DNA from: Ceratodon purpureus
Taxonomy: Eukaryota > Streptophyta > Bryopsida > Pseudoditrichales > Ditrichaceae
Direction of reading: 5' to 3'
NCBI GenBank assembly: GCA_014871385.1
Contig: CM026426.1
Location: 68,812,674 to 68,876,673, forward strand
Length of the DNA: 64,000 nt
Shown: in pieces, positions 1-64,000 of the stretch
How the letters are laid out: each line of letters begins with the position of its first letter
How positions within the stretch are numbered: the first letter of the stretch is position 1
The notes under the pieces: generated by a model
Databases searched by the model: none
What the model saw: the letters and a program-made list of their open reading frames with translations, nothing else
What the model was told of the DNA's origin: nothing
Position numbers and translations under genes: made by a program

Positions 1-1770
1 CTGGAGATTTGATTGAAAGTTTCACGAAAATATATTGCTATTAAACTTTATGAAGACTAGAAGATTTCATTGCCTTCATCTGATATGACAACTTGGAGTT
101 ATTAAAACTCAAAGGTATAATTTACAACCATTTAAAATAGAGTACGGATTCTCTCACTTTCACTGTTAGTAGTAATTATTTGTAGCTGAAATTCTACCAT
201 AAATGTCATATAAGAATGTCTTACTAATTTCGTAATGAACCGTTTGAACAATAAGCTAAACACATAATAGCGATTTATTTTCCAAACTAGCAAATTGTTC
301 CTGAACATGTTTTGTTTATACTTATTCTTCATTACACATGTTAAACTCTGAATCTTCAACCTACATTTCATATAATTCATGTATGCAGTAACTACTGAAT
401 AAACTAAATCTCTGAGTAATATGTGTAATACAATGTATATTTGGTATTATACTCTAAAAGTCTTAAAAAATCAGTACAATATACATGAGTAATGTATTTA
501 CTAAAACTCTATGATTTAAGATGTATTTTAGTATGTGTATAAAATACTTCTGTGCATGTATAACGTGTAATGGTTTTTTACTTCCGATATCCCTTTAATC
601 CCAAAAAGAAAGATAATTCTACCATGTGGAAACTGCTATGCCATTATTTTACGGAGGACTTAAATAAATGTACGTGATGGAAAACGTTATTGGAAAAAAA
701 ATATTAATTGATCCGTGAATGTTGTTAGTTTGTATTCTTTTCATGTTGTCAGTTATATTATCGAGTATGACACTAAAAGGATTCATATGCATATTTTAAA
801 TTTTACGAGACTGAATTAATATGTAATCAAATAAGTTGATTATAGTTGATGTATTTCTAAACTGTTCTGTACAACATATTATCATGAGGACGGTGTGCAG
901 TCGATGTGACACTAAATAATTGTTGCAGTTTATTCATAGGTACACCTCTACATAATATGATACGAAGACATGCAATTGAATGGTTATGAAACGAATTTCA
1001 AAGAATTCCATTATGGGCCCCGCTGAAGTGTTACCCGATTATGAGTTATTACTCTCTATTAAAAAAAAATTTGGAATCGGGTAATTTTGTTGTTTGAATA
1101 ATTTCGACCCTAATCTCCATCAAGCATTTACTATCGAGCTTCTGCTTTAATCAAGAAAAGTGAATACCATGACCCGGTTATTTCTATCTGATTAAACCAG
1201 TATCACCACGTAGCCTCTTTTTTCCCATTGTAAATATTATAATCAATATGTTTATATTAATTATAAAAAGAAGAGCTTCTTTATCCGTTCTTATAAGAAT
1301 TACTTATTCTATCCTCCATTTCAAATATTCCCTTACAGTGAACGATTATACCTTCGAATTCAGCACAAATATCTTATATTTGACCTTCCTCTAGTTGGTG
1401 TATCATCCATATACTTTTAGATTTCTCTCCCGATTTTTTTATTTATTTGTTAATAATTTGCGTTTCCTAATTGCTTCTTTGCATTTCCTAAAAACTCCTT
1501 TCATTAGATTAGACCATCTTGTTGCTCCTTAGAAGAAACATATCTGAAAGTGCGAACTCACCCCCCAAAATGCATCTATTAAATGGTGCACTCAAAATGT
1601 CAAAAGAAGTACTTGAATACTGTTGGAATTTTTTTCATAAGTCACCAATTAATGCCCACTGATCGGAACATATAAATCGTGGCTACTGATAACATACTTT
1701 CAATCTGGGATAATTCCCCCAACTATATTCGAGTGAGAATCACTACAGTACTATATACTACCTAAACAAC
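1..1770. other. AT-rich stretch, no gene seen
   Basis: Both strands are closed by frequent stops, and the only longer frame (132-380, minus) is low-complexity and resembles nothing I know. No repeat, tRNA-like fold or promoter could be supported. This may be intergenic DNA outside the left border of the Mutator-like element. Confidence 0.5.
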
Positions 1771-1813
1771 AGTGTCACGGAATTCCAACCAGGCTTGGTA
1801 AATGCTTGAAATA

Positions 1814-2212
1814 CTATCTAGGACTGTAGTCACTCAAGTTGTCGAGCTCCTCTTCGCCCATTGCCCCGTAAAACTCCTCCCACAGGCTGTTCTTCATCGC
1901 GTTGTTCCATACTTCTCCTTCACCTACGCCATGTGATGCGCCGTCGTCCTCCAAAACTGCAGTAGAATAACCCACCCCGGGACACGGTCCCCTGTTCTGT
2001 GGTGACACTGGAAATCTGCCGCAATCGTGCTCCCTCCCTGCACGAACCATAGCACTCACAGCGGATGCTTCGTTGCCATCGCCATGCTCAAAGATTTTCA
2101 GAACCCACACTGTAATCCTTAGAGCAAGATACGTCCACCCTATCAATGCCGGGAACAGTAACAACGACGATGCGGTCACTTGGAACAAAACCGTGACATC
2201 TCCAGTGTCCAT
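1814..2212 (-). CDS. Small predicted membrane protein inside the MULE block
   Basis: A 132-residue frame whose start codon lies in a good context near 2212. Residues about 9-40 form one long hydrophobic segment (around SSLLLFPALIGWTYLALRI) typical of a single transmembrane helix. The rest is hydrophilic and acidic, ending EEELDNLSDYSPR. I do not recognise the family. It lies about 0.5 kb downstream of the second small ORF and on the same strand as the transposase, so it could be an accessory ORF or a captured host fragment. A membrane segment would be odd for a transposition protein. No splice partner was found, and it may be a chance frame. Confidence 0.3.
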   Translation of the reverse strand: MDTGDVTVLFQVTASSLLLFPALIGWTYLALRITVWVLKIFEHGDGNEASAVSAMVRAGREHDCGRFPVSPQNRGPCPGVGYSTAVLEDDGASHGVGEGEVWNNAMKNSLWEEFYGAMGEEELDNLSDYSPR

Positions 2213-2735
2213 TGCTACTCAATGAACGAAGAAGTCGAGGAAGAGGGGAAGGGAGACGCAAACCCCACCTCTATTTATATGAACGGCATTTGTTGCGTCA
2301 TCATGAAGGAACCAAAATCTGTATAACAGGACGTACTGAGCGTAAGACAGACCCCTTTACGAATGTGACCCGCCGCAGTGTCACTGACAGTGTCAGAGAC
2401 AGTCACTCAGTGTCACGATAGATTATTCTGTGACATTGACTTCCACTGTTGTGACGGCAACTGTGAATGCAGTCGTGTCTACAGGTCGTTCGAAGAGGAC
2501 TATGGCACGATATATTTTAAGGGTAAACCAGTTCAACTGGAATTGTCTTGGTCTGAGGACCGTAATAATATGTAGATTCATGTAACAGGTTCAAGGTGAG
2601 TCTGTGAAATCGCAAATAATTTCATGTGCAAAGTCCGCTCTGGACCTACTACATTAAACCGTAATGGACCAGAAGGGGACGCTTTTATTCCATGCACCGG
2701 TAAACTTTAATACATGAGGATGCAGAGTACTAATT

Positions 2736-3152
2736 CTAAGGACGTTTCCAAATCATGTCCATGCTTTCCTTCAACCTCCAATATCTCGCGGGCCATAACG
2801 CCTTCAGTTCTGCAACATAAGAACCGCCATGTGTTCTCGGTGGAGGAGGTCGAATCAGCCGACGTTCACCGACACGGTAGGGGTGAATATATCTTCGAGT
2901 GCCTCGTGCTCGGGCTCCCCGACGACGGTGAAGTTCTGTCACCTGTTCGTCAGTATGAACGTTGGCATCGTTAGAAGGAATCTGCCCCGCCATGTCCCTG
3001 ATCTGGTGAGAGGAGACACCCCCCTGCGCGATGGACGATGTAACTGGAACCCGTGGCACAATCTCACCTTCCACCGGTGTTGAGGAACTCCACATTACGA
3101 GGATCTCTTCGACCTCTCTCTCAAGATCGACTACACTATCAGCGTCCATCAC
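2736..3152 (-). CDS. Unrecognised basic ORF inside the MULE block
   Basis: A 138-residue frame. The first 20 residues are acidic (DLEREVEEI), the middle is rich in arginine (HRRRGARARGTRRY, RRLIRPPPPR), and the C-terminus is WPARYWRLKESMDMIWK. The basic middle suggests nucleic-acid contact, but no domain can be named. It lies 387 bp downstream of the transposase stop and on the same strand. It could be an extra exon of an accessory gene; no clean donor or acceptor linked it to its neighbours. Confidence is low because it has no homology support. Confidence 0.3.
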   Translation of the reverse strand: MMDADSVVDLEREVEEILVMWSSSTPVEGEIVPRVPVTSSIAQGGVSSHQIRDMAGQIPSNDANVHTDEQVTELHRRRGARARGTRRYIHPYRVGERRLIRPPPPRTHGGSYVAELKALWPARYWRLKESMDMIWKRP

Positions 3153-3538
3153 GACACACAGTAAAGGGCCTAACAGGCTCTCAAAAAAACATGTACTCTA
3201 GAAGACAAGGTAGCCCTTATATACTTGAGGCGAAAGCGATCGAGGTTCCCCAGAGGATCCGATACCCGGTTATGGTACCTAGTGTCACAGTGCAGCGTCA
3301 CAGCATTCACGTTACACTGAGGTTACACCCCTGAGTTTCCACAAGTGTCATTCCACTAGCACCTGGACATCCTCAAGCGCCTTGAAACTCGCTTTCCTCC
3401 ACGCTCTAGGAAATCCATATCCCGGACTAGACTGAATCCCCTCCCGTCGTTCACGGTTCGTAACACTGGAGAATCCACCAGAGGATGCACAGTTCCAGTG
3501 CGAATCTCGGCCTTCAACGAACGAATTCGCCCTCCAAC

Positions 3539-6500
3539 CTAGTTAAGTTCCGCAACAAGATGATCCATAAGCACGGGGTCTCCCGCAACGTCTTGAGACA
3601 AATCAATCACCAACTGCCGCAAGGTATTGGCGACGTCCTTTACTGGTGACGATTTCTTTGCAGGAGTTGGCTTCGGAGTACATGCCGGAGAAGGAAAACA
3701 GTCTGTATGGTCACTGACCATAGTTGGATCCAGGACGTGCCGCATACCACCTTGGACATTCCCAACCTGCCTGCCACAGAAACGAGCAATCGTGCCCTCT
3801 GCAACATCAGGACGAATCATTAATAAAACTTTGACCAAGTGCTTACAGATATTGCCGCGTGCTGCCCAGGGGCAACTGCAACCAGCCCATTCCTCCCCTG
3901 GGTTATGAACCACATATCGAGCTTCGCGGTCCGAGGTTGATGTCACAAGCGCACAATCGCCCGGTGACTGATTCAGCGACACATCAGAGTCCGGAATCAA
4001 GCGGGCCTTCACGATTGCAGAGACAGCGAAGTCTTGCATTTTTTGATTATCAACAAACCCGCTGTCCTTTCGTAAGCCTTTGTACCAGAAATGGTCGTGG
4101 ACATCTTCGGTCAGGCATGTAATGCTCCGGTCGACCCGTCTCCCAACCATGCGACTCCTTTCGGACTTCAGCACTGCCTTAAGGAACCCATGATACCCTT
4201 CGATAGCCGCATTAGTATCCTGGCCAGCGTAAGGCAGGTTACGGTACCCCACCACCCACATGTAGACCTTGTTTAGCCACTGAGCTTCCATGTAGTTCCA
4301 AAAGTCTTTATCCCTAGGATATTTCTTACTCAGAGCTTCAAGTCTGTCCTTTGCCCACGTTTGAGATGCAGTCCCCGAGGGTGATGTCCTGTCGTACATC
4401 ATGAGCCCTAATTCACGAAGAACTTCAGCTCTCCGTGTAGTATCCTTTATTTTATAACAAGAGTGCTTCTGCCATGCACGTCTAACATGCCACAGGCACA
4501 GGAATATGGGAATCCGCGGCCAAACCTCCCTATACATGCCAACGCAACCGCGTACATATTAGAACAGTTAGTGTTCCGGAGAAGTCTCATGTCGTGACAC
4601 ACGGACATCTAGCTGGATCATTGTGACACTAATCTTAGCAGGAATCCAATAGAATACAGGTGTAGTATATACGTGATTGCGTTGATTTCTCCTTGGGCAC
4701 AGTCCACAATAAACGCAGATGGCCTCCAGTCAGGACATTCTTGTTTCATCCGGTTGTTCAGCGAGCCCATCCATGGGGTTAAGTCTGGCTCAGCGCATCG
4801 CGATGTCAGAACCCACGCGACGGGAATGCCTTGATGCCACTCGTTGAACACCATCAGGGTGTACAGGGGGAACTGAACAAGCATGACGAAGGTAAATGAC
4901 TTACGGTTTCTCAGTGTCACGAGATAATGCTGTCAGTGTAACATGCTGCCGGGGTGGAACATAACAATCTTACATGGATCAGAAATACCTTTTTATCGTT
5001 TGTCCCAAAAGTTGCATCAATAGAGATACCACCGCCATGACCGTATTTGGCCATCATCAGCCTTTGCCAACCTGTCTGTATCCCAATCATGAAGGGAATG
5101 TTGTCGCCGTTTAACTGGCCTTCGACCTGGACGGGGCTGGTCTGATTAGTTTCAGTGTAATGGAAAACTTTATCTGGGTTTCTCTGAACCCACATACGCA
5201 CACTTTGTGCGTCATTCGAGTGCAACATGTACGTTTCCTTCGCATGCTTCCGGGCAATGTTCCAAACGTCCTTGGGTGTTATCAACATGTCCCGAGTGAT
5301 AACCCCACCGTCCGCCTCCCATTTGCGTAAGAACTTCAGGTGCTTCTTCATAACTTGGTGAACTGTGTAACCCTTGTGCAAGCAGTCGTCAACGAATTTC
5401 CTAATTGTTGGAGAGAGACGCGCTGCGTATTATCCACGGTCACCGACCTTCATACCGCCATGGACAACCACCCCGTCCTTGTTTACATGCTGAGCCTCGA
5501 TGACACAGACTTCAGCTATGTGCGGTGCGTGTAGAAGAACTTTGACAGTAAACCGTGCCAAACAGCCTCGCTTGATGGACATTCCCCACTTCTTCCTGGA
5601 ATCTCTTGGTTTAATGTCCCGAGGGTCCTTTTTCTTCCTCTTCTCTTTTACGCCCTTGTCGCCTTGCTTAGCTTCATGTACAGGACAGTCACTTGACTTT
5701 AGATGCTCGTTTTTTTGGTGATCTGCCTCCGAAACAGTACATGTTGATACACCGGCTTCGCCCTGTACGCTCTCCGTGACACTGGCATGTACTCTTTCGG
5801 GGTTGGGTTCGGTGATGCCAGAATCAGGGGAAGTCTCACGCCCTACGACATCCCCTTCCCCCACATGGCCATTCGATCCCTGGCTTCCGTTGACTACATC
5901 CCCGATATGGGCGCTAACTTCGTGAACCTCTGTCCCCCCAGAGAAATTGCTATCGGTGTGGGGATTCCCTTCCGCCGACGCGCAAAGAGAAGTGAGGAGT
6001 GGGCCTAGTCCTTGGAAGACAGAAACTCCAGGTTTCGGAGGACTAGTCTTCCCAATGATTTTCTTGACATACTTCCGCCTGGTAGTCTTCTTAGTGGACG
6101 GAGGGTCAGGCACTGGTGCATTCAGGTCAGGAAGTGTCTTCTTCCTAGGGGCACGTTTACGTACTGTTTTAACAACTGTTTCGTCCACGATGACCTGGGA
6201 AAGCTCCGCTGAGTCAGTCTCTGAGTTCAGTGTACCGTCACCTGCATCGGACCCGTCGTTGCTATGGCACTGGATGCCAACCTTCCTCCAAGGCGCACGT
6301 TGTCGAACAACCTTCGGCTGCGGCTCGAGCAACGTTGGTCTCCTGCTTGGAGAAAGTTCGCCACATGCAGGGGCAGTGCTTCCGACTGTCGGTTCTGTAT
6401 TCGGGACATCAAGTAAGACTTCAGGTTTCTTCTTTCTAGGAGCCCTTTTTTGCGGGACTTTCGTAGGTGGTAGAATGCCTTCAGAGTCACGAAGTGAAGC

Positions 6501-7650
6501 ACTGGAACATTGAGATGGAAGTACAGTTTCTACGGTCTTCTTGCGAGGGCCTCTCTTACGTGTTGATTTTGGTGGGTTTCCGTGACACTCCGAGGTCGTA
6601 AGTCCTTGCACATGTCCAAGGCCGGCACGAAATATGTCCGGACCGGGTATGTCTACCACATCATCGGTATGTATCGAACATCCAATCGCATTGCCCATCG
6701 TTGTCTGGGGGAGCACGGCAGATACGGCGACCACAACAGCGGGATGCATGCCGTTGGAAGCATTCGACTGTTTGGAACACTGACCACCGTTCTGTGACAC
6801 TCCACATTTCTTCCTTGGGGCACGCTTCCGAGGAAGTTTTACAGGAAGTTCCTCTTCTTCTTCTTCAGGGATTGCATTCAGGTCAAGCGGAACACTTGGC
6901 TTGGGCTTGAACTTCCGTGGTGCTCTCCTCTTAGGTTGTCGCTTTGCGGGGGACTTCTTCGCAAGACCTTCCTCAGTTGCTGAGGTGACCTTTACAATAG
7001 TCAACTTCTTACGTGCTCTAGGTAGGAGATCGGCGGATATATTTTTCACTATTCCGGAGTAGTCTTCGGGACCATACTCGCAGTGCCATCTGCATGGAAA
7101 GGATGCACATTAGCTAGTGACACAGAGTCCCTAAACCCTAAAACAAGAATGAGTGATTTGTGACGAGAACTGACCTTGCAAAATCGAGAGGAGTTCGCGA
7201 TCCCTCCTTCGCATCCTCCGCCCGCTTATGATTTTCCTTTGTCTCTTGGAAAACGCATTGGGTCCCCTCTTTCCCGCTCTGAACTCCAGCAATGAAATCT
7301 TGTATACGCGTTTCATTGATGTAACATTGCTGGACAACGCAATCGCGACCGTGCTTCCCACGGCGTGCCCTGAATTCCGGCGTCCATGTAAGATCCCGTG
7401 TCCCAAAAGGACCTTCCGCTGGATTTTGAACCGACTTCTCAATGTTCGCGAGAACCTCAACATCGACTCCCGACAGCCTAGGCTTCTCGGGATTCCGTGT
7501 ACTCCCGGCTTGGGAGGACTGGGAATCAACACCTGCAGATGGCGAGGTCATACTCCTCGGGATTACCGTGAAGACGCTTTCTGAGTACTGCACGTCGATC
7601 GCGCTGCAAAGGTCGATGCGGGCTCGTCGCCGGCTGTCCGCGAGTGTCAC
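3539..7650 (-). pseudogene. MULE transposase with SWIM finger (one in-frame stop)
   Basis: DDE transposase of a Mutator-like element. Four exons fit in frame: 7650-7175, 7089-4989, 4872-4673 and 4529-3539 (introns 85, 116 and 143 bp, all GT-AG), totalling 1256 codons. The N-terminal third (about residues 210-500) carries six or seven copies of a basic motif of the type KRAPRKK or KRGPRKK, resembling AT-hooks. Next comes a segment with KRGCLARFTVK, as in FAR1/MULE DNA-binding domains. Catalytic motifs are ISIDATFGTN (first Asp, about residue 850), FIVDCAQGE (second Asp, about 914) and NAAIEGYHG (Glu, about 1037). The C-terminus has a SWIM zinc finger, CSCP...GNICKH (about 1145). A TAA at 5430-5432 interrupts the second exon in an otherwise continuous frame, so the gene is most likely dead or needs read-through. 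The family call is firm; the first exon is less certain. Confidence 0.75.
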
Positions 7651-7659
7651 GACTGCGAG

Positions 7660-8490
7660 ACGCTAAACCTACTTCGTGCTATGCAACTACGTGCATATTC
7701 CAACTCATACAGGAAGGCGTAAATGTCAGCCGAAAGAGCGGCATGCTTTGATACTGTTCTCTGCTACACTAAGCAGGGTTTCGAAGGAAGAAACAGTACC
7801 GCGAAACACTATCAACTTCGGAGAGCAGATGGCAGACAGATTTTAGGGTTTAGAATGCCGACGCCAATCTCAGCAGTTTCAAACACGGAGAAGCCGAAAG
7901 CGTCACTCTAGATAGAACCGCATGAAACAGACACCCATTTGCTGCATCCTGAAACCCTAAACAATTCTTGTGCGTGAGCCCTAAACACGGAGATCAAAAC
8001 ACTCCGCAATAACTACAGTACCTCTGAAATGGGCGGCTGTGTCACTGTGGGCCATGGCCATGGGCATGGGCCCTGGCCATGGCCATAGAATGCATGGGAT
8101 GGATGGTATGGGTGGGTTAGTGTCTCGGCGGGAGATTGTTGTAACATTGGTCAGTGTTCCGGGGGTTTGGAAAGTTACCGTGTCCTGGAGTTACCACGTT
8201 GCCGCAGCGGCGGCGGTGAGGGTTGAAAACCGCGGCCGCCGCGGCCGCGCGTGCCGTGCCAGTTCAGCTCACTACATGGGATTTAGCCTTCTCCGGCAGA
8301 GACTATGTGGAGACTTCCCCATCAACTCAATCCGAAAGTCCAATGACCTATCCACAACCCATTTCACATTTTGAAACATGATAGGGTATATTTTGTATCC
8401 GTTTTCACACTTAGGGTTGTGGCTCCGATGGGTGGTGACGAGGTAGTTTTCATGCAGTTTGAGGAACAGTATTATATGATAAACAGACTT
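7660..8490. other. Spacer with GC-rich palindromic cluster
   Basis: No gene is seen. At 8051-8110 there is a run of GGCCATGGCC and CCATGG units, and at 8228-8250 two NotI-like sites overlap in CGCGGCCGCCGCGGCCGCG, which is itself palindromic. The frame at 8039-8374 covers this but looks like a product of the repeats. AAACCCTAAAC-type (telo-box-like) motifs occur at 7960 and 7980. Confidence 0.4.
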
Positions 8491-9050
8491 CTCATCCACT
8501 TCTCATCCTCCTCCCCGTAAACTCCCCAACGAAATGCATCCACGCCCTCCCCCACATCCATCCAAGTGACCGCGAGCTTGGAGCCCAGTCTGCGTCGCTC
8601 CGCAATGCGCATTGCAGACCGTCTCCTCGCAGCGTCGCCCTCCCGATAGCGGACCCCATTCCTCCCCGACTATCGCCCCCGCTCGCCTCGCGCCTCAGGT
8701 ACAACCTCGTCTCCTCGTTCCGCCTCGCTTCGCTCTCTCTTTCAGTACCTTTCTTGCCTTTTTCCGTGGCCGGAGATGGAAGTTCCACCACCTAGGGTTT
8801 CGTTTGGGGTTTTGTGGATGTGGATGTTTTGAGGAGTGACATTTTGCGGCGTTGCGTGACGCGAATCCAGTGCTGGTGGAGGTTTCCTAGTTGCGGTGTG
8901 GTGGCGGTTGTTCTGGTTCGGTGTTCTGCCCCGGTAGGGTTTCGGTTAGTTTTGGAGATCTAGATGTGGACATTGGTGTGGTTCGGGGTTAGGTGCTCGT
9001 TGATCCGGTTTAAATGGCTGGCGTGAGCGTGTGGTTCAGGATTTTGATGA
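8490..9050 (+). promoter_or_regulatory. Possible 5' end of an unidentified plus-strand transcript
   Basis: The stretch 8510-8740 is GC- and pyrimidine-rich (CTCCTCCCC, CTCTCTCTTTC), like a plant 5' untranslated leader. It is followed by a switch to a T/G-rich sequence from 8780, as at the start of a long plant intron. No coding exon that I recognise follows within 3 kb. It may be the leader of a gene lost to insertions, or only a GC-rich patch. Confidence 0.2.
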
Positions 9051-10189
9051 TTTAGTAGCGGTTTGTGATTCGAGGCTTGGTTTGTTCTTAAACGCCTGGG
9101 AATTTTGGCGTCTTGTTGTTTTCATGTTGTGGAAATTAGGTTGGGTATGGGTAGAGCTAAGTCTAGGATCGTTTTTGCAATTCGTGCTGTTCTCGAATGC
9201 TCAGAACCTGCTTGTTGTGTTTTGTGAAGGTGAATCTGTGGCCTGGTTTAGGACTTGAGAGAGTTTGTAATATTTTGAGCCGTCTCATTGTGGGTTTTTG
9301 GAGATTATGGCTGTTTAGTGCATTTTTGGGACTCTGACATTCTGTTGTCGTCTGTAGTCTCGCGTCACGTACACAGAAAGGTAGTCGACTTCCGGATCAT
9401 TTGTGACTTATAAAATTTCCACACAGCAAGTTAAGCAGCTTGTACGATTTGTAGTAAACTCCATGTAGAAGTTTCAAGGAATTCTCTCTGTTTGTTGGGT
9501 TTTTAGACTTTACAGCACTGAATCTTTGGTAGGCTTGATATATTTCTTGAAAATTCTTTGACTCATGGTGTTGAGTTATGCTCGAAGGCTCCGAATTGGA
9601 TCTGCCCGTTTGTATCTGTTCCACATACTCATGTGTTTTGTGTATACATACATTCTTTATTGAAAAGAGCTTGGTGTCATGCAGAGATGTAGCCCTATAT
9701 GCTTTCGGAGTCGGAGCTACCGGAGCAGATCCTTGAAACCCTTCTGAGCTTCCATGCGTGTATCATTCGGATGGTCAATCTTCTATCAAGGTTCTTCATT
9801 CAGGCTGCTATATGGAAAAATGCCTCGCAGTTTCGTTCATTTCTTTTATTCGAGACTTATTCTTGTCCTGTTGCTTTCATTTTGTCTTTGGAATAACTGT
9901 GTCTCAAAATCATCTGCAGCATTTGTCTTTCACAATACAGCTACATGAGGCCTTATGTAGTCCTTCGTAAGCATCCTTCGGAAGCGTCCTCTAATTTCAG
10001 AGCTTGCAAAAGCTGTTAGTTGTCCTTCAATTTTTTTTGAGATCTCACCACGTAACTTACAGGACACATGTCTTTTTATAGAACCCATCTGCAGTGACCA
10101 AAGTTTGATTGAGTTTTAGGAGGAAGGAAACCACAATTTGCAGTCCGCAGTCTCTCATCTACACCCTTTCATTCACAATTCATCATCTA
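9051..10189. other. No gene seen
   Basis: T/G-rich sequence resembling intron or degenerate intergenic DNA. Several frames of 60-80 codons exist in overlapping registers (for example 9754-9970) but none has recognisable composition or motifs. Confidence 0.4.
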
Positions 10190-10195
10190 CATTTT

Positions 10196-10500
10196 CACAT
10201 CTACAGTCTCAAACAGTTTTACTCAAACAGTTTTACTTAAATAGTTTTACTCAAACAGTTTAAACAGTCTTGCTTAAACAGTCTTGCTTAAACAGTCTTG
10301 CTTAAACGGTCTTACTTAAACAGTCTTGCTTAAACAGTTATTACTCAAACAGTTTTTACTCAAACTCAAACAGTTTTTACTCAAACAATTTTACTCAAAC
10401 AGTTTTTACTCAAACAATTTTACTCAAACATTTTTTACTCAATCAATTTCACTCAAACAATTTATACTCAAACAATTCCACTCAAAAAAATTTACTTATA
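10196..10500 (+). repeat. Minisatellite, 14-16 bp units, two subtypes
   Basis: Tandem units of about 14-16 bp, visible by eye. The first and last blocks use ACAGTTTTACTCAA-like units (10213-10260 and 10340-10500). A middle block uses ACAGTCTTGCTTAA-like units (10264-10340). Toward 10500 the units drift to ACAATTTTACTCAA and decay. The open frame running through it (10326-10577) is a translation of the repeat (KQFLLKQF periodicity) and not a gene. Confidence 0.85.
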
Positions 10501-12010
10501 TGAACAGTATTGCCTATATGATTTCATTTACACAGTATTGTTTATATGGTTTTGACAAGATGGTTTTGTTTGAATGATTTTACTTCAATGGTTTTGTTTT
10601 CGTTTTAATTGAAAGTTGATCAAGTTTTTATTGAAGATTATCAAACCAAATGTGTTTGTGTTAAACAAATGTAGTTTTATTTTATGAAAATTATGAAGAA
10701 AAAATATCTAATTTTGTTATCCAATTCTTATTGATTTAATATAGAATAAAAATACACAATACTATTTTCAAGGATCATTACATTTATTAGTTTTAAAATG
10801 CATGCTATGTGTCTTAAAATAAATTCAAAAAAATAGTAATCTAAGACAGTTAGATGGTAAATCATTTGATTAGAAAAGAGAACTTTTTATGTATAACCAA
10901 TAATTTTATCATTCTATATGAGATTATATAATAAATTTGACATCAAACAATTATTTTACAATGATACATTGAAACTAAAGTATTCCAAAGATTAAACATT
11001 AGCTCAAAAGTCTATAGTAATTTTATGGCAACATTGACCTTGGAAAAGATAAACTTTCAATATTGAAGTGTAATTTTTTTTTTTATTGCTTGACATCTCT
11101 ACAAAATCTGGCGTTTTTTTTTTTAATTGTAAATAAACAATGAATATATTATAATGTGAGACATTAGGAATATCCAAAACAACTAGGAAGTAAAATTTTA
11201 CAAGATTTTATACAAAAAAATGCAATACATTTTCAACAAAAATTAGAAATTATTTTTATTTTTTATTAGTCAAATCATTGTTTAAAACATTTAGTAGATG
11301 TGGAGTTGATTACATTTCATTTAAAAGAAAAATATCTGAATGTTTATTGTAATGTTATTTCCAACAAAGCTAGACTGTAGTCTTGGTTGAAAAATCTTGT
11401 AATATCAAAGGTCCAATAAAACATGCTCTTTTCATATCATTTGAATTCTATATATTACATTTTTCTAGAAAAAATTAGACCTTTTTTATAAACATATTTT
11501 AGCCATCAATTAAAGCAAGTTGATTACCATTCTTTACAACTAATCTTTATCAAAATTAATAATAATTTTATAGCAATATTTTAACAAAATGTTATTATCA
11601 CCTAAAAGACCAAGCGTTTGTTGTACAAACAATTGAGATTCTACACAAGTTTCTACAATGTCAATTTTCAATGTGATTTTTTGAAAACATTTGTGGAAAT
11701 AAGAAATTACAAGAGCTTTTAGTGCATATAATTTGTAGTTCTACTATAACTCTAAAAAAAGAGAAGTTTTGCTCCTTTAAGTCATTTTTCCTCAGCAATG
11801 GATGAACTCCAATTTTTTTGGCCACAATCCTTTTGTACCTTTGATTTTTATACAAGTCACAATATGATTTATTTTAGACTTCCAAAATAAAATTATTTCA
11901 ATTATGAAAATATCTCCCTTTATCATTTTTCAAAAGTTTGCTACATTGTTTTATTTTATTTAAAAATATATATTTTTGTAAATTAACATCGTAGGAACTC
12001 GTCCAAAATT
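10501..12010. other. Very AT-rich stretch, no gene
   Basis: About 1.5 kb of strongly AT-rich sequence with poly-A/T runs, clearly richer in A+T than its neighbours. No open frame of note, no LTR or inverted repeat, and no organellar gene that I recognise. Base composition changes sharply near 12010. Confidence 0.5.
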
Positions 12011-12110
12011 TCAATTGTTTGTGGAATGGACACTTGGCCGTTTGTGGGTTATTGAGGACAGAGCATCACGGTTCCACCGTTCTTGTTTTTTTCTCGGTGC
12101 ATGCTCCAGG

Positions 12111-12132
12111 AATAGGGGTGTTCAGAGCACAC
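12111..12132 (+). repeat. Isolated end of the foldback-type MITE family
   Basis: The stretch beginning AATAGGGGTGTTCAGAGCAC matches, base for base over about 20 bp, the complement of the right end of the foldback element at 58241-58591. The match stops at about 12132, so this is a solo end or a relic of the same family 46 kb away. Confidence 0.55.
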
Positions 12133-12264
12133 CTAATATCCGGAGCCTCATGGACGCAGCAACAGCAGAGCGCTCTGCCACGGTTTATCCTCATCTCTTT
12201 TCATCCACGGAAGCCAAGTTGGTTTGCCATGATGCTGCAGCTCATTGACCTGCAATCCTTCCTA

Positions 12265-12662
12265 AGGTATACACACCCATGACCGATAATGAACCCATGA
12301 CTGATATGTAGACTTCCCTATTGCAGAGCAATGGAAAACCAGTAACCGATAATTGATGAATAGTAGATTTAGGATGCATCCTCCAATAGAATACCTCTGT
12401 GAGTGTTATGGACATGCTGTTGTTCACTACTCTTGTTGTTGTCGGTCATTGGTACACCTATATGTCAGTCATGGGTCAATGCCACTTTTGGACAAAAAAA
12501 TTTGTAGTAATTTGAATTTTACTGAATTAATTTTGAAAAAATGCTCATTCTTCATGAACCTTATGATACTACCCACGAAAAATAACTCCATAATGAAAAC
12601 CCAAGATTTACTATGCTAAAATGCTTGAGTTATCGGTCATAGCCTCATAGGTGTGTATACCT
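12265..12662. mobile_element. 398-bp MITE with terminal inverted repeats and TA duplication
   Basis: The left end AGGTATACACACC is mirrored by GGTGTGTATACCT at the right end. Further in, ATGACCGATAA on the left is mirrored by TTATCGGTCAT on the right (12630-12640). Both ends are flanked by TA (12263-12264 and 12663-12664), as expected for Tc1/mariner-like or other TA-inserting elements. Inside, CCCATGACYGATA occurs twice near the left end, and an inverted relative (CAGTCATGGGTCA) lies near 12466. There is no coding capacity, so it would be moved by a transposase elsewhere. It sits about 350 bp upstream of the arginase start and may overlap its promoter. Confidence 0.7.
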
Positions 12663-12664
12663 TA

Positions 12665-13018
12665 ATGATCCATGAATCACGTTTCATGTGTGACATGGCC
12701 GCACGACCCATGAAGGTGTTCCTTCGTGAACCCAAATTCTGTGTTGTCTTCGAAATTCACACCATATCTCATCGTTTTCGCCTGGTTTCATGGCCAGGGA
12801 TGAGTTTTTTGGGAATTGGGTTTGTTTCCTTTTAGCTTTTGTTTGGTCATCTGATATGTTGGTGCAAGGTTGCAGGAGCTCGACTGAGCTGTTGTGGTTT
12901 TGAGGTTGAGATTCTCGTTGAGTTTTGAATTTTGTGGAATTTGTGGAATTTTGTGGGATTTTGAGGGATTTGGTGGATGATCGGAGGTTTTGGAGTCTTG
13001 GGAGGAGTTGATTAGGGC
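12665..13018 (+). promoter_or_regulatory. Arginase upstream region and 5' leader
   Basis: This 350-bp interval lies between the MITE and the arginase start codon. The last 150 bp are T/G-rich with TTTTGTGGAATTTGTGGAATTTTGTGGGATT repeats of about 12 bp, a likely transcribed leader. No clear TATA box was identified. The MITE end directly abuts this region. Confidence 0.4.
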
Positions 13019-14428
13019 GTGGAGATGAGGAGGGCGGGTGGGAGTTTGTGGAGGGCGAGAGCAGGATTGGGAGGTGCGTTGCAATCCCAGTTGCAACCCC
13101 AGCATGCGAGATCATACGCGAGGTCAGTGGTGTTGTCGGAAGAGGAGGGGCAGCAGCGCGTTGTCGAGGCTTCGCTGACGTTGGTGCGGGAGCTTGCGCG
13201 CCTCAAGGCCGATCATGTTCGCAAGCGTGGTGGCGCCATTGCCACTAGTTGCATGCTTGGAGTTCCCTTGGGTCACAATTCCTCATTCCTCCAGGTACGT
13301 CACTTCCCCAATCCCATCTCTCACAACCAAATCAAAATCACCGTTAGAAATCGCTTGAAATTGTTCAGGGCTCATGCTATTCGTTCCATCCAAAATCCAG
13401 TTCTTAACCCAACCAGAGCCCTTCCAGATGCGATGCTATGCTTGATCTCACGAGGGTTATGTTTTGAGATGTGATGATACTATGGATAAGACATGTTGAT
13501 GCGATTTGCGTCTGGGTTTTGTCGAATTGGGTTGGGATTTTGCCCTGGATTGCAGAAGCGGTCGGTGGGGATGTCAGTTAGAATGCAATGTACTATAGAA
13601 GAATATCTAACTGACAACAGTATTTGGTTGATATTTTAGGGTCCAGCATTCTCTCCTCCGCGAATCCGTGAGGCGATCTGGTGCGGCAGTACAAATTCCA
13701 CCACCGAGACAGGGAAGCAGCTGGAGGATGTTCGGGTGCTCACCGACGTCGGCGACGTGCCCATCCAGGAGATGCGGGGATGCGGCCTCCCGGACGAGAA
13801 GCTCATGCGCACCATCACGGACTCGGTGAAGCTCGTGATGGACGAGCCCCCTCTGCGGCCCTTGGTCTTGGGAGGCGACCATTCGATCTCATTCCCTGTT
13901 GTGCGTGCGGTTTCGGAGTTTCTCGGGGGGCCTGTGGACATCCTCCACATTGACGCGCACCCGGACATATACCACGCGTTCGAGGGGAAGCACTACTCGC
14001 ATGCGTCTCCTTTCGCTCGCATTATGGAAGGTGGCCATGCCCGGCGGCTCATCCAAGTGGGGTTGCGGTCAATAACCCAAGAGCAGCGTGATCAAGCGAA
14101 GAAGTTTGGAGTGGAGCAGCATGAGATGCGAACATGGAGCCAGGACCGGGAGAAGCTTGAGAATCTTCATCTCGGCGAGGGCGTCAAAGGCGTGTACATC
14201 TCCATTGATGTGGATTGCCTCGACCCCGCATACGCTCCCGGCGTTTCACACATCGAGCCTGGTGGTCTCTCGTTCCGTGATGTCATGAACATCGTGCAGA
14301 ATTTGAAGGGGGACATCGTAGGCTGCGATGTGGTTGAGTTTAACCCTCAAAGGGATACTGTGGATGGGATGACTGCTATGGTTGCCGCGAAGCTCGTCCG
14401 GGAGCTTTGTGCGAAGATGTCCAAGTGA
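13019..14428 (+). CDS. ARGAH: Arginase, mitochondrial (two exons)
   Basis: Arginase hydrolyses arginine to ornithine and urea, the main route of nitrogen release from stored arginine in plant mitochondria. Two exons (13019-13294, 13640-14428) join in phase 0 through a 345-bp GT-AG intron (CCAG/GTACGT ... TTTTAG/GGTCCA) to give 354 residues, the usual plant length. Residues 1-35 are rich in Arg, Ala and Gly with few acids, as in a mitochondrial presequence; ATG at 13025 is an alternative start. Binuclear manganese motifs are all present: GGDHSISFPV, DILHIDAHPDIY and SIDVDCLDPAYAPG. Plant signatures KGVYISIDVDCLDPAYAPG and EFNPQRDTVDGMTAMVA are nearly canonical. No stop or frameshift was seen. 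Agmatinase is the nearest alternative family, but the plant arginase-type C-terminus argues for arginase. A single intron is fewer than in seed-plant arginases, which have several. Confidence 0.93.
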
Positions 14429-15586
14429 TTTTTTGGTAACGATTTTTGCGAGCTAATCTTGATTATGTTTTTCCTTTGGGTAGATGAGTAGCTTTCAACA
14501 TCCCTGGTTAGCGTCTGTGTTATGGAATTTAGATTCTTCAAGGGTATACGAATTGTTTTGTAAGGCTAATCTTGGTGGAGAGCTCAGCTACTTATGCTGA
14601 TCTTTCCGGTGACTGGAGAATCTGTGCAGTAGGCTACATGATGGAATTACTGTAGGGATATATGATGTTAAGGGATTATTTGTTGGCGAATCCAGTAGGT
14701 GAGACCACCTCGTGGTTTTTGAGGAAGATTATAGATGCTCGATATTTTGTTCTGTTGGCTCAAAGTCATCAGAACAGCAAGATCAATATGGTAGTCAAGT
14801 GTACAAAGTGTCATGGGTTGCAACGATGCAATACGGTCAGGTTCATAGCTATGAACGCAACCTCAGGTTTTGGTCGTAATAAAAATGTTCGACTAAATTT
14901 GTTGCCAGGTTTACACTCCTGATGCTTATATCATTTTGTGACTGTGCAATGGAGTATTGATTTGTGTCTCATTATTGTCCGAGTTAGATCTGAGGAGGGA
15001 ATCCATGCTTCACTGGTTTGTATAAAGACCCTGTTGCACCCCTGGATTGAAATCCTATGTTATCTTTGCGCTGCTCAGATGACTAAATACTTCACTGGCC
15101 AATGATGTGGTCACTGAGAGTATGCAACTAAGAACAGCTCACGATCCATGAGAAAGTGAACTTCAAGTATTGAGAGAAGAGTTGAGAGTTGATTCACAGT
15201 CCAAGAGTTTGCAAACAAATTGGAACAAATAAACCAGAACACGTACCAACTTTAATACTTTAGGTATAAGGAACACGGTAGTGTATAACAAAACTCTATG
15301 TTCTTCTCAGTTCTATTCTCAACATGAGCTATATACACAACAGTAAGATGTGAAATTCTAACACCTCTGACGGCATGGCTATTGACAAGGGCCGCCATTG
15401 TATCAACCAAACTGTGCAGGTTACTTGGCCATCAATCATAGTCTAAGCTACTCCTGGTCTTGGGTCTATGATTGATGGCCCAGCATACAAACTCATTGCA
15501 AACCTGTGTAGACTCGAGTTATATCCTTCCCTTGTCATTGCTAAGTCGATGGACAAAAAGTTTATAAAAACTAGGATAACAAATTA
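14429..15586. other. Arginase 3' region and intergenic, no gene
   Basis: The arginase and histone deacetylase genes converge here (stop codons at 14426-14428 and 15587-15589). The first few hundred bases are T-rich and probably the arginase 3' untranslated region. No further coding frame or repeat could be supported. Confidence 0.5.
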
Positions 15587-18500
15587 TCAAGATTTCACTT
15601 CTGGGGCACCGCTTGGAAGCGAAATGAGGCGCTTGGCAGCAAGATTTGTGATCGAGTCAGCAATTACACGGGCGCTTGTCTTCATGTAACCCCCTTCGCA
15701 ATGCGGAACAAGGCATGTCAGGACATGAAAACTTGAACATGAGTAAAATATTTTACGAAAGAATCAGCGAGTCGGTTTTCAGGGAATTATACAGATTATG
15801 GATGGATAGGATAGCGGCGATATACCTGAAGTCAGCATGATAACTGGGGCATTCTGATCTTTGGCAAATTGGAAGACCATTTCGTCTCGTTGCTTTACTC
15901 CTTCTGGTGACACCTGAAGCCAAAGAGATATAATGTCATCGACAATCTCCGATCAATGTGTGGTAACACAACCATGGAGTATAGACAAAGGTTCAAGGAA
16001 GTTAGAGAACCTTACAAGAAGTCTGCCTAGAGGATCGCCCTCAAGGACGTCAGTTCCGGCATTATACACAACCAACTCTGGTTTGAAGATATTTTCAGCT
16101 TTCTGTATTCCACAGTTACAAAGCAATCAAGTTCTTCTTCGAACGATTCATATTGATTTCAAGAAACTTGTGTTCAGCAATTCAACAGCCGCAGTGTTTG
16201 AAATATTCTAGCTACGAATTCTGGCGAAGAAATACTCAGCAGTAAGGTATTTATCGCTTGAGATCGTCATGAGACCTGAATGTATACTGAGTTCAAGAAT
16301 GTCTCACCTTCAACTCTTGACTCAGTAGTGCTAGGTACTTCTCGGTTGTTGTGAAGCTCTGCTCAATTATCGGTTATCACAACAGATTAGTCGTCCGAAG
16401 CATACGTGTGCTAAAAAAGGGCATATCTCCGTGTCTGAATATCAATTTAGACCCACGGAGCCATAAAATCTATTTAAATTCGTGTTACTAAATCTATGTT
16501 ACAACAACAGATCTCTACGAAACAAAAACAAATACCGAATGTCAAACCTAAAGAGAGAGTAGTGAATACTTTCAAAGCAACTGGCTGATTTATCCGTTTC
16601 TTAGCTTCGAAGTCCTGCACATAAATAATCACCCCAATGTAAATTCCCCAGATCTTGCAACAGATAAACAGGCGTTTTACTTTTTTGTCACTTTAGATTT
16701 CATGAAAATAAATATTAAATAGCGATCACGTCAATTTAGAAACATGTTCCAAATCTAAGGAAAAAAGAATTATACCCGCGGATAGATGTCTGTGTTGTAC
16801 AAGTCAATGATGTAGACTCTGTCTGAACTCCGTTTCCATCACAGCAACTCAAATAATTCAGTCAAGGACAACTCAAATATATGATCGAGTATTGACCCCT
16901 TCCAAGTCTGCTTTGAAAGTAGACACCGAATAGTTGTGAGGTAAATGCAACTGTGTAAAGAAAAATACTACAGAATCATGATATAGATGCAATATACTGA
17001 ATGTGACAGAATATGATCTTCTAAAGATAGGAGAGTATTACCGTCATTCATGAAGTCCCTTGCGTGTCCATTACCTTGGTGGGCATCTAGGTCAATAATC
17101 ATCACTCTGGTAGTTCCCTTTCCATACAAAACATCAATTAAAAGGGTAATGTACAAAGCAAGACGTAACTCGTCTAGATTAAATCGAACTGCAAATTCAG
17201 AACTAGCAACTAGTAAATCCAGAACGTTTGCATTCTCGATGTTTATTTCTCACCAACAATGTCTTAAATGGGGACAAAATAAACTTCAATGATATTCTCT
17301 AGGTTTAACAAAGAGAGGTTTCTCGGCACCTTGTGATAGCCAGACGTGTGTATGCAAATTGGATGGCTAAAGTGATGTCCGCATAGGCACAAAACCCACC
17401 GCCCTCGTTGGCACAACAGTGGTGAAATCCACCTCCAATATTTATGGCCCAGCCTCTCTCTTTGGCTAACTTTGCACTAAGTATTGTCCCACCTACCTGC
17501 TCACAGCACGAAAAAATATATTCGACCCGGCAAATTTAAGCATCCTGACCAGGAGAAGTTGAAATGAGCTGGCACTTTTAACAGGAATCAATTTTATAGA
17601 GTAGAGAGCCTTCAATTGGGGTGAAATTTACCTGTTTTCGGAAGGGCTGAAGGACTTTCCACTGCACTAGAAAGTTCGGCAGAAGCGCTATTGGTGGCAC
17701 CTGGTTATTTATGACCAGACTTAGAATGTCTTGAACTGAAATCATGAACTGGGCTGTAAAGTCCTTTATAAACACTTAAGTTTTGACTCTGGATAACAAA
17801 GCAAGGATGGGTGCAGGATCTCAATGGAAATGAGTGCAGACTGAATCGGGAGCAAGCATAACAAGTTACCTCTGCAATTTCTGTCACAACCGAACTGCTC
17901 TTTAAGCTGTCTAGGTATTTTTCAGTGTGTACCTGTAATCGGTGCGACAGACCTGCGTCAATTGAACTGTTGACAACAATCTACATAATATATAAAAATA
18001 TACAGATATAATTACAAAGAAAAAGGACACTTTAACCTTCTTCGATGAGCTCGCTTACCATGTACAGTCTCCTCACCGGAACTTAAACCCTAAACCCTTG
18101 TTCAATCACTCACTAACTCAAGGAGAAAATGTGTTTTCTTACAAGCGAAACCTACATAGTAATGAAACGGATAAAAAAATGGGGTGACATAACATACCAC
18201 GAGAAGATCATCCCTAGTAGCCTCAAGAGGTTCCACTATGCGTTTCCGTTTCAGAACTCCCTCATCTGCGAGGAATTTTTGTATGCGGCCCCATTTCGAT
18301 GCATCAAAAGGATGTCTGCAGACCATTGGGGAAACACCACTCAGATATTTTACAACGCTTGGAACTTGCTCGCTAAAGTATTTCAATTTTTCTGTTGGTG
18401 CAGTGTCAGCATGGTAACCTTACAAAACTTGAAGTATTTCCATTAGCATCTTATTTGCAACTACTTTTCACGAAAATTTCAGTTGAAAATATGAGTACGA

Positions 18501-18923
18501 GAGTGATGAGAAAATGACAGTAACTTGCACAGATTTTTTACACTGTAAATGTTACAATTCCTTTGCACTTGCAAATGATAGGCAAGGTGACGAATGAGGA
18601 TTAGGGATCCAGGAAAGAGCCTCACAGCTTTTCAATGCCCAGAAATGAGATGTTATAAGAACTTGAATACACGACCGGATCCTGCATCCAGTTAAAATGC
18701 AAAATGTATCAAGACCACATACAAAAAATAGATTCAAGGAGCAGTACATTTCAATCCTTGTCACTAATGTTCCCTCCCAACAATTCAGACTGGAAGATGG
18801 AAAAATGCAAATTAGTACAAAACTTGCCTTCTCGTCCGGAGGTACATCGAAGTAGAGTTTACTGGCCTCAATACGCTGCTTCTGCTTCACTTGGTCTCCT
18901 TCCAAGCTCACAGACGATGCCAT
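15587..18923 (-). CDS. HDA2: Class IV histone deacetylase (HDA2/HDAC11 type), 13 exons
   Basis: Zinc-dependent deacetylase of the class IV (HDAC11-like) group, expected to remove acetyl groups from histones or other lysines. Thirteen exons join in frame to 352 residues: 18923-18828, 18681-18626, 18315-18198, 17932-17870, 17700-17632, 17496-17330, 17106-17042, 16822-16776, 16614-16570, 16358-16308, 16102-16016, 15913-15826 and 15693-15587. The catalytic core is complete: GGGFHHC (two His), MIIDLDAHQGNGH (Asp and His ligands), YNAGTDVLEGDPLG (Asp ligand) and MLTSGGY (Tyr). Other conserved blocks are LHPFDASKWGR and LPNFLVQWKVLQPFRKQ. The first intron has a GC donor (AAG/GCAAGT); the rest are GT-AG. 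An untranslated leader intron is likely (donor near 19383, acceptor near 18937). No break was seen, and the family match to Arabidopsis HDA2 is close throughout. Confidence 0.93.
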
Positions 18924-19844
18924 TGTCACTGCAAATTGTAACCGACACAGCACCCAGGTCAAACTCTCACCTTAAAACAATCCAACAAGAAGCAACTCAA
19001 TCATGACAACTACTGAAAAGTATGCGAATTTGAGGATCATACTCAAAAAACGAAACAACCAGGGAATGATATCTTCAAGGCTCCAGCTCCCAACGCTAAC
19101 TTCAAAGTCCAAAACCAATCCAAAACCCCCCAAAACTCCAACCCACGACTAAAAATTTCACCAGATCCTATCCACTGGACATAACCCGAGAGAGAAAATG
19201 CCCGAAATCATCGAAGTTCAAAAATCCAGAGTAGAGCTCAAAAAACGCTGAAACCCTCCAGATCCAAATAGATCGAGTTGATCAATCAATCATCAGAGCT
19301 ACCGAGCCACCTCGAAACAAACCAGAAGTAGGCAGATCAGTTCCAGATGACACAAAAAATCGTAAACATATCCGAAAGTATACCTGCACGACGATTCTCA
19401 GAGAGGAAAAATAACCTCAAGATGTTTTCGACTGTGGGCGAACTCCAGATTTGCACCATGGCTGTGCACTTGGGTCGAGCCTTCAAGTCCAACAATTCAC
19501 GTCCATGAAGACTCACACCTGGCCGCCACTGCCTGCAAATAGCACTCCGCTTCCCACATCTACCGATGCAGCAAAAGGGGTTGATTTTCGAAAGGTGGGA
19601 TCTACGGTTACGTAAAGTTTTGGATCCATTGCCACCCATTTTGCTTTATCCGGAGACGATTCGACGAGGAGCCTGCTCCCTTCATACGCAGCTCGGATTT
19701 GGTGCCGCCTTTGGAGAGACCCAAAAGTTCACAGGTTTGCATATCTCAGGAGAGATGCAAGATCGAGGTTTCAAGGCCAGGGAAGGGGACGTAGAGTGAC
19801 GAGTTGGAAGAGTTGTTGGGATTCGAGACTGTTTCTGAAGAACG
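18924..19844. promoter_or_regulatory. Shared divergent promoter region
   Basis: The histone deacetylase (minus) and the small membrane protein gene (plus) start 921 bp apart, head to head. Part of the interval is the deacetylase 5' leader with its probable intron (GCAG/GTATAC on the minus strand near 19383 to TTTGCAG near 18937). The actual core promoter therefore lies in about 19400-19840. No TATA box is evident. The arrangement suggests coordinated expression, but that is inference. Confidence 0.5.
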
Positions 19845-21887
19845 ATGGCTATGGCGCAAGCAGTTCTGGGAGGCCGAGGGCTGCACCTTCAGTGCTTTAG
19901 CACGTCCACATCGCTCAGAAGCGTCCGGCATCTCTCCGCTGCTGGGTCTGTCTCTGTGGTACTGTCCTCTCCACTAGCTCAGAAGGTTATGGAATTCGAG
20001 CATGTAGGAGGAGGAGATTGGCGTCTGGGTAGTTTCGATTGAAATAAATTGGTTGTTGCAGTTGATAGTGTGGAGGACATTACTGGATTTCGGTAACCAT
20101 CCGAAGTGGCGGTTGTCTCTGTCGTAGTAATGTTGGAGAATTTCCTTGAGGTTTTCATACTGGGGGGCAGAGATTTTGGGATGTTTCACCGGAGAGAGTC
20201 TGGTTCTTGCGGAGGCGGTAGCTGAATGTCGGCTGCTGCTTCTTCATCATCAACCTAAGCATGTTTTTGATATAACAGCAGACGACTATGTTGTGTGGAG
20301 ATACTGAAGGGATGGTATGTGATTGTAGGGCTCGTCAAGGGTGTCGAGCGGAAGCAGCCGCTATGTTCAGCTTATTAAAGCCTCAGGAGGATCAGAGAAG
20401 GTGATCTTTCTTGACTGAGCTTAGAAATGAGCAGGTTCTTTTGCTCACAAATGCACGATGTTTCGATAGTTTTTTTGGTTACTGAATGCTTGAATTTTTC
20501 AGTGATTGCGGAAGAGCTTCTACTAGGGCGATTCTATTTTGTCGGATTGGTCTTATTTTTCGACGCAGATTGTGAATGAGAGAGTATAAGATTGGATTTC
20601 AAGGTGAAGAGAGTGAACGGAGCATCTGTTCTGAGTCAGTGCATTAGACTTGGTAGTGAGCACCGCAATTGGTATGCAAACGATGTCGGTGCCATGTTTT
20701 TTTCTTATTCTTATCCTCAGCTCCTAGAAACTGTGGCCCCATGTTGAAGAACTGAGAATTTTCTTTAGGTTCGATGTAGTTGTCCATTTGGTACTGAAGG
20801 TCAATGATTTTAACTGATTTGGTTGCAGAATGATAAACCGAAAAGCCAAGGAGGGACAAGGCTGCTTTCAATCGCTCTTCCGATCCTAGCTACTATTGTC
20901 GTCACCAAGTCCACTGATACGTACTACAATGACAGTATTTTCATCGATACTCAAAATGACTGGATGATGCCGGAGGAGATGACAAAGAACTTGTGTATGT
21001 CAACCTTATTACTCACAGCTTGACTGATCTGGTAAATCAGCGTAGTTCGCAATATTTGGTTGAACGAGGATAGAATTCACGTTTGTTCCCACATGACAAG
21101 CTTGGTTTAGTAGGGACAACGTTATGTGCTTTGCTGCAGCTTTGGCTAATACTTGTAATGGGCTGTGGTGGCAGACATGCTTTTCGCAATGGTATTCTCC
21201 TGGGGATGCTGTGTGTTTGGATCCATGAATGTAAGTCATGCTCTCATCTGATTTGCATTGTGCAGTTATGTAATGAGGTTATCAAATTTAAGTTTATCTT
21301 GTTATGATTGCCTTCTGATCGTGAGCTACTTCCTATTCACTTGCTTGTTTTAACAGGATCCATTCTATGAAAGTGATGAATACCGTGGTCCTGGTGGAAA
21401 TGGAACCAATCACTGGATTTATGAAAGGGTTAGTTTTCGCTCCATAAGCACAGGAAGTGTGCATGGTCCTTCGCTACCTAGTTTAGAATAAGCTCGAAAT
21501 TTGGAGCATTTTAACAATGCCGTACGGCCGAATTATATCACGGGCTGGTGTGCTTTGCCTCCTTAGATGTTTTAGTCCCTTACATTATGTAAAGATTCTG
21601 GAACATCAGATACGATAACTCCAATTACCATGACTGAGAACTCCAAATAAGCATGCGTACTAGGAATTGATATGAGTTTCTCTGATTGGAGAATTGAGTT
21701 CGAAAATATAGAAAAGAGCCAAAGCATAACGCATGTGATGAAATGATTGGTTGTGCAGGAGGAGGCTCTGGAACAGGAGGCGAGGGAGGAACTCTTCAGG
21801 GAAGCCCTTGTCAAAGAGATCGAAGGCAAAGTTGGAGAGATGCGGGAGTTGGAACAAGGTGCGGACAAGGAAAAGGAGCTTGTTTAA
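19845..21887 (+). CDS. Small two-helix membrane protein, possibly mitochondrial
   Basis: Five exons join in frame: 19845-19985, 20829-20994, 21175-21230, 21357-21428 and 21759-21887, giving about 187 residues. Exon 1 encodes an Arg/Ser/Ala-rich leader (RSVRHLSAAG) like a mitochondrial or plastid transit peptide. Exon 2 has a hydrophobic helix (LLSIALPILATIVVT) after SQGGTR. Exon 3 has a second one (MLFAMVFSWGCCVFGSM). The tail is DPFYESDEYRGPGGNGTNHWIYER followed by a charged helix rich in Glu, Lys and Arg. This layout recalls accessory subunits of respiratory complexes, and I have a vague memory of a conserved plant protein with the same second helix and tail, but I cannot name it. The first exon is the least certain: its donor AAG/GTTATG is ordinary and the first intron is long (843 bp). 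The four downstream exons are well supported by phase and by their coherent protein. Confidence 0.7.
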
Positions 21888-22335
21888 GGCAACCTCCACC
21901 TTCATCATTTTGCAGAGCTTACACGCATAAAGGTAGTACACTTTAGGTTGAATCGCGAAGTAAAGTGCAGTCTATAGCTTATCTGAAATTAAGTGCAAAG
22001 ATTTGTATATTAGCTTAAACGATGTAATTCTATAGCGCTATACGGATAGCTTGATGTAATGATGGATCAAACTGGATATATGTCCGGTCTCAATTCTTCA
22101 ATTCTTGCACTTGTTTAAACGTCTTAGTAAATCATAACTCTTCGAAGTTGGATTCTCTCGAACTACTTTAGAGAAACTTCACTGATAGCCTCTGGTGTTT
22201 ACGTGACATCTCAGATAATAGGTCTACACACCCAGGATAGGTGTAAAAACTTCACAGTTATTTTCGAAAGAGAATGATTGTTACCGCAAAGTATTTTCGA
22301 GAGGTATTTTACATCATTTGAACAGAACTCATGGA
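21888..22335. other. 3' flank of the membrane protein gene, no gene
   Basis: AT-rich sequence with probable 3' untranslated region of the upstream gene. Nothing else could be supported before the kinase relic begins on the opposite strand. Confidence 0.5.
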
Positions 22336-22339
22336 TTCA

Positions 22340-23030
22340 GAGCTTTAGCAGATCCAGATGAACTCTATGTCAACCCTGATGAGCTCTCGTGAGAGTTCAA
22401 GCTCTCAGCACCGGTACAATTAGAATGACCAGAGTTTGAACTGTGTCGCTCATGATGCCGAGTCTTACTCCAAGCACCAACGTAATACTGCACCTTAGGC
22501 TTGGACGGCGGCAGAGACGCTATCAACTGCCCCACCTCCCCATCCACCATACACCGATGCACCACTCGCATAATAGGCCGAGCATCCGGGTTGGGGTGGC
22601 AGCACAACAATCCCAACTGGAACATCCACTTGCGTCGAACTCTGATCCCAACCTCGGGTCGGCCATGCTGAGCAGCTCTCCCCTCTCATGAGCATGCCAC
22701 ACACACTCCAGCAGATTTACCGGCTCAGCCTCGACATCGTCCTCATCTATAAAGTCCAAGCGAAGGCCTCCGGATGCAACTTCCAGAGCGAGAATGCCAA
22801 AGCTGTACACGTCAGATTTCTGTGTCACCTTCCCCTCTTGTGCCGTCTCCGGAGCCAAATACCCAAAAGTCCCAGCCACAGCCGGAGTCCTGCCCAGGTT
22901 GCTGTGGTTGTTAACCTTGCTAATCCGAAGTCACCAACGTGGGGATTGAACTCCTCGTCCAGAAGCATTGGCGGCCTTGATGTCTCGGTGGAGGATGCAC
23001 TCAGTCTGGTTCCACTTACTACTGTTCAAG
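22340..23030 (-). pseudogene. Lectin-receptor-like kinase relic (C-lobe only)
   Basis: The minus strand encodes, in order, ILHRDIKAAN (catalytic loop), a stretch with [19 protein letters not shown] (magnesium loop), [20 protein letters not shown] (activation and P+1 loops), [17 protein letters not shown], and [17 protein letters not shown] (C-lobe end). These are hallmarks of plant receptor-like kinases, closest to the L-type lectin group. The pieces lie in different frames: shifts are needed just after KAAN, after GLARL, and after LGSEFDAS. The N-lobe with its P-loop, any extracellular part and the membrane helix are missing upstream of about 23030. It is a decayed fragment of a host gene. 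A lectin-domain membrane protein without a kinase lies 24 kb away on the same strand. Confidence 0.8.
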
Positions 23031-24474
23031 GAAAAAAGGGTCGGATGAAGAGATTTATAAGAGATTTCTCTTGTAGGTCTCTCTTGAAGCGGTTGTCTTG
23101 TCTCTTGATTTTTAACGTGAAATTCGGGAACTTGGACTGTACAGACACGTTGGATTCGAGCTGCTGACGAGGATTACAGCCTGTCCTGTCGATGACACGG
23201 TGGAGACACTAGTAGGATTCCTGTCCAATGGGGCATATGCATAATGACGCAGAGTCATTTTTTTGTCATCTGGGACATGTAAAATGACGGGTACATTTTC
23301 AGAGAAATGTGGGTTGAACTGGAGCTGCGTGTCGCTTCGTGAGCATCCACGCAATAAAACCGTCGTGAAAAGTCGGAGCATAAATACTAGAGGCCGTTGC
23401 TTTCCCAATCGAAATCTACGTGCAGTGGAAAAAACAGCAGCATGTTCATTGGGGAGAAAAGGAATGTCCTGGTTTCTGCTCGTAGATTTAGTCTGGAATC
23501 TGCGCTTGTGGTCTCCTTTACCTACATCAGCTTTTATGGTACATTCTGGTCAGCACAGTTGGCGAACGTTTTTCGGACCAAAAGAAGCTCTCCTGAAACA
23601 TGACTGTCGTGTGTGGATACAAGAACAAACTCTGAAAATGTACATTTTGTAGATTAACCTGAAATACAGAAAGAGGGTGGCATTTGATTTTTTTCCTTAT
23701 TTTAATTTTTCCCCACATATAGAAATGAGAACTCACTATGCTCTGTTACACTAAATTTGTTAGAAATGGGTTATCCTTCTGTAGCATATGCATCATATTT
23801 CTCTAGAAAATAGCATCGAATTAAGTGTTAATGATTTTAAACAGTAAGCAGTAGTCACTACGAAGAGGACGACGTACAAAGTTGAATGGCAACGACCATA
23901 TCACTGGTATTCAAGAAATGAGCACTGCAAAACAATACGGAAGATATCATTGAGATAAACACAAACACTAATAGATTTAAATATTCTGTGTAGCATGTAC
24001 TACAGTAAATTCGCACCATTTGCCTGTCATAATCTGATTCGAGTACAAAAATAAATATTATTCTGTTTCTCAGCGTATAGTTGCCGAAAGCTTTATCTCC
24101 AACAAATTCGACAGTGACTCCTATTCAAGTACACTTCAATTTCCTCTTCTGTAGAATTTGTCTGCTGCGATTACCGTAACATCAGAAAGAAATGTCGTAG
24201 TACAACATTAGTATTTCTTCTTCGTCTCTAGCACATTGATATACATTATGACGTTCTCAAAAAGTAAACAAATAAACAAATAATTATCATATGTGCTCCA
24301 GATAAGAAAAGTGATTCATTGCACTTGAGTACACACTTCCTTTTACATTTCCATAAAACTTTCATGTCTGATATTCATGGAAACATATAAAAGTTCACCA
24401 ATTTCAGGGTATACAAATGCATGAAATATACGGTATAGCAATGGAAAGTATGGTTCGGAATTACCAAATTCGGA
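23031..24474. other. No gene seen
   Basis: AT-rich with only short, unconvincing frames. The minus-strand frame at 23112-23408 adjoins the kinase relic but has no recognisable kinase or lectin motif. No repeat structure was noticed. Confidence 0.4.
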
Positions 24475-25173
24475 TCAATTCGTCTTCAGGTCGCCCCCTT
24501 TGACACACTGCTCTTGTTCTCGCTCTTCTCTCCTCTTCATTACCTCAACGAATCTATTGTGGCGCAGTTTCCAGCGCTTCTTTTGATCTTCATTCGAGTA
24601 TGGTGAATTTAAGGAGTCAATGAAAATGCTGTGGAGATTTTCAGAAGATCCAAACTCGTTCTCATCTACTTCTGTTTGGCAAAGAAACTCCTCGATCGTT
24701 AACTTCATCAACTCTGTCTCTGGGTCGTTGTCCACATGCGCACAGTGCTCTACGTATCTTCTTAAAGTGTCTGAGTCGTATTCTGGTTCCTTCTCTGGCT
24801 TGTTACCATCCTGCGCAGACACAGAAACAAAACGCTTAGGAGGTGCACTTTTCCCCTCATCATCACCGTCTGATCTTACCTTGTCACCCATTTTCCTTTT
24901 TAAACGACGTCGCAACCTGAAATTGTGAGGATCAAACGCAGTTGGTTGAGTCTCTAGTAACTCATACTCGTATTCTGAAGAGGACTGAGATCCATTGCAA
25001 TCAACTTTCGACTCTCTGCCGTCTTTCTCCCCCTCAGACCGCGAAATGGAAGTCCCATCTCCAGTTGTTTTATCCGTCCCCTGTTCCACTACAGATATAT
25101 CTGTCGACTTAGGCAAAACCGGATGTCCTAACACATCGACATTGGAGTCCAAAGAATTGAACTCCCTCTCCAT
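24475..25173 (-). CDS. Unrecognised acidic protein, probably nuclear
   Basis: A 232-residue frame. The first 90 residues are Ser/Asp/Glu-rich. A strongly basic patch (FRLRRRLKRKMGDKVR) at about 105-120 could be a nuclear localisation signal. A C-terminal helical region, including RRYVEHCAHVDNDPETELMK and KKRWKLRHNRFVEVMKRR, ends at a stop at 24475-24477. An acceptor (AATTGCAG) lies about 22 bp upstream of the start codon, so untranslated or coding exons probably precede it. No domain can be named. It shares strand, composition and spacing style with the gene at 26458-27696, and both may be transposon accessory proteins or a lineage-specific host pair. Confidence 0.45.
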   Translation of the reverse strand: MEREFNSLDSNVDVLGHPVLPKSTDISVVEQGTDKTTGDGTSISRSEGEKDGRESKVDCNGSQSSSEYEYELLETQPTAFDPHNFRLRRRLKRKMGDKVRSDGDDEGKSAPPKRFVSVSAQDGNKPEKEPEYDSDTLRRYVEHCAHVDNDPETELMKLTIEEFLCQTEVDENEFGSSENLHSIFIDSLNSPYSNEDQKKRWKLRHNRFVEVMKRREEREQEQCVKGGDLKTN

Positions 25174-26457
25174 TCTTTATAACAAGGGAGAATCTGCAAT
25201 TACACGAAGAATAATAAGCGCATGAACAGATGAACACTCTAGACATCTCACCACTGGCAACAACAAAATGGCGATTTCATAGTCACGAATGCAGTTCTGT
25301 ACTCAACAAATACGCATGGTTCAAAACATTCTTCTTCCACTTAACTGTTGATATGCTACAGAAACAACAAGTGAAAATGACATAAACATGAAGTGGACAT
25401 ACTGACCTGTACAAAATGCATTGGTAGAAGTTTCGACTTTGTCCTCTGTATCTGGAAAGTCAATCTATTCTGCTCATTTGACGACGAAACATTCGTCTGA
25501 GAATAGAACATGATAATAAATCATGCGCTCAAGAGAACCATACTATTCTAATGAAAATAGAACTCGGCTAACCACGTCTCACTGTTTCAGAGACTATTAG
25601 TTTTTTTCTCATTTGTTACATACTTAAGGTTATTCCAAGTAAACATGGACTTATGACACGGGCAACATCCTCTTCCAACTGGGGAATCACAAGACGGTGA
25701 ATGCACATGAAAGGTCGACGACGAAGATAACAACGTCTCACAATCGTCCACTCATTTTATTTCAAACAGAAGTGATGACACTGTTCACCAATGATCTCGT
25801 TCTCTTACAGAGAGTTCAAGTCTTGGAATCATCAACAGATACTGCGCTTTTTTAAAGTGACGACGCTACTCAAAGTCTGAGAATTATGCATCTGTAGTCT
25901 TTACACAAAGAGAGGGAGAAAAAAAAAAAAAAAAAGAAGGAGAAGAAAACCAAACACACAGATTAACAATCCGTAGTACAGCCAGTAATGGGGACTTATG
26001 AATCCCTTCACAACATGCTGTCTAGTCTTGAAGGACAAGATACTTTCGACATTTAAAAGAGAACACCGGTGTATTCCCACGACTGTCTTCAACTGAAACC
26101 AAAGTGTTTGTTCATCTCAAAGTTGATGAGAAAAGTTTGATTAGTTTCTTTCTTTAATCATATTATCCATCTTAGTGAACCAACGAGCCCTTTCTTCACT
26201 ACTCCAGGTCTTCCGACACACATGTTAAACTAGGACTCATCCATGTATATTCCCTAGGAATACTTCATATCATCATCTTCACGCAGTGCCCTCGTCCCTC
26301 GCAAAAAAGTTTTGCTGCAAGTTTAATTTCAGATCACAGTGAGAATAATTAAATAATTACGGACAAGCAGAAGCGTATCAAACATAGCCAAAATTTGAAT
26401 GAATTAAGTGCGACAAATACAATCCACTTACTTCACAGTTGTCTTCTAGCCAAGCCA
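25174..26457. other. Spacer between two unrecognised genes
   Basis: AT-rich, with a poly-A run near 25920-25935. It may contain 5' leader exons and introns of the 24475-25173 gene (acceptor near 25196). No coding exon could be supported. Confidence 0.35.
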
Positions 26458-27696
26458 TCAGTCTTTAGTGGACCTCTCCTTCCCTTTGCCTTTGCGAATT
26501 GTGTTCTCATCTGTATCTCTCTCTGTTTCCGTTTCCTCCTGAGGTGGGCTTGTTGGTTCCTCAGTTGAAGAAATCATTATGCGCCCGATTGAGCCAGCAT
26601 ACTTCGGAGGATCCGACCAATTCAGAAGTTTCTTCTTCTTGGCCAGTGGTTCTTCACCATACCCATCATCAGCGAGGCTAACATCTGAAGCCCACTGGCT
26701 GATGTTCTTCACCCCGTCGACAGGCAATCCATTCATATACTCCCACTTTTGGAGGGGAGTATAGAGTCCGTACTTTGAAGAAACCATTCCCTCCGTAACG
26801 CTAGCTGGACGGAGAATGCGAGGTGCAGATCGCCTAATTCCACCTCCTCCGGGTGTTGATCCATGTTCATCGTTGGACTTTGTTTTGACAATATCCTCAT
26901 GTCTAGGAGCCAGATCTTCATCAGCTTCAGATTCGTTGGAGTCGTCGTTATCTTCATCGGATTCAGTTGCTGTGACCTTCCCACCGGACTTTCCAAGAAC
27001 GTTGACATCAACAATGTCTTTGGCATAGGCGGTATGTGCGTCTATATTGGCCAAGACTGCAACATATAGTACGGTGTTAGATCTTTTTCTTTGGTTGGGT
27101 CTACTGCATCCAAAAAAAAACCATGGAAATAGATTACAAACAAAGTAATCATTCAGCATTGATGTGATCATCTAACCTGCTTTACGGTTGTCGCAGAAGT
27201 TAAAAGTTCCCGCATACGTTTTCTTGCTAGGCTCGTTAACTCCCTCTGATTTATGCTCCAGCTCCATTTTCATTTTTTGGGCGGAATCAGTTTCGCTTTT
27301 CAATTCAGAAGGACCTCCGCCATGGAGGAGAACGTCGTTGTTTCCCATTGCTTTCTTTGCTACGTGAACCTGCATTGTTGTTTTTTCTACGCTCTCTTCG
27401 ACAGTCTCATCCGCAGGATGAGCAAGTGCTGCCGACGCCACCACAGTAATGGAATTTTCATTATCTATAAAAACTGATATACGAATAAGAGAATGCAGTG
27501 TTAGAATGGAGTACCGATTTGTTTACACTCCTGTTTTTGTTGAGGAGGAACTTTATTTGCATATACCTACCTCAAATTTCAATCAAATGACATTGTGCTT
27601 ACCTTCTTCGTTCTCCATTTCTTCTGATGGTGTTTTCCCAGGTTGGGTGGTATGGTGCGCCTGCATCTTCTCAAGATAGGAATGATCCCCTTCCAT
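26458..27696 (-). CDS. Unrecognised acidic nuclear-type protein, three exons
   Basis: Three exons join in phase: 27696-27603, 27473-27177 and 27056-26458, all with GT-AG introns, giving 329 residues. The protein is acidic overall, with a marked cluster ESDEDNDDSNESEADEDL in the middle. A basic segment GGGIRRSAPRILRPA follows, then a conserved-looking block (YGLYTPLQKWEYMNGLPVDG, ISQWASDVSLADDGYGEEP), a possible nuclear signal AKKKKLLNW, and a Lys/Arg-rich tail GKGKERSTKD. No family is recognised. The consistent splice phases and sustained reading make it a real or recently real gene. An acceptor lies just before the start codon (GCTTCAG), so an untranslated leader exon is likely upstream. Confidence 0.55.
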
Positions 27697-29503
27697 GGCC
27701 TCCTGAAGCACATATCAAAGTAAGTTATATTCCATTTCGCTACACATAACGGACGATGAAACCCTTCCATGATTTCGTACCCTTTCTTAGTATATCTTGT
27801 TGTTGTCGAATTCGTCAAAAGCTCTCATGTCAAATGCATACTATGTCCCCCGAACCAAGATAAAAAGGATGAAGACATTAGAGACCTACATCTTTGAATT
27901 AAATGTTGTTTCATTTAAATCGAACTCAATGCGACATGGTCTTCTGTGATGTGTTCTCTCAAACTAATCAAAGTTCATGCTGCGTAAGCTTCGCCCTCTA
28001 CCGCACACTCTAGATAGTTGGATAACTACTTCGATTGCAACTAACGCACTGTTTTCCAATACCATATCTACATGAACTACTCTGGCGCTCTCTGAATCCT
28101 AGCCTTATCTCCCTCTTCAACAACAATTTAAATATCAGACACAGAGCAAAATAATGTCTACAAAATGTAAACTCATTCTCTTGTTTCGTCTAAACATGCA
28201 TCAGAGTTAACAAAAGAATCTACGCGGTTGTGAAGCAAACAAATTTCTATACAACTCTCGTACCTAGAGAGATGCGAGGACCTCTTCAGCAAGACAATGA
28301 CGCTTCCTCGTATCCACACAGAAGCGAATTATGCGCCAACAGTACACTAAACTAATCCAGAAACAGTCGCCACCGAAATGAGAATGGCAACCAGAGAACA
28401 CTCTCCCGAACTTTAAGTAGTCATCGAACATGTACATATATTCAAAAAATGACGAAGAGTTTCTGCAGGGGATTACCATATGTAGTCAAAATGAACATTT
28501 TGAAGACGGCTGGGGTCGAAATCTTCTTATTATGCGCCATCCTCAAAAATCTTCACTCAAAGATAGATGTGTATGCAGTAATGATGCATCCTCCATGCCA
28601 CGTTCCCAAACCATGACATCTTTAGACCACTTCACCGGATTGATAAGACAAGTTACGCCCGAGATACACTCATGACGTCTCATCACCGGAAGATTTTATC
28701 TGCTTGTCACATCTGTCTTGTCAAAACCACTGTTCACTTAATCTCATCCAGTAAACGAATGTACTATGAAAAATGATTGAAAATCGGCTTCACCAGTCAG
28801 CATTCTGTTTGTACTAAACAAACGCAGCTCCTTAAAGAACTAAACCTTGCTTCAATTTTTCTAATATGTAATACACTTTGGTTCACGACAGATTATGATG
28901 AATTCCTTGTGATATATCTTGAGAACTAAACTATCATAAACATACGAAAATTATAGTTAGAAGATGCTTCTTAGGATGCCAGTGACTTCCAATTTCATCG
29001 TATGTTTTTTTCCGATACAGATTAAAAATCCTTTGAGGTATTATACATAAATGGATATATAAAAATCACAACTACTCTTCATTCTGAAGTACTCAAATGA
29101 ATAGTTCAAAACAAGTCGAGCTATGTTTGAGGGACACGCTTATTAATGAACCAAGACGGGGTTATACACTGGATATACGATTGCAAACATTAGATTATGA
29201 ACAACTTGTGAAGTATGAGCTATAGATGGTTGCTTGGTAATGACGATATTTTCAAACAATAAATTCTTCCATTTAGTAAGACCACAGACCAAAAATGACA
29301 TGGATTCCTATTCCATTACTCTTTGACGGATTCAGGTTGCAACATATGTGAATTGCCGAACAGTACCAAGATCAAAACAGAGTGTTAATTGAACCCATTA
29401 ATACAAACTGATACCAATACTTATAGATGTGCTAGATTGACCAGCAACTGTTAAAAATTTTGGACAACAAACTTTCTTCAATTACACATGTCGTTCTAAA
29501 GCA
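27697..29503. other. No gene seen
   Basis: AT-rich sequence upstream of the three-exon gene, probably holding its leader and promoter in the first few hundred bases. Short frames on both strands are not convincing. It ends sharply at the inverted repeat of the next element. Confidence 0.4.
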
Positions 29504-29540
29504 TTAGGTGCAAATTCAGGTCACAAAAAGGCCGTGTAAG
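29504..29540 (+). repeat. Left terminal inverted repeat of the 3.1-kb element
   Basis: TTAGGTGCAAA, then AGGCCGTGTAAGC after a less conserved spacer. It pairs with the complement of 32575-32611 over about 35 bp with a handful of mismatches. The dinucleotide TA at 29505-29506 is the probable target duplication. Confidence 0.8.
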
Positions 29541-32500
29541 CGGCACGTGAGAGAAAAAAACAGGCGCTGCCCGCGTACTTTACCTCGTGGCACCGGCTGT
29601 GCCACCGTGGTGCCAGCAACCGCCACAGGGGCTCAAACCAATGACCTCCGAGCGAGGCGTGTGGAGGGCACATCTACAGTGCCGGGTTGACAGCGGACTG
29701 GCGGAGCAAGGACCGGATCCCGAGCGGACTGCTCTTGTCAGCAAACTTTCTGCCAGCACTTTGAACGAGGAAATTATGAGTCCACCCACCTACCTCCCCC
29801 ACCGACAATGAGTGAGTGCCGAAGTTTTTGAACTATGTAGGGAGAGTGAGTGCAGCCAGCGGGTGTTCGGCGCTACGGGAGAAGCGACGCACTTGGGAGA
29901 TTGGTTGCAGCCAGCGGGAGTTGGGGCTGAGAGGATTCCAGCTGATTTGGGAGAGTGGGTGTGGGTTAGTGCGAAGGGAGAGACACGTGATTGTGGAAAT
30001 TCTGTGCCGGCAGCAAGAGTTAGCACTTGCTGGGAGTTGACGAGGTGATTTGGGGTTGTGGGTATTGTTCATGTAGCGAATTGTGCTTGAGTAGTTACTT
30101 GCTGAATCAAGGTGGAAGTGCGGCTTTCTTCGCTGTCAACTCAATGTGCCGTTTGCTGCCAGCGAGCTACAAAACTAGGTAATTTTTTTTTCAATATGAT
30201 CAATTTTTTTTTCTCAACCTGAAACGTGGCAACTGGCCAAATCTCCTGCTCTGATTGTACCGAGAAGTACCTCTCGTGGTCCACCTGAATGTTAGTGTCC
30301 AGAGCCCGATTCATCAACGTGATGCTAACACGTTCAAATTTCTTCACGTTAATAATCTCTGCCTCATCCAGCTTGAGGACAAATATCAACGGAGCCCCTT
30401 CCAACTCTGCAAGAATATCCCCACGTGAGAATGTTTCTGTAATGCAATCGAATTAGCTTCCTTTGTTAAAGACACACAATGCAGTTGCTGGCACCAAGCG
30501 AACATTCACCATTGCTGTCAACAATAGAAGAAGAGGATGCATACCTGACTCCGTGATGCCATAAAAGATCACCATGCTCTGCTGGACCACCTCAAGGTCC
30601 GTGAATAGCGAGTTTTTTTCATCTAAGACCACCTCTTTTCGCTGCTCCTCGGATTTTTTGGTTTTCTTTGACACTGCTGGCAGCTCCATCCTTCCCTCAG
30701 CGTGGTAGTACTGGCCAATGAATTGTGGCAAGTTTGCATTTAGCTCCTGCCGAAGCCTTCTGACGTGGTAGGGACTAGGTAGTATCTTGGATTTGGCATC
30801 CTTGGTCAAATCCCGAACTGGAGCCTTCACGGCTTGGTAAATTGCACCATAGCCGCGATAAGACACCCCTGCTTGGTCGCAGGCAGCAAGAATATTACTC
30901 GGCCCTACCCTTTTTCCAATTGCCTTGAGGACGTTACTAGCAATCTTTCTCTTAACATGCTCCATAGATGGCTGAGTTGCGAGGGTGAGACCTTCATGCC
31001 TAGTCAGTATCTTTGCTAACGCTACAGCAGTTACTGTTTGGGAGGCTTTATCCCCATGAAGTCGCTGCTTCTCATGGTTGACCCGGTTGTTGTCGTTGAC
31101 AGCATCCACGAGATGAGGTTGCAAATGCGTCCTAACGAGCTTCACTCTGCGTTTTGCCCACCCTGAACCATGATTCAATTCATGAATCCCCCTGAGCGGT
31201 CGAGCCCTACGTCGCATCCCCATAGGCGTGTCCTTCAAAGGGCTAGGCTCCTCCGGTAGGCGCTCACTTGCTTGCTGCCAGCGACGCACCTCGGTCTCCA
31301 AGCCCTGCACCGTCACCCTATGATTTCTCTCCATGCTGCTCATCTCGGTTCGAATAGTCTCCAATTCAACCCGCAATTGCATGCATGTATCCTCAATGTC
31401 CCTGTTATGGTCGAGCCTCTCTCTGCTGCCAGCAAGGTCGTCTCTCACCTTGCCGAGTTCTTCTTCTAAATGTCGGCACTGCATTTCCATCTCACGCCGT
31501 GTAGGTCCAATTTCATCAACAAGACCCAATCTGCGTGCATATCCATACAGACCTTGCTCTCCATGACATATGAATTCCAGGCAATCTCGAAGAGTTATGA
31601 ATGGAGGTGGCCTCCCTGTTCCTGGATCAACCGGGTAAATGCTGCCATCGACCCACAAGTCAATGTTTGTATCCCCGGCTGCCCTTCGTCCCGGAAATGT
31701 TGATGGGCAGTGTTGCTCGGATCTCATTGAACCTCTCCTAACAAGTGGTGCATAGCGTGCATCAAGCTCAGCATTAACACGGTAGCTTGAAGGCTCCACC
31801 CCTCGTGCTGCCATCGTGAGTCCAGAATTCCGAAGTAGTGATTCAAGCTCTCATGGCCCCTCCATCGACCTGGAAGTATGCATAGAATCGTTTGTAACAT
31901 TGCCATATACCCAAAACCGCAGAGTTCACAACAACCAAACCCTATACCATAGCCAGTCAAGGAAATTGCAGGATCAAATGAATAGCATGCAATGTACAAA
32001 TGCACGACCCAAAATTGTCATAGAGAAATTGACACTTACACAACCTCTTCAGTCCACGGCATGACGTGTTGCAAGAATACCCTTCGAATGCTTGCTGCTC
32101 GAATTTGTAACTACTGCCAACGCGTATCTGCACAATCATGCTCACTGGTTTAGTTCTCACAATTTCCCTTGACTCTCTCAAATTTCACCTGCGAATTGGA
32201 ACGTTAGTCCTGCAACACCAAAATTCTACGCATTCAACTTCGATTCACCCCATTCCTAGGTGGGGAGACCAACCTATTGTCGACCGAGCTCCATGGCTTC
32301 TTCCCGTTGTCGCAGCAAACTTCGAATCTTCAAACGGTTGACACCAATCTCCCGTCATCTCTCCTTCGAATTGGGCTTTAACTTCACTAAATGCGAGAAG
32401 GCGTGGTTCACCAAACAAGGCAGCCACCTCGGCGCCACTAGGCACACCGACCCGCCCCGCAACCCCTTCCCGAGACCATTAAGTTGCCCTATTAACTCTG

Positions 32501-32608
32501 CGGGCAGCGATCCTGGCACCCGCTGCCAGCGACAGTGCCGCATTTGGGCAGGGAGTTCACCTAGAAAGGGCAGGCTTACACGGCCTTATTTTGACCCCAT
32601 TTTGCACC
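29507..32608 (-). mobile_element. Unassigned 3.1-kb DNA transposon with TIRs
   Basis: The element starts GGTGCAAA and ends TTTGCACC, with about 34-bp inverted repeats sharing GGTGCAAA and AGGCCGTGTAAGC, and is flanked by TA on both sides (29505-29506, 32609-32610). Base composition is clearly more GC-rich than the surroundings. The exact octamer CTGCCAGC or its complement occurs at 29750, 30156, 30676, 31275, 31426 and 32523, and near matches (GCCAGCGGG, GCAGCCAGC) cluster close to both ends. It encodes one recognisable gene, a two-exon protein of unknown family (30141-31814). The region 31815-32608 has no coding frame I can support and probably holds the promoter and leader. The family is not one I can name; a truncated relative of a larger autonomous element is likely. 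Confidence 0.8.
30141..31814 (-). CDS. Element-encoded coiled-coil protein of unknown family
   Basis: Exons 31814-30545 and 30436-30141 join in phase (TCAG/GTATGC ... ATTACAG/AAACAT) to 521 residues. Residues about 1-95 are a globular-looking N-terminus (DLWVDGSIYPVDPGTGRPPP). About 105-190 form a heptad-rich coiled coil (RREMEMQCRHLEEELGKVRD). About 200-235 is basic (MRRRARPLRG, WAKRRVKLVRTHLQPH). A long helical domain follows, with ILAACDQAGVSYRGYGAIY and LPSPYHVRRLRQELN. The end, IFVLKLDEAEIINVKKFERV and YFSVQSEQEIWPVATF, looks like the opening of a further domain, but the frame soon runs through two A-rich tracts (KKKLIILKKK) and stops. I infer that the 3' half of a larger protein was deleted. 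The function is unknown; a DNA-binding or transposase role is plausible from context only. No catalytic triad could be assigned. Confidence 0.65.
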
Positions 32609-32611
32609 TAA
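32575..32611 (-). repeat. Right terminal inverted repeat of the 3.1-kb element
   Basis: GCTTACACGGCCT and TTTGCACCTAA mirror the left end. TA at 32609-32610 matches the TA at the left border. Confidence 0.8.
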
Positions 32612-32737
32612 TGAACTAAGTTATTTGACATTTCAAGGATTCTAAATAGTGGAAAAAAGATCACTTCTACAGTTGTAATGTTTAAAGAAAATTAAATGGA
32701 GAAGAAACAAAAACAAAGAAAAAGAAGGTAAAACAAA

Positions 32738-32768
<31 letters not shown>

Positions 32769-33541
32769 AACTTACAACAGTCATGGGGGATAGTATTATG
32801 AATATATATGACAGAAATGGAACTCTGACTCATACTTCAGAGAATAGTTATGAAGTAACCCATACAACTACATTATGAATGTCACATATCCCTGATTAAT
32901 GTATTTTAACTATAGTTTTGCATTCATCGTTTTACCCATCAGAAACCTTAGAACTCATTTCAGTTCTAGAGAGCGAATACAAATTTCTAGCAATTTTTAT
33001 GTTCATCGAAGCTACGCTAAGTCACCTGACATACTTATCTCTTTCACTTTCTAGACGGAAGTGTATATGAAATCAAACCATGTTCATTAATGGAAAAAAA
33101 AACATAAAAAAAAAAAAAAAAAAACGGAAGGACAAAAACAAGAAGACAGACTGTCGACTTATTTCAACTGTCGAAATATCGTTGGTAACATAGTTTTATA
33201 GTCTTAAGAGCTGTACTGGCCTGTGGTAAAACGTCAACTATTGCCAGCATAAACGTACTTCTTATCGGACAACCATCACCTAACATGAAGGACAAGGAAC
33301 ACAACGACTTAACCGAATGACATTGGCTTCTCAACTTATATCAGAAGAACGTAAAGTCAATTCATAATAGACTGAAATGACAAACAATTAAAACATAATC
33401 GGTTGCATCCTGTTAAGCAGCGCAAGGTACATACCTCAAAGGACCATGTCCATGTATGGTCTACTTTCTTCTACTTCCACTTCCGTCATCTGTGCGTTTC
33501 CTTTTCCTCTCCCCCCGTCCCAGCACTTGCTTTTCGAAGCT
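32612..33541. other. AT-rich spacer with A-runs
   Basis: Contains AAATAAA-type microsatellite near 32740-32770 and a poly-A run near 33105-33123. No gene is seen. I searched for a CACTA end of the following element and did not find one. Confidence 0.4.
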
Positions 33542-36500
33542 CTATAGAGCAATAGCGTTGTCAACGTCGTTCAGGACGATCGCCCCTGTCAAATCAGGCT
33601 CCCGTGCTTGATTTAGTAGCTGCGAGCTCGGTATAGCACCATTGGCAGTGTCGGTATTTGCCAGATAAACTTCGTCATCTTCCTCTACTTGCCTCCTTGA
33701 CCTAGCTTCCTTCTTCAGGACAACCTTCCAATGCGAACCAGGAGGATGCAAATTGTCATCTGCCAAAAATATTTGAGTGCACTGACATGGAAAGGCGTAT
33801 GGATCAACTGATTAGGCAGGTTGTGTTTAAAATTAACGACCAAAAACCCGTCTGCATCACGAACGTATGTCCTGTTACCATGATTGTCCATTCTTTTCTT
33901 CCATGTACATGAGAAAACGATCACGGGTGTCTTCAAGTCGCCGTATCTAGGAACCAGTATGTCCTGCAGCACTCCAAGATAGTCTTTACCAGACCCTGCA
34001 GTCATATCACTTGATTCGAAGCATGCTACGCCACAATCAAAGTTCGGCATACTTCGACTAGCCTCATCGTCGACCCTCCAATGATTCCCATACGCAGACA
34101 TACGTGCGTATCTTTTACATGACAAACTGGGTGGGTTTGACAAAAGCACTGTGTCCGATTCATTAGGATCAGCCATGTCAAGGTCCATCGCATGAATACG
34201 TTGTTTCATCCATACCTCCAAGGGAGCCACAGGTCCTACTGCACGTTCCCTTTCCAACTCCCACTGACTGCGCATTTTGTACCACAACAGTGTCACCAAA
34301 ACATGAATGACGTCCCACCACTCAAAACATTCCTCCTCATTGTAACTGTATTCGGCTTTGCCAAAACAGTATGCACGTAACCACTATAAACATATTCTAC
34401 ATACATGAAGTAATCGCATGTCAAATTCGACTGTCCATAAATTAACAAATTTGTAATCACACAAAGAAACTCTGATACGGTATTTCAGTATTAAAACTAT
34501 ACATTCATATAAAGCACATAAACTGCTTTGTGAAGTCTTACCTGTAATAAGGAGCTGTGAGTGTATTGTTGCGCAGTATGAATTTATGGAGAGCATCCCG
34601 ATCAGACCGAGAGAGGATGACATCGACAAAACCTCCCTCCAGAACTTCAAACTCAGAGCTATCCTCAGGATCTGCGTCCCAAACCCTTCTCCTCACAACA
34701 TCGAAGCCATGCATATAGGACGTTGCAAATCCCATGGTTTCGTCCAGTGAGTATCCTTGCGCAATCGAAGCTTCCGGACGGGCTTGGTTCTTCACATGAT
34801 TTTTAAGCATCATCATTGTCCGTTCGATCGGAGACATCCATCGAACATGTGTAGGTCCCAAGATAATAAGTTCATTGACTAAATGGTGAGGCAAATGGGT
34901 CATTACATCAAAGAATGTAGGGGGGAAGGTGATTTCAAGGAGGCACATAGTCACTGCCGCATCTTCTCGCAAGTCATCCGCCTGGGCTGGATCGAAAACT
35001 TTGCTGCAAAGGCGACGGAACAGACGGGAAGCCCTCATTATAGCCATTCGAGTAGTAGGCTCCATTAGCCCCCGTAAAGCCAATGGAATAAGTGTCTGCA
35101 TGAGAATATGGTAATCATGCGACTTGAGAGCACCAAATTTCCTGTTGCGAATATGACAACCAATTTCGGAACAGTATCCACTTGGAACCTTCAATTTCTC
35201 AAGCCTAGTGCAGAAAATGTCAAACTCCTTCACAGTCAGCACATAATTCGCCTGCGGTTTAAGCATTCGTGTAGGAATATTGGGATCTCTAACCATCCAC
35301 AGATGCGGTCTGATGCCCTCTCTTTGCATATCTCTTCGAACCTTTACACTGTCTTTTTCTTTAAATCCACGGATGGTTTTCATCACGTTCTCAGCAAAGT
35401 TTTTCTCACAATGCATTATGTCCAAAGTGTTCCTTATTTCGAGATGCTGCACATGAAAATTTACTTGGTTATAAAAATAGTTTCCAAGCTGAAGCTCATA
35501 TCCAGACAATCATTGATGTCATGTGTTAAGCAATACTGATATTCACACATTCAAGCCAAACATTATTCAGTTGAACAAAGCAGTTCAAAATCAGACTTAG
35601 TAGTGGGCTATAAGTTGGAAATTAACAAACCTCCCAGTACGGCAACTCATAAAAAATCCTGCCCCTCTTGATACCGTACACTTTTGATGGATCAGGTGAC
35701 TTTCCCCTCCTCCTTCTGGTTGTCGACGTAGTCAGTCTTCTGTTCGCAGCAGTACCTGGGGTCGTCGAAGAAGACGGAATATCTGAGTTGACATTACATG
35801 ACTGAGGAACTGTTTGGGAAGGTTGCTTCCTCTTACGACCCCGAATCTCAGAGGCAGAATCCCTCTGCCTAGTTCCCTGCCCTCCTACTGTAGTCTGTCC
35901 GATACCTGTTTGAGTGGTCGTGGTATGCACTCGCTCTGTACTTCGATTTTCCTCTGCTGGATGCATCCTCCTCCTCCCATGCCTGGATAGGTACTCCGTA
36001 TACTCCCTTAACGCCTCTCTCTGTTGCACTGGTGATTTCGTGACTCGCCGCATTCTCTCCTCAGGACGTCCATTAAAAAGTCTATCGATTTGTGGAGATC
36101 GGAGAATATGGTTTGGGGGTAACCACCGCCGGGAATCTCTGTACGTTATCTTTCGAGATTCATATGCATAAGTCCCCCTCAACTGGTCTCCACAGGGAGG
36201 GCACGCTACGTATCCTTGATGCGACGCTCCCGAAACAATGCCGTAACCAAGGAAGTCATGGGTAGTGTAGAGTACTGCCGCTCTTAATTGTGTAGTACAC
36301 GTTGACCTTTGGGCCTCAAGATATCGTATGCTGGTACGCCACTCCATAGCGTCTTCAACTCGTCAATCAGAGGCCTAACCCATACGTCAAAGTATTCAAT
36401 TGGTACGTGGTGTCTGCCTGGAATTCACAAGGCCAATAAAGTAAAAAACTTCTTGGTGATCAACCAAGGTGGCAAATTTAGAAACGTAGCAATGACAGGC

Positions 36501-37828
36501 CAAGCACTCCACGTGGACCAGTGGAGTTTAAACGGGCAAATACCGTCACAACTGATTTGCATGCGAACGTCGGTATCCTCCGCTCCAAATCCCATGGTGT
36601 CGAATATATCTGGACTCATGTTATCCATTGTTCTCCAAGCGTTAGAATCAGCAGGGTACCTGATTTTCCCGTCGGAGCTTGTATTCTCCTCGTGCCACCT
36701 CATGAGCTTTGACAAAATAGGTATCCGAAAGAACCTCTTTAGGCTAGGCGTTACCGGGAAGAACCTGAGAACCTTCAATGGCTTGGTTTTGTGAAACATA
36801 TCCCTATACCGAGGTGAGTTACAAATTGAACATCGATCAAGATCTTTTGTGTCGCTGCCATCGAAGAGAACACACCCAGATGGACACCCGTGTATATTTA
36901 TAAACCCCAAACCAAGCCGGTTTGTCATGGTCTTAGCCTGGTATAGAGACCCTGGCAAGACGTTATCATGAGGCAGAAGACATTTTACTGTCGCAAACAA
37001 ATCATCAGCAGGTTTGTCCGTGATTCTGGGATGTGTGGCGACCACATTCACGAGCATCACTGTTGCGCCTAACTTCGTTGTTGTAGATCCACTGTAGAGC
37101 AACTGCATCGCCTCCTCTAAGGCTTGCACATCTCTAGCTCGCTCTGTCTCCAGACTTTCATCATTTGTGTTTGGAGTATCTGTTCCCCTTCCTCTGTCGT
37201 TACCAGTGCCAGTCTCAGAGTTCGGGAAACCATCAGAACAATGTTGTGGACGATCGTCCTCTGGGATGTTGTTCAAGTCATCTTGCTTTCCAGCATCAAG
37301 TTGGTCTTCATGTGTGATGCTCCCTACCCCTCCCGTAGAACGGATGTCTGCTTCAGTATTTGGAAAGTTCTCTTGGTTTATTCCTGTTATGTCGTCAACG
37401 GTCTGCATAGCCTCCATAGCAATGTTGTTGATTTGCTCTTCCGAAGCTGCAACCTCCTCCACCTGTTGAAACATATCTTGCATCATTCGTCGCATTTCCA
37501 ATCCATTGTCCCAATCTGTCCGTTCTCGCGTTCTCTCCGCCTGTCTTGCTGAAAAATCTTGGTCCCATTCGTCGTCGGAAGAGTCAGGATCTTGAGGTCC
37601 TCTCTAGACACGGCACTCAGGGTCTCTTCCATAACGAATTAAATGCCTCTCTACCACTTCTAAACTAAAAGGCAGACCTATGCCTTTGTGTTTTTTACAT
37701 GGGCATGGTATTTTTGTGAAACCGTATATTTTCGCACATTCCTGTTCCCTGATCCAGATTTTGTTGTCTCGATCTACTATTCTTCGTTTGTCTGATATTG
37801 GTAACCTCTGAGACATCCTGGTAGGCAA
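33542..37828 (-). pseudogene. CACTA transposase, tnp2 family (broken)
   Basis: From the N-terminus: a transposase-associated domain with CPCKKHKG (37828-37607); the tnp2 core with LGFINIHGCPSGCVLFD and CSICNSPRYRDM (37501-36425), then TTHDFLGYGIVSG and GYVACPPCG (36347-35631); LDIMHCEKNFAENVM; DUF4218 with FPPTFFDVMTHLPHHLVNE and GPTHVRWMSPIERTMMMLK (35446-34542); and DUF4216 with DLKTPVIVFSCTWKKRMDN (34299-33542). Introns fit at 35630-35447 and from 34541. Breaks seen: TAG at 37604-37606 after the first domain, TGA at about 36423 after FFTLLAL, a frame change just before LRAAVLYTTHDF, and a one-base shift in a T-run near 33775 before ADDNLHPPG. The order and content are those of a full-length transposase that has decayed only moderately. 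Confidence 0.85.
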
Positions 37829-39689
37829 AACAGTGAAAACTCATCAGAATGGCAACGTTTTTCTAACCCTGAAGTGATTGCGAGAGCACTCTGTTTCGAT
37901 CTGAAATGAAACACAAATTGAAAATGATAACAAAATTATACTTTGTCATGATGATGTGTGACATCCATCACAGCATGTCCAGTTGGAACCGTGCATTCAA
38001 AAGGTTCTGACACCATTAGTCTCCTAACGATATATATGATAAACAATGCTGTCAATACGGTTAGATTACAACAGTGTGCATGGTACGATGAAGAAACGGT
38101 AGGTGTTGTATTCCGATAACTCACTTGAATGCTGAGTTTGAATAAAAATTCGCCTTGTATTACTTGGGAGAAGGTAGTTTCCCACACTTCTTCACCGAGC
38201 ACGGAATTACGCATCAATTTTGTATTCAAAAGACCATGTCAAAATATAATCATTCCACAGTCACCAGGAGATGCAGTTCGTTTAAACGGCACATCAAACA
38301 AAACAATGGAAATATATATTTAACTTCAGGCCTATATTCCATGTAATACATAAGACGCAGTACATATTATACACATTATATGGTATAGTTTGTACTGAAA
38401 TAAACAGATAATCAATTCCAATATACAATCGAATAGTCTATTACAAGTATTTGAAATGCTATGACTTGTGAATTAATAGAAGAAGGTGATGGAAAAAAAA
38501 TTACTAAACCATACCAGTCTCTCCACATTCGACGGACTAATTACTGATATAGAGTAGTACCAGCTTTTCAATGGAGGTTGTAGTTGGGATCGGAAAAAAC
38601 TACACCCACTTCAAGGATCTCCGCTCCATTCATGTTGTTTCAAAACAAAACGATTTAGAGAATGGGAGATTGCGAATAAAATATGGCAGGCCTATCGTAC
38701 TCTCTTACAAGAACATCGACTGGTTATAACCCTGAAAACTATAGGTATATTCAGATCGTGGATTCAAAGTAATCTTATTTACAAATTTGTTCCAGGATCG
38801 TTTCCTATAACTTGACGCTGTTGCATTAGACAGTACCCAAAAACCCTAAAAATCTTATTTATCTTAGGTTTTACATCTCTATTTGCGGTGTTCTCTAATT
38901 CACCGAGTTGCATCAAGAAGGATTGGATAACCAAAAACATAAACAACCAATCAACAACACACAATCACATCACATCAAGAATCATGATTCCAACGATGCG
39001 GAAGAACTTGGGTTTTACCGGAGGCAGAAGATCTATACGTCGGTTGATGTTCAGCTGTTTGAGAATAGGAGAAAATTGCACTGAGAACTCGAAATACAAT
39101 TCTCCATTCCAAGCATTCTCGACATACGGGACCTCTAAATCAAAGGCCTGCGCATAATCATTGTTAGAACCGCGATCGCTCAGAGGACAGCTGATCAACA
39201 ATTGAATGAAAGTGCGTAACGTGAAAACAAGGAGGAAGGGATAACTGACGTCAAATTCCCGATCAGTCAAAGGAGCCTAATCCACGAACCAATTTTGCAA
39301 CGTAGTACATCCATAAAAGTCAAGACACAGAAGCGGAATCGAGCAATGTGGAAGAGATCGCTACCTTGAGTCACAGCTAAAACGAACACAACTACGGAAG
39401 TGGTCGAAAACTTCGTCATCGTCATACAGTGTTCACCTAGAAGTGTCAAGTCCCACAAACAACGATGAGACTCAAAGTTTCTATTTCAACTACGAGATAA
39501 TTGGAAGTTCGGGAGTACAACACAACAACACATCAATGACCTTTTTGCAATGACAAGGAAGAGGCTTGGAGATCTTTGGAGGGGGACTCTCGAGCAAAGC
39601 ATTTCCCTCCTGTGCATCGTCGCTCCTTCATTGTTCTCCACCTTCTCTCCAATTTCAATTGCGTTTGAGAGTCAAGCAGCTTGTATGAT
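37829..39689. promoter_or_regulatory. Divergent intergenic region of the CACTA element
   Basis: A 1.86-kb interval separates the divergent start codons. It is AT-rich with no supported coding exon. The frame at 38965-39270 (minus) is open for 101 codons but has no recognisable motif. If both genes belong to one element, this interval must contain both promoters; no motif could be pinned down. Confidence 0.35.
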
Positions 39690-42600
39690 ATGGAGTCTGA
39701 AGAGGAGGACACCTGCATGAACGATTACGAGAGGCTCCGCCAGGCTACCGTCGAGCATAGCAATGTATATCTACAGCCGGTTGTAGACACAGCTCATGCA
39801 GTGTAAGTGATTTATATTATATAAACCCTAGTATTGGGGTCATTGGTTGGTCCGATGTGTGCCACGTGTTAGTTTGAACGACCCAGATTTTCCCGTGCAG
39901 TCAGAACTTTAAACCCTTACGATTCTAGGACAGAAGTCTTTATTGCAAGTTTCGATGTTGATTCTGTCTCTTATCTTTTTCGCTTCGTACATTATCCCGT
40001 TCTCTTCGCAGAGATTCGGACGAAGTTGAGCAAAACAGGATGCCACCGCGGGGACGGAAGTCTGATACTGGAGATCCAAAGCGAGGAAGCACTCGTCTGG
40101 ATCGCACACTCTCAGGTGCGTCTACACAAATTCAGCCGCAGTCTAATCATGAGGAATTCTGTGACGGGTATGGTGTGGAGAGGAGACGCATGTCATCCGA
40201 CCGTCCTCTCTCAGGTGAATTCAAGTTACCCAAGTTGTAAACCCTAATTATAGCCAGTTGTTCTGTTTGTTTTTTCATGCACCTTTCAACTGGGGTTATT
40301 CCCAAAATACCTAGGGTTTGTTAAGTCGTTTTAGATAGCACATTGAATTAATGTATAATACAACACAATGAACGATACGGTGCTCGATGATTTGTCAATC
40401 ACTGTGGACGATGTAACGTATTGAAGGAGAGTATTCATTTGATATTACTATATGACTACGATAATTGATCCATTTGCAATTCTGAATGGAGAATTAAAGT
40501 GCGGGCATGTATTAACAGTCTCAAGGTTGTTTATTATTTTCTTTCAGCGCCTAGTAGAAGCGGTTTGCCATCGACTGAGCCAGTGCGCAGGAGTTGTGCA
40601 TTAGAGAGGTGCAATAAATTCAGGACGTCGTGGACGTCGTTGTGACACAGAACACCTGCCGAAATTACCCGAGTGTACCCGACTTGAGTACTCACCACGA
40701 TCGCCGCAAGCATTCAATCAACCATAATGGGGGGGAAGAATGGACTGGTTTACCCACGTCGACCTCTGTCCCGGTACAAACATCGACGGGATGGACGAGG
40801 GGGACGTTTACTCAGACAGAGACGGGGGCGGAGAACCACAACACATCAGGTGGGGTTCCGCATGGAACCATACACGGGAGCTGGCAATTCCATCCCGATC
40901 CCGTTGCTCCGGTGGTCGGTGGCTCAGAGGAGGAGGATATATCAACGAACCAAACTAGCACCGCGTCTGTGTCGTCTACAATTAAGGAGGATTCTATGAA
41001 GAAACGAATTCGAAGGGCAAACCAACGAGAAGCTGAAGAAATTGCAAGTTGGAGAGAGAGTAAGGGATTGAGACCTTATGTAGTGCAGGTGACAGCGAAG
41101 GGTATAGTCACTAGCGGCTGCAGAGGCCATCTGAAATGGCAGGAGTTTGTTCGTGACATAACACCTAGGATGCTGGACATGAGCGTGATCAAGTATGAAG
41201 AGCAAAACGAGGATTCCAAAAGTAAGTTACGTGAAGCTTTGAGAAAAAAAATTTGAATTCGTAGATAATGAACTAACAGATGCGTCAATCGATAAAATGA
41301 TCAAGACATGGTTACGAAAAGAACGAGAAAGGGAAAAAAGATTACATGGGGGCAAAATAAAAGCTCGCGGGAAGTACAAAGATAAAGAATGGGACTCTCT
41401 TCGAAAATATTGGGATACACCAGCCGCGAAAATGAAGTCTGATGAAATGGCTGAAACTAGAAGAAGGGTTCGATTCAATCCTAGAGTGGGACGTCTGGGC
41501 TATGCCGGGAAAAGGGCGCTTATGGTCAGTAACTTCTTACATTGCAGTTACATTACTCTGTTTGTAATGTCCATATCTTTATATCATACAATTTGAATTT
41601 CTCTTCGGTGAAGTCTATAAAAAAATATGTATTCTGTTTACACTAACTGAACTGACAACGTGGTTTTTTGTCATCAAGTGCAAGGACCTATAGGTGTCTT
41701 CCGCTGTAGGATCAATGGAGGAGGAGATCCAAACAGTTTTAGAAACTCCAAACATTGGGGTAATCTATCACAGTATATGGTCTTCATTCCATGAAACCAT
41801 ATTCCATAATCATGCGTTAATGTTAATAATTCTGCTTTTTTATGATTCCATTGGATTTTACTATGACCTTTCATTGTCAATTGTATTTCATAAAACATAA
41901 TGTGGAAGTACTATGGAATGACCTGCAGAGAACTGCAATGAGAAGGTCTTAAAGCCGGTACCTCGATACCATGAGCAATTGCATCCATGTTCACAATTTG
42001 TTTTACCCCGACAGTCAAATATATTAAATTGCTGTAGAACTTGTGTATAGATGATAATCTATACATGTTGTAGTTGTCTATGTGTTCAGTAATTGTTGAC
42101 GTCTGTAATCTAACATCTATGATTTTACAACATGGTAGGAAATGGAGAGAAAAAACTCACAACGACTTACTGCAATTGAAAGAACTCAGGCGGAGACAAA
42201 TAAGAGGCTTGAAGACGTTTTGAAAAGCAACATGGATTTACGATCCTGGCTTCAATCTGTTTTGAGTGACAATTACCGTTCTAGTGGTGGAGAGACCCTT
42301 CCTTTGCCTAATACAGGTAGTACTGCCATCGGTGGGGCCTTAGACAGTGCAAACGAAGTTTGTGACCGAAACGTAACAGATACGAGTACAAAAGGAAGCA
42401 GCGAGGGATGGTGGGATCACCTGGACAATTCTTCTGACGACGAAGGAAACGAGAACACTAGTGGTGGGAAGAATAAAGTTCCGGAGTCAATGGGTCAGTT
42501 TAAGGTTCGTGACTTAATCTCTGAATTTCCAGTGACGTGTTTTAAGAGATAATCGGAATACAGAAGTTCTGAATTATCCCTGAAGTACTGGAAATAAATT

Positions 42601-44294
42601 TATATCCATATTCTCTTCTATTCCGAACATTCCCTTCATGTATCGTAATGTAGAAACACTACATTCTGTTCGTAGGGAAGTGTATGTTGTCCTTGTTTTT
42701 ATTGATGATTTTTTAATAAGGAAACTTTGTGGATACACACAAAGAATGACATGGACAAGTTCACCACATGTGTACTAACATATTTCTAAACCCTTTTATC
42801 CAGAAGTGGTCGGCGGGATAGTTGTTCGTAATTGAAAATTTCTGTCAATGACGTTCGTGATGTCTGTATGATAAGAAATTTGCTTATATCGTAAGTGAAT
42901 AAAGATTAGCAGTAGACTCACAGATTACACTTCTTTTTGTGATGAAATTGTTATAGCGTATGTGATTAACAGAATTGCAACCGCTTTGATTTGCAGGAAT
43001 GCACTGTTAGAATTCCCACAGGATCCCCAAAGAAGAGTACTGAACAGGGAGAGGATCAGGTACGAAATCAATTCAATTTACACCATTCTATAGATCTGAT
43101 CGGTGAATTTCTTTCCTCACAGTACACCAAAAAAAAATTAAAAAAAAATAAAAATAACATCAACCAATGTCTGCTGCACAAGAAAACAATAACTTTAATA
43201 GGATGTGACTGAATTAACGTTAATCTGTTTATATTAGGAATGGTTTACTGCCCTCCTATGTTCAAAGATATTGGATGTGACGGTGATCCATATCTCTAAA
43301 CACAAGCATCGTGACTGTCTTGGCGGAGACAACTATCTAAGGTCAACTGCTGTAAAGAATGTATTTTTGATGGGATTTTACATATTTTAATGTCAAAATC
43401 TTGCACTGACTATTGATTCATTGGACGTAGTATATACATATAACAACTAAGGGTTCAATTTATGGCTTGTTTCTTGCAGGTATCGAAACATTCAACGAAG
43501 GAGACGGAGAACATGACACGGTCAACGGTGAGCATCGATCTTTTCACAAATAGTTTCCTAATGATTTCACAAGGAAAACAGGGCAGAAGAGTGTTATGTG
43601 AGACATGTATCAACAACATGGAAATCGAATCATCTATTTCATTAACGATAACTATTTCTTTCATATTTTACCCAGGTGTCAGTGAGTATTCAATATTGCT
43701 AACAACTTAGTGGTTTCATGAAAACATAATTCAGTGAACATTCCACTGTTCATGTAGAATGTAGCCCCTGTTTACTCTATTGCTCACAAGTTCACTATTT
43801 AATTTATTTCTTAAGCACAAAGTCCATGTCAAGCATTACACTTATGCAAGTACCGGATGACTTGCAGGGACAAGTATTCAGACTGGAGAAGGCTCCATCA
43901 GAATGTCGTCGACAAAAAGAGGTACTTCTCCATCTAGCTATATACCATATCTATCAATACTCGTAATGAAAACACGCATTCTAAAACATCGTTGTTCCAC
44001 TCATTAATGTTATTTGTTGTGGCAGATTGAAATCGGAGACACGGTGTGGCTTGCGGACAAGTCAAATAAGTCTTGCCGTGTGGCAACTGGCACTGGCACT
44101 ATCACTGCACGAGGCGGTAATGGAGTTTTCATAATCGCCCTATCCCACTAGAGTACGTTCATGTGAATCTCCATGCTATTGCAGTTAATGTGCCGCTACT
44201 GAAACCAGTTGAGGAGGCAGATCAATATAGTCTTACTGACGCTTTGGGATCTAGCGTGCTCTGGTTGAAGGCTTTGACCTTCCCGGAGAAGTGA
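39690..44294 (+). pseudogene. CACTA partner protein with Transposase_24-like domain (broken)
   Basis: Multi-exon gene. Exon 1 (39690-39802) begins MESEEEDTCMNDYERL and splices in phase into 40012 onward (VDSDEVEQNRMPPRGRKS). A long exon (about 40630-41523) includes RPYVVQVTAKGIVTSG and RGHLKWQEFVRDITP, then after a one-base shift in an A-run near 41245 the Transposase_24 signature: WDSLRKYWDTPAAKMKS, RRRVRFNPRVGRLGYAGKRA. Later exons (42139-42552, around 43000, 43480, 43815) are hydrophilic with a coiled stretch AIERTQAETNKRLEDVL. The final exon (44026 on) has IEIGDTVWLADKSNKSCRV and then, in another frame, RPIPLEYVHVNLHA through SSVLWLKALTFPEK, ending at 44292-44294. Such proteins bind subterminal repeats and assist excision in CACTA elements. 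A relic of the last exon recurs at 57150-57434. Confidence 0.65.
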
Positions 44295-45856
44295 ATAGCC
44301 GGCACTTCTTTTCATTAGAAAGGTACGAAACTGCAATAAATTACCGTGTAATTCAAAGATAGATGTGAGGACATAGTTGCATAGCGAATACGTCTTTACT
44401 TGGTTCACATATGTAGTACGATGTCCGCAGTCAGCATAGGTTGTGATGCCTCAGGAGGTTATAGAATGGGCCATCTACACTGCACTGTCTGTGTGGGAAC
44501 TGCTTGCTGCGATTCCAGTATTTGATTTAATGGAATCGCGGTTCTACATGCGGAGCACAATTCTACATATATGGATCTGGAACGCGTGAAAGATTGACAC
44601 GTGGAATTTATCAATGGCTTGGAGTACAGAAAAATATAAATGATATCAAAAAAACACGTCGACAATGCCAAGCTACAACAAATTATTTGGAAGTTTGTTC
44701 TTACCTACACGTGTCACTGCGGCACTCGTCCACAACATTCCCGAGGGCATCGGAGGATTTCTCCAATTTTCTCCGGAGTCAACACGTGTGCCTGTCGGAG
44801 CTGATGAAGGCGGGTCCGCAGTTTATAATTTGTCACCACACGAACATATAAGCAAGGTCAGAGTTCAGGAGTTCAAGATTCGTCAAAGTATGTATTGTGA
44901 ACATTCTAAACTGCCTTCCGCATATGCATAGAGGATTAGAATTACGTCTAAAATGATCGCCGTGGTATGTACTTCTGCTGAGGATTTGTAGACAGTCAGT
45001 TATCCCGACATTGGCGTTTACCTTCACTGACGGCAAGGGTGAAAACGGTCCAAAGGGACTCTGATCCAGGAAGGACTAGTCCGTATCGACTCTACATCTC
45101 CGAAGTCATTTCCCTGAACACAAGTCCATAGTGACTGGATTCCGAGTCTTTTTTCACGCCTTTAAATCCAGGATTCCTACTAGTGAGACTACGTATTTGC
45201 TTATGACGTGTCAGTACGTTGACTATATACACGTACGCTGAAATATCACGTTGATTGCGGAGTTTCCAAATTGGGATAGTGCATGGTGAATTTATCGTCA
45301 ACGTGTCTTTATGTGAATAGATCTCCTTCAGCAACAGAATCCACTATGCACAGGACATTTGGGGTGTGCGGATTGGACTGTGTTTTGTATTTACAATAAA
45401 TAAATAAATTCAAATAAAAAACACTGATTGCTATATCGATTCGTTTTCCGCGCACACAGGTTATTGAAGCGTGTCCGTCCGGCACTGGGCAGTGAAATTG
45501 GTGCAAACAAATGCTCCGAAATTGAAAGCAGCCAAAGCCAAACTCGGGCAGCTCACAAATCCAATTGAAGCTTAATTGCCTCGTAGCAATCTGATGACCT
45601 TCATGTGTTGACCAATAATGCCACAAAAGAGAAGTAGAGACACTATATGCCCGAACTTGCCTTAATGAAACATTAATCCACATAAACAACCCTGCTTCAT
45701 CACCAACCATGTCAACATACTAACAACGAAATACAAATGTGCAAAATTGAAACTTCAGCAGCTGTTGCAACGAGAGCATCACAGTCTCAATCTAGACAAA
45801 TTTGATATGTACACAATATGATATTGGATATATGCGAACCCTAAACTGCAAGCACT
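44295..45856. other. No supported gene; one unrecognised frame
   Basis: A plus-strand frame at 44665-44931 (LFLPTRVTAALVHNIPEGIG, 88 codons) has coding-like composition, and a minus-strand frame at 45309-45710 is open for 133 codons. I recognise neither and found no splice partners. Both may be decayed transposon or host pieces. Confidence 0.3.
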
Positions 45857-46150
45857 CTAGAGATACTTGGCAAACCAGTCAAGCATGTGCTTGTGCGCCT
45901 CGTTGGCCTTCTCCATGTCGTTCTCATCATTCTCCTCATACCGCACCGTCCACTCGTGCCGAACATCCAAGAAAACCTTAACAAAGCTCTTCACCACGGT
46001 CCGCGATGCCAGCAGCTCCTCGTACTGTTCAACGCCATCAGCGGGCGCGGCAAGAATAGCAATCGGCACCACCACCTCCTTGTAATCCGACCTCTCGACA
46101 AAACTTGGGTGCAGCTGCACGACCGCTACGCTCGAGGCGTGGCCATGAAC
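45857..46150 (-). pseudogene. Dienelactone hydrolase family, C-terminal fragment
   Basis: The minus strand from about 46150 reads VAVVQLHPSFVERSDYKEVV, VPIAILAAPADGVEQ, FVKVFLDVRHEWTVRY and EANEAHKHMLDWFAKYL, then stop. This is the C-terminal third of plant dienelactone hydrolase-like proteins, including the catalytic His region (family consensus GVAHGWTVRY). Here the segment reads DVRHEWTVRY. The upstream catalytic Cys motif and N-terminal half are absent: the sequence before 46150 has stops and no family resemblance. The fragment is well preserved, which suggests recent truncation, or that it is a last exon whose partners lie beyond a rearrangement. Confidence 0.75.
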
Positions 46151-46566
46151 ATAACCACAGTGAACATGCGCTGCCGCATGAGGTGCGCTAGAGCCATCCC
46201 TGCGGGCTCCATCGCACTGTACCGCACCACCTCAACCCATCCAAACCCCTCCCTAATTATCACAACTACTCACGCAAACATATCCCTCACATCCACAAAC
46301 CCTCCTCTCACCCGATGATTCCCAGCCGGCAATTTGCCCGCCTAAGTGTCACATGCACTCTGAACAGGTAGGGTTTTGGACATGAACAGGTAGGGTTTTG
46401 GACACATCAGACTGTCCACGGAGACCCAAACGACCAGAGTTGCGAACTTAGAATCAACCAAGAGAGAAATCTTGATGCTATCTTAATATGTCTTAATTAC
46501 ACGCCCGGTTACTGGAATAAACTTCCCAGTCTTGGTCCCAAGAGAGATCATTTGATCTTCTCTTGG
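46151..46566. other. Spacer with a 21-bp tandem duplication
   Basis: GAACAGGTAGGGTTTTGGACA occurs twice in tandem at about 46354-46402. No gene is seen; the region separates the hydrolase fragment from the lectin gene 3' end. Confidence 0.5.
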
Positions 46567-46933
46567 TCACAGGGCTGTTTTCTTTGTAGTGTCGCCACCA
46601 CCCTTAGGCTTAACTCGTCGCTTGAACACACAATAAGCAATACACAATATTACAGTGATCAGCCCATACACTGCAGAAACAAATCCTGCAATCAGCCCGA
46701 CCCAGCTCCTCTTGCTATCATGTTTCGGATTAATCTGAATCTCCGGAATTGAAACGCTCTCAAAATTTCCAATTCTGAAGCTCCACGATTTGATCTTCTT
46801 GATCTCTTGGAACATCGCGGTGGATCGAGTGAAGCTCACAAACATGTGGTCGTTGAACACATTGGTGAGATCAATATGAGGCGCTTGAATGATAGGATTG
46901 GGAGGCTTGGCAACATTCTCGATCAATGACCCG

Positions 46934-47119
46934 TATTGAATCTCAAATGAACATAAGCTTTACTCAACATGAAGAATGAGAAACAGGGGCAGGCATATGT
47001 ACTGATGTACAATAGCAGCCGAGCAGAGTGATTAACCTAAACTAATCAAATGACAGATCATAAACGAAGACACCTAAGCCTGATTACTAAAGATAGTTCA
47101 GGGGCTGGTAAGCCCAACA
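46934..47119 (-). repeat. 3' LTR of the copia element
   Basis: 186 bp, beginning TGTTGGGCTTACC and ending GAGATTCAATA on the minus strand. It differs from the other LTR at six positions by eye (about 3 percent), which indicates a fairly young insertion. Preceded internally by a purine-rich tract (TGAGGGAGGG), the expected polypurine primer. ACCCG at 46929-46933 is the target duplication. Confidence 0.95.
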
Positions 47120-47252
47120 CCCTCCCTCAGTCCATGAACGGGTCAGAGAAGAAAGGCTTCGCTAAGAAGTCAGAAAATGAACCAGTCACAAGGTTTCTGA
47201 GTAGGAGGAGCTTGAGAGCAAAGACCAAGCAGGAGAGTTTCAAGGGAGCAAG

Positions 47253-47726
47253 ATGTCGTACACCAGTCCTCTGATGCGTTTCAACGTAACTTGGAGGCCA
47301 GTGGAGGAGTGGTATAACCATGAGAGTGAAGATGAGTATCTGGATCGGAGTTCATTGTCTGAGCTTGGATCGGAGGATCTCGAGGATGAGTGGGTTGATG
47401 CCGAGGACAAGCAGCTTCGAGAGATTGTGCCCGCACCCAGAGTAGTTTCAGCCTTCTTGGAAGAACTCCCTAAGGAGTTGGTGAGAATGGTATAGGACCA
47501 CTTAATCTGCAAGGATGAGCACCCTTTGGTGCTGATTCGAAAGATGACCTTGTTACGCACTGTCTGTCGAGGTTGGAGAGACTGGATTGATTCAAACGAA
47601 GATTGGATAACAGGGATACCTAGTTACCTAGCAGATAGAGATTACTACTACACTGTAATGAGCAGACAAGGAGAGATTGAAAATGATAGTGACGGTTATG
47701 ACTCCGATTACTGGAGGGGAGAATAG
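47253..47726 (+). pseudogene. Antisense F-box-like frame inside the copia element
   Basis: On the strand opposite to the retrotransposon genes, between the RNase H end and the 3' LTR, lies about 470 bp with strong coding character. It has an acidic N-terminal part (SELGSEDLEDEWVDAEDK), an F-box-like segment (FLEELPKELVRMV, then LRTVCRGWRDWIDSNEDW) and an acidic tail (DSDGYDSDYWRG). The frame is interrupted, so it is scored as a relic. Copia elements do not normally carry a gene here, so this is best read as a captured host sequence or an accessory antisense ORF of this lineage. The F-box call rests on the LPxELV...VCRGWRD pattern only. Confidence 0.5.
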
Positions 47727-47731
47727 AAAAA

Positions 47732-49910
47732 TTAGCTAGCACCACAGGCCTTGGCGCTTACAAGGTGTAACATGTCCCTGAATTTGATGAATAAAGGTTT
47801 GCCTAAAGGCTTCGTGAAGAGATCAGCGACCTGTTCTTCCGAGGGCTTGTGTTGCACTTGAATTTCCCCGCTTTCAACCTTCTCTCTGGAATAGTGGTAG
47901 TGGGTGACGATGTGCTTCGTGCGTTGGTGAAATACTGGGTTGTAAGCAAGCTTGATTGCACTCTCATTATCGCAGAAGATAGTTGTGGGAATGTTGTCTT
48001 TGATCCCAAGATCAGCCAAGAGGATGTTGAGCCATACAGATTCTGGTGTGGAGTCAGATAGGGATCTGTACTCTGCTTCTGTGCTAGACAATGCAACGGT
48101 TGGTTGTCGCTTTGAGTGCCAGATGATGGGGTTTCCTTCGAGTTGGAAAACAAAGTCTGCTGTCGATCTTCCATTCTCCAGATCGCCGGCGTAGTCAGAA
48201 TCAACATGACCTACCAAGGTGAGTGGTTCCCCTCGTGTGAAGAGGATTCCAAAGTCTCTTGTGCCATTCAGGTAGCGCCAGATGCGTTTTACTGCTTTCA
48301 GGTGAGAAGCCTGAGGTTTCTGCATATACCTACTGCAAACGCCAACTGAGAAACTAATATTGTACCTGGTGTGAATAAGATGAATTAGCTTGCCAATCAT
48401 ACATTGATAGAGCTGGGGTTCCACTTCTTCTCCCATATCAGCTTGTAATTTCAGACGTTCAACCATAGGGGTAGCCGCAGACTGGCAATTGGTGAGTCCG
48501 AATATTTCAAGGCATTGCTCAATGTAGCGTTTTTGTGACATAAAAATGCCACGAGGAACTGGAATGAATTCTGCGGCCAGGTAAATTACCGAGCTTTCCT
48601 CCCCAAGCAGAGTCATTTCAAAGCGAGTCTCAAGTTGATGTCGAAACCAAGATACCCACTGTTTGCAGTTTCTGGTGAATAGAAGATCATCGATGTAAAG
48701 CAGTAGGATAAGAATTTTACCATCAGTACCAGAAAGCACGTAGAGATTGTAATCTGCAGTGCTCTTTCGGAGACTTTGGCTCTTGAGCCAAGTGTCCATC
48801 TTCTCATACCAGGCTCGGGGAGCCTCGCGAAGTCTATAAAGGGCTTTCCTTAACCGGCAGACAAGGTGCTCCCTCCCTCGTGCCGAGAAACCCTGAGGTT
48901 GTGTGACGTGAACCTCTTCCTTAAAGTCACCATGAAGGAAAGCAGTTTTGACGTCCATATGGACAAGTTCCCGACCGCGATTGGCAGCAATAGCAATTAC
49001 TGTTCTTATTGTCCCCCATTTCACCACGGGGGCAAAGATTTCTTCGAAATCAATCCCGGGCTTCTGTTCAAAACCACGTGTAACTAAGCACGCTTTGCAT
49101 TTTAGGAGAGAGCCATCACTTCGCAGCTTAGACTTGAAAACCCATTTTGTTGTAATTAGGGTTTTTCCAGGAGGCAAGGGGACTAAGTCCCAAGTTAGGT
49201 TTTTGTCAATGGAGGCCAGCTCATTGCGCATCGCGGAGATCCAGCAAGGATCGACGGCTGCTTCTTCAAAGGAGGCCGGCTTGGAGGGTCCTGGAGAGGA
49301 GGTGGTGCTACCGACGAAATAATCATCCCACCAAGGAGGACGTGAGGTGCGGCGACGGGCATGAAGAGGTGGTTCGCTAGTAGCAGTGAGCGGTGAAGCT
49401 GGGCGCTTCAGTCCACGAGTGTCTGTAGGGTGAGACTCATCGTGAAAAGTGGAGAGGTCGTCAATGGAATCTGGCGTGGGCCATTCATCTCCGTCCGGGA
49501 GAAAGGCAAGTGGAGTAACGCTGACTTGTGGAATCGGATGCGGCATAGGGGTGCCAGTGAAGTCGTAAGGATCAGATCGCATCAGCGATGAGGGAGCGCT
49601 GGATGAGGGAGCAGCGCTTGGTGACGGAACCCTTGGGTCAGAGTGTGCGATGCCAGGGAAGAAAGCTTCAGCACGTGCTGACGCGGGTTGCGTTGAAGTG
49701 GCTACTTCAGGTGCAACGATTAGCGGCGCTAATTCTGAGTGAGCAGCGGGAGCGACAACTTCCTCAGTTGAGCTGGAAAAACTGCGAGACTCATCGAAGG
49801 TAACGTCACGAGTTATTGTGACTTTCTTCGTTCTAGGGTTAAAAACCCTGTAAGCCTGTGATGAGTCGTCGTAGCCCACGAAGATTGCGGTTTCAGCGCG
49901 TGACTCAAGC
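47732..49910 (-). pseudogene. Copia reverse transcriptase and RNase H region
   Basis: Fossil of the second half of copia Pol. Recognisable landmarks are the start of the RT domain (WDLVPLPPG, TTKWVFKSK), the RT active-site box YIDDLL, and the RNase H region (ALSSTEAEYRSL, IFCDNESAIKLAYNP, VADLFTKPL). Order and spacing are typical of Ty1/copia elements. Part of a non-autonomous fossil copy. Confidence 0.9.
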
Positions 49911-50085
49911 TTGTGCCGCTCATGCTTGTGCAGGTGGACATAAGGTCAAGACACCTAAAACCAATCATTTAAGAGATTATGCATGCAATATGGAGCTGGA
50001 TTGTTGCAAAGTAATTTTTCCTCCGCAGAGAAATAGGGTTCTTGAGGTTTTGAAATTTTTTCAAATTTTTTTATCGAGTGTGCAA

Positions 50086-50970
50086 ATACCGTAGTTTCCT
50101 AGCAGGTTCGGCACCTCACTGCCTAATAATTAATTAAAGTGGGAAAATGAGGTTAGGCACCTCAAAAAATGATATCCAAAAGGTTAGGCACTTGTGAATC
50201 TTAATTAAATATGGATTAGACACTCATCCAACATCTAAGGCATAGAATGCTCAGTTACTTATACACGAGGAATGGAGTTATATTCAACAATGCATGTGGG
50301 ATATGTGAACTTTGAGTTGAAACAACTAGTTAGTCTTCATTTTAATAACAAGCATAGCTTTTGCAAAAAGTCTCCAAATGACACAAAATTTGTTGGAGGT
50401 GAAAGATAGCATGATTTTAAAGCTTTTCTTAGACCAAAATATTTTAAAAAAAGTTGATTTTCTATGCACAATTGAGCTTTAAAAAAACTGTTTGGAACAC
50501 ATTTTGATACATGGACCTTTACGTGCTGTTTTGTCCATATCTTTTGCATGAAAACGTTTTTTGACATAAATCTTGTTGGAGATGGAAGAAGGCTTGGTTA
50601 CTCAACTTTTCTTAGTTCATCACATTTTCATATAACTTCATCTTCTATGCTCAATCACAGTCCAAAAATCTGTGTACAACACATTTCGAAAACCCCACCT
50701 AGAGTCTTGTTACTTCTTAACCCATATTCTTTGTGGAGTAGTGTAAGTGGGCTTGATTACAAAAGGAGCACCTTCTCCCTCATTTCAATCATTCGAAGCT
50801 TCATAGAGAGATATAATCTACAGAAGGGTAGATTTTTCTCAATTTTAGGCAATGATGAATTTTAAATTTCATACTATTAGGCAAAAGATGTCCATAATTT
50901 CCAAAAATTTTAGGCATTAATTTTTAGAATTAATTTGTGCCGAATCTGCTAGTAAGGTACGGGTAACTAT
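50086..50970. mobile_element. Nested element with imperfect inverted ends
   Basis: CCTAGCAGGTTCGGCAC at the left (50098-50114) is mirrored by GTGCCGAATCTGCTAG at the right (50937-50952), extending outward to CCGTA on both sides, about 26 bp with four or five mismatches. GTTAGGCAC-type motifs recur inside near the left end (50113-50190), and TTAGGCA occurs near the right end. No coding capacity was seen. The exact border and target duplication are unclear. This is the third insertion level: lectin gene, copia, 2.56-kb insert, this element. Confidence 0.5.
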
Positions 50971-51392
50971 GAATTTTTGAACCAAAAAGTGTTCAAAAAC
51001 TAGAAACCAACCAGTAGGCTCACATGAAACCGTGAATGAAAATAGGTCAAAACCCTCAATAAATTTTGTCTGTAACTGATTTAAGTGTGACCCAGAAGCC
51101 GCTCCTGCATATCCGAAAAAATGGCAGCTGGAGGCACCAAACTCGTGCGTTCCCAACTCCATAACACCGTTCGTTCCCAACCCTATTTGTGACATCGTCA
51201 CCCCTAAAACTCAAAACTCCCGCCCACTCTTAACGGTCAGAACCGCAAATGGTGATGCACAGATGCAGCTGGTGCGTCCTCCGTGGTGCCGCATTCCCAA
51301 CCACTCCAACCTCGGCTTTGCTCTCCTGGGTCATGCATGGGAGAAGGCGACGTACCATTCTGTGCAGTTCCTGATGTGATTTTGTCCTATTA

Positions 51393-51470
51393 CAGACACA
51401 AGATTTGTGTTCTATTCTAGACACAAGATTGTGTTCTTTTACAGACACAAGATTGTGTTCTATTACAGAG
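51393..51470 (+). repeat. Three palindromic ACACAAGATTGTGT units
   Basis: The unit CAGACACAAGATTGTGTTCT, or a close variant, occurs three times in tandem at about 25-bp spacing. Each unit contains ACACAA...TTGTGT and can fold on itself. It lies inside the 2.56-kb insertion. Confidence 0.7.
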
Positions 51471-52289
51471 CCAGAAATTGTGATGTGATTGTGTATCTGA
51501 TCTCATCAGTTTCTTCTCGGCAGTTTGATGTGGTGGGCGGGATACTGCTTTTCTGCTTGGATTGGGAAATGATTGCATTGATTTTCGCTAGCTTGTTAGG
51601 TCACAGAGACAGAGAGCAGCTTGTTCGAGCTTGTGAAGGTTCCAACGACGTCGCACAGGTTTGCTTCTTGCTTACTCCATTTAATCCTGGAAGGGTCTTT
51701 ACTGCTTGCTCGATTATTGCCGCAAATGCTCAATTTCTACTGCTGCTGTAGGCGACTCTTTGATCTTAGGGCTTTGAATCCTTCTTACTGTCTTAGGTCT
51801 TATATTCCGCAAAAGCCCAAACCCTCGACCTTCTTGTTCAAGCATCGCATACATCATCTGCTCTAAGTCTCAGATTCTGTCGAAACCCCAGACTCTTTGG
51901 GAGACTACGTTCTGACCTCTGATATGTTCATGGCTCATATCATGGTTCGTCTCTCTCATCTTGTAGCTGAGGATGTCCTTAGATATGCTTACGGGCGCAC
52001 AGAAATGGCTATTCTGCCCTAAACGGCGAAGCCTTTTACTTATTCTGTAGCCATTGCGTTGCGGAATGCGAGGTTACTGATAACCCCATCCTGAAGAATG
52101 GGGCTCAATCGTTAAACCGCTTTTCCCATGGAAATTCTCTTCACCGACAAGTCTTAAAGAAGATGCCTCGAACAGACATGTAAGTAACCTTATTCTACAC
52201 AGGCAGGCTCTAAAACTTTTAAGTGCTACTGCATATAATTAATACTTTCTCTGATCAGAGCTCTTTTGTAACAAGCTTTTATTCTAGCC

Positions 52290-52503
52290 TGAAAAAAATG
52301 GGGATATGCTTTGATTTCTCTGTCCAGAGCGTTCTGGAATGCACAAATCTGAATGCAGGGGCATCGTTGCCAGAAGAGATCTTTGCAGTAGTGAGGCCAA
52401 GCTCGTGCAAGAGACCTGCTGGAGGGTCAAAGAATGAAGCTCCTCTTAAACTGGAACAGAAGAAAATCATTTTAGAAGAAAATGACACTAGTGCTTCACC
52501 AAA
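52290..52503 (+). pseudogene. Exon-like fragment at the right end of the nested insertion
   Basis: A plus-strand frame reads MGICFDFSVQSVLECTNLNA, then LPEEIFAVVRPSSCKRPAGG and LKLEQKKIILEENDTSASPN, with coding-like composition right up to the border. It looks like one exon of a host gene captured by the insertion. I do not recognise the family, and no neighbouring exon could be joined with confidence. Confidence 0.3.
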
Positions 52504-52513
52504 TGGACATAAG

Positions 52514-53650
52514 CCAGGCATCCGAAGGTGCGGATGTGAGAGAGGTTGGTCCGAGGCCCAAAGAATACCTCATCTTGAGAAGCGCCAAGATTAGCCCTTG
52601 TGGGCGATCTGTTCATGAGATACTCGGCAGTTTTTGCCACTTCTGCCCAAAGGTAAACTGGGACAGTCCTGTCAATCAGCATGCAACGGACTTTTACCAG
52701 TATAGTTCTATTTTTTCTTTCTGAAACCCCATTGTGCTGCGGAGTATAGGCGGTGGTTGTCTGTCTGTGAATTCGATGTTGGGCACAGTAAGTATCAAAT
52801 TTAGTGGACAAATATTCACCGCCTCGGTCCGTCCTCAGAGTTGCGATTCTCCTACCAGTGAGATTCTCTATAAGAGTTTTGAACATTTTGAATTTTTCAA
52901 ACGTTTGACTCTTGTAATGCAAGAAGTAGATCCAGGTTTTGCGTGACAGATCATCGGTAAAAGTTAGAAAGTAAAGTGCACCTCCTAGGGATGGGTGTCT
53001 GAAGGGACCACAAATATCTGAGTGCAAAATCTCAAGTGGCTGTGAAGCCCTGTGCTCAGCAATTTGTGAAAAGTTTGTCCTTCGGTGTTTGCCACCTTCA
53101 CAGTTGGCGCATATATCTTCTAGGACCGGTTACTCAGGTATTCCGAGGACTTGTTTACTGAGTTGAGAAAGGTTTTTGTAACCTAAGTGTCCTAAACGAT
53201 CATGCCAGATTTTGGCAAGCTTGCGTTGCTCAGCAGTGACTTCAGATTTCGGAATGGGAGCAACTGGGGGACTTGACACGATCGGTGCCTTGACTGATAC
53301 GACGGATTTTCTGGGAGTAGCTGCTGCGAACTGAATGGAAGCTACATGTACTTCTAGACTCTCAGGAGTGTGATCTTGAATAACTCTATTTTTGGAAAGG
53401 AAGGAGCCTCGATGAGGTGAGCCTCAAGATTTCGCATTAACAACGACAGTTTGTACATACCAGTTTGACATCTCTCTTCCTACAGCTACAGTTCGAAATG
53501 GTTTCTATTTTGACATGACCATACAATTCATTTTTGTAAAAACAACAAGATGACCTAAGTCTGTGATCTGACCTATGGAAAGTAGATTGCGGCTGAGTCT
53601 TGGGACGTAGCGAACTCCTCTGATGGTCTTTATTTCTACGCTTGGAAGAG
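52514..53650 (-). pseudogene. Copia integrase region
   Basis: Fossil of the copia integrase. The catalytic core carries HSDICGPF, TFTDDLSRKTW, LRTDRGGEYLS, and TPQHNGVSERKNR, typical of Ty1/copia. The N-terminal zinc-binding part lies upstream toward 53.6 kb in degraded form. The core is cut off at its downstream end by the 2.56-kb nested insertion. Confidence 0.85.
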
Positions 53651-54862
53651 GAAGTTAAATATTCCCAGTTCCCTTAATGACATGGTCTTGGCGTGAGGCC
53701 GAGGTCACAACTCCCTGACTGCTACCTTGATCTAGAGTTCTGAACAGATTAGGATCATTTGCAAAGTGCCGTGAGGCTCCTGAGTCCAAGATCAAATCCT
53801 GATCTGTAGCACTGTCTAGTGAGAGAGCAGCGAAAGCTGCTTCTATTCCCTCTTCTGAGATCATGTAGAATGAGGGATCTTCTCCTATGAAGTCTTCAAG
53901 TGCGTGTGCCTCTATCGAGGATCCTTGAGAGAATCCTTGTGGCCTTTGAAGGTTTGAGATCATTGGTGCTGGGCTTGGCAAACTCGAGAAATGTGACCGG
54001 GTTTGCCACAGCGGTTGCATTTGACTTGCTGGCCCGATCCGAAACTGTTGAAACGAGATCCTTCTCCTCTCTGGAAGTTTGAATAGGATCCCCTCCCTCG
54101 GTTGAAGTCACGGCCCCTAATGACATTGCGAATCGTCATCACCAGACCTTCTTCCTGTGAGGAGCCTTGTCGGAGTCGCTGGTTAGTTTCCTCAAGATGT
54201 AGTGTTCTAAATAATTCAGGAACTGTAGGAATGTTTTTCTCATTCTATACTACTCGAACAAAGGCATCAAAACGAGAAGGAAGATGAGTGAGAATTTTAT
54301 GAACTACTGTTGCGTCATCTAGCTTTTGATCTGCAGCTCGTAGGTCCTTCAGAAGCCCATAGACCAGCTGCATGAAGGCAGGGACATTGATGTTGTCCGT
54401 CATTCTTGCTTCTAGCCACCGGTTTCGAAGTGCCATAATATCAGCCAGGTTATGTGTCTGATATAACTTATGCAGGGTCTGCCAGGCAGCTCTTGAGTCT
54501 TTGATTCCGTCGATGAGGTCACGAGGTCCCTCAGTAAGTGACAGATTCAAGATTCCAAGAGCTCGGCGTCTTCTCTTCTTCAGCAGATCGCGCTCCGGTT
54601 TGCTCGATGCGAGGGTTGTGGGAGCGGTCGCTGTAGCTGCGGATCCGGTGGTAGCAGTGCTCCCGTCTCCAGCAATGTTGGTGTCCGATGTGTCTGAGGC
54701 TCCGCTGCTCTTTGTGTCTCCTTCCTCTTCAGCGTCTGGTTTGATGTAGTCCCATAGATCTTCCTTCTTGAAGACGTGCTCCATCGTGGTCTTCCACGGT
54801 TTGTAATTTCCCGGCGAGGCCAGCATCTTCTCCTTCGAAATAACATTGTGAAGAGTACCCAT
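53651..54862 (-). pseudogene. Copia gag, zinc knuckle and protease region
   Basis: Fossil of the copia gag and protease. Gag begins near 54862 just downstream of the leader (NYKPWKTTMEHVFKKEDLWD). A CCHC zinc knuckle (CNRCGKPGHISRVC) and the protease motif LDSGASRHF follow. The parts are in the usual order for Ty1/copia. Confidence 0.85.
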
Positions 54863-55019
54863 TTCTATCTAGATCTCTGTTTCTAAAGTTGATTACTTTG
54901 TGTGAATGTGTCCCTCTCTCTATTGAGTGTGTCCCTCTCTCTACTGAGTGTGTCCCTCTCTCTACTGAATACTCAGTGACTCTCCCTCATCCCAAGAATA
55001 CTTCTCAGCTCTGATACCA

Positions 55020-55205
55020 TATTGAATCTCAAATGAACATAAGCTTTACTCAATATGAAGAATGAGAAACAGGGGCAGGCATATGTATTGATGTACAGTA
55101 GCAGCCGAGCAGAGTGATTAACCTAAACTAATCAAATGACAAATCATAAACGATGACACCTAAGCCTGATTACTAAAGGTAGTTCAGGGGCTGGTAAGCC
55201 CAACA
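55020..55205 (-). repeat. 5' LTR of the copia element
   Basis: 186 bp, the same length as its partner, followed on the minus strand by TGGTATCAGAGC, the primer-binding site. ACCCG at 55206-55210 is the second copy of the target duplication. Confidence 0.95.
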
Positions 55206-55635
55206 ACCCGTTGGTCAGGAAAACTGCTACAACCTGGGTGGTAGAGTCGTACTCAATCCAGGCGGGGAAGTCCTGGCCAGTGACGAAGTACGAGGAGTCC
55301 TTGAGGTTTCCACACTCCAAATTGTACTTGTCCCGAAAATCTTCCCAGGTCAAGACATTGGGAGGGGACTTCAAACTGTCAATGAGCTCTTGCAACTTCT
55401 CGACCTCCAAGAAATGCTCCTCCTCCTTAAGGACTTCTGCCGCAACATCGCTCCCACCCGACTTAGTCCTCCCTTCCTTAGCTCCAATCCCAGAACCCCC
55501 ATTCCCTCCGGATCTACTTCTTCCATTCTTAACACCAGGTCGCACACTGTCTAAACCTGCGGACTTGCTTCTCTTCGACATCAGGGGCGGCGTCTCCAAC
55601 CCCAAAAATCTAGCAATGTTGGAGATAAAACTCAT

Positions 55636-56835
55636 TGAACCCTAGAGCCTTCACCCCCAACTGGAACCCTAAACAAAACAACCCAACCACAAACTAAGTC
55701 GAGAGTATAGTTTCCCCGCAGACCTAAACACTCCAGCGCCGGAACTAAGACGCAATACTAAAAGAAAACAAAAGCAAAGAAATTCCTAAGCACGACACCA
55801 ACATCTCTCAAACCCTCTAACCCTCTATCAACCTAAACTAGCGGAACAATAGACGATACTCCAAAACAGAACTCCAAGGTATTAACGAAGAGGGAAAAGA
55901 AGAATACACCACAAAAAAAGAGTGACAGTAGCTCAAGCACCAACAAGGCCAGTGCACCAGCGAGACCAGAGGTGCGAGACCAGAGGTGCGAGACGTTGGA
56001 GGTGCCAGACGACGACTACCGGCTAGAGCGGTTAGATCCAATCCGAGTACCTACTCCCGCCTGATAGGTAATTGCTTCCTGATAGGTCGATCTGAGTATG
56101 GCCACAAGTGGCGCGCGGTGGAGAGTTGGACGGTTAGGATTATCGGAAAAAAATACTATGCATACATTTGGGCATAAATGTACATCTATATTACTTTTGA
56201 AATCTGCCCAAAGTGTACCCGGCGTAGTGTGCTTCCACCCTATAGTCAGATGTGAATTCAGAAAGTCTAACTCATGAAAGCATTTTGTACGCCTTCTCCA
56301 AGTTGGGACGGAGATGTTAGAAATTCCAGGCACTCTGGTTAAAAAAAATGTAAGAATACAATACTTGTCCATTACATTGAAATCGTAGTAAAACATATAT
56401 ATATCAAAGAACGTTCATGGAGTGTTTATGATAATTATTTCAGCTTTTCAGAGACAAAAGGAGTAGATAATTTCATGGTAACAAATGTAATGTTCTTTTT
56501 TTGTTCTAGTCTCAATAATCTTTTACTTCATGTATCAAGAAATTTACTGTGATTTTTTCTATAGAAAAAATTGTTTTGATTTTTACATTATGGTTCTCAA
56601 TGTGCATTAGATGTGCGATTGAAGGATCTTTAAGATTACAGTGATTGTGTCTGAAACTATTCCATCAATAATTATTATAGTTTCTGTTGTATGAATATGT
56701 AGACATCATGTTATAGTTAAACTGTAAAAAAGTTGTTCGTATTGAATCATTATAGGATGTGTGATATACAGACAATAAAAAATGAAAGACTAATGTGCTA
56801 TGGGTGAGAGAGATTGAACGTTTGGAGTAATTCCG
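55636..56835. other. Lectin gene upstream region, then AT-rich spacer
   Basis: The first 300-400 bp should hold the promoter and leader of the split lectin gene (minus). A 14-15-bp tandem duplication (GAGACCAGAGGTGC twice) lies near 55964-55995, and CCTGATAGGT occurs twice near 56059-56087. Beyond 56200 the sequence is AT-rich and no gene is seen. Confidence 0.4.
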
Positions 56836-57434
56836 ATGAGTGAGTGTAAAGGCTGGAATATTGGAATCAAACCAACAACATTAAGTAAGACGTTACCGTT
56901 GTTGGATTTTCATCGCAGTATGCTTCATTGTGATACTAACATGGCCTGGAACATGGTACGCAGGTGGGAAATGCATCAGAAAAGAAGAGGAGAGCGAGAC
57001 ACGATAAAGAAAAAAATATATGAACAAAAATTCAGTTGATTCAGCTATATAAATTTACGAAATGAGTGCGTAGGACGGACCTTCCCAGTCATTTCATCAT
57101 CGCTGAGAAGTAAGACTTGTTTTAATATTCTACTTCATTTTTGTTGCAGTTTACGGTGGGAGATACAGTATGGTTGGCCGATCCTGGAGACAAAAGTGCT
57201 AAAGTGGCGAGAGGTAAAGTACAAGGCCTCGCACGACATGGACTTTTCCATACTCGTCCAATTCTAGCGGAATATGTGTGAGTTAATCAAGAACAAATAT
57301 TTGTCAATAATCCGATCGTATTTCGAGTCGAAGTGGCTGATCAAGTGAATCTGGAGGACGCAAGAGGTTCAAGTATGCTCTGGTATGCTGAACTAACCTT
57401 TCTAGAGGGAATAAGGCAGATTGATTTAGCGTAA
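56836..57434 (+). pseudogene. Relic of the CACTA partner protein, last exons
   Basis: An exon-like frame (56836-57039, ending RRGERDTIKKKIYEQKFS) is followed by an acceptor (TTGTTGCAG) and an exon at 57150 reading FTVGDTVWLADPGDKSAKVA, GLFHTRPILAEYV, then after a TGA (57279-57281) in the same frame VNQEQIFVNNPIVFRVEVAD and GSSMLWYAELTFLEG to a stop at 57432-57434. This parallels the last exon of the CACTA partner gene at 44026-44294 (GDTVWLAD, RPI..EYV, ADQ, GSS.LW, LTF). No other CACTA part was found near it, so it is an orphan fragment of a second element. Confidence 0.65.
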
Positions 57435-58238
57435 GGCATGGGCAGTTTTAGCAGTACTGTTATTTTACGAATGTGATATAGAGCATGACAAAGTAACGTG
57501 AGTGTCTATTGGCTTCATACACATGTAAGTGTAAGCTACTGTGAAACCACCATTTGGGACATGGATCATATTTTTCAGACAGAAATCGAATTTGTAGTCT
57601 TTGCTGCGGTCGAGGACTACTGTTGTATCTGAATTGTGTTCAAATCTTAATATAATTTATATTTTTGAATAGTGGTGTGAATGTGTATGAGTAACCAATG
57701 GCAAAATGACATTTGTCCTATTAATTGAAATACATTTGTTCAAAATTTAAAAAGAATTCGCCATTTTGCGTAGAAGAAATTCCAAATTCCCTGATGGAAC
57801 CAAATGTCAATGTACAATAGGCCAACATCAAGCACAACAACTAGATGAAAAGCGGTAGAATACACATACCGTGCGACGTGGTACAATCATCGATGCTTGG
57901 TAAATGGAAAGCTCGGACTCAACAATCAGTTAAGTGTTTGAAATCCGTGGATACGGGTACGATCCCGTTCATTTGGAAAATGACTGCGTCTTGCTCATTG
58001 CAGCTGTGGATTGAGATCCTACTGCTTCAAAGTTCATTCTCCGATACTTGGAGATAATTGGATATACCGCGCTCTCTCATTTCGAGGGTCCCGCTGCTTT
58101 CGCAAAAGTGAATCACGTTCGCGGCAAAAACAGTCCACAACGACATGTGACCATAAACGACATGTACGTATGAACACAAAAATCCCAAGTCTTTTTAATC
58201 CACAACGACAGAAATTGGAATCCGTATTGCAGTCACAA
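57435..58238. other. No gene seen
   Basis: AT-rich, then from 57840 moderately balanced sequence. Short frames on both strands carry no recognisable motif. It ends at the foldback element. Confidence 0.4.
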
Positions 58239-58240
58239 TA

Positions 58241-58591
58241 GGGGTGCTCAGAGCACATTTGAGAGCCACTGGAAAGTGAATCTAGTTTATATTACCGGGA
58301 CCACCATACAAAGAGGACCCCACATGAGGGCCCCAAAGTCACTTGAAATTTGGTAAGTTGGCAAGATGAGATTGGGCGCTAGAAATTAGTCACTTTAAAC
58401 TCATCGTGGAGCCTCCCACCCTCCACGATGAGTTTAAAGTGACTAATTTCTAGCGCCCAATCTCATCTTGCCAACTTACCAAATTTCAAGTGACTTTGGG
58501 GCCCTCATGTGGGGTCCTCTTTGTATGGTGGTCCCGGTAATATAAACTAGATTCACTTTCCAGTGGCTCCCAAATGTGCTCTGAACACCCC
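58241..58591. mobile_element. Foldback MITE, near-perfect 351-bp palindrome
   Basis: Arms of 171 bp (58241-58411 and 58421-58591) are complementary except for about two positions, around a 9-base centre CCTCCCACC. The outer ends are GGGGTG and CACCCC, flanked by TA on both sides. A transcript through it would fold into a very long hairpin. It carries no coding capacity. A solo copy of one end lies at 12111-12132, showing that it belongs to a dispersed family. Confidence 0.85.
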
Positions 58592-58634
58592 TAATTTCTT
58601 GAATTACCACTAGTGGGAGGGAGACTCGGAGTAA

Positions 58635-58667
58635 GGCCCCCTTTACACTAGAGGCGAGAGGCCGTCG
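58635..58667 (+). repeat. Left terminal inverted repeat of the Harbinger element
   Basis: Begins GGCCCCCTTTACACTA and continues to GGCCGTCG. It pairs with 62309-62341. TAA precedes it. Confidence 0.85.
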
Positions 58668-59188
58668 TAAAATAAATTTCAGCCAATCACATGTGTAGGA
58701 ATTGAGAGGAGGAAGAAATGGCACTTTACACCTAAAATTTCAGCCCAAAGGACAAGACGAGGAGAAAATGACATGGACAGCACTTTTGTCCTTGTTGGTT
58801 GCAAAAAGGCACATTATTGACGACCCCCGGATTTTTAGTCAGGCCTACCTCAAGAGGTGGGCCTGACTAGAAATCCGAGAGGCCGTTTGGACGAAATTCT
58901 CACAGCCAATCATTTCGATTTTTTTAATATTTTTTCAGAATGACAACTTTTACTAACGGCCATTTTTTGAGCTGTTTTTTCACAACAGCTATTACTATTC
59001 AGTCCCGAAATTCGTCCTTAAAGATTGCTGCTTGATCAGTTGGAATCATCTTTTTCTTCTTTCTCATGTGTGAGAAGGGCGAACATCAGATTTGCTAGGT
59101 TTTCGAAGAATTTTTTGACAGTTTTTTTTCTTTGCAGAATTTTTTGACAGTTTTTTTTTTGCAATTTTTTTTTCATTGTGTTCATTAC

Positions 59189-60630
59189 AATGGAAGGCTA
59201 CTCTCAAGACGGAGAGTTCTCTCAATCGGAAGGACAAGCATGGAGTTAGAATTCACCATGGATGAGCTTTTCTCAACCTCAATTTCAGCCCATTTCTCCT
59301 CAAATGCATGCTCCAAATTTTGATCGTTTTGGTGTTGGTAGTCATAGATTTTTTATGCCTCTCGGAATGCCTCGCTGTAACGGTTCAGATTTGCAACCAT
59401 CAAGTGTGGAAGTGTCCCCGAGTTCAAATGCAAGGAATCCTTTGATGGAGGCAAAAGAGGAGGAGGCAATTCGGGTTGCAGTAAAGGCGAAGGAAGACGA
59501 GGCAATCCGAGCTGCAGCAAAGGCTCTTGATGGAGGAGATGCACCTGTACCTACACCAAAAAAGAGAGGACGACCACCAAAAGGAGGGAAAGCAAAAGCT
59601 CCAGCAAAGAAGAAGAAATCCGAGAAGAAGGCTTCGAAGGAAGTGGTGAATTTGGCTGATTCAGAATCAGAAGAAGAAAGTGCAACTCGGAAGTGGCGAG
59701 ATTATGAGGTAGAGACTTTGATTTCAATTTGGGGGGAGATGGAAGAAGAATTTTCAAGATGTGCCAAAAAACAAAGTATGCCTATGGATTTGTTTTGCTC
59801 AAATTTTTTCAGTATTATTTTTTTGCTGCCATAATTTTTTTCAAGAAGAAGTAAAACATTTGTCGAAGTTGTAACCATGAATATTTTTTCAATTTTTTTT
59901 TCGAATTTAAAAATAAAATAAATCAGATTTTAGATTTGGCCAATTTGGCCTTTTAAAGGCCTTGGCCTTTGCCTCTCGCCCCCGAGCCCCCCTTTCCCCC
60001 CATTAGGGGTCGAAATGGGTCGCGGTCATTGGGCCTTGGACCGGTGACCTCCTACCGCGGGGTCTAATGACTCGAGGGGTGTGCCCCTAACCTCCTCTCC
60101 CCCCTTCTTCGTGACAATTGTTGATTTCTGTACTGATTTCTGTACAAATTTCTATTGATTTTTCAGGGGTGAATACATGATTGAAGTTGCATGCGAGGAT
60201 GGTGGCAGCAATTCAAGGCTTTGATCGCTCATGGGAATCATGCAAGAAGAAGTACAAGACAATTTATACGGAGTACAAGAATGACAAGAGAGCGAATGAA
60301 ATTTCAGGTTCGGATAGGCACCAAGACAACAAATGGTTTGACCAACTCGACGTTTGGAATTCAACTCGGGCATGTGTGAAGAATCAATTTCCAGCAAGTG
60401 CCACAGAAGGTGGAGACGAGAACAACGAGGAGAAGACAACATTAGATTTGCAAGACCGAGAGGTTACACCAAAACTCGAGACAAAGAAGAAGAAATTTCA
60501 AGACAAATTGGAAATCATCTTGGAAAAGGTTGTGGAGAATTCCTCTAGCTTTCTCACTACCTTTCAGGAAAGCACGGCTTTATTGAAGAACATGGATAGG
60601 CATATGGCAGCAATTCTAGAGAAACTGTAG
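59189..60630 (+). pseudogene. Harbinger Myb/SANT-like partner protein (nonsense-broken)
   Basis: The partner of the Harbinger transposase normally binds the element ends and brings the transposase into the nucleus. Exon 1 (start at 59189 or, after a TAG in frame, at 59262) encodes a Gln/Pro/Met-rich N-terminus, a Glu/Ala-rich helix, an AT-hook (KKRGRPPKGGKAK), and the first SANT helix RKWRDYEVETLISIWGEMEE. The donor is AACAAA/GTATGC (59778/59779) and the acceptor TTTTTCAG at 60166. Exon 2 continues the SANT domain (GFDRSWESCKKKYKTIYTEY, NDKRANEISGS) and ends in a coiled helix (STALLKNMDRHMAAILEKL). A TGA at 60178-60180, four codons into exon 2, interrupts an otherwise continuous frame. The stop at 60628-60630 directly abuts the transposase stop. 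Confidence 0.75.
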
Positions 60631-62046
60631 CTACTCTTCCATAATATCAGAATCACTACTTGATTCTGAAAATTGGATAGTCGACTCTTTTGACAAATGG
60701 AATTCCCAAAGAGTTTTTGCAATTGACTCATGAGCCACGGTCGCTTCTCTCAATAAATCAGCATCTTTCTCATCTTGTTTGATCAAAAAAGCTTCTTCAT
60801 CAGCATCTACTTCTTCTTGCTCAAAATTCTGAAATGTAGCTCTCCCACCAGATTTCAGAATGCGTGATCTTACCTCTTCAATGGAAGCTCGTTCTCCTCG
60901 TATGACTTGTCCTCCCTTCACCGTACCATCTTCAACCCGTTTTTGCAATTCCACCTCGGCTTCTTCAATCCAAATTGCATCAAACTTGTCCTTTGTGATG
61001 ATGCATAAATTATGCAAGACAATGCAAGTGGCGACAATATCTGCCATTGATCGAAGTGGAACATCCGCTCTTTTCTGAATTATCCTCCATCTACCCTTTA
61101 ATATTCCAAACGCACGCTCTACACACATTCGGGTTGAAGATTGGATAAAATTCCAATGTGCCTTGTATGATTCAAGTCCATCATAACATCCTTTGAAGGG
61201 ACAATACATCCAAGGCCGAACCGGATACGCCGCATCTCCAATCGACTTGTATGGTAAAAATTTCCCTTCCATACAAGCTCTTCCAAACTTGGTTTGTTGA
61301 AAAACTGTCCAATCATGCAAGCTTCCCGCCCATCCGAACTCATAATCCCAGAAAATGCAGTTTGTGTCCACAATTCCTTGTAACAAAGCTGAATGGAAAG
61401 ACTTGCGACAGTAATAATCTTCTCCACCAATAACTCGAGCTAGCACCGGAATGTGAGAACCGTCTATGGCTCCTATTATGTACGGTATGTTATGCAGCCT
61501 CTCAAACTCCTTTGCTAAAACCCTAAGTTTGCTCTCATTTGGAATTTGAATGAAAATCTTTTGCAAATGTAATCTCACTATTTTACAAAATTCCCTCACA
61601 ATTCCTGAAATTGTACATTCCGCCACTCCGTACACTTCTCCAACCATACGCAATCCATCTCCTGTACCAAGCCTAGCCAAAGACATTGCAACTCTCTCTT
61701 CCACAGAAATTGTTCTCCTCAAATGAGTATGTTGTTTTCTCAAAAACAGACCTAATTTCTCACATAAAAATCTGAATGTAGCATGCGAGACACGGGTCCT
61801 TTCCTTAAACATCTTTTCTATAAATGAACTCAACAAGTACTGGTCTACAAAGCCAGATTGCCTCTCGAAACTCCAAACAATTCGCTCTCTAAACCCTAAA
61901 CTTTGAAGGAAAATGCTGAAAATTGCAACATTTGTCCACTCACCTTGTAAAATCAAAGCTTGCATGTTGTTCACATGCTGCGTAATCATGTAGAGACACC
62001 AATACAAGACCATCATCACCACAAGCTTCCTCCTCCTTTCCTCCAT
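60631..62046 (-). CDS. PIF/Harbinger transposase (DDE_Tnp_4), open frame
   Basis: A single-exon 471-residue protein, the normal length for this family, with no internal stop. An N-terminal helix-turn-helix-like region (about 95-165) includes SHATFRFLCEKLG and GEVYGVAECTISGIVREFC. The catalytic triad is in IIGAIDGSHIPV (Asp, about 218), GWAGSLHDWTVF (Asp, about 266) and MCVERAFGILKGRWRII (Glu, about 330). The C-terminus is acidic (SESSSDSDIMEE). The protein excises and reinserts Harbinger elements at TWA sites, usually with a Myb-like partner. The start was chosen at the ATG following ACAAGGAGG-like purines; the first 30 residues are hydrophobic, and a later start is possible. Confidence 0.92.
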   Translation of the reverse strand: MEERRRKLVVMMVLYWCLYMITQHVNNMQALILQGEWTNVAIFSIFLQSLGFRERIVWSFERQSGFVDQYLLSSFIEKMFKERTRVSHATFRFLCEKLGLFLRKQHTHLRRTISVEERVAMSLARLGTGDGLRMVGEVYGVAECTISGIVREFCKIVRLHLQKIFIQIPNESKLRVLAKEFERLHNIPYIIGAIDGSHIPVLARVIGGEDYYCRKSFHSALLQGIVDTNCIFWDYEFGWAGSLHDWTVFQQTKFGRACMEGKFLPYKSIGDAAYPVRPWMYCPFKGCYDGLESYKAHWNFIQSSTRMCVERAFGILKGRWRIIQKRADVPLRSMADIVATCIVLHNLCIITKDKFDAIWIEEAEVELQKRVEDGTVKGGQVIRGERASIEEVRSRILKSGGRATFQNFEQEEVDADEEAFLIKQDEKDADLLREATVAHESIAKTLWEFHLSKESTIQFSESSSDSDIMEE

Positions 62047-62308
62047 AGTGCTGAAATTTCAGTAAACAAGGCAAAAACAAGGAAAAATGAAGCAAAAGAA
62101 ACCACCAACAACTACATAAAGGAGACCGGCCTTGGGTACAAAGAAGAGGTAGTGTAGTAGAAGTTAGAATCAGCCCTATGCTATAAAATATCCTTAAAAA
62201 ATCAGCTCATTGTTTTTCGGCTCCTTCTCACTTTACACTCTATCCAAAGGACGTTGAATTAAAAGTTGGTCTTCTCAAGACTAGGCCGTGGCCCTTGGCT
62301 GATTTTCT

Positions 62309-62341
62309 CCACGGCTTCTCGTTTGTAGTGTAAAGAGGGCC
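62309..62341 (-). repeat. Right terminal inverted repeat of the Harbinger element
   Basis: On the minus strand it begins GGCCCTCTTTACACTA and continues CAAACGAGAAGCCGTGG. It is followed on the plus strand by TAA at 62342-62344. Confidence 0.85.
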
Positions 62342-62344
62342 TAA

Positions 62345-63430
62345 GGGGCAGTAGGGCTGATTTGGTGGAGGGGAAGTGGAGATTGAGCGGATTTGGTGTG
62401 GGGAGAGGGAGTGGGAATGTGGTGGTGGTGGTGGTGGTGGTGGTGGGGGCGGGGGCGACCTTCGGGAAGTGCAATGGGTGGGTGACTGAGGGGGCAAAGG
62501 GTGGGGGCAAGGGTGTTGATTGTGGGAAGGGGGCTGGGTGAATGGAGGGATTTGGGTGGGCGGGGTGATGGTGGTGTGTGTGCAGGCAGAGAGGCAGAGG
62601 AGGTGGGAAGGGCTATGCGGGCAGGAGCGGAGGGGCTCGGGGGTGAGAAGGAGCTAGATGCGTGGTATCGAGGGGACATGGATGCGAAGGGGAGGAGGCT
62701 GGCAGGGAGTGTAGAACCCAAGATGCGGTGGAATAAAGCAAGAGGGCTTGGGTATTGGGGATGGGGTAGGGAGTGGAGGTAGTGTAGTGAGTGTAGTGTA
62801 GGGAGGGTAGAGAAAACGGATCAACGTGTGTGCAGAGATCCGGTGTATGTATTGTATGTTGGTGAATAAAAGATCTGTTGGTTGAAAATTGCGAATGTAA
62901 GGGGCGGGGGGGCCATGGGGGATGTTGATGGGAGGAGGGTGTGGTGTGTATGGGGAAAGCAATGTATGGAAATGTGTGGGGGTGGATGCGGGAAAAGACT
63001 TTGTGGACGGGGGAGTGTGGTAACTGTAGGGGGCAGAGACAAGGGGAGGGCAAGCTGGGGCACGGTTGGAGCGAGCTGAGTGGAGGGAGAGGTCTTGCGG
63101 GGGTGGTCATTGTTGACGGTGGTGATGGGCTTGGAGGGAGGAGCGGAGGTGGGGTAGAAGTTAAGTTCTAGGGGCGGGAGGAAGGAGGTGTTGAAAAACA
63201 CTGCAAGGAATGTCGCAAAATCTTGGGCCGAGTTTCTTGAAAAGGGGCAACAATGGTCGCTGAGAAGAGGAGTCGGAGGTCGGAGCTTGGTGCAGAAACC
63301 AGCAGAGGATGCAGGGCAGGAGCAACGCGAGGGCGGAACAGAGCTGGGTGCGAGACATGGTGGCGGCGGCGGTGGAGCTCCGATGCGCACGGAGCACCTC
63401 TCCCAAAAAAAAAAAAAAAAAAAAAACCCT
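62345..63430. other. One-kilobase G-rich strand-skewed tract
   Basis: The plus strand is strongly purine- and G-rich from 62345 to about 63400, with a (GGT)n microsatellite at 62418-62445 and runs of GGGGG at 62445-62470 and 62905. Long proline/serine/histidine frames on the minus strand result from this skew and do not look like genes. A poly-A run of about 23 bases ends the tract at 63404-63426. It could be a diverged repeat or an R-loop-prone region. Confidence 0.4.
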
Positions 63431-64000
63431 GACTTACATGACTCATCACTCCCCTCCCTCCCCCTGGACTCTGTACCATGGCCCCATTTCAAAATTCCAT
63501 TCAACTGGAGGTGTTAGAGTGCATCGAGAACTAGCACCTCCAAGGTCAAATATGGTCCTTTTGAATGTAACGCTATTTTCCAACTCGGTGAGTTGGAACA
63601 TAAATTGCACCATGATGTTCAACAAGCCCTCTCAGATCCCTTTGGAATCAAACCCTCTCGAATGAGACCCTCTGGAAAATAAGTAGGTCACAAATTGAGA
63701 TCAAACCAAGAGCCCTCCCTACTTTTTCACACAACCAAAAGCAGAAATAATTGTAATATACCTTGTTTCGTAGCAATATTGAGGAATGTAATTTAATGCT
63801 CACGTGATTCTTCACGTCCATGATTATATCTCCAATTGGACACTCAACTCCGGCCTAAGTTGGAAGTTCGGCCTAAAGGAAACCTTGGTCTAATTGTATT
63901 ACTAAGGCCCAATCATTTTGGCGCCAAAACAATGCCACATAGGATGACACATACGATAAATTGAAGTTCTGATTGGGCCCTGGAATATAGCCCTTAGGGC
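63431..64000. other. No gene seen
   Basis: A short hairpin TTCCAACTCGGTGAGTTGGAA lies at about 63579, and GGCCCAATC (63905) faces GATTGGGCC (63972). Neither could be assigned to an element, which may continue beyond the window. Confidence 0.35.

Follow-up and report, generated by a model that had tools for sequence, protein, structure and literature searches.

The 64,000-nucleotide stretch of the Ceratodon purpureus genome analysed here (the window) contains a non-autonomous transposable element, a derivative of an approximately 11.5-kb transposon with two genes that arose through one deletion of 8,439 bp. The family to which it belongs inserts without duplicating target bases, and a short interrupted palindrome recurs along the entire length of its full-length copies. 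Taken as a whole, these features are very probably best explained by a deleted derivative of a cut-and-paste transposon that integrates with zero stagger, carries a palindrome that most likely serves self-recognition, and most likely belongs to Lanisha, a superfamily proposed by Maumus, McDaniel and Carey (Repbase Reports 2020).

The element, its ends, and its copies

The element and its inverted ends are positioned in the window as follows:

29502..32613, minus strand (the strand of its gene): whole non-autonomous element, 3,112 bp, defined by its inverted ends, copies and empty site
29502..29541, plus strand: left terminal inverted repeat, 40 nt, beginning CATTAGGTGC
32574..32613, minus strand: right terminal inverted repeat, 40 nt, ending GCACCTAATG

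An earlier note, made from the letters of the window, had placed a DNA transposon at 29507-32608; the element is indeed there, with limits 5 bp farther out at each end. The inverted ends it described are real (40 nt each, 88% complementary), as is the GC-rich body, which has 50.5% GC as compared to 40.4% in the 3 kb on either side. The designation as a DNA transposon is borne out by the inverted ends, the multiple copies, and the ungapped empty site of the window insertion. CATTAGG forms the left end in 20 of 20 copies of one set and in 9 of 10 of another, and CCTAATG forms the right end in 18 of 20 and 10 of 10 copies, respectively. End variants CATTAGGAGAAAAA and CATTAGGTGCAAA occur within one of the two subfamilies, subfamily A (L048/L049, L056/L057, L058/L059, L060/L061, L066/L067, L068/L069, L009, and L010), and the two ends of a copy vary jointly, as if coevolving.

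The element is not single-copy: a genome search with the window element as query scored 40 of 1,695 candidates, and copy counts from such whole-element searches are lower bounds. At least 11 of the 40 scored copies, the window copy included, have the short 3.1-kb form at 97-100% identity, and in the remaining 29 the main match starts at query base 722. All 11 short copies are located on C6, as compared to 9 of the 29 others (Fisher p 1.5e-4, a comparison picked after the list was inspected). The assembly totals 362.5 Mb in 151 contigs, and C6 accounts for 110.5 Mb of it; the U and V chromosomes of Ceratodon purpureus are each larger than 100 Mb, about 30% of the 360-Mb genome (PMC8000587, in excerpt). 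The 3.1-kb deletion derivative may be limited to C6, the presumed sex chromosome. Among 13 copies compared, flanks are shared only between L007 and L009, and the copies have therefore spread by transposition rather than by regional duplication. A fragment of roughly 0.4 kb next to one long copy (L015:4983-5384) has the two element ends and is perhaps a miniature derivative of the family.

Other features of the window include CACTA/EnSpm-type remains (DUF4218 and Transposase_21) on the minus strand at 34541-37603, about 2 kb from the element, in which no site of the palindrome described below occurs within one mismatch. A Copia-type polyprotein (RVT_2) lies at 47735-49945, and a transposase frame with DDE_Tnp_4, which we take to be Harbinger, lies at 60634-62058. 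An arginase-family frame at 13640-14425 (E 8e-66) is the clearest host gene of the ten frames scanned.

Full-length copies, the internal deletion, and the two genes

The longer copies that the earlier note recommended looking for exist, and three were read from end to end: C3 (11,747 bp), C1 (11,545 bp, C1:8905513-8917057), and C13 (15,469 bp, with an insert). The C1 copy has a complete transposase frame. The window element matches the C1 copy exactly in two pieces, bases 1-705 and 9145-11545, with the following junction:

30206..30211, no strand assigned: deletion junction, where bases 705 and 9145 of the C1 copy abut and 8,439 bp are absent

The abrupt end of the reading frame in A-rich tracts, from which the earlier note deduced that this copy is related to a larger element by internal deletion, is thus a true deletion junction (30206/30211), and the deduction was right because the junction is exact against the long copies and common to all eight short copies examined (of 11 known). 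The deletion takes out the second D, CxxC, H, and E of the transposase core as well as the entire second gene. The 8.4-kb deletion stripped the element of most of its core and of all of gene 2 and spared both ends. The short form, which occupies no fewer than 11 places on C6, would then have been mobilised in trans by transposase encoded in full-length copies.

The transposase gene retained in the window consists of two parts, both defined by alignment to full-length copies:

30545..31814, minus strand: transposase exon 1 (423 codons plus 1 base), with a coiled coil, a basic patch, and the ILAACDQAGVSY block
30141..30436, minus strand: truncated transposase exon 2, which holds the first D (LKLDEAEI)

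As first described, this is a two-exon gene of 521 codons in consistent phase: the spliced sequence is 1,566 nt long, its sole stop is codon 522, and the GT donor of exon 1 is conserved against full-length copies. Exon 2 reads across the deletion junction and then reaches a chance stop. The 521-codon frame encodes the front part of a transposase whose full length, 982 aa, is preserved elsewhere: the minus-strand gene of the C1 copy is split into three exons, bordered by GT/AG, that join into a single open frame. Stops occur in the frame of the four other long copies read (C3, C13, L020, and L021). A coiled coil and a basic region come first in the 982-aa protein, followed by the core. The possibility that the coiled-coil frame encodes a protein the short copies need was considered and rejected; the 521-codon frame is intact in two of the eight examined, which gives no sign of such a requirement.

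Gene 2 is a same-strand frame of about 655 aa in C1 and C3, shortened to 322 aa in C13. Its product has a coiled-coil-like middle and a Cys/His cluster, both judged by eye; to call the cluster RING-like is a guess, and the matches to it are weak (PEP5, E 2.1). No Pfam match was found for gene 2 at E <=1, and two pieces of it gave chance-level matches only. In subfamily B, the element measures about 11.0 kb, has related ends, and carries the two genes in the order found in subfamily A. Between subfamilies A and B (dS about 1.3), dN/dS is 0.11 in the core (385 codons), 0.35 in exon 1 (319 codons), and 0.36 in gene 2 (506 codons), and these low values indicate that all three parts were under selection. 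Between two close subfamily A copies dN/dS is 0.57, a value counted against the best explanation.

Of 150 scored core matches, 31 tie at one subfamily B score and lack internal stops. The tied copies, among them L036/L037, are found on C1-C10, C12, and C24, and the tied scores and open frames suggest very recent or present activity. With many identically scoring copies and open frames, the system would seem recent enough for tests in laboratory moss.

An element-wide palindrome

Overlapping eight-mers in TGCTGCCAGCA are overrepresented in full-length copies, and TGCTGNCAGCA is an 11-bp interrupted palindrome. Four full-length copies, two per subfamily, contain 8, 10, 10, and 8 exact sites, as compared to 0.00-0.05 expected per copy from dinucleotide shuffles; with at most one mismatch there are 20-26 sites per full-length copy (0.3-0.8 expected), a density of about one near-match per 0.5 kb along the whole element. 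TGCTGNCAGCA is the commonest interrupted 11-mer palindrome in both subfamily A (8 occurrences, next 1) and subfamily B (10, next 5). The short copy in the window contains these sites:

31424..31434, no strand assigned: exact TGCTGNCAGCA in exon 1
29608..31283, no strand assigned: eight one-mismatch sites, at 29608, 29748, 30005, 30154, 30486, 30513, 30675, and 31273

Dinucleotide shuffles of the window element predict 0.32 sites rather than these nine. The rest of the window contains no exact site, and two one-mismatch sites where 1.7 are expected. Genome-wide, TGCTGNCAGCA occurs exactly 3,159 times, as compared to 433 for the same pattern with a gap one base longer and 339 for a different palindrome with matching base composition; these two controls were added because the reversed pattern (92 sites) includes CpG, which makes it an unfair control. 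The first 50 genomic sites listed all lie within the initial 6.03 Mb of C1, and 41 of them belong to five family copies, of which four were located through their ends and the fifth solely through its gene.

Along 11 kb, the distribution of sites shows no departure from evenness (KS p 0.24 and 0.81). Both genes contain sites, and 15 of the 26 sites in the C1 copy are within gene stretches. In codon-preserving shuffles, the observed number of sites was reached in 0 of 300 trials for four of six frames: the subfamily A transposase (six one-mismatch sites, none exact), subfamily A gene 2, and the exon 2 and gene 2 frames of subfamily B, the last three scored on exact sites. The exon 3 frame of subfamily B gave a weak result (17 of 300), and its exon 1 frame has no site. 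For four of the 12 coding sites in subfamily A, subfamily B carries a site at the corresponding alignment position.

The palindrome is most likely a self-recognition site for a protein encoded by the element, in the manner of either VANC or TnpA; by analogy with those systems, such a protein would bind TGCTGNCAGCA on the element's own DNA. In a VANC-like model, the gene 2 product or the transposase would coat the element and keep it unmethylated, and in a TnpA-like model the sites would serve synapsis (PMC2613891, in excerpt). A role unrelated to silencing, in which the sites serve a transposition factor resembling the TnpA of CACTA elements, is a serious possibility, if not the likelier one. 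In CACTA elements, TNPA binds repeated short motifs of the element that encodes it, yet these motifs are subterminal and, in a soybean element, lie 159 and 732 bp away from the termini (PMC2613891, in excerpt). The short copy of the window, which still moved, retained its nine sites, but the even spread of the palindrome along 11 kb and its presence across both genes argue against a purely subterminal role.

It is unlikely that the palindrome is instead a binding site for a host protein or a by-product of base or codon composition. Gene stretches, where codon choice acts, contain roughly half of the sites; however, neither the dinucleotide shuffles nor, for four of six frames, the codon-preserving shuffles reproduce the palindrome. 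Only the 1-bp spacing is enriched (gaps of 0 and of 2-5 yield no site), and 78 kb of flanking DNA contain no exact site. Self-recognition by an element protein is the preferred reading, and it makes the palindrome a directly testable candidate site for that protein.

The transposase core and the identity of the family

The core of the C1 transposase contains, in order, D447, D544, CIYC (564), HVIVRH (794), and E819. CxxC and HxxxxH are invariant in three aligned sequences (two of subfamily A and one of subfamily B), and the spacing of D, D, CxxC, HxxxxH, and E resembles that of RAG1. D447, D544, and E819 are the putative catalytic triad, named by motif and by a weak alignment to RAG1. The earlier note had found no DDE triad, which is correct for the window copy; the triad was lost through the deletion rather than missing from the family, and its first D (LKLDEAEI) remains. 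With loose spacing, the ordered motif is matched by 11 of 20,000 shuffled cores, for a pattern fixed after the sequence had been inspected.

In a PDB search, 37 residues of RAG1 align without gaps across HxxxxH-x19-E at E 0.61, which is not significant alone. A collinear stretch of negative score pairs the second D and CxxC of the core with a D and CxxC of RAG1; the RAG1 residues paired with the motifs of the core are presumably its catalytic and zinc residues. Linker L1 outscored RAG1 in the same search (E 0.028), a match judged not meaningful, and apart from it the PDB matches of the core are RAG1. A profile built from three family members retained Linker L1 and lost RAG1, and a search with a 64-aa piece around E gave no match. 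Pfam returned nothing for the core at E <=10 and only a weak Tup_N match (E 0.62) for the whole transposase; Transposase_21 (tnp2) is absent from the whole-protein matches (E <=1) as well as from those of the core (E <=10). The Pfam RAG1 model has no matches in this genome or in 14 control genomes, and the scans run on viral contigs and prokaryote genomes found no relatives. Structure prediction for residues 195-423 of the window protein gave a pLDDT of 44.5, and the model was set aside. Neither Pfam nor PDB gave a significant match for the transposase. Judged by its motifs, which form a RAG1-like signature, the core probably fits the CMCT clade.

The family had been described as possibly undescribed, and this is probably wrong because the CMCT motif signature occurs here in the genome of Ceratodon purpureus, and the authorship of Lanisha points the same way. 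It is most likely the Lanisha of this moss, an assignment reached by inference rather than by comparison with the Repbase consensus. Two of the three Lanisha authors, Carey and Maumus, are also named on the Ceratodon purpureus genome preprint. Lanisha likely comes from the same organism and shares C(2)C, H(3-4)H, and CA..TG ends with the window family (PMC12730594, in excerpt). First-look candidates number 975 and 1,086 in two genome searches, and so abundant a family would hardly have been overlooked earlier.

That the family is instead a distinct RAG1-like lineage, as yet without a name, with the same anatomy is improbable in view of the shared authors and shared features. Such a lineage would accord with the lack of a significant match in Pfam and PDB, and with one difference: CMCT elements, Lanisha named among them, are described as duplicating 2-5 bp of target (PMC12730594, 2025, in excerpt), whereas the window family duplicates none. 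In the duplication-free transposon literature, Lanisha appears in no title or abstract start among the matches listed, and the partial texts examined contain no earlier description of the missing target duplication or the palindrome. These two features, the lack of a target duplication and the element-wide palindrome, look new.

Insertion without target duplication

The bases outside CATTAGG and CCTAATG were compared at both ends of 33 subfamily A copies, with expectations taken from re-paired flanks. The flanks match at 1 bp in nine copies (8.6 expected), at 2 bp in one (1.9 expected), and at 3 bp or more in none (0.6 expected at 3). None of 10 subfamily B copies has a flank match of 3 bp or more; the set comprised 12 copies, two of which were dropped when the right end was not found. 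No strong target motif was seen at the 33 junctions.

Empty sites were sought genome-wide for L001, L004, L005, L006, and L044/L045, and in the retrieved DNA for all 33 joins. They were found for eight insertions, and in seven of the eight the flanks meet without a gap. The empty site of the window insertion, C6:71232043-71232202, joins 29501 straight to 32614 (96.3% over 300 bp, with the 50 bp around the junction identical). Ungapped sites were also found for L005 (two examined), L006, L044/L045 (three examined), L042/L043 (86%, with mismatches adjoining the junction), and L004 (76%, 173 bp versus 173). The remaining ungapped site is a paralogous one within the window:

50602..50777, plus strand: paralogous empty site of L040/L041, outside the element, 84% over 176 bp, ungapped

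Against L017 and L011, which represent one locus, L040/L041 shows one 1-bp gap, away from the junction. The eighth insertion, L009, differs from its empty site by 1 bp at the junction; the alignment, at 88%, contains two other 1-bp gaps. The match of L068/L069 to its own flank (73.6%) was left out of the count.

The family therefore inserts without duplicating target bases. We infer blunt strand transfer at directly opposed target bases; the transposase would join element and target without a stagger, and with zero stagger the empty site is exactly the left flank plus the right flank. The length of a target duplication is treated as a mark of a transposase superfamily because it reflects the distance between the two active sites on the target DNA. 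Zero stagger in a RAG1-like group, if real, would offer a natural test of what determines this distance.

The earlier note had taken TA as the target duplication; no TA duplication is present in 43 copies or in the empty sites, and the TA lies within the inverted repeat (CATTAGG/CCTAATG). From a single copy, the TA adjoining GGTGC on both sides and a target of CATTAATG would look alike, but the CAT/ATG outside the TA is retained in nearly all of 30 copies and the junctions of the empty sites contain neither TA nor CATTAATG. A TA-duplicating transposon (Tc1/mariner-, PHISTA-, or ESTA-like) is ruled out, for practical purposes, by the seven ungapped empty sites. Helitrons and Cryptons likewise lack target duplications, but a duplication-free mover of such chemistry has a negligible probability given the 40-bp inverted repeats at both ends, the DDE-type motifs of the core, and Pfam matches for either element protein that include no Rep, helicase, or tyrosine recombinase.

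Comparison with known systems

Transib and RAG1 share with the core the order and spacing of the second D, CxxC, HxxxxH, and E; they differ in lacking a significant sequence match to the window family, and they make a 5-bp target duplication. EnSpm/CACTA elements are likewise large plant elements that encode a transposase and a second function, give rise to deletion derivatives, and carry reiterated short motifs as well as CMCT-type motifs. In contrast to the window family, they have a 3-bp duplication, CACTA ends, and subterminal rather than element-wide motifs, and the window family has no Pfam match to Transposase_21.

Spy, of the PHIS superfamily, is also a duplication-free DDE cut-and-paste transposon, although its transposase represents a different lineage. 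Spy has a strong preference for AAATTT targets (PMC4482050, in excerpt), which was not seen at the 33 junctions of the window family.

VANDAL elements are Mutator-like, and VANDAL21 of Arabidopsis resembles the window family in having a family-dense short motif and in encoding a protein additional to the transposase. The motif bound by VANC21 is short, dense in VANDAL21, and only sporadic elsewhere; VANC motifs lie mostly outside coding sequence, share one orientation, and frequently form tandem repeats (PMC5735166, in excerpt), whereas TGCTGNCAGCA is palindromic, dispersed, and also coding. The likeness to VANC21 is one of motif pattern and extra protein, and an anti-silencing role here is hypothetical. 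Tentatively, and with a good deal of doubt, the family might represent a RAG1-like DDE lineage on a moss sex chromosome that has shifted to blunt integration and bears, along its full length and within exons, a palindrome read by one of its two proteins to sustain the element's activity, an independently evolved counterpart of the Arabidopsis VANC system.
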